Below, one piece after another: positions 1 through 34,670 of a DNA stretch of 34,670 nt (position 1 is its first letter; each line of letters starts with the position of its first letter). The DNA lies in NCBI GenBank assembly GCA_905233365.1, contig CAJODT010000025.1, positions 1-34,670 on the forward strand, in the 5' to 3' direction. The DNA comes from an uncultured Succiniclasticum sp. Lineage in GTDB: Bacteria > Bacillota > Negativicutes > Acidaminococcales > Acidaminococcaceae. The notes beneath the pieces are model-generated. The model had not been told where the DNA came from. It saw only the letters and a list, made by a program, of their open reading frames with translations, and did not search any database. A program made the position numbers and the translations under genes.

Positions 1-167
1 ACCGCATTCATCAGCGTGTCGTCAAACATGCGCATCTTTGCGATCCGTTGCAGCTTGTCCTGAAGATCCTGTTGCTCCTGCAGCTTTTGCTGTTGCAATT
101 CTTCCACCGGCAACGCGTTTTCCTGCAACTTTTTCTTATTCACTTTTTGACTACGAATAATAACCAC
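1..167 (-). CDS. Rpn-family PD-(D/E)XK nuclease/putative transposase, N-terminal fragment (runs off window)
   Basis: A leftward reading frame enters from the window edge. After a lysine- and glutamine-rich lead-in it reads KMRMFDDTLMNAV, which resembles the start of the Rpn (recombination-promoting nuclease/putative transposase) proteins common in anaerobic Firmicutes. Only about 55 residues are inside the window, so the catalytic PD-(D/E)XK core cannot be seen. The start is uncertain: a GTG at 167 overlaps a GGGAG ribosome-binding site, so translation might instead begin a few codons later at a non-standard codon. These proteins are often multicopy and linked to recombination or genome rearrangement, which suits the decayed surroundings. 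The family call rests on one short motif. Confidence 0.45.
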   Translation of the reverse strand, partial: MVIIRSQKVNKKKLQENALPVEELQQQKLQEQQDLQDKLQRIAKMRMFDDTLMNA

Positions 168-262
168 TCCCTTATTTAGTTAATAACCTTTCGGCAGGTA
201 TATTATAGCAGATTTGCACGGAGATTGCCATAGCGATTGTTTTTATCCGGACTCAGGAAAAA

Positions 263-305
263 AAGAAAACCTGATGCGTTTTTAAGTGCACCAGGTCGTG
301 GGTAA
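263..305 (-). terminator. Intrinsic terminator, copy 1 of a repeated hairpin
   Basis: Read leftward, a 10-bp stem (CCTGGTGC side against GCATCAGG side) with a loop of about 8 nt is followed by a T-rich run (complement of 259-269). It lies downstream of the 43-residue ORF at 379-510. The same 37 nt, with one difference, recurs at 1914-1950. Confidence 0.65.
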
Positions 306-378
306 CAGTTAAAAAAAATTTATCACTTTTAAAGAACAAACTTGTTATTCTACTCTGCCAACAAAGCGAGCTCTCGTA

Positions 379-510
379 TCAGTCCGAATCTTTTTTCGGA
401 ATATACGGGCATTCTTCCATCATTATTTCCGAGTGTATGCAATACAGGTCTGGCACTGGTCCGCAGTTCTGATACGCCTTGTCGTATATGATTTCCCGTC
501 CCGCTGTCAC
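379..510 (-). CDS. Unrecognised 43-residue protein downstream of a SAM-I-like riboswitch
   Basis: A GTG-started ORF of 43 codons lies leftward behind the riboswitch and its two terminators. GAAGGAG sits six bases before the GTG, a good ribosome-binding site. The product has three cysteines and ends in a charged stretch; readable segments are YQNCGPVPDLYC and MMEECPYIPKK. There is no signal peptide or membrane segment. I do not recognise the family. It is the only ORF with a good start signal between the terminators at about 600 and the terminator at 263-305, so it is the natural candidate for the regulated product. It could also be chance coding in the remnant of a deleted methionine or sulfur gene. 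A longer frame over the same bases (350-679) runs through both terminators and was not accepted. Confidence 0.4.
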   Translation of the reverse strand: MTAGREIIYDKAYQNCGPVPDLYCIHSEIMMEECPYIPKKDSD

Positions 511-592
511 GGATGTCTCCTTCACGTTTTCCGTAGTCAACTGTTTGTCTTATATCAAATTCCCACTCCTTTCCCTGTTTGCAGGGACTATA

Positions 593-618
593 GAAAAAGC
601 CCATCACATTGACGGGCT
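593..618 (-). terminator. Second tandem intrinsic terminator of the SAM-I-like leader
   Basis: Read leftward, AGCCCGTCA and TGATGGGCT form a nine-pair stem with one G-U pair. A run of T follows (complement of 593-598). It lies immediately after the first terminator and shares its stem sequence. Confidence 0.75.
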
Positions 619-619
619 G

Positions 620-808
620 TATGTAAAAACAAAAGCCCATCGTTATGATGGGCTGAATTCTCAACATCCCATCATACAAGCTTTAGCACCTTACCTTTCC
701 AGCAGGTTGCTGTGCGGTCACGGAGCTTGTCTCTCGCGCACTCTTTATGGTCCATTGGGTGAAATAATTTGGAATTGTTAATCAGGAAGATCGCTCCTTC
801 CTTATTTC
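620..808 (-). promoter_or_regulatory. SAM-I-type (S-box) riboswitch leader
   Basis: Read leftward, the conserved S-box core is visible in order: AAAGAG (746-741), a P2 stem GTGCG/CGCAC holding a GAGAGAC...GCTCCGTGA kink-turn region, AGCAACC (about 711-705), and AAGGTGCTAA (692-683). The spacing from AGAG to GCAACC equals that of typical SAM-I aptamers as I remember them. P4 is not obvious, so a SAM-I/IV-like variant is possible. The 3' strand can pair with the terminator at 625-654, implying transcription attenuation when SAM is bound. The known role of the family is repression of methionine and sulfur genes; none is present here, only a 43-residue ORF. Confidence 0.6.
625..654 (-). terminator. 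First intrinsic terminator (expression platform) of the SAM-I-like leader
   Basis: Read leftward, AGCCCATC and GATGGGCT form a perfect eight-pair stem followed by TTTTGTTTTT. Its 5' half (CCCATCATA) can instead pair perfectly over nine bases with TATGATGGG at the 3' end of the aptamer (667-675). That gives the mutually exclusive terminator/antiterminator pair expected of an S-box leader. Confidence 0.8.
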
Positions 809-814
809 GTTTAT

Positions 815-823
815 ATTATATCA
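815..823 (-). promoter_or_regulatory. Extended -10 promoter of the SAM-I-like leader
   Basis: Read leftward, TGATATAAT is an extended -10 element about seven bases before the inferred RNA start near 808. No good -35 is seen. Confidence 0.55.
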
Positions 824-1098
824 TAAACTGCAGGGTTTGTGGTCGCCGCTACGGCGACAAATGAAAATTTTCTAATTCCCCTACACCACCCTCGCCTTAC
901 AGTTCATATCCGGTAATGAAAAGTTACAATTACAGTGCGTTCGTACGCGATCAGGGCCTAACGATTATTTTTGCACACGCCCATTGTGTGAGAAGTAGGC
1001 AAAAATTTGCACTTGCAACTTCGGCAGTTGCCGCCTGATACGCCCCCTGCAAGGCTACCGTCTATTCATTTGTCAATTCATTGACGGATACTGGCGGT
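824..1098. other. Gene-free spacer
   Basis: No convincing ORF with a ribosome-binding site was found on either strand. The only visible structures are a GTCGCC/GGCGAC hairpin near 841-857 and a short GC-rich stretch near 1030-1060. This region separates the DIP1984 gene from the SAM-I-like leader. Confidence 0.5.
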
Positions 1099-1557
1099 TT
1101 ACTTTTCCGCCAGTTCCGTTTTCCAGTTTGTTTCCTGCAGCAGGTTGTCAAGCAGACGAATCTCTTTCGCCAGCTTGTCTACCGTCTTCTGCAGTTCCGC
1201 TGCTTTTATGACAGCTTTCACTTTAATTTCCGTTCCCCTTGCCCGATGCGTACTGCCGCCAGCCGTATAGACAAGGTCTTTATATGCAGAATACCTGACG
1301 CATAACGCATCTTTCTTTGCAATAATTTCTGTCAGGCTCATGCCGTTTACCTTAGTATTGCAGTTGGTTTCATTGATGGACGCCATCAATTTTTCCAGAC
1401 GTTCCGTCGCACTGTCCAACTCTTTCAGCAGAACCGCCGGATCTTCTGCCGGTTCTTCCCCTTCCTGCACCAGAAGACAATTATCCAGCCTGCGCTTCAG
1501 TTCGCTGATTCTTTTATTAATGTCTGCACGTTCCTGCAATGCTTCTGCTAATTTCAT
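1099..1557 (-). CDS. DIP1984 family protein
   Basis: A 152-residue cytosolic helical protein matching the DIP1984 (septicolysin-like) family. It begins MKLAEALQERADINKRI, carries the diagnostic EGEEPAEDP near residue 40, and ends with a NWKTELAEK-type tail. The function of the family is unknown; the sequence predicts long coiled-coil helices and no membrane or catalytic motif. The ATG at 1557 is preferred over an upstream GTG at 1578, because AGGAGGAAAGGAAA precedes the ATG at ideal spacing. It is monocistronic, with a perfect consensus promoter upstream, which suggests strong constitutive expression. Confidence 0.88.
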   Translation of the reverse strand: MKLAEALQERADINKRISELKRRLDNCLLVQEGEEPAEDPAVLLKELDSATERLEKLMASINETNCNTKVNGMSLTEIIAKKDALCVRYSAYKDLVYTAGGSTHRARGTEIKVKAVIKAAELQKTVDKLAKEIRLLDNLLQETNWKTELAEK

Positions 1558-1610
1558 TTTCCTTTCCTCCTGTTTCACATCAATGAGTCACAATTTATCT
1601 GTCTGTAATT

Positions 1611-1639
1611 ATTATATTTTGTGTTAGTCGTTTTGTCAA
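1611..1639 (-). promoter_or_regulatory. Consensus sigma-70 promoter of the DIP1984 gene
   Basis: Read leftward, TTGACA (1639-1634) and TATAAT (1616-1611) are separated by exactly 17 bases. Both hexamers match the consensus fully, the strongest promoter in the window. About 50 bases of leader precede the ATG. Confidence 0.85.
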
Positions 1640-1902
1640 TAGTTATTTTAATAATTATATAAAATAATTGTTTTTTATTTTAATTATTTCAAAATCTGCA
1701 TTTTGGCAGCAATATTTTTAATAATTCATATTTAGTTCGTTAATTGAATTTAGTCTTTTTCCAAGTTTGTTCCAAGTTTCTACGCCACCATCTATATTAT
1801 ATCACGTTATGCTTCCAATATAGTGGGCTACCAAACCACGCACGGCGTCTGCGTTTTCAAGCGTTTCTCTTTTTCCGTCCCGCTTACTGTCTGGATTCGG
1901 GG
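1640..1902. other. AT-rich gene-free spacer
   Basis: Roughly 1620-1760 is very AT-rich, like an UP-element region behind the DIP1984 promoter. The rest up to the terminator at 1903 holds no supportable ORF. Confidence 0.5.
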
Positions 1903-1950
1903 AAAAACAAAAAACCTGATGCGTTTTTAAGCGCACCAGGTCGTGGGTAA
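1903..1950 (-). terminator. Intrinsic terminator, copy 2 of the repeated hairpin
   Basis: Read leftward, a ten-pair stem is followed by TTTTTTGTTTTT. It is nearly identical to the terminator at 263-305, with identity continuing through the loop and about nine bases beyond the stem. It closes the esterase remnant and kinase transcription unit. Confidence 0.75.
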
Positions 1951-2014
1951 ACTTTCAATACTGACTCTATCGTAAAATTTTTATTATAAAAATTCTTGCC
2001 GGGACAAACTGTAT

Positions 2015-2464
2015 TTATGGCCTGATCAGCATCGGATCCGGCGGGTTTCCGTACCGGGCATCCCACTCGCCGCTGAAAATGCGGTGATTGAAAACGCGGC
2101 TGGCGATGAAAGCCTTATTATCCTCCGAAACCGATGTATCGGCTTTAAACCGGGCAAACACATCCTCGAAGCAGAACTCGTTCCACCCCGTCTTCACATA
2201 ACCTCGCTGCCTGTCGCCGTCGAAAAACATTTCCTGCTGCAGCTCCGGCTTCCACGCCGGCCATTGCACCTCATCCGGGCCGGAGGCGGAGTCCAGACGG
2301 CCGTACTTCATGAACTTCCCGATATAGTATAAAAGCTGTGTGCCCAGGTATTCCGCTCCGGGGCGTTCAAAAAAATCGTTGCCCCGTTTCCACACCACCT
2401 TGTACTGGTCGGAGAGGAACGGAAGGTACACGCCGTGTACGGCGCCGTAACGGCGGGTAATCAC
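2015..2464 (-). pseudogene. Type B carboxylesterase, C-terminal remnant
   Basis: This 149-codon frame reads GAVHGVYLPF, then a WPAWKPE stretch and a MFFDGD segment. These are features of the last third of type B carboxylesterases (para-nitrobenzyl esterase family), whose members are usually about 500 residues. The nucleophile GESAG region and oxyanion hole are absent. The frame starts at a GTG overlapping the stop of the kinase C-terminal ORF (TAGTGA), and esterase homology begins within a few codons of that point, so it looks like a deletion or recombination junction. It may be translated by coupling to the kinase but should not be an active esterase. Confidence is good for the fold, lower for the history. 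Confidence 0.65.
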
Positions 2465-3273
2465 TATTGAATAAGGTTTTCCAGTATTTTAAACAACATA
2501 TCCGGTTCAACAGGCTTGGTCAGATGTGCATTCAGGCCTGCCTGCATACTCTTCTTCACATCCTTGTCAGAAGCATTCGCTGTCAGTGCGATAATGGGAA
2601 TTGTCTTTGCGTCTTCCCGTTCCATGGCACGGATTCTTTTTGTCGCTTCCAGACCATCCATCTCCGGCATCCGCATATCCATTAACACAGCATCGTAAAA
2701 CCCCGGTTCATGTTCCGCAAATTTTTCCACTGCGATGCGCCCGTTCAAAGCATGATCCACTTCCATCTTTTTCATAGCCAGCAGCATCATGATGATTTCA
2801 GCGTTTACCGCGATATCTTCCGCCAACAGCACCCTGCGCCCCACAAGTTTTGAAGTTTCGTCCGTAAGCGCCGCATTCTTTTCCCGTGGTGAAGGGTTGC
2901 TTGTTTCTTCCGGAATTTTCTGTTCCGACTCAGGCAGCGTAACGGTAACAGTAAAAGTTGTACCCTTCCCTTTTTCACTTTTCACGCTGATCTGCCCGTT
3001 CATCAGTTCCACGATGCTTTTGGAAATAGCCATTCCAAGCCCTGTGCTGCCATACTTGTTGGTACTGGAAGAATCCTCCTGGCTGAAGGCGTCAAAAATA
3101 AACGGCAGAAAGTCCTCGCTTATGCCGATACCTGTATCGCTGACCAAAAAACGAAGTGTTGCTTTTCCGCCGAACCGGGCGGTTTCCTCTACAGTAAATG
3201 CGACTGTACCACCCTTCATGGTAAACTTTACCGCATTGCCGAGGATGTTGATAAGCACCTGGCGAAGTTTCAT
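2464..3273 (-). pseudogene. Hybrid sensor histidine kinase, C-terminal part (ATPase plus receiver), separated by frameshift
   Basis: This 269-codon frame begins exactly inside the kinase N-box (MKLRQVLINILGNAVKFT). The G1 box follows (DTGIGIS, near 46-52), then the F box (FDAFSQEDSS) and G2 (GSTGLGMAIS, near 75-84). From about 145 a receiver domain runs with phospho-acceptor D199 in VLMDMRMPEMDG and the conserved LTKPV lysine near the end. It continues the protein encoded at 3270-4559 in another frame. Its ATG overlaps the upstream stop as ATGA, so translational coupling could in principle make this half separately. The usual family layout has GDE before MKLRQ, and those residues are present in this frame upstream of the ATG. 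One missing base near 3288-3297 is therefore the simplest explanation. Confidence 0.75.
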
Positions 3274-4559
3274 TTCGTCGCCGATAAAGCAGCAGCCTTC
3301 CCTGCCATACGATACTCGTAATGCAGGCCCTTATCACCGCACTGTCCGCTGATGATGGCATTCACCTGGGCCAGCATTTCCGACAACGAAAATTCTTCCT
3401 GTTTGATGACCATATGACCTGACTCGATGCGGGACATATCCAGGATATCGTTGATAATATTCAGCAGATGATGGGCGGATACACTGATTTTATTCAGATA
3501 CTCCCTGGTCGTTTCGGATATGGCGGGATCATGCAGGGCGATCGTGTCCAGTCCGATGATTGCGTTCATGGGAGTACGGATCTCATGGCTCATGCTGGAA
3601 AGGAAAAGCGTTTTCGCCTTGTTCGCCCGGTTGGCTTCTTCCAGCGCTTTACTGAGGTCTTCCCGCTGTTCCGCCAGTTTCCGGATCATCTCTTTCCGTT
3701 CTGTTATGTCGATAAAAACGCCCAGATAGGTAATTGGGGAACCGTCCGGCCGCCGGGTCGGTTTGCCCACAGCCCGATACCAGCGGTAACCACGATTCTT
3801 TGTCAGGAGCCTGTATTCCACATCGTATGTTTTCTCACCGGAATAATCCGAGATCGTTTCATGGAATTCTTTCAGCACAGATTCCCTGTCATCCGGATGC
3901 AGCAAATCAGACCAGGATTCCAACAAATCAGGAAAGTCTTCCAATCCATGATAGCCCAGCATCCGGCGGAACTCGTCGCTCCAGCTGACCCGTGTCATCT
4001 CGCCGGACTCGTTAAAATCCATGAACCATTTTCCGGATCCCAGCATTTCGTGCACTGTGTCCAGGGATGCGGTTTCTTTCTGCAGCGCTGAATACAACGC
4101 GTCATGCTCTTTTAATTTGGTAATATCGATCGTTACACCGTTATAGCGCAGGGGAACCCCTTGCTCATCCCGGGTCAGGCGTCCCATGGCACGGTACCAG
4201 CGTACGGTGTTATCCTTCCTGCAAAATCGGAATTCATATCCTTCATCTTTCAGGATTTTCTCATCCAGACCGTCAGCTGTGATTACCTCGGGGAAAATGC
4301 CGCGGTCTTCCGGATAGATGCCACGTAAAAAGCAATCCAGTTCATTAGGAAAATCGTTTATATCGGTGTAACCAAGCATCCGGCGGAAGCCGTCCCCCCA
4401 CTGTACCGAGGTAACGGTTCCGTCAGGCGCAAAGTTAATGACCCAGCTGCCCGCCCTGGCCAGATCTGTCAAAAGGCGGATTCTGGCGGACTGCTCTTCG
4501 ATCACTTTTTTATATTGGTCAATATTATTTGTGCAACTCACGTCCGTTATCCTGTCCAT
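3270..4559 (-). pseudogene. Hybrid sensor histidine kinase, N-terminal part (PAS-PAS-DHp), frameshifted
   Basis: This 429-codon frame has two PAS_3-type domains (about 30-148 and 170-288, each ending YNGVTIDIT or YLGVFIDIT). A coiled-coil linker (290-320) and a HisKA domain follow, with phospho-acceptor H325 in SSMSHEIRTPMNAIIG. No transmembrane helix is present, so it would be a cytosolic sensor. The frame ends early in ALSATK-stop, while the C-terminal catalytic domain and receiver continue in the next frame at 2464-3273. If the shift is real the sensor cannot phosphorylate itself unless the two halves reassemble. A sequencing error in the GCTGCTGCT tract is an alternative. No response-regulator gene is adjacent; the receiver is built in. 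Confidence 0.8.
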
Positions 4560-4600
4560 GGTGGTTTACCTCTTGATAAAACTCCGATTTTGTTTATTTT

Positions 4601-4631
4601 ATTATATTAATAATTATGGTTAAGGTGTCAA
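4601..4631 (-). promoter_or_regulatory. Possible promoter of the hybrid kinase
   Basis: Read leftward, a perfect TTGACA (4631-4626) is followed by TATAAT (4606-4601) with a 19-base spacer, longer than ideal. Other AT-rich -10 hexamers overlap it. Confidence 0.45.
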
Positions 4632-4690
4632 AACTACAAATAAATTCCAAAAAGCTATAGGAATAACCTGTGCCTCTGTCGAATATGTAC

Positions 4691-5227
4691 TCAAACAAAG
4701 CGTATATGACGGATAATTTTTTTAATGGGTCCACTCCTGATTTCCCCGACCTCGGTGTAGATCATACCGCGTTTGCCCCGGTCAGAACGCATAAGCGAAA
4801 TGCGTTCCACAGGCATGGATATTTTATCAATCTGAATTCCGGGCATCGTTCCAGTCGCTTTCCGGAGCAACGTGACATGCGGCGTAAAACGTTTTCTGTC
4901 AAAAGGAATATCGTTTTCAGCCAACGCCCGGCGGATCCGGCGTACCACGGCTGCCAATGGCGCCGATTCATCCATCCCCGCCCACCACAGGTCGCGAAAA
5001 CATCCCATCCCCAAAAGGGAAATGGTAAAAGAAGAAAAGGTCACAGTCGAAAGGGCGTCCATCACCTGTTCTTTATCGGGATACTCGCCGATAAAAGCCA
5101 GGGTAAGATGCATATTCTCTCTGGGCGTAAAATTGCCACGGACGCCCCGCTCATACATCTGCTCCTGCGCAGCAGACAGCGCATCCTTCATGGCGCCGGC
5201 CAAATGAATCGCAATAAACAACCTCAT
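4691..5227 (-). CDS. thpR: RNA 2',3'-cyclic phosphodiesterase (2H/LigT family)
   Basis: A 178-residue 2H phosphoesterase. It begins MRLFIAIHL and carries the two catalytic HxTx motifs, HLTL (H40) and HVTL (H117), with the family's usual length and spacing. Members hydrolyse 2',3'-cyclic phosphate ends of RNA to 2'-phosphates in the cytosol and were first described as tRNA ligases (LigT). It is the last gene of a leftward run (glycosylase, 49-aa membrane protein, thpR). The intervening gap of 50 bases and shared direction suggest co-transcription with DNA repair gene tag, though no functional link is implied. Confidence 0.92.
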   Translation of the reverse strand: MRLFIAIHLAGAMKDALSAAQEQMYERGVRGNFTPRENMHLTLAFIGEYPDKEQVMDALSTVTFSSFTISLLGMGCFRDLWWAGMDESAPLAAVVRRIRRALAENDIPFDRKRFTPHVTLLRKATGTMPGIQIDKISMPVERISLMRSDRGKRGMIYTEVGEIRSGPIKKIIRHIRFV

Positions 5228-5277
5228 GACGTTTACTCCTTATCCGCAACTGGTTTTCCATATACACAAATTGCAAC

Positions 5278-5427
5278 TTATTCTTCTTCTTTTTGTCCCA
5301 GCTTATTCAGCGAGATATGAAGATTTATTGCTGCGCATGAAAGCGCGGCCAAAGCGAGCCACAGAACGAACAAGTCTTTGATAACTTTTTTATTTTTTAT
5401 AAGAGGTTTCTTGTTTTGTTCCGGCAT
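5278..5427 (-). CDS. Small single-pass membrane protein, 49 residues
   Basis: This short ORF reads MPEQNKKPLIKNKKVIKD, then a hydrophobic helix (about residues 19-40), then a NKLGQKEEE tail. The basic N-terminus and acidic C-terminus around one helix suggest an inner-membrane protein with the N-terminus inside. AAAGGGG lies nine bases before the ATG. It sits 18 bases after the tag stop and 50 bases before thpR, in the same direction, so it is probably translated from the same mRNA. I do not recognise the family. Confidence 0.65.
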   Translation of the reverse strand: MPEQNKKPLIKNKKVIKDLFVLWLALAALSCAAINLHISLNKLGQKEEE

Positions 5428-5445
5428 ATCCGTAATCCCCTTTCT

Positions 5446-6051
5446 CTACTTAACTTCCCGATCACGCCGCTTCTTTACGGTCGGATACATGCTTACAATT
5501 TTCTGGTAGCACGGGCAGTCCTTATCGTGGTCGTTGATGATTCCGCAGGCTTGCAGATGGGAGTAAACCGTCACCGGCCCCACAAATTTGAAACCGCGCT
5601 TTTTCAGGTCTTTGCTGATTTTTTCTGACAGACCGTTGCTGACCGGAACCGGACCGGTATCGTGTCCCTGATACAGAATTGTTTTGCCATCGGAGTATGA
5701 CCAGATGTAATTGCAGAAACTGCCAAATTCCTCGCGCACCTTCCGGTAGCACCGGGCATTGTGGATCACTGCCTGCACTTTGCGCAGAGAACGGATCATA
5801 CCCTCTGTATTCAGGATGCGCTCCACATCAGCATCGCCATAGGCCGCAATCTTGTCATAGTCGAAATTGTCAAAACACTGGCGGAAGATTTCACGCTTTT
5901 TCAGCATCAGGTCCCAACTCAGGCCGCACTGCAGACACTCCAGCGTAAGATGTTCGAACATATGCCGGTCATCATGCACGGGAATACCCCATTCAGTATC
6001 ATGATAAATTCTGTTGGCCTCGTTCATACCGGCCCAGGTACAATATCCCAT
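5446..6051 (-). CDS. tag: DNA-3-methyladenine glycosylase I
   Basis: A 201-residue Tag protein that excises 3-methyladenine from alkylated DNA. Family marks are the N-terminal CTWAG (C4), YHDTEWG with H17, LECLQCGLSW near residue 40, and the C-terminal NDHDKDCPCY. C4, H17 and the late H/C pair match the zinc-binding snap of the E. coli enzyme. Length is standard (about 190). A GGGAGG Shine-Dalgarno lies eleven bases before the ATG. It is followed at 18 bases by the 49-residue membrane protein and preceded by the small cysteine protein at 6094-6456. Confidence 0.95.
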   Translation of the reverse strand: MGYCTWAGMNEANRIYHDTEWGIPVHDDRHMFEHLTLECLQCGLSWDLMLKKREIFRQCFDNFDYDKIAAYGDADVERILNTEGMIRSLRKVQAVIHNARCYRKVREEFGSFCNYIWSYSDGKTILYQGHDTGPVPVSNGLSEKISKDLKKRGFKFVGPVTVYSHLQACGIINDHDKDCPCYQKIVSMYPTVKKRRDREVK

Positions 6052-6093
6052 GCGCCTCTGAACCTCCCGCTTTATAGCTTATCCATCATTTCT

Positions 6094-6456
6094 TTAACCC
6101 TGCAGCAGCACTTCCTTTTTCTCCAAAATTGCCTGGCCTGCCGTACATGCAGGACAGAAACATATCTTGCCGCCTGCGGCTTTCACTTTTTTGCCGGTTT
6201 CCACCATGCTTGCCACTGCTTCTGCTCCCAGAATATCTTTGGCTGCATCCGAATATAAAAATTCCATCGTATCGTCAAGGCTTTGCACATCTTCTTCCAG
6301 TTCAGCAATCAACAATTTTCCTGCAGTCTTTTCATCCGGCGTATCTAGTGCGTCCAGATATTTTTGCGCCGCATCTTTTAACTCCTTGCAACAGCTGGGT
6401 GCCGCCATAACCTCTTTAACCTTTTCCACAATAAAATCACGTTCAGCTTTTGCCAT
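6094..6456 (-). CDS. Small conserved cysteine-containing protein (family often labelled Hsp90-like)
   Basis: A 120-residue, mostly helical cytosolic protein. It has an early PSCCKEL, an acidic middle (LIAELEEDVQSLDD), and a C-terminal CFCPACTAGQAIL cysteine cluster that could bind metal. I recall similar short proteins from anaerobes annotated as molecular chaperone Hsp90, but nothing here resembles the Hsp90 ATPase, so that name may be misleading. The ATG at 6456 is chosen over one at 6486 because GAGGAGGAAAGAATT precedes it. The upstream ATG overlaps the stop of the flavoprotein remnant (AAATGA). It probably belongs to the leftward run ending in thpR. Confidence 0.7.
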   Translation of the reverse strand: MAKAERDFIVEKVKEVMAAPSCCKELKDAAQKYLDALDTPDEKTAGKLLIAELEEDVQSLDDTMEFLYSDAAKDILGAEAVASMVETGKKVKAAGGKICFCPACTAGQAILEKKEVLLQG

Positions 6457-6482
6457 AATTCTTTCCTCCTCATAAACTTTAT

Positions 6483-6760
6483 TCATTTCCCATCAGGGAA
6501 ACTGGTAAAGGAATCCAGTTCCTGCTTTGGCAGCCCGTATTTTTCTCTGGCATCTGCAATAGCTTTCATCAAAAACGCCATATTGCGGGCCAGGTTGCGC
6601 ATGGTCTGCAGACCTTCCAAATCTTTTTTCACGTCCTCTGCCGTAAAGCCGTGAACCTGGTTCCAGTATGTGCTGCCTGCAGCGTTTTCATCATCTCTTC
6701 CAACGCTGTTGCCGTGCACTGGTCCGCCCGCGGGCTTCCGTTGATCACTAATACTTTCAT
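6483..6760 (-). pseudogene. Flavodoxin-family NAD(P)H-dependent oxidoreductase, internally deleted
   Basis: From the ATG at 6760, behind GGGGAGG, the frame reads MKVLVINGSPR, the FMN-phosphate-binding start of NADPH-dependent FMN reductase-like proteins. It continues for about 29 residues, then runs out of frame. In another frame the expected C-terminus of the same family follows at once: YWNQVHGFTAEDVKKDLEG, then QTMRNLARNMAFLMKAI, stop at 6483. About 100 middle residues, including the typical cysteine region and most of the flavin site, are missing. The start signals and both ends are intact, which points to a single internal deletion near the CTGCAGGCAG at about 6675. The reading frame is also shifted across the join. 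Confidence 0.75.
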
Positions 6761-6826
6761 GATGATACCTCCCCATTTTTTAACACCGGTTTATCTTCTA
6801 TATCGCAACATCTTCCTAAACGCCGC

Positions 6827-7339
6827 TTAACCGCGTCGTAATCTTTCCATGTGCAAAGCCACATCCCCGCCAATAAGCCCGCCTATTTCCCGCCGTCCTG
6901 TATTGCCCGGCAGTTTGTCAATTTTATCCTCAATTTGCTTTTTTGTCTTATAATATAATTCCCGGAATTCACGGGCAGGAATACGAAACGCCCCGGAACC
7001 CAGCACGCTGTCCTGTTCCGCTTTATCGCTGGTAACGACAAAAATCTTGAGCCCTTTCTTTGCTGCCTGATAGGTTTCCCGTTCAATCCAGCTGTCAGCT
7101 GTTTCCTGTTCCGCAGTGTAAACTACCGTGCATCCGCGGATTTGTTCCGTAACTTCCGGCCCTTTCGCATTCGTCGCGTCAAAAACAACCACTGCGTAAT
7201 ACCCGTGAAAAGCAGAAAACTCCGCTACTTTATCCGTCAGCATTTCGCGCGCATGTTCCATGTCCTTTTCCCGCACATCCGCAAACTCGGGCCAGTTATT
7301 GATCACGTTATATCCGTCAACCAGATAATACTCTTTCAT
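6827..7339 (-). CDS. NYN-domain ribonuclease, Rae1/YacP-like
   Basis: A 170-residue PIN-like NYN protein. It starts MKEYYLVDGYNVINNWPEF (acidic residue D8), has VVVFDATNAKG (D54) and ETADSWIERE (D82), the acidic triad layout of YacP. B. subtilis Rae1 (YacP) is a ribosome-dependent mRNA endonuclease, so an mRNA decay role is likely but not shown here. The ATG at 7339 follows GAAGGGGCATCT and is preferred over the longer frame from 7384, which would overlap the PreA-like gene. It sits 41 bases downstream of that gene in the same direction. Confidence 0.85.
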   Translation of the reverse strand: MKEYYLVDGYNVINNWPEFADVREKDMEHAREMLTDKVAEFSAFHGYYAVVVFDATNAKGPEVTEQIRGCTVVYTAEQETADSWIERETYQAAKKGLKIFVVTSDKAEQDSVLGSGAFRIPAREFRELYYKTKKQIEDKIDKLPGNTGRREIGGLIGGDVALHMERLRRG

Positions 7340-7380
7340 AGATGCCCCTTCTCTTTTTTGTCGACCTGTGGTTTTCCTGC

Positions 7381-8883
7381 TCAAAGCCGGAGTGGCTTCT
7401 GCACCCGTTTCCCTGCTTCAATAGCCTGGACGGGACACACCAAAAGACAAAGATGGCAACCCACGCACTTGCGTACATCCAGTACGGGTTTATCCTCTGC
7501 ATCCAACCGTATTGCCTGATGGCCGCCGTCGTAGCAGGAAATATAACAACGCCCGCAACCGATACAATCTTTCCGCACAAAACGAGGGAACTGAACGCTG
7601 CTGCGATCCAGTTCTTCCGCTGTTACTATGTACGTCAGCGCCCTGCCCACGACATCCTGCACTCTTGTGAACCCGCGCAAAGCCAGGTAATCGCTGAGGC
7701 CTTCCTTCAAGTCATCGATGATGCGATATCCATATTGCATCACAGCCGTCGTAACCTGCAGGTTCTCGCAGCCCATAAGCAAAAACTCCATGGCGTCCCG
7801 CCAGTTCTCAATGCCGCCCATACCACTGATGGGAATTTCTGCCAACGCAGGGTCTTTGCGCATCTCGTTGATAAAACGCAAGGCAATCGGTTTCACTGCT
7901 TTGCCCGAATAACCGCCCTCGATGCTTTGACCGTTCACCCGCGGTTCTGACAAAAAGGTATCCAAATCAATGTTCATGATACTCCGGATCGTATTAATGG
8001 CCGCAATGCCGTCTGCCCCCGCAGCCACGGCAGCTTTCGCGGGTTCTTCCATGTGAGTGATGTTAGGCGTCATTTTGGCCAGCACAGGCAGACTTGTGCC
8101 TTTCCGCACCGCCGCTGTATAACGTTTCACCAATTCCGGATTCTCACCAATTTCTGCACCCAATCCCTTCCCTGACATCTGGGGACAGGAAAAATTACAT
8201 TCGATCATGTCCACGCCTGCCGCTTCCATATCCCGGGCCAGGCGCGTCCACTCTTCTTCGTTTCGACCCATGATGGAAGCGATAATGACCTTGCCGGGGA
8301 AGTTCTGTTTCAACCGCCGTAGAAAGTCAAGATTTTCTTCATAGGTATGGTCGGAAAGCTGCTCAATATTTTTGAAGCCAATAAAGGATTGACCTTCTTT
8401 GGCCAAGGCCGAAAAACGCGGGGATACTTCCTTAATATCCATGAACGAAATCGTTTTGAAGCAGACGCCGCCCCAGCCCATGGACAACGCCTTTGCTACC
8501 ATATCATAATTGCTGCCCACCACGGAAGAAGACAAAAAGAAGGGATTTTCGCAGTGCACGCCGCAAAAGTCAATAGAAAGGTCTGTTTTTGTTTTTGGCA
8601 CTTCCACATGCAGGGCGTAGAGATCGCAAAGCAACTCCTTAATCCGCACCGGCACATCCAGCTTGCCCCGCCGACAGGCCTGCATACAGGGAGCATCGCA
8701 GTTCTCGCAATAATGAATGCCCGGCAGGCGCCTCCGGGTTCCCACACGGTTCTCAAAATTCAGCGCCCGCACGATGCGGCCGACATCAATCCCGTGCGGA
8801 CAGGCAACGCTGCACTTTGGCTCATGGCAGAGCAGGCAGCGGCCGGCTTCTTCTTTAATACGCAGAATTTGCTGTTTCGACAT
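7381..8883 (-). CDS. PreA-like iron-sulfur flavoprotein (dihydropyrimidine/dihydroorotate dehydrogenase superfamily)
   Basis: This 500-residue protein has three parts. The N-terminal cluster module has CLLCHEPKCSVAC (C16, C19, C24, C28) and CENCDAPCMQAC (C59-C70). An FMN-binding TIM barrel (about 100-400) contains ECNFSCPQ (229-235) and AKMTPN. The C-terminal 2[4Fe4S] ferredoxin has DCIGCGRCYISC and KCVGCHLCLLVCP. It resembles PreA, the catalytic subunit of NAD-dependent dihydropyrimidine dehydrogenase, with a PreT-like N-terminal cluster domain added. The catalytic cysteine expected after NxSCP in PreA and DPD appears replaced around I245 (GLGAEIGENPEL), so pyrimidine reduction is doubtful. 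No PreT is adjacent; a GltD/PreT-like flavoprotein lies at 20008-21420. It is first gene of the leftward run. Confidence 0.85.
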   Translation of the reverse strand: MSKQQILRIKEEAGRCLLCHEPKCSVACPHGIDVGRIVRALNFENRVGTRRRLPGIHYCENCDAPCMQACRRGKLDVPVRIKELLCDLYALHVEVPKTKTDLSIDFCGVHCENPFFLSSSVVGSNYDMVAKALSMGWGGVCFKTISFMDIKEVSPRFSALAKEGQSFIGFKNIEQLSDHTYEENLDFLRRLKQNFPGKVIIASIMGRNEEEWTRLARDMEAAGVDMIECNFSCPQMSGKGLGAEIGENPELVKRYTAAVRKGTSLPVLAKMTPNITHMEEPAKAAVAAGADGIAAINTIRSIMNIDLDTFLSEPRVNGQSIEGGYSGKAVKPIALRFINEMRKDPALAEIPISGMGGIENWRDAMEFLLMGCENLQVTTAVMQYGYRIIDDLKEGLSDYLALRGFTRVQDVVGRALTYIVTAEELDRSSVQFPRFVRKDCIGCGRCYISCYDGGHQAIRLDAEDKPVLDVRKCVGCHLCLLVCPVQAIEAGKRVQKPLRL

Positions 8884-8932
8884 TGATAATCCACCTTCTC
8901 AAACTTAATGTTTCCCTATACAACCAACACGC

Positions 8933-9061
8933 TTATGATGCAACATCATCCAACATTTTGATTTGTTCCAAAGAAACGCTGCCGCCGGAAATGAAAAAGC
9001 CTACCTTGCAGGGCGCGATCCGTTCCCGCGCTTTTTCTATTTCATGCAGATCTAATGTCAT
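8933..9061 (-). pseudogene. Threonine dehydratase (PLP fold II), internally deleted
   Basis: A 42-codon frame joins a dehydratase N-terminus (MTLDLHEIEKARERIAP) directly to a dehydratase C-terminus (KVGFFISGGSVSLEQIK), where the family has a KVGVxLSGGNVDLE-like strand. About 270 residues are missing, including the PLP lysine and the glycine loop. The ATG follows GGAGGTCGCCCGTC and overlaps the LysR stop by 20 bases, so the original gene was coupled to the regulator. The remnant is in frame, so a tiny peptide could be made, but no enzyme. Confidence 0.7.
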
Positions 9062-9983
9062 GACGGGCGACCTCCTTTATTTTTTCTTCTTTCCCTGCTT
9101 TTCCTATCCGCTCGAACTCCTGCCGGGCAATGGACAGGAAGCGTTCGGCTATGGGCGTGAACACCTGGTACTTACGCCAGATCAGATACATGGGCGTTTC
9201 CAACAGTGGCGAAAGGGGCCGCGCGGTCAGCCCGCTGCCTGGGGAAGTATCAATCAGCTTATCGAAGGTCAAAAGATAACCCAGGCCTTCCCTTGCAAAT
9301 ACCGATCCGTTATAGGACAGCCGGAAAGAGCCCTCAAACTTCAATTCCCTCACGCGCTCCCCACACCAGCGTGGCAAATCGTTCCGGACAGATTGCTCCG
9401 AACAGAACAGCGGCAGTCCCAATAAATCTTCAAACTCTATTTTTTCTTTCTGCGCCAGCGCGCAATGCTCCGGCATCACAAGCGTCCACCGGTCAGCTTC
9501 TGGAAACGTAAGGACGTGATATTTTTCCCGGTTGGGTTCCTCCACAATGATACCAAAATCCAGTAGTCCTTTGTCCAGCTTTTCCGCCACCTGTTCCGTA
9601 TCACCGCTGGTAATATGATAGCGCAGTCCCGGATACTGTTCCCGGCAAAGACGGATCATGCGGGCCAGATAACAGATTTGGAACGACTCAGCACAACCGA
9701 AATAGATGTCGCCGCCCAAAATGTCATCCAGGGATTTGAATTCTTCCGTAATTTTATCCGCCATGGTTAACAGGTCCTCCGCATGCTTGCGGAGCAGCAT
9801 TCCCTCTTCTGTCAGTTCGATAGAAAAGCTGTGGCGGATGAACAGCTTCTTTCCCAATTCTTCCTCCAGACCTTTCAACTGTTTGGACAGAGTGGACTGG
9901 GTGACTGCCAGACGTTCGGCAGCCCGGGTCATGTTCCCTTCCCGTGTCGTTTCCAGAAAATAGCGAAGCGTACGAATTTCCAT
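9042..9983 (-). CDS. LysR-family transcriptional regulator
   Basis: A 313-residue LysR regulator. The N-terminal winged helix-turn-helix reads MEIRTLRYFLETTREGNMTRAAE with AAERLAVTQSTLSKQLKGLE as the recognition region. The C-terminal LysR substrate-binding domain (about 90-290) would bind an unknown effector. The ATG at 9983 follows AGGGAGGTTCTGTTT and is preferred over one at 10013. It is divergent from the secreted hydrolase at 10168, with a dyad in the shared intergenic region, the classic layout for a LysR protein controlling its divergent neighbour. A threonine dehydratase remnant overlaps its 3' end, suggesting a second former target. Confidence 0.93.
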   Translation of the reverse strand: MEIRTLRYFLETTREGNMTRAAERLAVTQSTLSKQLKGLEEELGKKLFIRHSFSIELTEEGMLLRKHAEDLLTMADKITEEFKSLDDILGGDIYFGCAESFQICYLARMIRLCREQYPGLRYHITSGDTEQVAEKLDKGLLDFGIIVEEPNREKYHVLTFPEADRWTLVMPEHCALAQKEKIEFEDLLGLPLFCSEQSVRNDLPRWCGERVRELKFEGSFRLSYNGSVFAREGLGYLLTFDKLIDTSPGSGLTARPLSPLLETPMYLIWRKYQVFTPIAERFLSIARQEFERIGKAGKEEKIKEVARHDIRSA

Positions 9984-10034
9984 AAACAGAACCTCCCTGT
10001 TTATATTATACAACGAAATGAAAAAAAATCATAA

Positions 10035-10084
10035 CATGTTTTGAAAAATAACCATTAGCGAATTCAAAACAAACATGCTATGAT
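10035..10084. promoter_or_regulatory. LysR operator-like dyad between divergent genes
   Basis: TTTTGAA (10039-10045) and TTCAAAA (10063-10069) form an inverted repeat, flanked further out by CATG on both sides. TATGAT (10079-10084), a rightward -10 candidate, lies just beyond. The position fits a LysR activator site near the hydrolase promoter. No good -35 is visible, consistent with activator dependence. Confidence 0.45.
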
Positions 10085-10167
10085 ACCTGCAGAGATCAAA
10101 ACCAAGTCGAAATAACTGCGTTTAAATTCTACACTAAATTGAAACAGGGCAAAGAAAGGAGCCGCTT

Positions 10168-11262
10168 ATGAAACTGAACAAGAAATTACTGGCCGCCGTA
10201 CTGATCGGGCTCATGACTATGACCGGAAGCGCGCTGGCCGCCGAAAAAGATACTGCAAAAGACGCTGAAATTACGAAAGGAAATGCTATGAGGACAAATC
10301 AGGTTTTGGTATTAGATCAGAAATGGGACAAGACCTTCCCACAGAGCAACAAGGTTGACCACAAAAAGATCACCTTCCACAACCGTTACGGCATCACCCT
10401 TGCCGCCGACATGTACATTCCGAAAAACAGCAAAGGCAAAAAGTTGCCGGCGCTGGCGGTAGCCGGTCCTTTCGGCGCAGTCAAGGAACAGTGCAGCGGG
10501 CTGTACGCACAGACTATGGCGGAACGGGGCTTCCTCACCATCGCTTTCGATCCGTCCTTCACCGGAGAGAGCGGCGGTAATGTTCGCTACGTGGCATCTC
10601 CCGACATCAACACGGAAGATTTTTCCGCCGCGGTAGATTACCTGTCCACATTGGACAATGCAGACCCAGATCACATCGGCATCATCGGCATCTGCGGCTG
10701 GGGCGGACTTTCCCTGAATGCCGCTGCTATGGATACACGTATTAAGGCGACTGTGGTTTCCACTATGTACGATATGAGCCGCGTCACCGCCAATGGCTAC
10801 TTTGACGCCATGGATGAAGACGCCCGCTACAAGGCGCGGGAAGTCATGAACGCCCAACGCACGGAAGATTACAAAAACGGCAGCTATAAGCTGGCCGGAG
10901 GCTTGCCGGATGAACGCCCATCGGAACCGAAATTCTTCAGCGATTACTGGGATTATTACAAAACGTCCCGGGGCTACCACAAACGTTCCCTGAACTCCAA
11001 CGGTGGATGGAACGTAACCAGCGGTTTATCCTTTATGAATATGCCGCAACTGAGCTACGCCGGTGAAATCCGCAACGCCGTACTGATCATCCACGGTGAG
11101 AAGGCGCACTCCCGTTATTTCGGCGAAGACGCTTTCAAAAAACTGAAGGGCGACAACAAAGAGCTGATGATCATCCCCGGCGCATCCCATACCGACCTGT
11201 ATGATCAGGTGAACATCATTCCCTTTGACAAGATCGAAAGCTTCTTCCATAAATATCTGTAA
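10168..11262 (+). CDS. Secreted alpha/beta hydrolase, dienelactone-hydrolase/YcjY-like
   Basis: A 364-residue protein with a Sec signal peptide (MKLNKKLLAAVLIGLMTMTG, cleavage likely after ALA near 24), so it is probably periplasmic in a diderm cell. The mature part is an alpha/beta hydrolase. The nucleophile elbow is GICGWGG with C176 where most esterases have serine, as in dienelactone hydrolase and YcjY-like proteins. The late acid region LIIHGEKAHSRYFGED and the histidine in IPGASHTDLYDQ complete a triad. Substrate is unknown. AAAGGAG precedes the ATG, the LysR gene is divergent, and a strong terminator follows, so it is a one-gene unit probably under LysR control. Confidence 0.85.
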   Translation: MKLNKKLLAAVLIGLMTMTGSALAAEKDTAKDAEITKGNAMRTNQVLVLDQKWDKTFPQSNKVDHKKITFHNRYGITLAADMYIPKNSKGKKLPALAVAGPFGAVKEQCSGLYAQTMAERGFLTIAFDPSFTGESGGNVRYVASPDINTEDFSAAVDYLSTLDNADPDHIGIIGICGWGGLSLNAAAMDTRIKATVVSTMYDMSRVTANGYFDAMDEDARYKAREVMNAQRTEDYKNGSYKLAGGLPDERPSEPKFFSDYWDYYKTSRGYHKRSLNSNGGWNVTSGLSFMNMPQLSYAGEIRNAVLIIHGEKAHSRYFGEDAFKKLKGDNKELMIIPGASHTDLYDQVNIIPFDKIESFFHKYL

Positions 11263-11286
11263 TCGTTTCTATCCAAAATATACAGC

Positions 11287-11327
11287 AGAAGGACGCACTT
11301 CATAACTTGAAGCCGTCCTTCTTTTTT
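11287..11327 (+). terminator. Intrinsic terminator of the secreted hydrolase gene
   Basis: AGAAGGACG (11287-11295) pairs with CGTCCTTCT (11314-11322), followed by TTTTTT. It begins 25 bases after the hydrolase stop. Confidence 0.9.
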
Positions 11328-11364
11328 GTTGACAAAATCTTCTTGAGTGTTTTCCAAAAGGTCA

Positions 11365-11393
11365 TTGCCAAACTAATTATGCTACGATAGAAT
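11365..11393 (+). promoter_or_regulatory. Promoter of the dehalogenase-like/LeuCD-like operon
   Basis: TTGCCA (11365-11370) and TAGAAT (11388-11393) are separated by 17 bases. This leaves a leader of about 100 bases before the ATG at 11499; the leader is AT-rich with no recognised regulatory structure. Confidence 0.6.
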
Positions 11394-11498
11394 TATAATA
11401 TAGATATATAGTTGTTTTTTATCAGGACGGATTACTTTGCTGTGAAAAAATCATCCCATTAAATATTAAAATATTATTACAAGACAGGAGGAATCACG

Positions 11499-12413
11499 AT
11501 GACAATTGACGAGAAGTATTTTCCCGAATTCACACAGAAGTGGATTGAAACAGAACCCGGAATTGTAATTAACACGTACATCGGCGGCAAGGGAAAAGAA
11601 GCGGTCCTGCTTGTCCACGGTCATCCGGAATCGCACCTGATGTGGCGGTTTCTGACTCCGGAACTGACGAAGCACTATACTGTAGTTATCACTGATTTGC
11701 GCGGTTATGGCGACAGCAGCAAACCGGAAGGCCTGCCCGACCACTCCAATTACTCCAAACGGGCTCTGGCGGACGACCAGGTAAAGGTGATGCAGGCGCT
11801 GGGCTTTGAACGCTTCCATGTTGCCGGTCACGACCGGGGCGCCCGGGTATTGCACCGTATGATCATGGACCACCCCGAAAAGATCAAAAGCTGCACTCTG
11901 ATGGATATCATCGCCACATATGACATGTATAAGGAAACCAATGAAGAGTTCGCCACCAAATACTGGCACTGGTTCTTCTATATCCAGGGTAAGGGCTTCC
12001 CTGAAACCGCCCTTTCCGCAGACCCGGAACGGTTTATCAACTACAATCTGAATTTGAAGATCGGACCTGCCGCCCGGGCCAACTTCCCACCGGACGTATT
12101 GGCCGAATACACCCGCTGCTTCAGCGATATCCGTACCGTCCACGGCATCTGTGAGGATTACCGGGCCAGCGCCACCATCGACATGCAGCTGGATGAACCG
12201 GACCGCAAAAAGAAGATCGAAACGCCGCTGTTGCTTTTGTGGGGACAGAACGGCGTGGTTGGAAAACTCTGGAACGTGATGGAAAAATGGGAACCCCTGG
12301 CCAGCAACATAGAAGGCGCAGGCATCCCGCAGTGCGGACATTTCGTTCCGGAAGAACAGCCTGAACTGGTCTTGAAGATGATGCTGCCGTTCATAGAAAA
12401 GTACAGTGCATGA
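11499..12413 (+). CDS. Alpha/beta hydrolase of the fluoroacetate dehalogenase family
   Basis: A 304-residue cytosolic hydrolase. Residues match those of fluoroacetate dehalogenase (FAcD) at a constant offset of two. These are nucleophile D112 in GHDRG, carboxylate-binding R113 and R116, acid D136, halide-pocket H157 and W158 (KYWHWFF), and Y221 in CEDYRA. Catalytic H281 in CGHF fits within one residue. FAcD cleaves fluoroacetate to glycolate and fluoride; homologues include epoxide hydrolases and other haloacid dehalogenases, so the substrate is inferred. The ATG follows an AGGAGG site. The next gene, an aconitase-superfamily large subunit, starts 70 bases on in the same direction. The start and length are normal for the family (about 300). 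Confidence 0.82.
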   Translation: MTIDEKYFPEFTQKWIETEPGIVINTYIGGKGKEAVLLVHGHPESHLMWRFLTPELTKHYTVVITDLRGYGDSSKPEGLPDHSNYSKRALADDQVKVMQALGFERFHVAGHDRGARVLHRMIMDHPEKIKSCTLMDIIATYDMYKETNEEFATKYWHWFFYIQGKGFPETALSADPERFINYNLNLKIGPAARANFPPDVLAEYTRCFSDIRTVHGICEDYRASATIDMQLDEPDRKKKIETPLLLLWGQNGVVGKLWNVMEKWEPLASNIEGAGIPQCGHFVPEEQPELVLKMMLPFIEKYSA

Positions 12414-12483
12414 TCCTTTCAGCAACTCATTCCCGGTTTTTATTATAAATAATCGTATAATATCATAAAAGGAGGGCTCCACC

Positions 12484-13749
12484 ATGCATGCCATTGAAAA
12501 GCTTCTGGCGAAAAAAGCCGGAAAAGATTCGGTCCACGCAGGCGAGATCGTAAATTGCGACGTTGACATAGCGGGCATTAACGATCTGTATTACCAGACC
12601 GTTAAATCGTTTTATGAAATGGGCGGGGAAAAGGTCTTTGATCCCGAAAAGGTCATCCTGTTTTTTGACCACTATGCCCCTTGCGCCACAGAAAAACAGG
12701 CCGACAACCACAAAAAGTTCCGCCAGTTCACGAATGAACAGGGCATCCCCCACCTGATGGACATCAACGAAGGGGTCTGCCACCAGCTCATGGCGGACTA
12801 CGGCTTCTCCCGTCCGGGGCGGATCATCGTCATCACCGACTCCCATACCACCACCCACGGCGCATTTGGTGCTTTCGGAACCGGTGTAGGCGCCACCGAC
12901 CTGGCAACCATACTGGTGACAGGAAAACTCTGGTTCAAGGTTCCGGAGATCATCCGCATCAACCTGACCGGGAAACTCCAGCCCGGTGTCTATGCCAAGG
13001 ATATCATTTTATATGTCATCGGCAAGCTGAAAGCAGATTACGGTGTTTACAAGGCCGTGGAATTTGCCGGTCCCGTCCTGAAACAGCTCAGCGTTTCCGA
13101 GCGCATGGCCATGTGCAACATGTCTACGGAGATGGGCGCCAAGACCAGCTACATCCAGCCGGACGAGATTACGATGGCGTATCTTGCGGAACACAACATT
13201 ACCGAATACACGGTTTACGAAACCGATCCGGACTATGTGTATGACGCTGACCTTACCTTCGATGTTACGGAAATCGGTCCGCAGCTGGCAGCACCCTTCA
13301 GTGTGGACAATGTGGATGACCTGACCGCTTTCGCGGGCCTGCACGTGGACCAGTGCTATCTGGGCTCCTGCACCGGCGGACGCACCGAGGACTTTGCGGT
13401 CGCCGCGCGGATCTTAAAAGGGAAACACATCGCTTACGGCACGCGTATGATTCTTGTTCCGGGTTCCCGCTTTGTTTTGAAAGAATGCCTGGAAAAAGGC
13501 TACATCCAGACGCTGATGGAAGCGGGGGCTACCCTCACCGCCCCCGGCTGTGCGGCCTGCCTGGGCATCCATCAGGGATTGCTGGCGGAAGACGAAGTCT
13601 GCGTTTCTTCTACCAACCGCAACTTCCCCGGTCGCATGGGACACGTGAAAGGACGCATCTATCTGGGCTCGCCTGCCAGCGTGGCGGCTGCCGCGCTGAA
13701 CGGTAAAATTACCGACCCGCGTCCGTATCTGGAAGGAGGTAACAAATAA
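12484..13749 (+). CDS. Aconitase-superfamily hydro-lyase, large subunit (LeuC/HacA/DmdA-like)
   Basis: A 421-residue large subunit of the short (archaeal-type) 3-isopropylmalate/homoaconitate/dimethylmalate dehydratase group. It shows DSHTTTHGAFGAFGTGVGAT near 120, then CYLGSCTGGRTEDF and APGCAACLG, which give the three [4Fe-4S] cysteine ligands. SCTGGR and GCAACLG differ from the usual LeuC SCTNGR and GCGPCLG, so true isopropylmalate isomerase activity is not assured. No leuA or leuB is adjacent. The small subunit overlaps its stop by one base (TAATG). An AAAGGAGGG site precedes the ATG, with a TATAAT-like sequence at 12456 that may give a second promoter. Confidence 0.85.
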   Translation: MHAIEKLLAKKAGKDSVHAGEIVNCDVDIAGINDLYYQTVKSFYEMGGEKVFDPEKVILFFDHYAPCATEKQADNHKKFRQFTNEQGIPHLMDINEGVCHQLMADYGFSRPGRIIVITDSHTTTHGAFGAFGTGVGATDLATILVTGKLWFKVPEIIRINLTGKLQPGVYAKDIILYVIGKLKADYGVYKAVEFAGPVLKQLSVSERMAMCNMSTEMGAKTSYIQPDEITMAYLAEHNITEYTVYETDPDYVYDADLTFDVTEIGPQLAAPFSVDNVDDLTAFAGLHVDQCYLGSCTGGRTEDFAVAARILKGKHIAYGTRMILVPGSRFVLKECLEKGYIQTLMEAGATLTAPGCAACLGIHQGLLAEDEVCVSSTNRNFPGRMGHVKGRIYLGSPASVAAAALNGKITDPRPYLEGGNK

Positions 13750-14270
13750 TGAAAACCATCGCTGAAGGCACTGCGTATCTTTTTGGCAACAACATCGACA
13801 CCGACCAGATCTATCCGGGCAAATATGTGGAACTTACGGAAATGGAAGATATCCGGAAACACGCCATGAGCGGCAGCGAAGAGCCGGATCTGGCAACATT
13901 CTTTCAACCGGGGGATATCATCGTAGCCGGAACGAATTTCGGCTGCGGCTCCTCCCGCGAGCACGCGGCCATGACCCTGAAAGGGATTGAAGTGGGCGCC
14001 ATACTGGCCGAATCCTTTGGCCGCATCTTCTACCGCAACGCCATCAATCTGGGCATACCCGCCATCACCTGCAAAGGGATCCATGAGCTGATAAAGCGCG
14101 GAGATAAAGTGCGTATCGATTTTATCACAGGCGAAATCGTCAATGAAACTACCGGGGCCAAAGCCAAGGCGGAACCGATGAACGATTACATGATGGGTAT
14201 TCTGCAGAACGGCGGTATCAAACCCATGATCCGCAAAATACAGGAAGAAAAGAAAAAGCAAGGCAAGTAA
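13749..14270 (+). CDS. Aconitase-superfamily hydro-lyase, small subunit (LeuD-like)
   Basis: A 173-residue swivelling-domain subunit. It starts AYLFGNNIDTDQIYPGKYVE and has NFGCGSSREHAAMTLKG, the substrate-binding SSRE motif, then AESFGRIFYRNAINLGIPAI. Length matches archaeal-type LeuD (about 165). The loop after YPGKY reads VELTE, the region that separates isopropylmalate, homoaconitate and citramalate specificity in this group. It does not let me choose a substrate. Its ATG overlaps the large-subunit stop, so the two are translationally coupled. A repeated 163-bp element starts six bases after its stop. Confidence 0.85.
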   Translation: MKTIAEGTAYLFGNNIDTDQIYPGKYVELTEMEDIRKHAMSGSEEPDLATFFQPGDIIVAGTNFGCGSSREHAAMTLKGIEVGAILAESFGRIFYRNAINLGIPAITCKGIHELIKRGDKVRIDFITGEIVNETTGAKAKAEPMNDYMMGILQNGGIKPMIRKIQEEKKKQGK

Positions 14271-14275
14271 AAGCT

Positions 14276-14438
14276 TAAGGAACCACGGATTAATTCGTCC
14301 GCACGCTTGCCGGGAGTTTTTGTGAATGGTTTCGTCACTGTCTCTTGACGCAGCTTGGCTGCGCCTTCGAGCCATTTCCTTGCCATTCACAAAAACTCCT
14401 CGGCCATCGCACGAACTCATTTAATCAGTGTTTCCCTA
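14276..14438. repeat. MITE-like inverted-repeat element, copy 1
   Basis: The ends form a long imperfect inverted repeat: TAAGGAACCACGGATTAATT at the left and AATCAGTGTTTCCCTA at the right, with inner arms GAGTTTTTGTGAATGG and CCATTCACAAAAACTC. A central segment of about 50 bases lies between the arms, and no transposase is encoded. A diverged copy with related ends and size lies at 32661-32822. It lies six bases after a stop codon, so its transcript hairpin could also serve as a terminator or 3' stabiliser for the LeuCD-like operon. Confidence 0.6.
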
Positions 14439-14444
14439 AAAATA

Positions 14445-14485
14445 AACAGAGGCTGATGGAACTATATTCCCAGCCTCTGTTTTTC
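14445..14485. terminator. Bidirectional intrinsic terminator
   Basis: ACAGAGGCTG (14446-14455) and CAGCCTCTGT (14471-14480) form a perfect ten-pair stem. T-rich sequence follows on the plus strand and TTTATTTTT on the minus strand, so it can end both the LeuCD-like operon and the convergent acetyltransferase gene. Confidence 0.88.
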
Positions 14486-14512
14486 TATTTGATTTGTCTT
14501 GTATTGCGGTGT

Positions 14513-15031
14513 CTATATATGTTGTCCTATCATTTTTTCCATCCAGATCATGTTATACCAGCGCCCGAACTTATAGCCGCATTTATGGAACTCGCCTGCC
14601 TTGACAAAGTCAAGATGCTGATGAAACTGCTCGCTGTTTTTTGTGAGGTACTCATCTTCGATAATGGGGTCGGCGATACAGGCATACAGATTCAAAATGC
14701 CTTTTGCCTTTAATGCTGTCTCCAGCGCCTCGTATAATTTCCGGCCATAGCCCCGGCCTTGCGCGTCACGGGCCAGATAGATGCTCAACTCGCAGCAGTG
14801 ATCATAGGCAGCCCGTTCCTTAAATGGCCCGGCATAGGCATAACCCTGCACCACGCCCTCTTCTTCCACCACAAGATAGGGAAACTTTTTCAGCGTGTTG
14901 GCGATGCGGTTTGTAAATTCCCCAAGAGAAGGCACATCGTACTCAAAAGATATGGCGGTCTTTTCCACATAATAAGAATAGATTTCAAGGAGCCGTTCTG
15001 CATCCTCCCTTGTCGCACTGCGTATCCGCAT
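14513..15031 (-). CDS. GNAT N-acetyltransferase (phosphinothricin acetyltransferase-like)
   Basis: A 172-residue GNAT enzyme. It starts MRIRSATREDAERLLEIYSYYV, has TAISFEYDVP typical of the Pat/phosphinothricin acetyltransferase subgroup, and the acetyl-CoA pyrophosphate loop DAQGRGYGRKLYEAL near 90-103. The C-terminal HKCGYKFGRWYNMIWMEK is also characteristic. Such enzymes acetylate small amines, including glutamate analogues or methionine derivatives; the substrate is not visible. It ends at a shared bidirectional terminator. The acyl-CoA synthetase gene lies 29 bases upstream in the same direction, so they may be co-transcribed. Confidence 0.92.
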   Translation of the reverse strand: MRIRSATREDAERLLEIYSYYVEKTAISFEYDVPSLGEFTNRIANTLKKFPYLVVEEEGVVQGYAYAGPFKERAAYDHCCELSIYLARDAQGRGYGRKLYEALETALKAKGILNLYACIADPIIEDEYLTKNSEQFHQHLDFVKAGEFHKCGYKFGRWYNMIWMEKMIGQHI

Positions 15032-15060
15032 ATTTCACCTCCGCTTTGCCAAAGCTGCAA

Positions 15061-16554
15061 CTACTCATTTTTACATTTCCGGTCTACCAGGTTAACCAGC
15101 GCCTGCTCCCGCAGTACCTTTTTCAGGACTTTGCCGGTATTGTTCCGGGGCAGCTGTTCACAGAAAACGAATTCCTTGGGAACCTTGTAAGCGGCAATCC
15201 GGGAGAGCAGATATTTACGGATCATGCGCTTATCTTTCGAGCAGCCGTCTTCCGGCACAATAAAGGCATAGATGGCCTGCCCCCGCAGTTTATCCGGAAT
15301 GCCGATAACCGCCGCCTCTTTAATATCCGGATGGGTCATCAGCGCTTCTTCCACCTCACGCGGATAGACATTTTCACCGCTGCTGATGATCATATCCTTC
15401 AGCCGGTCCACGATAAACAGCATCCCGTCTTCGTCTTTGTACGCCAGGTCTTCCGTATGCAGCCAGCCGTTTCGCAGCGCGTACGCCGTTTCTTTCGGAC
15501 GGTTCCAGTAGCCTAACATAAGGTTGTGCCCCTGCACACACAGCTCGCCGACCTGCCCCACCGGAACTTCATTAAAATCTTCGTCTACCAGCTTCAACCG
15601 GACATTGGGGAGCGGCTCGCCGATGGAACCCGGTTTCGTTTTGTTCCTGCGGCTGCAGGTTACGACCGGCGACGCTTCCGATAAACCGTAGCCTTCATGC
15701 ACATGCTGGCCGAATTTTTCCGCAAACGCGTCATACAGGTTGTGTGACAGCGCCGCGCCGCCGCTGATAAAGTAACTGAACCCCGCCAGGTCTTCCGACG
15801 TTGCCCCTTTCACGAACATCTGGTACATGGTTGGTACGCCGAACATGGAATTGATTTTATATTTTCTGATCAGGTTCATGGCCTCGCCAAAGTTGTACGT
15901 CTCCTGTACCACCATGGTCGCGCCCAGATACAGGTTCATCACAATCGAACAGTTCCAGCCGAAGCCGTGATACATCGGCAGCACGCACAGCCCCACGTCG
16001 TTCGGGCTGACCGGGATGATGGCCATGAAATCTTCCGTATTGTGCACGACGTTTCCCTGGCTCAGCATCGCCCCTTTGGGCCGCCCGGTGGTGCCGGACG
16101 TATAAATGATAACGGCAGGATCCGACTCCTTCATATCGTATTCCGTCAGCTCCGCACCCGGCGGCGCCGCCATTTCTTCAAACGTAAACTGCTTTAATTC
16201 CTTTTCCCAGCCCAGCTCCTTCAAGGCCTGCCCAACATCCAGCTTCGATCTGGTAATCAGGATCTCCATCCCCGTGTCCTGGACGATATACGCAACCTCC
16301 GGCGCAATCAGCTGGAAATTGAAAGGCACTACGATGCCGCCGGCTTTGACCACGGCAAAATACGCCGCCACAAAGTCCGGGCAATTTTTACTGAAAAGCC
16401 CTACCCTGTCGCCCCGCTTCACGCCCTGGGACTGTAAAAACACCGCCCAGTCGCGTACCTTTTTCCGGAATTCACCGTAGGTCGTAAACTGATCCTTAAA
16501 AATGAAAGCCGTTTTGTCTGCGGGATGTTTCTGGAACACATCATTCAGTAACAT
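15061..16554 (-). CDS. AMP-binding acyl-CoA synthetase (class I adenylate-forming)
   Basis: A 497-residue ligase with the full motif series. P-loop IIYTSGTTGRPKGA lies near 149-162, then YGLSEASPVV, GWLHTEDLAY, the hinge DRLKDMIISSGENVYPREVE, and the C-terminal PRNNTGKVLKK whose lysine catalyses adenylation. These enzymes form acyl-AMP and then acyl-CoA from a fatty or short-chain acid, CoA and ATP. Size and motifs suit the fatty-acid CoA ligase group, but chain length is not readable. It is soluble with no membrane segment. GAAGGACTCCAT precedes the ATG. Confidence 0.9.
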   Translation of the reverse strand: MLLNDVFQKHPADKTAFIFKDQFTTYGEFRKKVRDWAVFLQSQGVKRGDRVGLFSKNCPDFVAAYFAVVKAGGIVVPFNFQLIAPEVAYIVQDTGMEILITRSKLDVGQALKELGWEKELKQFTFEEMAAPPGAELTEYDMKESDPAVIIYTSGTTGRPKGAMLSQGNVVHNTEDFMAIIPVSPNDVGLCVLPMYHGFGWNCSIVMNLYLGATMVVQETYNFGEAMNLIRKYKINSMFGVPTMYQMFVKGATSEDLAGFSYFISGGAALSHNLYDAFAEKFGQHVHEGYGLSEASPVVTCSRRNKTKPGSIGEPLPNVRLKLVDEDFNEVPVGQVGELCVQGHNLMLGYWNRPKETAYALRNGWLHTEDLAYKDEDGMLFIVDRLKDMIISSGENVYPREVEEALMTHPDIKEAAVIGIPDKLRGQAIYAFIVPEDGCSKDKRMIRKYLLSRIAAYKVPKEFVFCEQLPRNNTGKVLKKVLREQALVNLVDRKCKNE

Positions 16555-16687
16555 ATGGAGTCCTTCTTTCTGCGCCGCGACGCGTTTGATATTTGTTTCC
16601 GGTTTATCGGATCCACAGCTGCGATACTCCTCAGCATTCTCGCCAAAGGCAAGCAGTGTTTCTTTAAAAAGCTTTCATATTAATTAT

Positions 16688-16718
16688 AACAAAACAGCCG
16701 CGGGAATTCCACGGCTGT
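16688..16718 (-). terminator. Intrinsic terminator of the fumarase operon
   Basis: Read leftward, ACAGCCG...CGGCTGT pair across a short loop and are followed by TTTTG. It lies about 70 bases beyond the fumarase beta stop. A TATAAT just downstream (complement of 16683-16688) may start the acyl-CoA synthetase mRNA. Confidence 0.75.
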
Positions 16719-16789
16719 TGAGGAAATTATAAACTTATCGGTAACTAATCATCTTCATTCGTCATATCTACCTTTAGTGAAATACCGGT

Positions 16790-17419
16790 TTATTTTATAA
16801 ATCTCACCTGCTTGCAGATTTCCGCTATCTGCTCGTCCTTGCGCCGGTTATACTCCACTTTCTTTTCTTCAAAATAGTTACGGCCCTGGGCGTCGATGGA
16901 AACGATCAGCGGACCGAACTCCTTGACGCGGCAGTTCCAGAGGGTCTCCGGCATGCCCAGGTCGCGCCATTCGGCTTTCACGATTTCTTCTACTTCCACC
17001 GCGGCTACTACGGCGTTGCCTGCAGGGAACACGCAATGGATCGCGCCAAACTCTTTACATGCCCTGGCGGTGTTTTCCTTCATGCCGCCTTTGCCGACGA
17101 TGACCCGCACTCCCGTAATCTTTACAAATTCATACTCAAACTTCTCCATGCGCATGGAGGTAGTGGGACCTACAGAAACCATCTCAAACTTGTCGTCGGC
17201 CAGCGGGCGGATGATAGGCCCTGCGTGGAAGATGGCATTGTTGCGAACATCCACGGGAATCTCGCGTCCCTCTTCTACAACGCGGCGGTGAGCCACGTCC
17301 CGGCAGGTGGTCAGGCTGCCAGTCAGGTAAATGATGTCGCCGATCTTAATGTCTTTTAAGTCTTCCGCGGTAACCGGTGTGACCAGAATCTTTTTGCCGT
17401 CTTTGATTTCTACTGCCAT
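16790..17419 (-). CDS. Class I fumarase / L(+)-tartrate dehydratase, beta subunit
   Basis: A 209-residue C-terminal-type subunit. It has [40 protein letters not shown] and GKGGM near 115-120, then [13 protein letters not shown]. The layout and many residues follow E. coli TtdB closely, but heterodimeric fumarases of anaerobes share the same fold. With the alpha subunit it would reversibly hydrate fumarate to malate, or dehydrate tartrate to oxaloacetate. Nearby sucCD, korDABC and a dicarboxylate carrier favour fumarase. Its start touches the alpha stop at base 17419, so the two are coupled. Confidence 0.9.
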
Positions 17420-18315
17420 TATAACGTCACCCCCGAATGCGATAAAATTTCGTAATTGAGGTCTTTGTCAAACACGATGTGCCCCCGGCGATGGCTCCAG
17501 CATCCCACATTCACGGCCACGCCGATAGCGGACGGGTGCCTTGCCGTGTTTTCCACGTTCACGCCCAGCACCGCGCCTTTTCCGCCCATGCCCTGGGGGC
17601 CGATGCCGATGGCGTTGATGCCGTCTTCCAGCAGTTTTTCCATTTTGGCGGCCCGTTCATTGGGGTTGTGGGAACCGATGGGACGCAACAGGGCTTTTTT
17701 GGAAAGCAGCGCCGCCGTTTCCACGGAAGTAGCCACGCCTACACCTACAAGGAGAGGCGGGCAGGCGTTCAGCCCGTAGCTGGTCATCCTGTCCAGTACG
17801 AATTTGGTGACGCCCTCATAGCCTTCGCCGGGCATTAGCACCATGGCATAACCGGGCAGCGTGCAGCCGCCTCCGGCCATATAGGTGTAAATTTCGCACT
17901 TGTCCGAATGGGGGATGATGTCCCACCATACGGTAGGCGTGCCCTTCCCTACGTTTTTGCCGGTATTGTATTCATCAAAGGTTTCTACGGAATTGTGACG
18001 GAGAGGAGCCTCAAATGTTGCTTTCACTACCGCTTCTTTCAGCAGTGCCTCTACGTCGTCGATTAGTGGGAATTTGGTTCCGCATTTTACCCAGAACTGC
18101 AGGACACCGGTGTCCTGGCAAGAAGGCCGGTCCAGTTGTACGGCCAGTTCCTGGTTGCGGAACATGGTATCGTAAATTACCCGAGCCATGGGGCTGTCCT
18201 CTTTGGCGCGCAACTCTTCCAGCTTGGCGATGACATCGTCAGGAAGTTTTTTAGCCGTATAGGCGACGAACTTCGCGACGAGGTCTGTCATTTTTTCAAC
18301 CTGGTTCATAAACAT
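17419..18315 (-). CDS. Class I fumarase / L(+)-tartrate dehydratase, alpha subunit
   Basis: A subunit of about 298 residues that holds the oxygen-sensitive [4Fe-4S] cluster. Ligands fit CQDTG (C66), NACPP (C185) and VGCWSHRRG (C272), each offset by five from the cysteines I recall for E. coli Ttd[21 protein letters not shown] and [10 protein letters not shown] are further family motifs. Fumarase and tartrate dehydratase alpha subunits cannot be told apart reliably by eye; the neighbourhood favours fumarase. The ATG at 18315 lies four bases after AGAGGAGG; ATG 18309, two codons later, is equally likely. Monomeric FumA-type enzymes fuse the two subunits, here they are separate. Confidence 0.9.
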
Positions 18316-18381
18316 TCGACCTCCTCTGCAATTTAAATTTTTCACTGAAACGACACTTTCTACTTAATTCTGTTTAATTTT

Positions 18382-18410
18382 ATTTTATCATAGGCCTCTT
18401 TAATAAACAA
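18382..18410 (-). promoter_or_regulatory. Promoter of the fumarase operon
   Basis: Read leftward, TTGTTT (18410-18405) and TAAAAT (18387-18382) are 17 bases apart. The leader is about 60 bases with no evident structure. Confidence 0.55.
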
Positions 18411-18530
18411 CACGGCGTTTACGTTTCAGGAAAAAATCACAAAACGGCGCGGACGCGTCAGGATAATATTCGAAAACAGCACGAGCGGTTTAGGGTTAAA
18501 ACCGCAAATCGGCACAGGCGCTTCCGTAAT

Positions 18531-18559
18531 TTGACAATTGCATGCAAGTATGATACAGT
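18531..18559 (+). promoter_or_regulatory. Promoter of the riboswitch-MATE unit
   Basis: TTGACA (18531-18536) and TACAGT (18554-18559) are separated by 17 bases and place the RNA start near 18566, just before the structured leader. Confidence 0.7.
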
Positions 18560-18565
18560 TAAAAA

Positions 18566-18683
18566 CGTCATCGGAGGATGATAGTCGCAACTATCAGGCC
18601 GGATAAGATGTTAGGGTGCGCCCGTAATCTTGTCCGGTCTTTACTATCATACCAACATCTTACATCATTATAGAAGGAAAAAC
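18566..18683 (+). promoter_or_regulatory. Candidate guanidine-IV (mepA-motif) riboswitch
   Basis: Two hairpins stand in series. P1 is GATAGT-CGCA-ACTATC (18580-18595). P2 is CCGGA..AAGAT..GGG with loop TGCG and matching CCC..ATCTT..TCCGG (18599-18637). The P1 loop CGCA is fully complementary to the P2 loop TGCG, giving a loop-loop kiss. Downstream ACTATCAT (18643-18650) can pair with ATGATAGT of P1, and AACATCTT (18654-18661) with AAGATGTT of P2, so alternative folds exist ahead of the ribosome-binding site. Guanidine-IV riboswitches are known as two kissing hairpins upstream of MATE (mepA) genes in Firmicutes. The family assignment is from memory of that architecture, not from a covariance model. 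Confidence 0.5.
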
Positions 18684-20030
18684 ATGGATAAAACAGATTT
18701 TACAGAAGGAAAAATCGTCGGCCCGCTGCTGCGTTTTGTTTTCCCCATCATGTTCGCCATATTTTTACAGATTTTTTATGGCGCGGTAGACCTTTTAATC
18801 GTGGGGAAGTTTTCCGACGCAGCCAACGTTTCGGCAGTATCTACCGGATCCCAGCTGATGCACTCTGTCACGATCCTTCTGACCGATCTGGCTTTGGGGA
18901 CCACTGTGCTGCTGGGAATCTTTCTGGGACAGAAGAACGCGAAAGAATGCGGTCGGGTCATCGGGGCAACGATTGCTTTGTTCCTCACGATTGGCGCAGC
19001 TGTTTCCGTTTTGTTTTTGTTCTGCGCCGGGCCTTTGTCTTCCCTTATGAACGCGCCGGAAGAAGCCTTTGCCCAAACGGTTTCCTACATTCGCATCTGC
19101 GGCGGCGGCTCGCTGTTCATTGTTACCTATAATGTATTGGGAAGTATTTTCCGCGGCATCGGCAATGCCACGCTTCCGCTGTTTACCGTAGCCGTAGCCA
19201 CCTTCTTCAACATCGCGGGGGATTATCTTCTGGTCGCCAAATTCCATATGGGGGCGACCGGCGCAGCTATTGCTACTGTCTGTGCCCAAGCCATCAGCGT
19301 ACTTTTCTCTGTGCTTATGGTAAAACGCAGCGGACTGAATCTTTCTTTTTCTTCCTCAGATATCGGGTTTCACAAAAAGCTGATCGGGCGTATCGTCGGA
19401 CTTGGCTTTCCGATAGCCCTGCAGGACCTGTTAGTAGGCATCAGCTTTCTCATCGTTCTGGCTATCGTGAATCAGTATGGAGTCATCACCTCCGCAGGCG
19501 TAGGCGTAGCGGAAAAACTGTGCGGTTTTTTCCTTTTGGTTCCCATCGCTTTCAGTCAGGGGATGGCTTCTTTCGTAGCGCAGAATTTCGGCGCCGGAAA
19601 AATGGACAGAGCGCACAAAGCTTTGCGTTACGGTATTTCCATTTCTTTGGCCTGCGGCCTTGTGCTGGGCTACTTGTCATTCTTCCATAGCGTACCCATA
19701 AGCAGCATCTTCGCTGACGACACCGCGGTATGCCAGGCCTCCGGGGAATATCTGAAAGCCTTCAGCTTCGACTGCCTGCTGACCGCTTTCCTCTTTTGCT
19801 TCATCGGTTATTTTAACGGCTGTGCCAAAACCCGTTTTGTCATGTTGCAGGGCATCGCGGGCGCTCTCCTCATACGCGTGCCCCTCGCCTATTTGTTCAG
19901 CCGCTGGTTCAACGGAGATATTTTCATGATCGGCCTGGCCACTCCTGCTTCTTCGTTCGTGCAGGTACTGCTTTGCATTTTTTATTTTTTTAAAACAAAA
20001 AACAGGTTTATAAACCGCAGTCGCTTATGA
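18684..20030 (+). CDS. MATE-family multidrug/cation efflux transporter
   Basis: A 448-residue inner-membrane protein with about 12 hydrophobic segments and the duplicated MATE layout. It begins MDKTDFTEGKIVGPLLRFVFPIM, and each half contains the typical start and a conserved FRGIGNATLPLFTV or YFNGCAKTRF region. MATE proteins export cationic compounds in exchange for Na+ or H+. The ATG at 18684 follows GAAGGAAAAAC; an in-frame GTG at 18630 would run through the leader and is rejected. A structured leader suggests ligand control, and guanidinium is the likely inducer if it is a mepA-motif RNA. Its end overlaps the convergent flavoprotein gene by 23 bases. Confidence 0.92.
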   Translation: MDKTDFTEGKIVGPLLRFVFPIMFAIFLQIFYGAVDLLIVGKFSDAANVSAVSTGSQLMHSVTILLTDLALGTTVLLGIFLGQKNAKECGRVIGATIALFLTIGAAVSVLFLFCAGPLSSLMNAPEEAFAQTVSYIRICGGGSLFIVTYNVLGSIFRGIGNATLPLFTVAVATFFNIAGDYLLVAKFHMGATGAAIATVCAQAISVLFSVLMVKRSGLNLSFSSSDIGFHKKLIGRIVGLGFPIALQDLLVGISFLIVLAIVNQYGVITSAGVGVAEKLCGFFLLVPIAFSQGMASFVAQNFGAGKMDRAHKALRYGISISLACGLVLGYLSFFHSVPISSIFADDTAVCQASGEYLKAFSFDCLLTAFLFCFIGYFNGCAKTRFVMLQGIAGALLIRVPLAYLFSRWFNGDIFMIGLATPASSFVQVLLCIFYFFKTKNRFINRSRL

Positions 20031-21420
20031 GCCGTTTCGCATCCACATACTGGGCGATGCCTGCTGCCACCTTTTTGGATTCCTTCATGGCCAGCACTAC
20101 GGTAGCAGGTCCGTGCACCACGTCGCCGCTGCTGAAAACGCCGGCCCGGGTGGTCATACCGTAAGGCCGCTCGCGGGTAATGACAAAGCCTTTTTCATCT
20201 ACTTCAATTCCTTTTGTTGTGGAAACGATCCGGGCTGCCGGTTTATTACCGATAGCCTGCACTACACAGTCAAAGGGAATGCATTCCAGTTCTTCCGTCG
20301 GCTGGAACTTGCCGTCTTCTGTTTGGGCAATCACTCGTACGACCATGCCTCCCAAAGGCAGCCGTTCCCCCTGATCGTTCGTTACCGGATGCGCTGCCAG
20401 CCCGGCAACCGTTGCCGCATCCACACGGCTTCCTTTGATCTGCTGCATCTCCTTCCGTCCCAGGAAGGCTACCGGCTCACGCAGGTACATAAAACGGACA
20501 CCCTCTGCTTTGGCCGCTTCCAGTTCAGTGGGGAAACAACTCACTTCCGCTTCCGTCTTTCGGTAGAACACGGTAACTTCCTTTGCGCCCCGCCGGATTG
20601 CGGTACGGGCCGCGTCCATAGCCACGTTTCCCGCGCCAATGACCGCTACCGTGTCCCCTTCTTTCAACATGGCTTCCTTTGGATCCAGCATACCGTTGCT
20701 GACCAGATGTACCATACGCAGATAATAATCCGCCGTCAGAATGTTTTTCAGTCTTTCGCCGGGAACGTCCAGCGTGCGTGGCAACGCCGTACCGGTTCCC
20801 ATAAAGATGGCGTCAAAGCCTTCCGCAAACATGTCGTCTACTGTGATATCCGGACCTACCAGCACATTGCAACGGAATTCCACACCGATATTCCGCAGCT
20901 GGTCGATCTCCCGGCGTACTACTTCCTTGCTTAATCTGAATTCCGGGATGCCGAACATCAGCACGCCGCCCGGTTCCGACTGTCCTTCAAATACGGTAAC
21001 GGCAAAATTCTGCTTTGCAAGATCGCCGGCTACCGTCAGGCCTGCCGGCCCGCTGCCGATAACCGCAACCTTTCCTCTGGCGCCGTTGGATTTTGGATTG
21101 GGTTTCAGTCCGTACCGGTGGGCAAAGTCCGCGATAAACATCTCCAGACTGCCAATCTTGATGCCCCGTTTACTCCTGGTCAGGACACAGCCAGCCTCGC
21201 ACTGTTTCTCATGGGGGCATACCCGTCCGCAGATAGCAGGCAGATTGCTTCGTTCAGAGATGATCTCATAGGCCGCGCCCAGATTCCCTTCCCGCAACGC
21301 GCGGATAAAATCGGGAATGTTATTTTGAATCGGGCAACCCTTACGGCAGCCTGGAATACCGCAGTGCAGACAGCGGCGCGCTTCATTCAGCGCCTGTTCC
21401 ATGGTTAATTTCTCGCTCAT
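20008..21420 (-). CDS. FAD/NAD(P)-dependent iron-sulfur oxidoreductase, GltD/NfnB/PreT-like
   Basis: A 470-residue flavoprotein. The N-terminal cluster domain has CLHCGIPGCRKGCP and CGRVCPHEKQCEAGC. It is followed by an FAD Rossmann motif (VAVIGSGPAGL, near 120), an NAD(P) motif (VAVIGAGNVAMDAART) and the C-terminal FSSGDVVHGPATVV. This matches the glutamate synthase small subunit type, shared by GltD, NfnB, SudA and PreT. No gltB or nfnA is adjacent, so the partner is unknown; the PreA-like protein at 7381-8883 is one possibility within this window. The ATG at 21420 follows AAAGGACATTATGCT. Its stop is 23 bases inside the MATE gene end. Confidence 0.87.
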   Translation of the reverse strand: MSEKLTMEQALNEARRCLHCGIPGCRKGCPIQNNIPDFIRALREGNLGAAYEIISERSNLPAICGRVCPHEKQCEAGCVLTRSKRGIKIGSLEMFIADFAHRYGLKPNPKSNGARGKVAVIGSGPAGLTVAGDLAKQNFAVTVFEGQSEPGGVLMFGIPEFRLSKEVVRREIDQLRNIGVEFRCNVLVGPDITVDDMFAEGFDAIFMGTGTALPRTLDVPGERLKNILTADYYLRMVHLVSNGMLDPKEAMLKEGDTVAVIGAGNVAMDAARTAIRRGAKEVTVFYRKTEAEVSCFPTELEAAKAEGVRFMYLREPVAFLGRKEMQQIKGSRVDAATVAGLAAHPVTNDQGERLPLGGMVVRVIAQTEDGKFQPTEELECIPFDCVVQAIGNKPAARIVSTTKGIEVDEKGFVITRERPYGMTTRAGVFSSGDVVHGPATVVLAMKESKKVAAGIAQYVDAKRLISDCGL

Positions 21421-21532
21421 AGCATAATGTCCTTTCGTTTTCAGAGATTCAGATCGGCAAGACTTTTCATAATTACACCAGTCGGTGTACAAACGAATGA
21501 ATCAGCCGTTTTTCGGGATTCAACGTAGAAAA

Positions 21533-21577
21533 GGCCTGAAACACAGCAGCGCGCTGCATTTCAGGCCGTCTTTTTTT
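21533..21577. terminator. Terminator after the kor operon
   Basis: GGCCTGAAA (21533-21541) pairs with TTTCAGGCC (21559-21567), with a GCAGCGCGCTGC palindrome inside. TTTTTTT follows on the plus strand and a shorter T run on the minus strand. The leftward kor operon is the only transcript ending here. Confidence 0.8.
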
Positions 21578-21650
21578 CAGAAATCCGCACAACCAGTTGT
21601 TACAACAGCTGATCGCTGCGCGCTTTCTACTGTAAATACTATAATACTTT

Positions 21651-22184
21651 TTACCGTTTTGTGATCAGTTCTTTGCCTGCCAGTAATGCTTTTTTGTTCG
21701 CTTCTTCCGTTCCTTTGGGAACCCGGTTCAGCACGGCTTTCTCCAATGCTTCCTCCGATACGCAGTGGGTCAGCGCATTCACCGCGCCTAAGGCTACGAT
21801 GTTGGCGAATAAGGATTTACCGCAAGTGCCGATGGCCGTGTGGGTAATGGGCAGGTCGATGCGTTCTTTGTAGGTGCCGGGAACTTCCTTCACAAACAGG
21901 GAATCGGTGATGACGATACTGTCTTTGCCGCAATCCTTTGTATATTTGTTGGCTGCTTCCTGGCTCATGGCTAATAACACGTCCGGGCAGGTCACACGGC
22001 CGAAGTAAATCTTATCATCCGAAATAATGGCTTCCGCCTTGGAGGAACCGCCCCGGGCTTCCGGCCCATAGGACTGGGACTGGATGGCTTCCTTGCCATC
22101 GAGAATTGCAGCTTCCGCTAAAATGATACCGGCTGTGATCAAACCCTGGCCGCCGGTGCCGGAAAATCTAAAATTATGTTTCAT
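21651..22184 (-). CDS. korC: 2-oxoglutarate:ferredoxin oxidoreductase, gamma subunit
   Basis: A 177-residue gamma subunit. It begins FRFSGTGGQGLITAGIILAE and has the SYGPEARGGSSKAEAI motif typical of 2-oxoacid:ferredoxin oxidoreductase gamma chains. The complex converts 2-oxoglutarate, CoA and oxidised ferredoxin to succinyl-CoA, CO2 and reduced ferredoxin, and can run reductively. It is the last gene of korDABC, two bases after korB, and a terminator follows. Confidence 0.93.
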   Translation of the reverse strand: MKHNFRFSGTGGQGLITAGIILAEAAILDGKEAIQSQSYGPEARGGSSKAEAIISDDKIYFGRVTCPDVLLAMSQEAANKYTKDCGKDSIVITDSLFVKEVPGTYKERIDLPITHTAIGTCGKSLFANIVALGAVNALTHCVSEEALEKAVLNRVPKGTEEANKKALLAGKELITKR

Positions 22185-22186
22185 GA

Positions 22187-23026
22187 TTATTTCCCTCCCT
22201 GTGCGCGCCGGATCACTTCATCATACGCTTCGGTGTATTCCTGGACTGCATCGGTCTCAAACAGTACGCCGATGGGGAATTTTCCCGCTGCAATGGCTTC
22301 CGCTTTCTTTTCATCGTCCATCTTGTCCCAGGCCGCTTTCATCACCGCGTGGTCGCGCTGCCATTCCATCATTTTCGCCGCGGAACCTGCTTTGTTCTGA
22401 CGGCCGAAGTTAATCGGGCAGGCGGATACGCATTCGATAATGGAGAAGCCTTTGTGGGCAATGCCCTTGGCGATCATGTCTACCATCACCGGCACATGGA
22501 AGGTGGTAGCCCGTGCGCAGAAGGTTGCGCCTGCTGCCTGGGCCAGTGCCAGTAAATTGAAGGACGGCTCGATAGTCAGGTACGGAGCGGTGGTCGCTTT
22601 CGATCCTTTGGGGGTCAGGGGCGAATACTGGCCGCCGGTCATGCCATAGATGCTGTTGTTATATACGACTAACGTTAAATCGATGTTGCGGCGTGCCGCA
22701 TGAATCAGGTGGTTGCCGCCGATAGCCGTGCAGTCGCCGTCGCCGCTGCACACGATAACTTTCAAGGCCGGGTTCGCCATCTTCAGGCCGCTGGCGATGG
22801 TCACCCGTCCGTGTAAGGTATTGGCTGTGTTGAAATCCAAATACCCGGAAGAACGACTGGAGCAGCCGATACCGGAAATTACTGCAACTTCATCCTTGTC
22901 AAGCCCCTGTTTGTCCACCGCTTTTACTATGGCGCCGGTGATGACGCCGTTACCGCAGCCGGGGCACCAGATATGGGGCAGGCGGCCCGGACGGAAATAT
23001 TTCTCAACTAATTGTTCCATTCCCAT
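22187..23026 (-). CDS. korB: 2-oxoglutarate:ferredoxin oxidoreductase, beta subunit
   Basis: A 279-residue TPP-binding subunit. It has HIWCPGCGNGVITGAIV near the start, SGIGCSSRSSGYLDFNT, and the TPP/Mg site GDGDCTAIGGNHLIHAARRN followed by YNNSIYGMTGGQYSPLTP. The combination SGYLDFNT with TAIGGNH suits 2-oxoglutarate-type rather than pyruvate-type enzymes. AAGGAGATAAGACC precedes the ATG. It lies 18 bases after korA and is followed after two bases by korC, so the complex is made from one mRNA. Confidence 0.93.
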   Translation of the reverse strand: MGMEQLVEKYFRPGRLPHIWCPGCGNGVITGAIVKAVDKQGLDKDEVAVISGIGCSSRSSGYLDFNTANTLHGRVTIASGLKMANPALKVIVCSGDGDCTAIGGNHLIHAARRNIDLTLVVYNNSIYGMTGGQYSPLTPKGSKATTAPYLTIEPSFNLLALAQAAGATFCARATTFHVPVMVDMIAKGIAHKGFSIIECVSACPINFGRQNKAGSAAKMMEWQRDHAVMKAAWDKMDDEKKAEAIAAGKFPIGVLFETDAVQEYTEAYDEVIRRAQGGK

Positions 23027-23044
23027 GGTCTTATCTCCTTTCCC

Positions 23045-24187
23045 TTACCGGCCCATGGCCTTTTTGATTTCCGCCAGCAGCTCCTGCGGCGTAGCGGATT
23101 CATTGTCGTACTTGCCGTACAGGTGTACCGGGCATTTGCCTGCCACAACCCGTTCCACTTCCAGCACATACTGGCCGTAGTTCAGTTCGTGAACCAGGAT
23201 GCCTTTTACTTTGCCTGCCAGCTCTTTCACTTCTTTTTCCGGGAAAGGCCAGATGGTGATGGGACGGAAGAAACCGACCTTCAGACCTTCTGCACGGGCC
23301 ATGTCTACCGCTTCATAAACGGAACGGGCTGCGCCGCCGAAGGAGAGAACCGCAAACTCCGCATCGTCCATCTTGTAGTTTTCAAAGGTTACGATATCGT
23401 CTAAGTTGTTATAGATTTTGTCATGCAGCCTGTTCAGGCACTCTACCGTGCCGGCCGGGGTACCCTTCGGGAAACCGGTCTCGTCGTGTACCAGGCCGGT
23501 TACGTGCCAGCGATAGCCGGTGCCGTAATCTGCCATGGCGGGAACTAGGTTGTCTTTTGTAGTACCGTAAGCCAGATACTCTTCCGGCTTGCAGGTGGGA
23601 CGTACCCGGTCAACAGTCTCTACCTCGCTGTAGTCGTCCGGCAGTTCGATCTTTTCACGCATATGGCCGATGACTTCGTCCATAAGGATGATGACCGGTA
23701 CCCGGTATTTTTCTGCCAGGTTTACCGCACGGATAGTGAGCCAGAAGCATTCCGGCACGCTGGAGGGAGATACCACAATGACCCAGTGATCGCCGTGAGT
23801 GCCCCAACGGGTCATCATCACTTCACCCTGGGACGGGCTGGTGGGCTGGCCAGTGGCGGGACCCACACGCTGTACGTTGACAATGGTAACAGGAATTTCC
23901 GAAATGCAGGCCAGACCCAACATTTCCTGTTTCAGGGAAAAGCCGGGGCCGCTGGTGGCGGTCATGGATTTCTTGCCGCCCATGGAGGCACCAATGGCCG
24001 TACCGAGACCGGCGATCTCATCTTCTGTCTGCATGAATTTACCGCCGACCTGGGGCAGGCGGGCTGCTAACTGTTCGGCAATTTCCGTAGAAGGAGTGAT
24101 GGGATAGCCGCCGTAAAATTTAACGCCGGCTGCAATGGCGCCTTCTACTACTGCCTGGTTGCCTTGCAACAGTAATACTCTGGACAT
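23045..24187 (-). CDS. korA: 2-oxoglutarate:ferredoxin oxidoreductase, alpha subunit
   Basis: A 380-residue alpha subunit. It begins LLQGNQAVVEGAIAAGVKFY and then GGYPITPSTEIAE, the standard start. TSGPGFSLKQEMLGLA and QRVGPATGQPTSPSQGEVM follow, with the 2-oxoglutarate-type TRWGTHGDH. The C-terminal part contains a transketolase-like domain ending VERVVAGKCPVHLYGKYD. The gamma domain is separate (korC), as in archaeal and Bacteroides-type Kor. GGAGTGAGAGT precedes the ATG and korD lies 12 bases upstream. Confidence 0.94.
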   Translation of the reverse strand: MSRVLLLQGNQAVVEGAIAAGVKFYGGYPITPSTEIAEQLAARLPQVGGKFMQTEDEIAGLGTAIGASMGGKKSMTATSGPGFSLKQEMLGLACISEIPVTIVNVQRVGPATGQPTSPSQGEVMMTRWGTHGDHWVIVVSPSSVPECFWLTIRAVNLAEKYRVPVIILMDEVIGHMREKIELPDDYSEVETVDRVRPTCKPEEYLAYGTTKDNLVPAMADYGTGYRWHVTGLVHDETGFPKGTPAGTVECLNRLHDKIYNNLDDIVTFENYKMDDAEFAVLSFGGAARSVYEAVDMARAEGLKVGFFRPITIWPFPEKEVKELAGKVKGILVHELNYGQYVLEVERVVAGKCPVHLYGKYDNESATPQELLAEIKKAMGR

Positions 24188-24199
24188 ACTCTCACTCCT

Positions 24200-24385
24200 T
24201 TACTTTTCTACAAAAATCGCGTAATCCGGGCAGCGCATTTCGCACTGACCACAAGCAATACAGTCTTTTTCTTTGCCTTTGATGATGGCGCACTTTTCAA
24301 GTTCGGTGACTTCCAATACCTTTTTGGGGCAGAAGTTCACGCAAATGCCGCAACCCTTGCAGCGTTTCGAAACCAATTTCAGCAT
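24200..24385 (-). CDS. korD: 2-oxoglutarate:ferredoxin oxidoreductase, delta (ferredoxin) subunit
   Basis: A 61-residue 2[4Fe-4S] ferredoxin subunit. The clusters are CKGCGICVNFCPKK (C9, C12, C15, C19) and CIACGQCEMRCP. It passes electrons from the TPP site to free ferredoxin. The ATG at 24385 is chosen because GAGGAGGAATCCGGAA precedes it; the longer frame from 24403 has no such site. It is first of korDABC, about 130 bases after sucD with a hairpin in between. Confidence 0.92.
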   Translation of the reverse strand: MLKLVSKRCKGCGICVNFCPKKVLEVTELEKCAIIKGKEKDCIACGQCEMRCPDYAIFVEK

Positions 24386-24456
24386 TTCCGGATTCCTCCT
24401 CAACTGTTAAACTGATGATTGTTAAATACGATCCGTATCTTCTATCTCTTCATTTG

Positions 24457-24489
24457 TAACCGGTTGCAGCCGAAGACCGCAACCGGTTT
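24457..24489. other. Strong hairpin between sucD and korD
   Basis: AACCGGTTGC and GCAACCGGTT form a perfect ten-pair stem with an 11-base loop. No T run follows in either direction, so it is not a clear terminator. It may be an intercistronic RNA stabiliser or processing site that sets the sucCD to kor ratio. Confidence 0.5.
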
Positions 24490-24518
24490 ATGGTTTATTA
24501 ACGACTATAACACTTTAA

Positions 24519-25424
24519 TCAGCAAGTATGGCACTTGTCATACAGTCCGGTTTCTTTCAATACGCGTACCGCAGTCTCGCCGATATGGGCTACCGTGTCC
24601 GCCACCTGGATACCGGCTGCGTTCAGTGCCTTGATCTTGTCGTCGGCTGTTCCCTTGCCGCCGCTGATGATAGCGCCCGCATGGCCCATCCGTTTGCCCG
24701 GAGGCGCCTGACGTCCGCTGATGAAGCCGATGACCGGTTTCTTCATGTTGGCCTTGATCCACTCTGCCGCTTCTTCTTCCGCCGTGCCGCCAATCTCGCC
24801 AATCATGATGACGGCCAGCGTATCGTCGTCTGCATTAAAAGCTTCCAGCGCTTCAATGTAATCCATGCCCTTGACCGGGTCGCCGCCCAGACCTACCGCC
24901 GTGGTCTGGCCGATACCTGCCATGGTCAGCTGGTAGGTTGCTTCATAGGTCAGGGTGCCGGAGCGGCTGATTACGCCTACATGACCTTTTCTGTGGATGT
25001 AGGTAGGCAGTAATCCCAAGCGGCATTCATCTACCGTTAAAATGCCAGGGCAGTTGGGACCCAATACCCGTGTCTTCTTCCCTTTCATATAGGCGCGTAC
25101 TTTTACCATATCCTGTACCGGAATGTGTTCGGTGATGCAGCAGACAAAATCCAGTTCCGCGTCAATGGCTTCGCAGATGGCGTCCGCCGCGAAACGGGCC
25201 GGTACATAAATGACAGAGGCGTTGCCGCCGGTAGCTTCCTTCGCTTCGCTTACCGTATTAAAAACGGGAATTGTTCCCAGAACTTTTGTGCCAGCTTTGC
25301 CCGGAGCTACGCCCGCTACAACATTCGTGCCGTAGTCCACCGCAATCTTCGTATGGAACGTAGCCTGACGGCCCGTAATACCCTGTACAATGAGTTTCGT
25401 ATCTTTTCCTACAAATACTGACAT
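24519..25424 (-). CDS. sucD: Succinyl-CoA synthetase (ADP/GDP-forming), alpha subunit
   Basis: A 301-residue alpha subunit. It has the CoA-binding N-terminus [30 protein letters not shown] near 121, and the phospho-histidine H248 in [10 protein letters not shown]. The C-terminal tail ends in LYDKCHTC, two cysteines longer than I expect. The enzyme interconverts succinyl-CoA with succinate plus NTP. It follows sucC after four bases and precedes korD, so succinyl-CoA made or used by Kor is handled in the same transcript. Confidence 0.95.
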
Positions 25425-25428
25425 GTGA

Positions 25429-26628
25429 TTACGCCTCCTTCCCTTCCGCTCTCTTGGCCTTCAGTTCCGCCGCCAGCTTAACCGCCAGCTCTGCGCCTTC
25501 TTCCATCTTGGCAACCGCGTGCACCATAGGAAGTTTGGCATCCTTCAGGATACGGCGGCCTTCTTCGTGATTGGTACCGTCCAGACGGGCGATGACCGGA
25601 ACGCGCAGGCCTACTACCTTCGCCGCTTCCACAATACCGCCGGCGATCACGTCGCACTTGTTGATGCCGCCGAAGATGTTTACGAATACGCTGCAGACCT
25701 GATCGTCAGACTGCATGATGCGGAAGGCTTCCGCAATCTTTTCCACTGTGCTGTCGCCGCCTACGTCCAGGAAGTTGGCCGGCTCGCCGCCGTAGAATTT
25801 GATGATATCCACCGTAGCCATGGCCAGGCCCGCGCCGTTAACCATGCAGGCCACGTCGCCGCCCAGGTTTACATAGGACAGGGAGGCCTTGCCTGCGGCT
25901 ACTTCTTTCGGATCTTCTTCCGCTTCGTCACGCATGGCTTCGATTTCCGGATGACGGAAAATGGCCGCATCGTCAAACTGCAATTTGGCGTCCAGCGCCA
26001 TCACTTTATTGTCTACCGTCACCACCAGCGGGTTGCATTCCGCCAGGGTGCAGTCTTTTTCTACCACAATATTGTACAGGTCCATCATGCACTTCTGGGC
26101 CTTGGCGATAACCTTGTCCTTAAATCTCAGGTTATAGGCCATCCGTTTGGTCTGGAACGGCATTAACCCAATGGTAGGATCGATATATTCCTTGAAGATT
26201 CGGTCCGGCATCTCCGCCGCAACCTTTTCAATCTCCATGCCGCCTTCCGCGCTGCCCATCATAACGATCTGCGCAGAATCACGGTCGATGACGAAACCCA
26301 GGTAATATTCTTTTTCGATATTGCATCCTTCTTCAATCAGGAGGCGGTTGACCCTCTTTCCTTCCGGACCGGTCTGGTGGGTCACTAGCACTTTGCCCAG
26401 GATTTGGGAAGAGTAATACTTAACTTCATCGATGTTGTGGGCCAGCTTCACGCCGCCTGCCTTGCCACGGCCGCCTGCATGGATCTGTGCTTTGACCACG
26501 GCGACAGGCGCTTCAAAGTCCTTAGCGATACGTGCCGCTTCTTCCGGACTGAAAGCCGGAGCGCCGTTGGGCACGTTGATGCCGTACATCTTCATGATCT
26601 GTTTTGCCTGATACTCATGAATTTTCAA
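25429..26628 (-). CDS. sucC: Succinyl-CoA synthetase, beta subunit
   Basis: A 399-residue ATP-grasp subunit. It begins [21 protein letters not shown] with [19 protein letters not shown] near 45-63, then LAECNPLVV and [17 protein letters not shown], and the phosphate-binding [15 protein letters not shown]. The start codon is TTG at 26628, nine bases after AGGAGG; the next ATG would cut off the conserved KIHEYQ. It is the first gene of the sucCD-korDABC operon. No lysine- or CoA-site residue is visibly missing. Confidence 0.94.
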
Positions 26629-26706
26629 GGTGTAATCCCTCCTTTAAAAAATATAAAATTAATCTTACGTTAACGATAGAACTCTCTACTTACATATTTC
26701 TTACAT

Positions 26707-26715
26707 ATTATATCA
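26707..26715 (-). promoter_or_regulatory. Extended -10 promoter of the sucCD-korDABC operon
   Basis: Read leftward, TGATATAAT lies at the very end of the dicarboxylate carrier gene, overlapping its stop by a few bases. The 80-base leader contains two near copies of CTTACATATT and an inverted CGTTAACG. No -35 match is seen. Confidence 0.5.
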
Positions 26716-28275
26716 AAAAATACCCAGCACCGTCCAGTAGGTTTTGGCGAAAACCAGAAGTAAAATGTAGCCGATAATGGTAACCGGGATGCCTATCTTC
26801 ATACAGTCTTTCGCTGTAAAAGTCTCGGTGGCGTAGGCCAGAATGCCCTGAGGCGAATTAACCGGAAGAATAAAACCGAAGCTTACCACGAACTGGAGCA
26901 GCATGGTAACATCGATAATGTTCAATCCGTCCACCACGCCTTCGGAAAGGTTCAGGCTCTTCAGCACCGCGATCATGATGGGGATCATGGACGAGGCCAC
27001 CGCCGTGGCGCTGGCGAAGCCCAGATGTACAACGATCAGGAACGCCGCGAGAATCGCGAAGACCGCGAACACTTCCATGGTTGCAAGGCCAAGCACCGCC
27101 ACCAGCTTGTTAGCCAGCCACATGGCCGCCTTGGTCTTCAGGAGGGCCGAACCCATGCTGATACCGATACCAAAAAGCACCAGCGTGCCCCAGGAAACCC
27201 GATCCTGGGCCTGCTTCCAGGTCATGATCGCAATGCCCGGCAAAAACATCAGCGTAATAGCAATTACCGTGGAAGCCGTAGTGGAAATGGGATGCACAGT
27301 CTTTTCCGTGACCCAGCAGAGCAACAGCAAGACGGAAATGGCCAGCAGCTTCTTTTCCGGCATGCGCATAGGCCCCAGTTCTGCCATGGCTTTCTTTACG
27401 GTGGCGTCGCCGCCTTCCACTTCGCTCATTTCCGCCGGCAGCAGTTTTATGCAGAGGAAAAAGAGCACTACCGACATAACAGCCGCATACGGCGCAGCTA
27501 CGATAAACCAGTGCAGCCAGGTGATACTGCCGCCCAGTTCTTTTTCGATAAAGCCCAGCGCTACCATATTTTGCGCCGCAGCCGTTTTTATACCGATGTT
27601 CCAGATGCTGGCCGCGTGAATCGTGGCCACCATAAGCAGCGCAGAAAAGCGGCTCTGCAACGGCAGACCGAAAGCCGAAATGATACCCAGCACGATAGGG
27701 ATGATACAGCCCACCCGGGCCGTAGTGCTGGGTACGAAGAACGCCAGCACGAAACCTACAAAAATCATACCAGCCACAATGCGGTTTGTCTTGGAGCCTA
27801 CCTTGGACAAAATCGTCAGTGCGATTCGCTTGTCCAGTCCGGTAGTGGTCATGGCCGCCGCCAGGAACATGGCTGCACCTACCAGTATGGTACCGCCCGC
27901 GCTTAACCCGTTAAACGTCATGGAAATCGCCTGACCAAAGCCTATCTGCTTCCCTGCCGCTGCCGCCGCTTTCTCCAGGGCCGGCGACGTGCCCAGCAAC
28001 AGAAGCATTAAAGAAGCAATGATCGTGGCGCTGACCGGATAGGTGACTGCCTCTGTGATCCAGATAACCACCGCGAACAGCAGAACCGCAAGCATACGGT
28101 GTCCTGCCGGCAACAGCCCTTCCGGCGTTGGCAACATGAGCACCGCAATGAGTACGATAAGGGCAATGGGAAAACCGAACCTTTTCATTAAAGATGGCTG
28201 GTCCGGCTTTTTGACATCTTTCGGCGGATTACCAACTTCCTTTCCGCCTTTCGCCGTAACTTTTCTGTCAGACAT
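26713..28275 (-). CDS. DASS/SLC13-family dicarboxylate transporter
   Basis: A 520-residue inner-membrane carrier with about 12 hydrophobic segments. The two DASS helical-hairpin signatures are degenerate: the first reads PSTTARVGCIIP (near 182) and the second GFASATAVASSMIP, where Na+-coupled members have SNT. The end contains LPVNSPQGILAY, matching the PPNAI region. Substrates of the family are succinate, fumarate, malate, tartrate or citrate; loss of both asparagines is compatible with an exchanger like CitT/TtdT rather than a Na+ symporter, but this is inference. The ATG at 28275 follows AAGGAGATGACCTC; the longer frame upstream is leader. A hydrophilic 30-residue N-terminus precedes the first helix. 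Confidence 0.88.
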   Translation of the reverse strand: MSDRKVTAKGGKEVGNPPKDVKKPDQPSLMKRFGFPIALIVLIAVLMLPTPEGLLPAGHRMLAVLLFAVVIWITEAVTYPVSATIIASLMLLLLGTSPALEKAAAAAGKQIGFGQAISMTFNGLSAGGTILVGAAMFLAAAMTTTGLDKRIALTILSKVGSKTNRIVAGMIFVGFVLAFFVPSTTARVGCIIPIVLGIISAFGLPLQSRFSALLMVATIHAASIWNIGIKTAAAQNMVALGFIEKELGGSITWLHWFIVAAPYAAVMSVVLFFLCIKLLPAEMSEVEGGDATVKKAMAELGPMRMPEKKLLAISVLLLLCWVTEKTVHPISTTASTVIAITLMFLPGIAIMTWKQAQDRVSWGTLVLFGIGISMGSALLKTKAAMWLANKLVAVLGLATMEVFAVFAILAAFLIVVHLGFASATAVASSMIPIMIAVLKSLNLSEGVVDGLNIIDVTMLLQFVVSFGFILPVNSPQGILAYATETFTAKDCMKIGIPVTIIGYILLLVFAKTYWTVLGIF

Positions 28276-28358
28276 GAGGTCATCTCCTTTCTGGTCATTC
28301 TTTACAGGGAAAAAGCCCGCACAAATCGTAAAGGATCCCTCTTTTCCAGGTAAAGATT

Positions 28359-28470
28359 GTAAAACATAAAACATATATATTGTCCATAGGTATCTGTTAT
28401 TATGTTTTAATTATAACAAATCCTAATAAAGAAATCAATTATGATTTCTGAATATTATGTTTATGTTTAC
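28359..28470. promoter_or_regulatory. Promoter of the dicarboxylate transporter with flanking inverted repeats
   Basis: Read leftward, TTGATT (28438-28433) and TATAAT (28415-28410) are 17 bases apart. An inverted repeat flanks it: GTAAAACATAAAACATA (28359-28375) against TATGTTTATGTTTAC (28456-28470), with a third TTATGTTTT at 28400-28408. The arms sit where a repressor or two-component regulator would act. Confidence 0.5.
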
Positions 28471-28928
28471 AATAATGGTATTAATTTAGAAGATTAGCAG
28501 AAGATGACACAAATTACACGTTTATGCAAAAAGTATGTATGTAAAGGCTATTAATTAAGGATTCATCTTTCATTAATAATTTTAGCAAAGCGTTTATCCT
28601 CTATACTTTCAATCCATCTACCACGTTTCTGGGTTCAGCATCAGATTTCGAGCACGTCTTAAAAATAACAAAACGCAATGCCCATTAATTATGATATAAT
28701 CCGGGATTTAAATAATATACATTTCTATTAACTTACTCCCGGGCGTAAACGTAGTCTTCCAAAATGCGGCGCGACATTCTGTCAAAATCGGCGGTACGGT
28801 ATACGTTCCATCCGGATTATCTTCCTAATCTGCATGGCTCGGCTAATGTTAACTCCACACTAAACTGCCACATATGATATAATATATTACAGCATAATAA
28901 ATCACAGCGTGTATTACAAGGAGTTATC
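28471..28928. other. Gene-free region with a possible decayed coding tail
   Basis: No full ORF with start signals is present. Read leftward, 28733-28816 can encode a 27-codon tail, GWNVYRTADFDRMSRRILED plus YVYARE, before a stop, preceded by a stop codon; it may be the last remains of a gene. TGATATAAT occurs rightward at 28689-28697 and again at 28875-28883, the latter being the likely promoter of the aldolase gene. Confidence 0.35.
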
Positions 28929-29969
28929 ATGATCAGTTTGCAAAACGATTACAGCGAAGGCGCCCACCCGCAAATCCTGAAGCGGCTGGCGGAAATCAAT
29001 CTGGAGCAGAACCCCGGCTACTGCACGGACGGTTATTGCGCCAGTGCGGCGGAAAAAATCAGACAGACCTGCACCTGCCCGGAAGCAGAGGTTTTCTTTT
29101 TGGTTGGCGGAACCCAGACCAATCAGGTCGTCATCGATACCATGCTGGCGCCCTTCGAAGGAGTGGTGGCAGCCCGTACCGGGCACATAAGCACTCACGA
29201 AGCCGGAGCTATTGAGTTCACAGGCCACAAAGTGCTGGAGCTTCCCCAGCACGAAGGAAAGATACTTGCAAAAGAGCTGAAAGAACTGGCCAGCCATTTC
29301 TGGCTGGACGGTAACCACGAGCACATGGTGTTCCCCGGTATGGTTTATATCTCCCACCCCACGGAATACGGCACGCTGTACAGCAAACAGGAGTTGGAAG
29401 CGATCGCACAGGTCTGTCATGAATATAAGATGTCTTTATATATGGACGGTGCGCGCCTGGCTTACGGGCTGACCGCCCCCGGCACGGATGTCACACTGGC
29501 AGACATCGCCCGTCTCTGCGACGTGTTTTACATCGGGGGCACCAAATGCGGCGCATTCTTCGGTGAAGCCGTGGTGTTCACTAAACATAACATGCCCGTC
29601 CGTTTCCTGACCCGGGTTAAACAGCACGGAGCGTTGCTGGCCAAAGGGCATATGTTAGGCATTCAGTTCGATACCCTCTTCACCGACAACCTGTACTACA
29701 AGATCGGCGCCCACGCCATCCGCCTGGCGCAGATGTTGCAGCAGGGTCTTAAGGATGCGGGCCTGCAGCTTTATATCAACTCCCCCACTAACCAGCAATT
29801 TGTGGAGTTGCCTGACGCGGCGGTCAAAAAGCTGGAGGAACGCGGCGTAGTATACAGCTTCTGGGAGAAAACCTGCCCAGATAAAACCGTCATCCGTTTT
29901 GTCACCAGTTGGGCCACCAAAGAAGAAACGGTGCAGGGATTGATTAAGATTTTGAAAGAAATAATGTAA
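28929..29969 (+). CDS. Low-specificity threonine aldolase family enzyme
   Basis: A 346-residue PLP fold-type I enzyme. It begins with NDYSEGAHPQIL, has VGGTQTN (near 59-65), HEAGAIEF, YMDGARLAY (D and R of the PLP site) and the Schiff-base lysine K206 in YIGGTKCGAFFG. The family cleaves L-threonine or allo-threonine to glycine and acetaldehyde; related beta-eliminating lyases exist, so specificity is not certain. AAGGAG precedes the ATG and an extended -10 TGATATAAT lies at 28875. The CGGC-domain gene follows after 19 bases. Confidence 0.9.
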   Translation: MISLQNDYSEGAHPQILKRLAEINLEQNPGYCTDGYCASAAEKIRQTCTCPEAEVFFLVGGTQTNQVVIDTMLAPFEGVVAARTGHISTHEAGAIEFTGHKVLELPQHEGKILAKELKELASHFWLDGNHEHMVFPGMVYISHPTEYGTLYSKQELEAIAQVCHEYKMSLYMDGARLAYGLTAPGTDVTLADIARLCDVFYIGGTKCGAFFGEAVVFTKHNMPVRFLTRVKQHGALLAKGHMLGIQFDTLFTDNLYYKIGAHAIRLAQMLQQGLKDAGLQLYINSPTNQQFVELPDAAVKKLEERGVVYSFWEKTCPDKTVIRFVTSWATKEETVQGLIKILKEIM

Positions 29970-29988
29970 TAATTCAGGAGGGGATGAC

Positions 29989-30393
29989 ATGTCAAGATTA
30001 GTCGTGATTGTGCAATGCGAACTGGTGACCCGGCGCTGCTCTGGATACAATTGCATGAAAGCGTTTACCCAGCGCAGCGGTAAAATGGAAGGCTATCCGG
30101 AAGGAACGCGTTACATGGCGATCAACTGCGGAGGCTGTTGCGGAGCGGGTGTTGATGTTAAAATTGAAAATCTGGAAAAGCGCCTGCTGGCCAACGAAGA
30201 AAAGAAAGAGGACGTGACGGTTCATCTGTCCACCTGTATCTGCACGGAGAACCATCACCGTCTGCCCTGCCCCTTTAAGAATTACCTGAAGAAGACCATT
30301 GAGCGCCGTGGTTTCACTGTGATTGAAGGGACCTATCTTTCCAAAACGGCAACACGCAAAAGAGCGGAGGGAATTTACCAGCCGTTTGAATAA
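29989..30393 (+). CDS. CGGC domain-containing protein
   Basis: A 134-residue protein of the CGGC family. It has CSGYNCMKAF near 17, the naming motif INCGGCCGAGVD near 46-55, and a late STCICTENHHRLPCPF. At least eight cysteines and two histidines suggest metal or redox-cofactor binding; the role of the family is unknown. The ATG follows AGGAGGGGATGAC. It lies 19 bases after the aldolase gene and before a strong terminator, forming a two-gene operon. Confidence 0.85.
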   Translation: MSRLVVIVQCELVTRRCSGYNCMKAFTQRSGKMEGYPEGTRYMAINCGGCCGAGVDVKIENLEKRLLANEEKKEDVTVHLSTCICTENHHRLPCPFKNYLKKTIERRGFTVIEGTYLSKTATRKRAEGIYQPFE

Positions 30394-30411
30394 TTTATAC
30401 AATACAAATAG

Positions 30412-30455
30412 TAATGCCGCCAATCATCGGTAAGTGATGGTTGACGGCATTTTTT
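30412..30455 (+). terminator. Intrinsic terminator of the aldolase-CGGC operon
   Basis: ATGCCGCCAATCAT (30414-30427) and ATGGTTGACGGCAT (30437-30450) form a long stem followed by TTTTTT. Confidence 0.9.
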
Positions 30456-30523
30456 CATTTCATGTTTTCAGTGAATCGCTGGGCGAAAACCAAAAGCAAA
30501 GCGCAGCATCAGTTTGCCGCTCA

Positions 30524-31804
30524 CTATTTCGCTTCGTCCACATCATAATAGAAGTCCAGCGGGTTCAGCGGGACCAGTTTCTTCTTGCTTACGCGGTTGT
30601 GCAACGGATTGCCGTACACGATGACCGCGTAATCTTTATCGATGATATCCTGCATTTCCTGTAGGGATTTGGCATTGTCAAAAGCAGGATTGTTATATTT
30701 CGTGGTGTTTTCTACACTTTTGCTGTCAAAATACAGGCGATAATAGTTCTCCAGGGTACCGCTCTGGATGTTGGTTGTGGAAGAAAGAGTAAGATCAAAG
30801 TCTCCGCTCAGCTCTATGTTGCGTAACGCGTTCACATGGACAGACTGCAGTTTGAGGTCAATACCTGCCTTTTTCGCCTGCATCTGGGTAGCTTCCGCAA
30901 TAATCCTGAATTCCGGACGGCTTTCATAGAATACCATTGTCAGCGAAACCGGCTTATCCACCTTCACCGGGTTATAGACACGGTTGGATTTGGTATAGCG
31001 GGAATAATTGGGATTTAAGACTACGTAGCCGTGTAGCGGTTTTTCCATATCCTTCAGGTTGATGCACTCTGCCAGGATTTTGCGCAGCTTCGGATCGCTG
31101 AGCGGACGGTCCGGCCGCATGTTCATACGGGCCATGATGGTCCGCGCGCCGCCCACTTCTTCATGCTCGCGGCCTTTATAGTACTGGGGGTCTACGTCGA
31201 ACACCGCATCCAGTTCGCCCGTTTCAATGGCCATGCCACGAGTAGCGTTGTGTCCCATCGCAACATATTCATATTTTCTTCCCTTGCGCTCCACTACAGC
31301 TTTCTCGGCAGAGTAGGAAAGCACCTTGCCTCCTGTATAAATGTTGCCGCCTTTGGCGATACAAAACACCGGATCGGTAAGGACAGACTTCTCGCCGGTG
31401 TACTCAAATTTGTCATCCGCCAGCACTTTCCAGCTGCTGTTCTTCATAACTGCTTTGGCGCGTGGGTTCTTTGCACAGGAATCGGTCAGGCTGTCGCAGA
31501 TATCTTTGGCCGTTACCTTACTGCCGTCGGCAAATTTTGCGTCTTTCTTCACCGTAAAAACATTGCCGTCAAAATCTGCCAGCCAGGGCACCAGTTTCCC
31601 GTCCGTGGCAAACTTTACCACAGTTTCTCCTGCGCCGATTCGTGTGGTGGACCAGCCATCGTAACCCTTGGTGTGATCGTAAGTCGCCATCAGGTGCGGT
31701 ACGCCCACCTTGAACACCGCTGCCTCCTTTTTCTTTTCCCCGCCGCAGCCGGACAGGACCAGCGCCGCCAGCGCCATTACACATAAAACCTTCTTCGCCT
31801 TCAT
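30524..31804 (-). CDS. Orphan substrate-binding lipoprotein of the peptide/nickel ABC family (SBP_bac_5)
   Basis: A 426-residue lipoprotein. The signal peptide MKAKKVLCVMALAALVLSGC ends in a lipobox (LSGC), so it is anchored in the cell envelope. The body follows NikA/DppA-type proteins: TVVKFATDGKLVPWLADF, KKDAKFADGSKVTAKDICDSL and, late, SKSVENTTKYNNPAFD. It is shorter than the usual 500 residues, lacking part of the middle lobe. No permease or ATPase gene is in the window, so the partner is encoded elsewhere or absent. AGGAGAGGAGAAGATTAAA precedes the ATG at 31804; a start at 31840 would read through it. A terminator-capped structured RNA lies 90 bases upstream. Confidence 0.85.
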   Translation of the reverse strand: MKAKKVLCVMALAALVLSGCGGEKKKEAAVFKVGVPHLMATYDHTKGYDGWSTTRIGAGETVVKFATDGKLVPWLADFDGNVFTVKKDAKFADGSKVTAKDICDSLTDSCAKNPRAKAVMKNSSWKVLADDKFEYTGEKSVLTDPVFCIAKGGNIYTGGKVLSYSAEKAVVERKGRKYEYVAMGHNATRGMAIETGELDAVFDVDPQYYKGREHEEVGGARTIMARMNMRPDRPLSDPKLRKILAECINLKDMEKPLHGYVVLNPNYSRYTKSNRVYNPVKVDKPVSLTMVFYESRPEFRIIAEATQMQAKKAGIDLKLQSVHVNALRNIELSGDFDLTLSSTTNIQSGTLENYYRLYFDSKSVENTTKYNNPAFDNAKSLQEMQDIIDKDYAVIVYGNPLHNRVSKKKLVPLNPLDFYYDVDEAK

Positions 31805-31892
31805 TTTAATCTTCTCCTCTCCTTCCCATAACGCTTGCATTCTCCATAAATGCCAATAATTAATGTCCCCGCCGGCATTTTCGCAACGCAGA

Positions 31893-31954
31893 CAAATAAA
31901 AAAGCTATGAAGCGGCTGGCCCCTTCAAGGACCGGTAAGCCTTCATAGCTTTTG
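31893..31954 (-). terminator. Intrinsic terminator at the end of the structured RNA
   Basis: Read leftward, AAAAGCTATGAAG pairs with CTTCATAGCTTTT around an inner GGTCC/GGGGCC stem, and TTTTTTATTTG follows. On the plus strand only four T follow, so leftward use is preferred. Confidence 0.85.
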
Positions 31955-32127
31955 CATTTAAATATTCAACTGTTTTGGATTTTTAATGAGCCTCGTTTGT
32001 GTTGCGGTTCTGCTGTTTTGCAATGCACGCTGCATTACAACGTTTACGGCAAATTTAAAAAGAATCGCTACCGTGTTTTCATTCCCGAAAACACCCTTCG
32101 CTGTTGCGAAGCCCGTCACTCTTGTGA
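31893..32127 (-). ncRNA. Structured noncoding RNA or attenuated leader, unassigned
   Basis: Between a near-consensus leftward promoter and a strong leftward terminator lies about 235 nt with no ORF carrying a ribosome-binding site. In order it can form GTCAC-AAGA-GTGAC, CTTCG-CAACAG-CGAAG, GTGTTTTC-gggaat-GAAAACAC, then UUGUAAUGCA-GCG-UGCAUUGCAA (ten pairs), and finally the terminator stem. I recognise none of the common families (6S, SRP, RNase P, tmRNA, T-box, cobalamin, SAM, TPP). It is either a free small RNA or the leader of the lipoprotein gene 90 bases on, with the terminator as attenuator. Confidence 0.5.
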
Positions 32128-32133
32128 CAATTC

Positions 32134-32162
32134 ATTATACCATGCACCGGAGCAGCTGACAA
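32134..32162 (-). promoter_or_regulatory. Near-consensus promoter of the structured RNA
   Basis: Read leftward, TTGTCA (32162-32157) and TATAAT (32139-32134) are exactly 17 bases apart. It predicts an RNA start near 32127. Confidence 0.8.
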
Positions 32163-32208
32163 GAAAAACATACTGTCTTGGCTGTTTCTGTTTTTTAGGA
32201 GACGCTGA

Positions 32209-32631
32209 TTAATTCGCGTTTTCCTGTTTCATAATCTGCCGGATGATTTCCATGGCGTCCTGCAGGTACTCCGTTACCTTCTTTTCTTCCACTCCGGCGA
32301 TATAGGCCCGGCAATGATTCATGGGAATCAACACCACCTTAGCCTTGCTGGAAGAAACCGCCATGGCAATGGCCGGACTGATTTCCCCGTGCAGGGCGTT
32401 GGCCATGATGATGCCCGCAGGGCCGACGATAACATCCGCTTCCCCGGCGTTAAACAGGATCGCGTTTTCTCCGGTCGCAGCAAAAGCGGGGCCGCCTTTC
32501 AGCATGGTTTCCGTTGCGATGGAGTTAGTCCCTGTCGCCCCGATTTCCGCATCCGGGAAATTTTTGACAAGCAATTCTACCAGAGAACGGCCGATACCGC
32601 CGCCCTGTCCGTCAATTACAAGAATACGCAT
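32209..32631 (-). CDS. DUF3842 family protein
   Basis: A 140-residue protein starting MRILVIDGQGGGIGRSLVEL, a nucleotide-binding-like glycine-rich beginning. It continues NSIATETMLKGGPAFAATGENA, then GPAGIIMANALHGEISPAIA, and ends in a short acidic helix. This matches the DUF3842 family of anaerobic Firmicutes, whose function is unknown; the glycine-rich start suggests a Rossmann-like fold. The ATG at 32631 follows GGAGAGGCGGATC and is preferred over a start at 32700, which lies in the adjacent repeat element. Its stop codon falls inside a GCTGATTAATT sequence resembling the repeat's end. Confidence 0.82.
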   Translation of the reverse strand: MRILVIDGQGGGIGRSLVELLVKNFPDAEIGATGTNSIATETMLKGGPAFAATGENAILFNAGEADVIVGPAGIIMANALHGEISPAIAMAVSSSKAKVVLIPMNHCRAYIAGVEEKKVTEYLQDAMEIIRQIMKQENAN

Positions 32632-32660
32632 GATCCGCCTCTCCATGCTTTCAGAATAAT

Positions 32661-32822
32661 ACTGAACCACTGATAAATCTGAATTCACGCTGATTAGCAC
32701 TTTGTGTGACTGACTGCGTCAATGATCTTCAACATATATGCAACTAAACTTTCAGACCTTTTCTTTGTTATTCGAAAAAGCTTGCGGTCATCGCATAACC
32801 TCATTTAACCAGCGTTTCCCTA
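32661..32822. repeat. MITE-like inverted-repeat element, copy 2
   Basis: About 162 bp, related to the element at 14276-14438. The right end CATTTAACCAGCGTTTCCCTA matches that copy in 17 of about 20 bases after sequence alignment, then CGGTCATCGCATAACC matches CGGCCATCGCACGAAC. The left end reads GAACCACTGATAAATC. The interior is much diverged. It ends three bases after the stop of the glyoxalase-fold gene. Confidence 0.55.
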
Positions 32823-32824
32823 CA

Positions 32825-33187
32825 TCACCGTACCGGCAGAATCTCCAGCCAGTAACCGTCAGGGTCGTTGATGAAGTAGATACCCATCATGGGATTTTCA
32901 AAACAGATGCAGCCCATCTTTTTGTGTTTCTCATGCAGGGCTTCATACTCATCGGTGACAAAAGCCAGATGGAATTCGTTTTCGCCCAAGTTGTAGGGCT
33001 CCTTACGGTCCTTCAGCCAGGTCAGCTCCAGCGTGTGGGGGGTCTGGCCGTTGTCGCCCAGATACACTAATGTGAAGTCCGGCTTTTCCGTCCGGCGTAC
33101 TTCTTTCAGGTTCAACGCTTCTTCATAAAATTTCATGCTTTTTTCCAAATCCAGCACGTTGAGGTTGTTGTGGTCAAATCGAATCAT
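32825..33187 (-). CDS. VOC-family protein, glyoxalase I-like
   Basis: A 120-residue vicinal-oxygen-chelate protein. Metal ligands of short glyoxalase I are all present: H6 (RFDHNNLNV), E54 (HTLELTW), H73 (EFHLAFV) and E115 (GYWLEILP). The FENPMMGIYFINDPDGYWLE end is typical of lactoylglutathione lyase. Glutathione is unlikely in this type of anaerobe, so it may act on another thiol adduct or be a general VOC lyase. The ATG at 33187 follows GGAAGGAGCTGCACATT. A repeat element starts three bases after its stop. Confidence 0.88.
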   Translation of the reverse strand: MIRFDHNNLNVLDLEKSMKFYEEALNLKEVRRTEKPDFTLVYLGDNGQTPHTLELTWLKDRKEPYNLGENEFHLAFVTDEYEALHEKHKKMGCICFENPMMGIYFINDPDGYWLEILPVR

Positions 33188-33369
33188 AATGTGCAGCTCC
33201 TTCCGATTTTATTCTTTAACATTTGCCATAATGTATTCCGTTTCAATTATAACATATCAAATAACGATGTTAAAAGCCCAACTTTACGATAAAAATCGTG
33301 AATGTCTCACGCTGATATGTTATAATTAATAGTAATTATTATTACAAAATATCACCAGGAGATAACACT

Positions 33370-33927
33370 GTGGGATTCCTTGAACTATTGTTAATTGCGG
33401 TGAGCCTGGCCATGGATGCTTTTTCCGTATCCATCTGCGGCAGCCTGGCGCTGGCCCCTTCGTCCCGTTTTGCGGGAGCTGTCAAGTTCGGCGCCTGGTT
33501 CGGCGCGTTCCAGTTCCTCATGCCGGTCATCGGCTACTGGACCGCCTATTGGGCTGTAGAATATATCGAAGCTTACGATCACTGGATCGCTTTTTTTCTG
33601 CTTCTGTACATCGGCATTAACATGATCCGGGAAGCCGGCGAAGAAGCAGAAGTGATTGAAAGCTACAGCGTAAAGCGTATGTTCCTGCTGGCTGTTGCCA
33701 CTAGTATTGACGCGTTGGCGGTTGGCGTCAGCTTTGCCCTGCTGGAAGTCAACATCTGGACCAGTTCACTGCTAATCGGCGTGGTCACTTTTATCATTTC
33801 CTTTGTAGGCGGCACCATCGGTTTTAAACTGGGGGAACGGTTCCGGAGCCACGCAACCCGTGCCGGCGGCGTAATCCTCTGCCTGATCGGACTGAAGGTG
33901 TTGCTGGAACATACAGGGTATTTATGA
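33370..33927 (+). CDS. mntP: Putative manganese efflux pump MntP
   Basis: A 185-residue membrane protein with six hydrophobic segments in two similar halves. Each carries the MntP aspartate motif, AMDAFSVSI (D16) and TSIDALAVGVSF (D114). The family exports Mn2+ and protects cells from excess. The start is GTG, eight bases after AGGAG. TATAAT at 33321-33326 is the likely -10, leaving only about 35 bases of leader, so a yybP-ykoY Mn riboswitch, common upstream of mntP elsewhere, is absent here. A terminator-like hairpin follows the stop. Confidence 0.93.
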   Translation: MGFLELLLIAVSLAMDAFSVSICGSLALAPSSRFAGAVKFGAWFGAFQFLMPVIGYWTAYWAVEYIEAYDHWIAFFLLLYIGINMIREAGEEAEVIESYSVKRMFLLAVATSIDALAVGVSFALLEVNIWTSSLLIGVVTFIISFVGGTIGFKLGERFRSHATRAGGVILCLIGLKVLLEHTGYL

Positions 33928-33970
33928 AAGCCGGTTATAATCGTGTAGTCGCTGACAATGTCTTTTTCAT

Positions 33971-34010
33971 GCCTGCCAGAAATACCGGACGCAGGCGTTT
34001 CTTTTATTCT
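33971..34010 (+). terminator. Probable terminator of mntP
   Basis: GCCTGC (33971-33976) and GCAGGC (33991-33996) form a short stem followed by GTTTCTTTTATT. The T run is interrupted, so efficiency is uncertain. Confidence 0.5.
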
Positions 34011-34042
34011 GTACGTAACAATTATAGTTAAGGAACAACAGC

Positions 34043-34670
34043 ATGAAAGATTTTTACAAAAACACAACAGATACAGAATTACTTTTCAGCAAACACCATT
34101 TGCTCCAACTGCTGTGGCCTCTTGTAGTGGAACAGCTGTTAGCGGTCCTGGTCGGCATGGTAGATGTGCTGATGGTAGCCTACGTAGGCGAAGCCACTGT
34201 TTCCGGCGTGTCCCTTGTGGATTCCGTCAACATGCTGGTGATCCAGGTCCTGTTCGCCCTGACTGCCGGAGGCACCGTTGTCTGCGCCCAGTTCATCGGT
34301 GCCGGGAATCACAAACTGGCAAGTAAAAGCGGCGGACAGTTGCTTTTTATCACAACTTCGGTAATGCTCTTAATTTCGGCTGCGTTTTTGCTGAAAGGGG
34401 ATTACTTGTTGTCGATGATCTTCGGTCAGGTAGAAAGCAGAGTTATGGAGGACGCCGTCAAATACCTGCTTTACACATCCGCATCCTTCCCCTTTCTTGC
34501 TGTTTATTATTCGGCGGCGGCCATTTTCCGGGCAGCCGGTAACACAAAGCTGTCCATGCTGGCGGCTTTGGGCATGAATCTTCTCAATATTATCGGTAAC
34601 GCCATCTGCATCTTCGGGCTCCATATGGGCGTGGTGGGCGTGGCCTTGCCCACCCTGCTCTCAAGAATGG
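34043..34670 (+). CDS. MATE-family efflux transporter, N-terminal part (runs off window)
   Basis: A frame from the ATG at 34043 (AAGGA eight bases before) stays open to the window end, 209 codons. It begins KDFYKNTTDTELLFSKHHLL and continues VVEQLLAVLVGMVDVLMVAY, TAGGTVVCAQFIGAGN and FRAAGNTKLSMLAALGMNL, standard MATE N-half motifs. About six membrane segments are present so far. It is a different branch from the riboswitch-linked MATE at 18684, whose start is closer to MepA. No structured leader was seen. The transport substrate cannot be told. Confidence 0.88.
   Translation, partial: MKDFYKNTTDTELLFSKHHLLQLLWPLVVEQLLAVLVGMVDVLMVAYVGEATVSGVSLVDSVNMLVIQVLFALTAGGTVVCAQFIGAGNHKLASKSGGQLLFITTSVMLLISAAFLLKGDYLLSMIFGQVESRVMEDAVKYLLYTSASFPFLAVYYSAAAIFRAAGNTKLSMLAALGMNLLNIIGNAICIFGLHMGVVGVALPTLLSRM

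Follow-up and report, generated by a model that had tools for sequence, protein, structure and literature searches.

A stretch of about 235 nt in the genome of an uncultured Succiniclasticum sp. raises the question of what a structured RNA with its own promoter and terminator does ahead of a gene for a peptide/nickel-type binding lipoprotein. An earlier note on this DNA (the window, i.e., the whole 34,670-nucleotide stretch analysed) had offered two answers, namely a free-standing small RNA (sRNA) or a cis-acting leader in an arrangement typical of riboswitches. We examined the locus, its relatives and their gene neighbourhoods, and found that it represents a family of leaders in front of nickel-type uptake genes.

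A predicted structured RNA between promoter and terminator

The locus and its neighbouring genes comprise the following features:

32134..32162, minus strand: sigma-70-type promoter, TTGTCA-17-TATAAT with extended -10, 11 of 12 consensus bases
32113..32130, minus strand: P1, first 5'-terminal hairpin, loop C[AAGA]G; position conserved in 27 leaders, stem covariation
32096..32111, minus strand: P2, second tandem hairpin, loop C[AACA]G; conserved position, stem covariation
31954..32095, minus strand: variable linker, ~140 nt in the window and 19-167 nt in relatives
31895..31953, minus strand: intrinsic terminator with U tract, seen in the fold; every relative has the stem and the T tract
31935..31949, minus strand: near-invariant terminator 5' arm, GCUAUGAAGGCUUAC, judged from 16 non-redundant leaders
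30524..31804, minus strand: putative controlled gene, NikA/SBP_bac_5-type lipoprotein (PF00496; weak match to Opp5A_nikA)
32209..32631, minus strand: upstream gene, DUF3842 protein (PF12953, 3.5e-45)

The promoter (TTGTCA at 32162, TATAAT ending at 32134, with a TG preceding the -10 box) is indeed near-perfect, and in relatives a -10-like hexamer is found at a comparable distance 5' of P1. The leader RNA (31893-32130, minus strand) has a predicted fold of -75.6 kcal/mol, which none of 200 dinucleotide shuffles equalled (mean -56.3, sd 4.1, z -4.7), and its terminator consists of a long stem followed by TTTTTTATTT; both the stable structure and the strong intrinsic terminator claimed by the earlier note were thus borne out. 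The same note had counted at least four hairpins, of which P1, P2 and the terminator are conserved, whereas those at 32094-32073 and ~32040-32018 are locus-specific and lie in a linker that is not alignable across relatives. A third hairpin after P2, with the loop GGAA or similar, is present in some SBP leaders, namely in the window (32094-32073) and in two others of the Succiniclasticum group, L008 and L009, and absent in other leaders.

The RNA still has no assigned family: no Rfam model matched the window leader at its gathering score (NiCo, cobalamin and T-box included), and thresholds relaxed to E 10 across 31780-32260 returned chance matches only. Elsewhere in the window, a SAM riboswitch (RF00162) was found at 666-753 (minus strand) with 48.8 bits, above its gathering score. 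As the earlier note had also stated, the window leader contains no ORF with a Shine-Dalgarno site. A leader peptide (MKA...) read from the terminator ATG (MKAYRSLKGPAAS; ATGAAGGC) was considered and rejected, given that it has no Shine-Dalgarno site, that its frame and length are not kept in relatives and that the ATG is missing in L111. The open frame of the downstream binding protein (SBP) reaches 31840, with a preferred start at 31804 (GGAGAGGAG-N8-ATG); this places the likely start ~91 bases past the terminator, close to the 90 bases noted before.

A leader family in Acidaminococcaceae

When genus and family were searched at the DNA level, both ends of the element were recovered and its middle was not. 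We used covariance models of the terminator (R1) and of the 5' domain (R2) to extend the search across the family. In total, 27 leaders are spread over 18 of the 59 Acidaminococcaceae genomes, all from Succiniclasticum and Phascolarctobacterium of the gut and rumen (S. ruminis DSM 9236 and P. faecium DSM 14760 among them), and a second copy is present in the window's own genome (G000:C97). All have a common architecture: -10 box, P1, P2, variable linker and terminator. A further model (R3), built from 20 distinct 5' domains, recovers 26 members, all with at least 36.9 bits, and among 380 genomes of the class nothing other than a known leader scored above 28.4 bits; the weaker matches that we inspected were mostly coding sequence. 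The 27th member, L111 (G008), is divergent and was identified on visual inspection, as it shares this layout. Veillonella, Blautia, Pseudobutyrivibrio and others that have the same methyltransferase or nik genes do not carry the leader.

The leader precedes nickel-type uptake genes

Of the 27 leaders, 26 lie directly 5' of nickel-type uptake genes or an associated methyltransferase, and the downstream gene of the remaining one is lost to a contig end. Specifically, the genes 3' of the leaders are NikA-type SBPs (13), nikB operons (4) and SAM-methyltransferases of the kind found in these operons (9, one of them being a second methyltransferase type ~750 bases past leader L101), and at L106 and L107 the leader stands before both nikB-C-A-D-E and methyltransferases. 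One leader locus lies near CbiK; together with the resemblance of the transporters to known families, this neighbour suggests that the substrate would be nickel or cobalt. The upstream neighbours of the leaders differ and several are divergent, which indicates that the leader belongs to the downstream gene. These observations support the cis-acting option and not the free-standing one. An independent sRNA of 130-280 nt, whose position before nickel genes would be incidental or which would act on them in trans, would account for a discrete transcript bounded by promoter and terminator; however, the constant location just 5' of nickel-type genes across contexts and genera, and an RNA middle that is unconserved, make it very unlikely.

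The SBP of the window (~426 aa, compared with ~500 aa for NikA) matches the NCBIfam model Opp5A_nikA at 6e-19, far below its cut-off, and its matches to NikA models lie mainly in the C-terminal half. There is no close nikB in the window's own genome, suggesting that this may be an orphan or repurposed binding protein. As to the upstream gene, DUF3842 proteins are encoded inside or beside nik operons, whether or not these have a leader (also at L107:8428-8850 and L108:7925-8338), and were detected above cut-off in 25 of the 59 genomes, including all 18 with a leader. A nickel-related function of DUF3842 is possible on the basis of these neighbourhoods. We rejected it as a leader-specific partner, as it also occurs in 7 leaderless genomes, there sometimes by nik genes.

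Tandem tetraloop hairpins covary as RNA

The loops of P1 and P2 have 4 bases with the pattern NNRA, are nearly always closed by C-G and rarely begin with G. The distance from the -10 box to the loop is ~15-22 bases, and that between the P1 and P2 loops 18-22 bases. A simple search for this tandem-hairpin pattern matched 20 of the 27 leaders, compared with 3 matches in 1.8 Mb of other DNA. The earlier note had suggested looking for compensating base changes and had named unconserved stems in relatives as the outcome that would speak against it; run on the relatives, this check revealed strong covariation. Across 20 distinct sequences, 95% of the cells in the P1 and P2 stems are paired and 44 are compensatory (13.9 in shuffles), with changes on both sides in 8 of 11 base pairs. 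The covariation score was 0.625, compared with 0.293 for shuffled sequences and 0.076-0.176 for slid partners (relatedness is not removed by shuffling, and it is retained in the slid controls).

From one genus to another the stems vary in sequence, whereas the loop pattern and the closing C-G are nearly constant, and this combination of constant loops with genus-specific, covarying stems argues for an RNA feature rather than a DNA operator. In the latter case, inverted repeats at ~+1 to +45 would be bound by a repressor and followed by an ordinary terminator of DUF3842. It is true that P1 and P2 form perfect inverted repeats that overlap with the start region and that the terminator in the window comes after DUF3842. 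However, compensating substitutions replace the stems entirely and leave the loops in place, the opposite of what a protein-read operator would show, and the gene upstream varies and is at times divergent; we find this explanation scarcely credible.

Two known systems have a comparable layout. ANTAR dual-hexaloop leaders (EutV, NasR type) also place two small tandem hairpins ahead of an intrinsic terminator in the nascent leader (PMC8934654), and by analogy a REC-ANTAR protein on P1-P2 could block termination here. An ANTAR gene was found in all 18 leader-bearing genomes and the leader in none of the 13 genomes that lack one, but 28 of the 41 leaderless genomes have an ANTAR gene as well. Furthermore, the leader loops are C[NNRA]G tetraloops, whereas ANTAR hexaloops require A as the first loop base (A1) and G as the fourth (G4) (PMC8934654): counting by eye in 20 aligned 5' domains, we found A1 in 0 of 40 loops, and G4 in 17 of 20 P1 but 6 of 20 P2 loops. 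In addition, P2 does not overlap the terminator, from which it is separated by the 19-167 nt linker, and ANTAR antitermination is in our view distinctly improbable. The LoaP/dfn system likewise combines a 5'-proximal hairpin with a separate terminator downstream in the leader. The loop of its dfn hairpin is of the UNCG type (PMC12691694), in contrast to the C-G closed NNRA loops described here, and LoaP can be excluded because of the NusG count: each of the 59 genomes encodes at most one NusG, with no LoaP paralogue. A CsrA-type reader was also rejected, as GGA is missing from many loops.

We found no description of the leader in Rfam or in the literature searched, whose coverage was incomplete. 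This makes it a new leader of the attenuator type, restricted to one family, which in its tandem-tetraloop layout is unlike the known tandem-hairpin systems tested.

CsoR/RcnR-type genes beside some leaderless nikB operons

DNA-binding repressors, NikR among them, are known to control nickel uptake. None of the 59 Acidaminococcaceae genomes encodes NikR, meaning that a family without this repressor places a conserved, covarying RNA leader before the same kind of genes. Four leaderless nikB operons (G001:C12, G064, G066 and G010) have a CsoR/RcnR-family gene within ~0.4-1.7 kb. In G001, G064 and G066 the nikB promoter also carries a G-tract palindrome (TATCCCC..GGGGA), the type of site bound by CsoR proteins (PMC3902906). 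No G-tract operator was seen at leader promoters, and no CsoR-family gene was found in the leader-bearing P. faecium and g11 genomes. The nik-like operons of G009, G004 and G024 had neither a leader nor a CsoR/RcnR device that we could recognise. Of the indirect evidence for a putative response of the leader to nickel/cobalt status, this swap of leader and CsoR/RcnR-type gene at one and the same operon is the strongest. The targets are of the same kind as those under NikR or CsoR/RcnR repression in relatives (nikBCADE, methyltransferase), but those regulators are promoter-bound DNA repressors whereas the leader is an RNA element.

Two of the CsoR/RcnR-type proteins have unusual features. One, with a His-rich N-terminus, is encoded directly upstream of nikB (L193:746-1105 in G001:C12). 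The other (L198:2981-3886 in G064), divergent from a leaderless nik operon, appears to be a fusion of a SAM-methyltransferase-like part with a C-terminal CsoR/RcnR-type part, and the same fusion is probably present in G066:C118 and G010:C23.

The terminator and its possible reader

Every one of the 27 leaders has a strong terminator. In the 16 non-redundant leaders, its 5' arm deviates from the consensus GCYAUGAARGC at 3 of 128 positions and its 3' arm, drifting through G-U pairs, at 10 of 128, a difference that is modest, is drawn from 16 sequences and partly arises by construction because the terminators were located by a 5'-arm pattern. Such a near-fixed 5' arm opposite a drifting 3' arm suggests that the former may be recognised in its own right. 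We rejected a NikR operator at GCTATGA...TCATAGC, considering that NikR is absent and that the arm spacing varies.

To pair with the terminator 5' arm, the upstream RNA was no better suited than shuffled sequence (mean z 0.01 over 27 leaders) in a search by duplex energies, a measure that leaves tertiary or short pairings outside its reach. Nor did we find co-evolved pairing between the 5' domain and the terminator (-14.5 kcal/mol for own vs. -15.1 for cross-genus combinations). An 8-bp match in L039 (GGUUGCAG with CUGUAACC) was discarded as an antiterminator, since it does not recur in other genomes. The lack of both a base-paired antiterminator and co-evolved pairing favours a trans-acting reader, and the former also argues against a classical riboswitch; together with the freely variable linker, it leaves the description of the arrangement as typical of riboswitches unsupported.

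The riboswitch reading nevertheless has points in its favour. P1-P2 and the conserved internal loop of the terminator would bind Ni2+/Co2+ or a related ligand and thereby stabilise termination, which would suit a regulon for metal uptake in genomes without NikR, and both the terminator 5' arm and a GGCNNAC bulge are conserved in sequence even where the flanking pairing is lost. The NiCo (czcD) riboswitch goes with nickel/cobalt homeostasis genes; by contrast, the present leader has tandem hairpins and a variable linker, and precedes uptake rather than efflux genes. Given that no Rfam model matched, NiCo included, that the linker between the two conserved parts ranges from 19 to 167 nt and that no alternative pairing would free the terminator, we consider a metal-sensing riboswitch rather unlikely.

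As expected of attenuation leaders, a promoter, covarying structured RNA and a terminator precede the start codon of genes that form a metabolically coherent set. We consider it probable, though by no means certain, that they are cis-acting 5' leaders which attenuate transcription of nickel/cobalt-uptake genes and whose tandem hairpins are read by a trans-acting factor. Short hairpins with similar loops and fixed spacing, followed by a free linker, resemble a site at which a trans-acting factor could dock and then modify the polymerase or the terminator. Transcription would start just before P1, the two tandem C[NNRA]G-loop hairpins would form as soon as the RNA's 5' end emerges, and the strong terminator would halt most transcripts ahead of the transporter gene. 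Under nickel/cobalt scarcity, a trans-acting factor on the hairpins, probably an RNA-binding protein, or else its release, would let RNA polymerase pass. The anatomy from promoter to terminator, its covariation and conservation and the gene association are observed, while we infer regulation at the terminator, the nickel/cobalt signal, a protein as the reader and the way in which the response runs; a constitutive terminator with stabilising 5' hairpins is also possible.

Tentatively, the leader might represent a new class of RNA regulator of nickel/cobalt uptake, be it a riboswitch of tandem hairpins and terminator receptor or the target of a metal-responsive, RNA-binding antiterminator replacing NikR and CsoR in this family. 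A new RNA-binding antiterminator or a metal-binding RNA may emerge from this family, and with 27 members and cultured carriers, RNA-level control of nickel uptake is directly testable.

Parts of the leader terminator have lookalikes elsewhere. At L168 of Clostridiales bacterium CHKCI001, where no tandem hairpins were found, a terminator-like hairpin (GCCATGGAGG...CATGGC, 8833-8890) is located just 5' of a related methyltransferase. Within the leader's own genus, GGCTTACCGGTT, 12 bases identical to the bulge region of the leader terminator, occurs at the leaderless nikB promoter of L199 (G010:C23).
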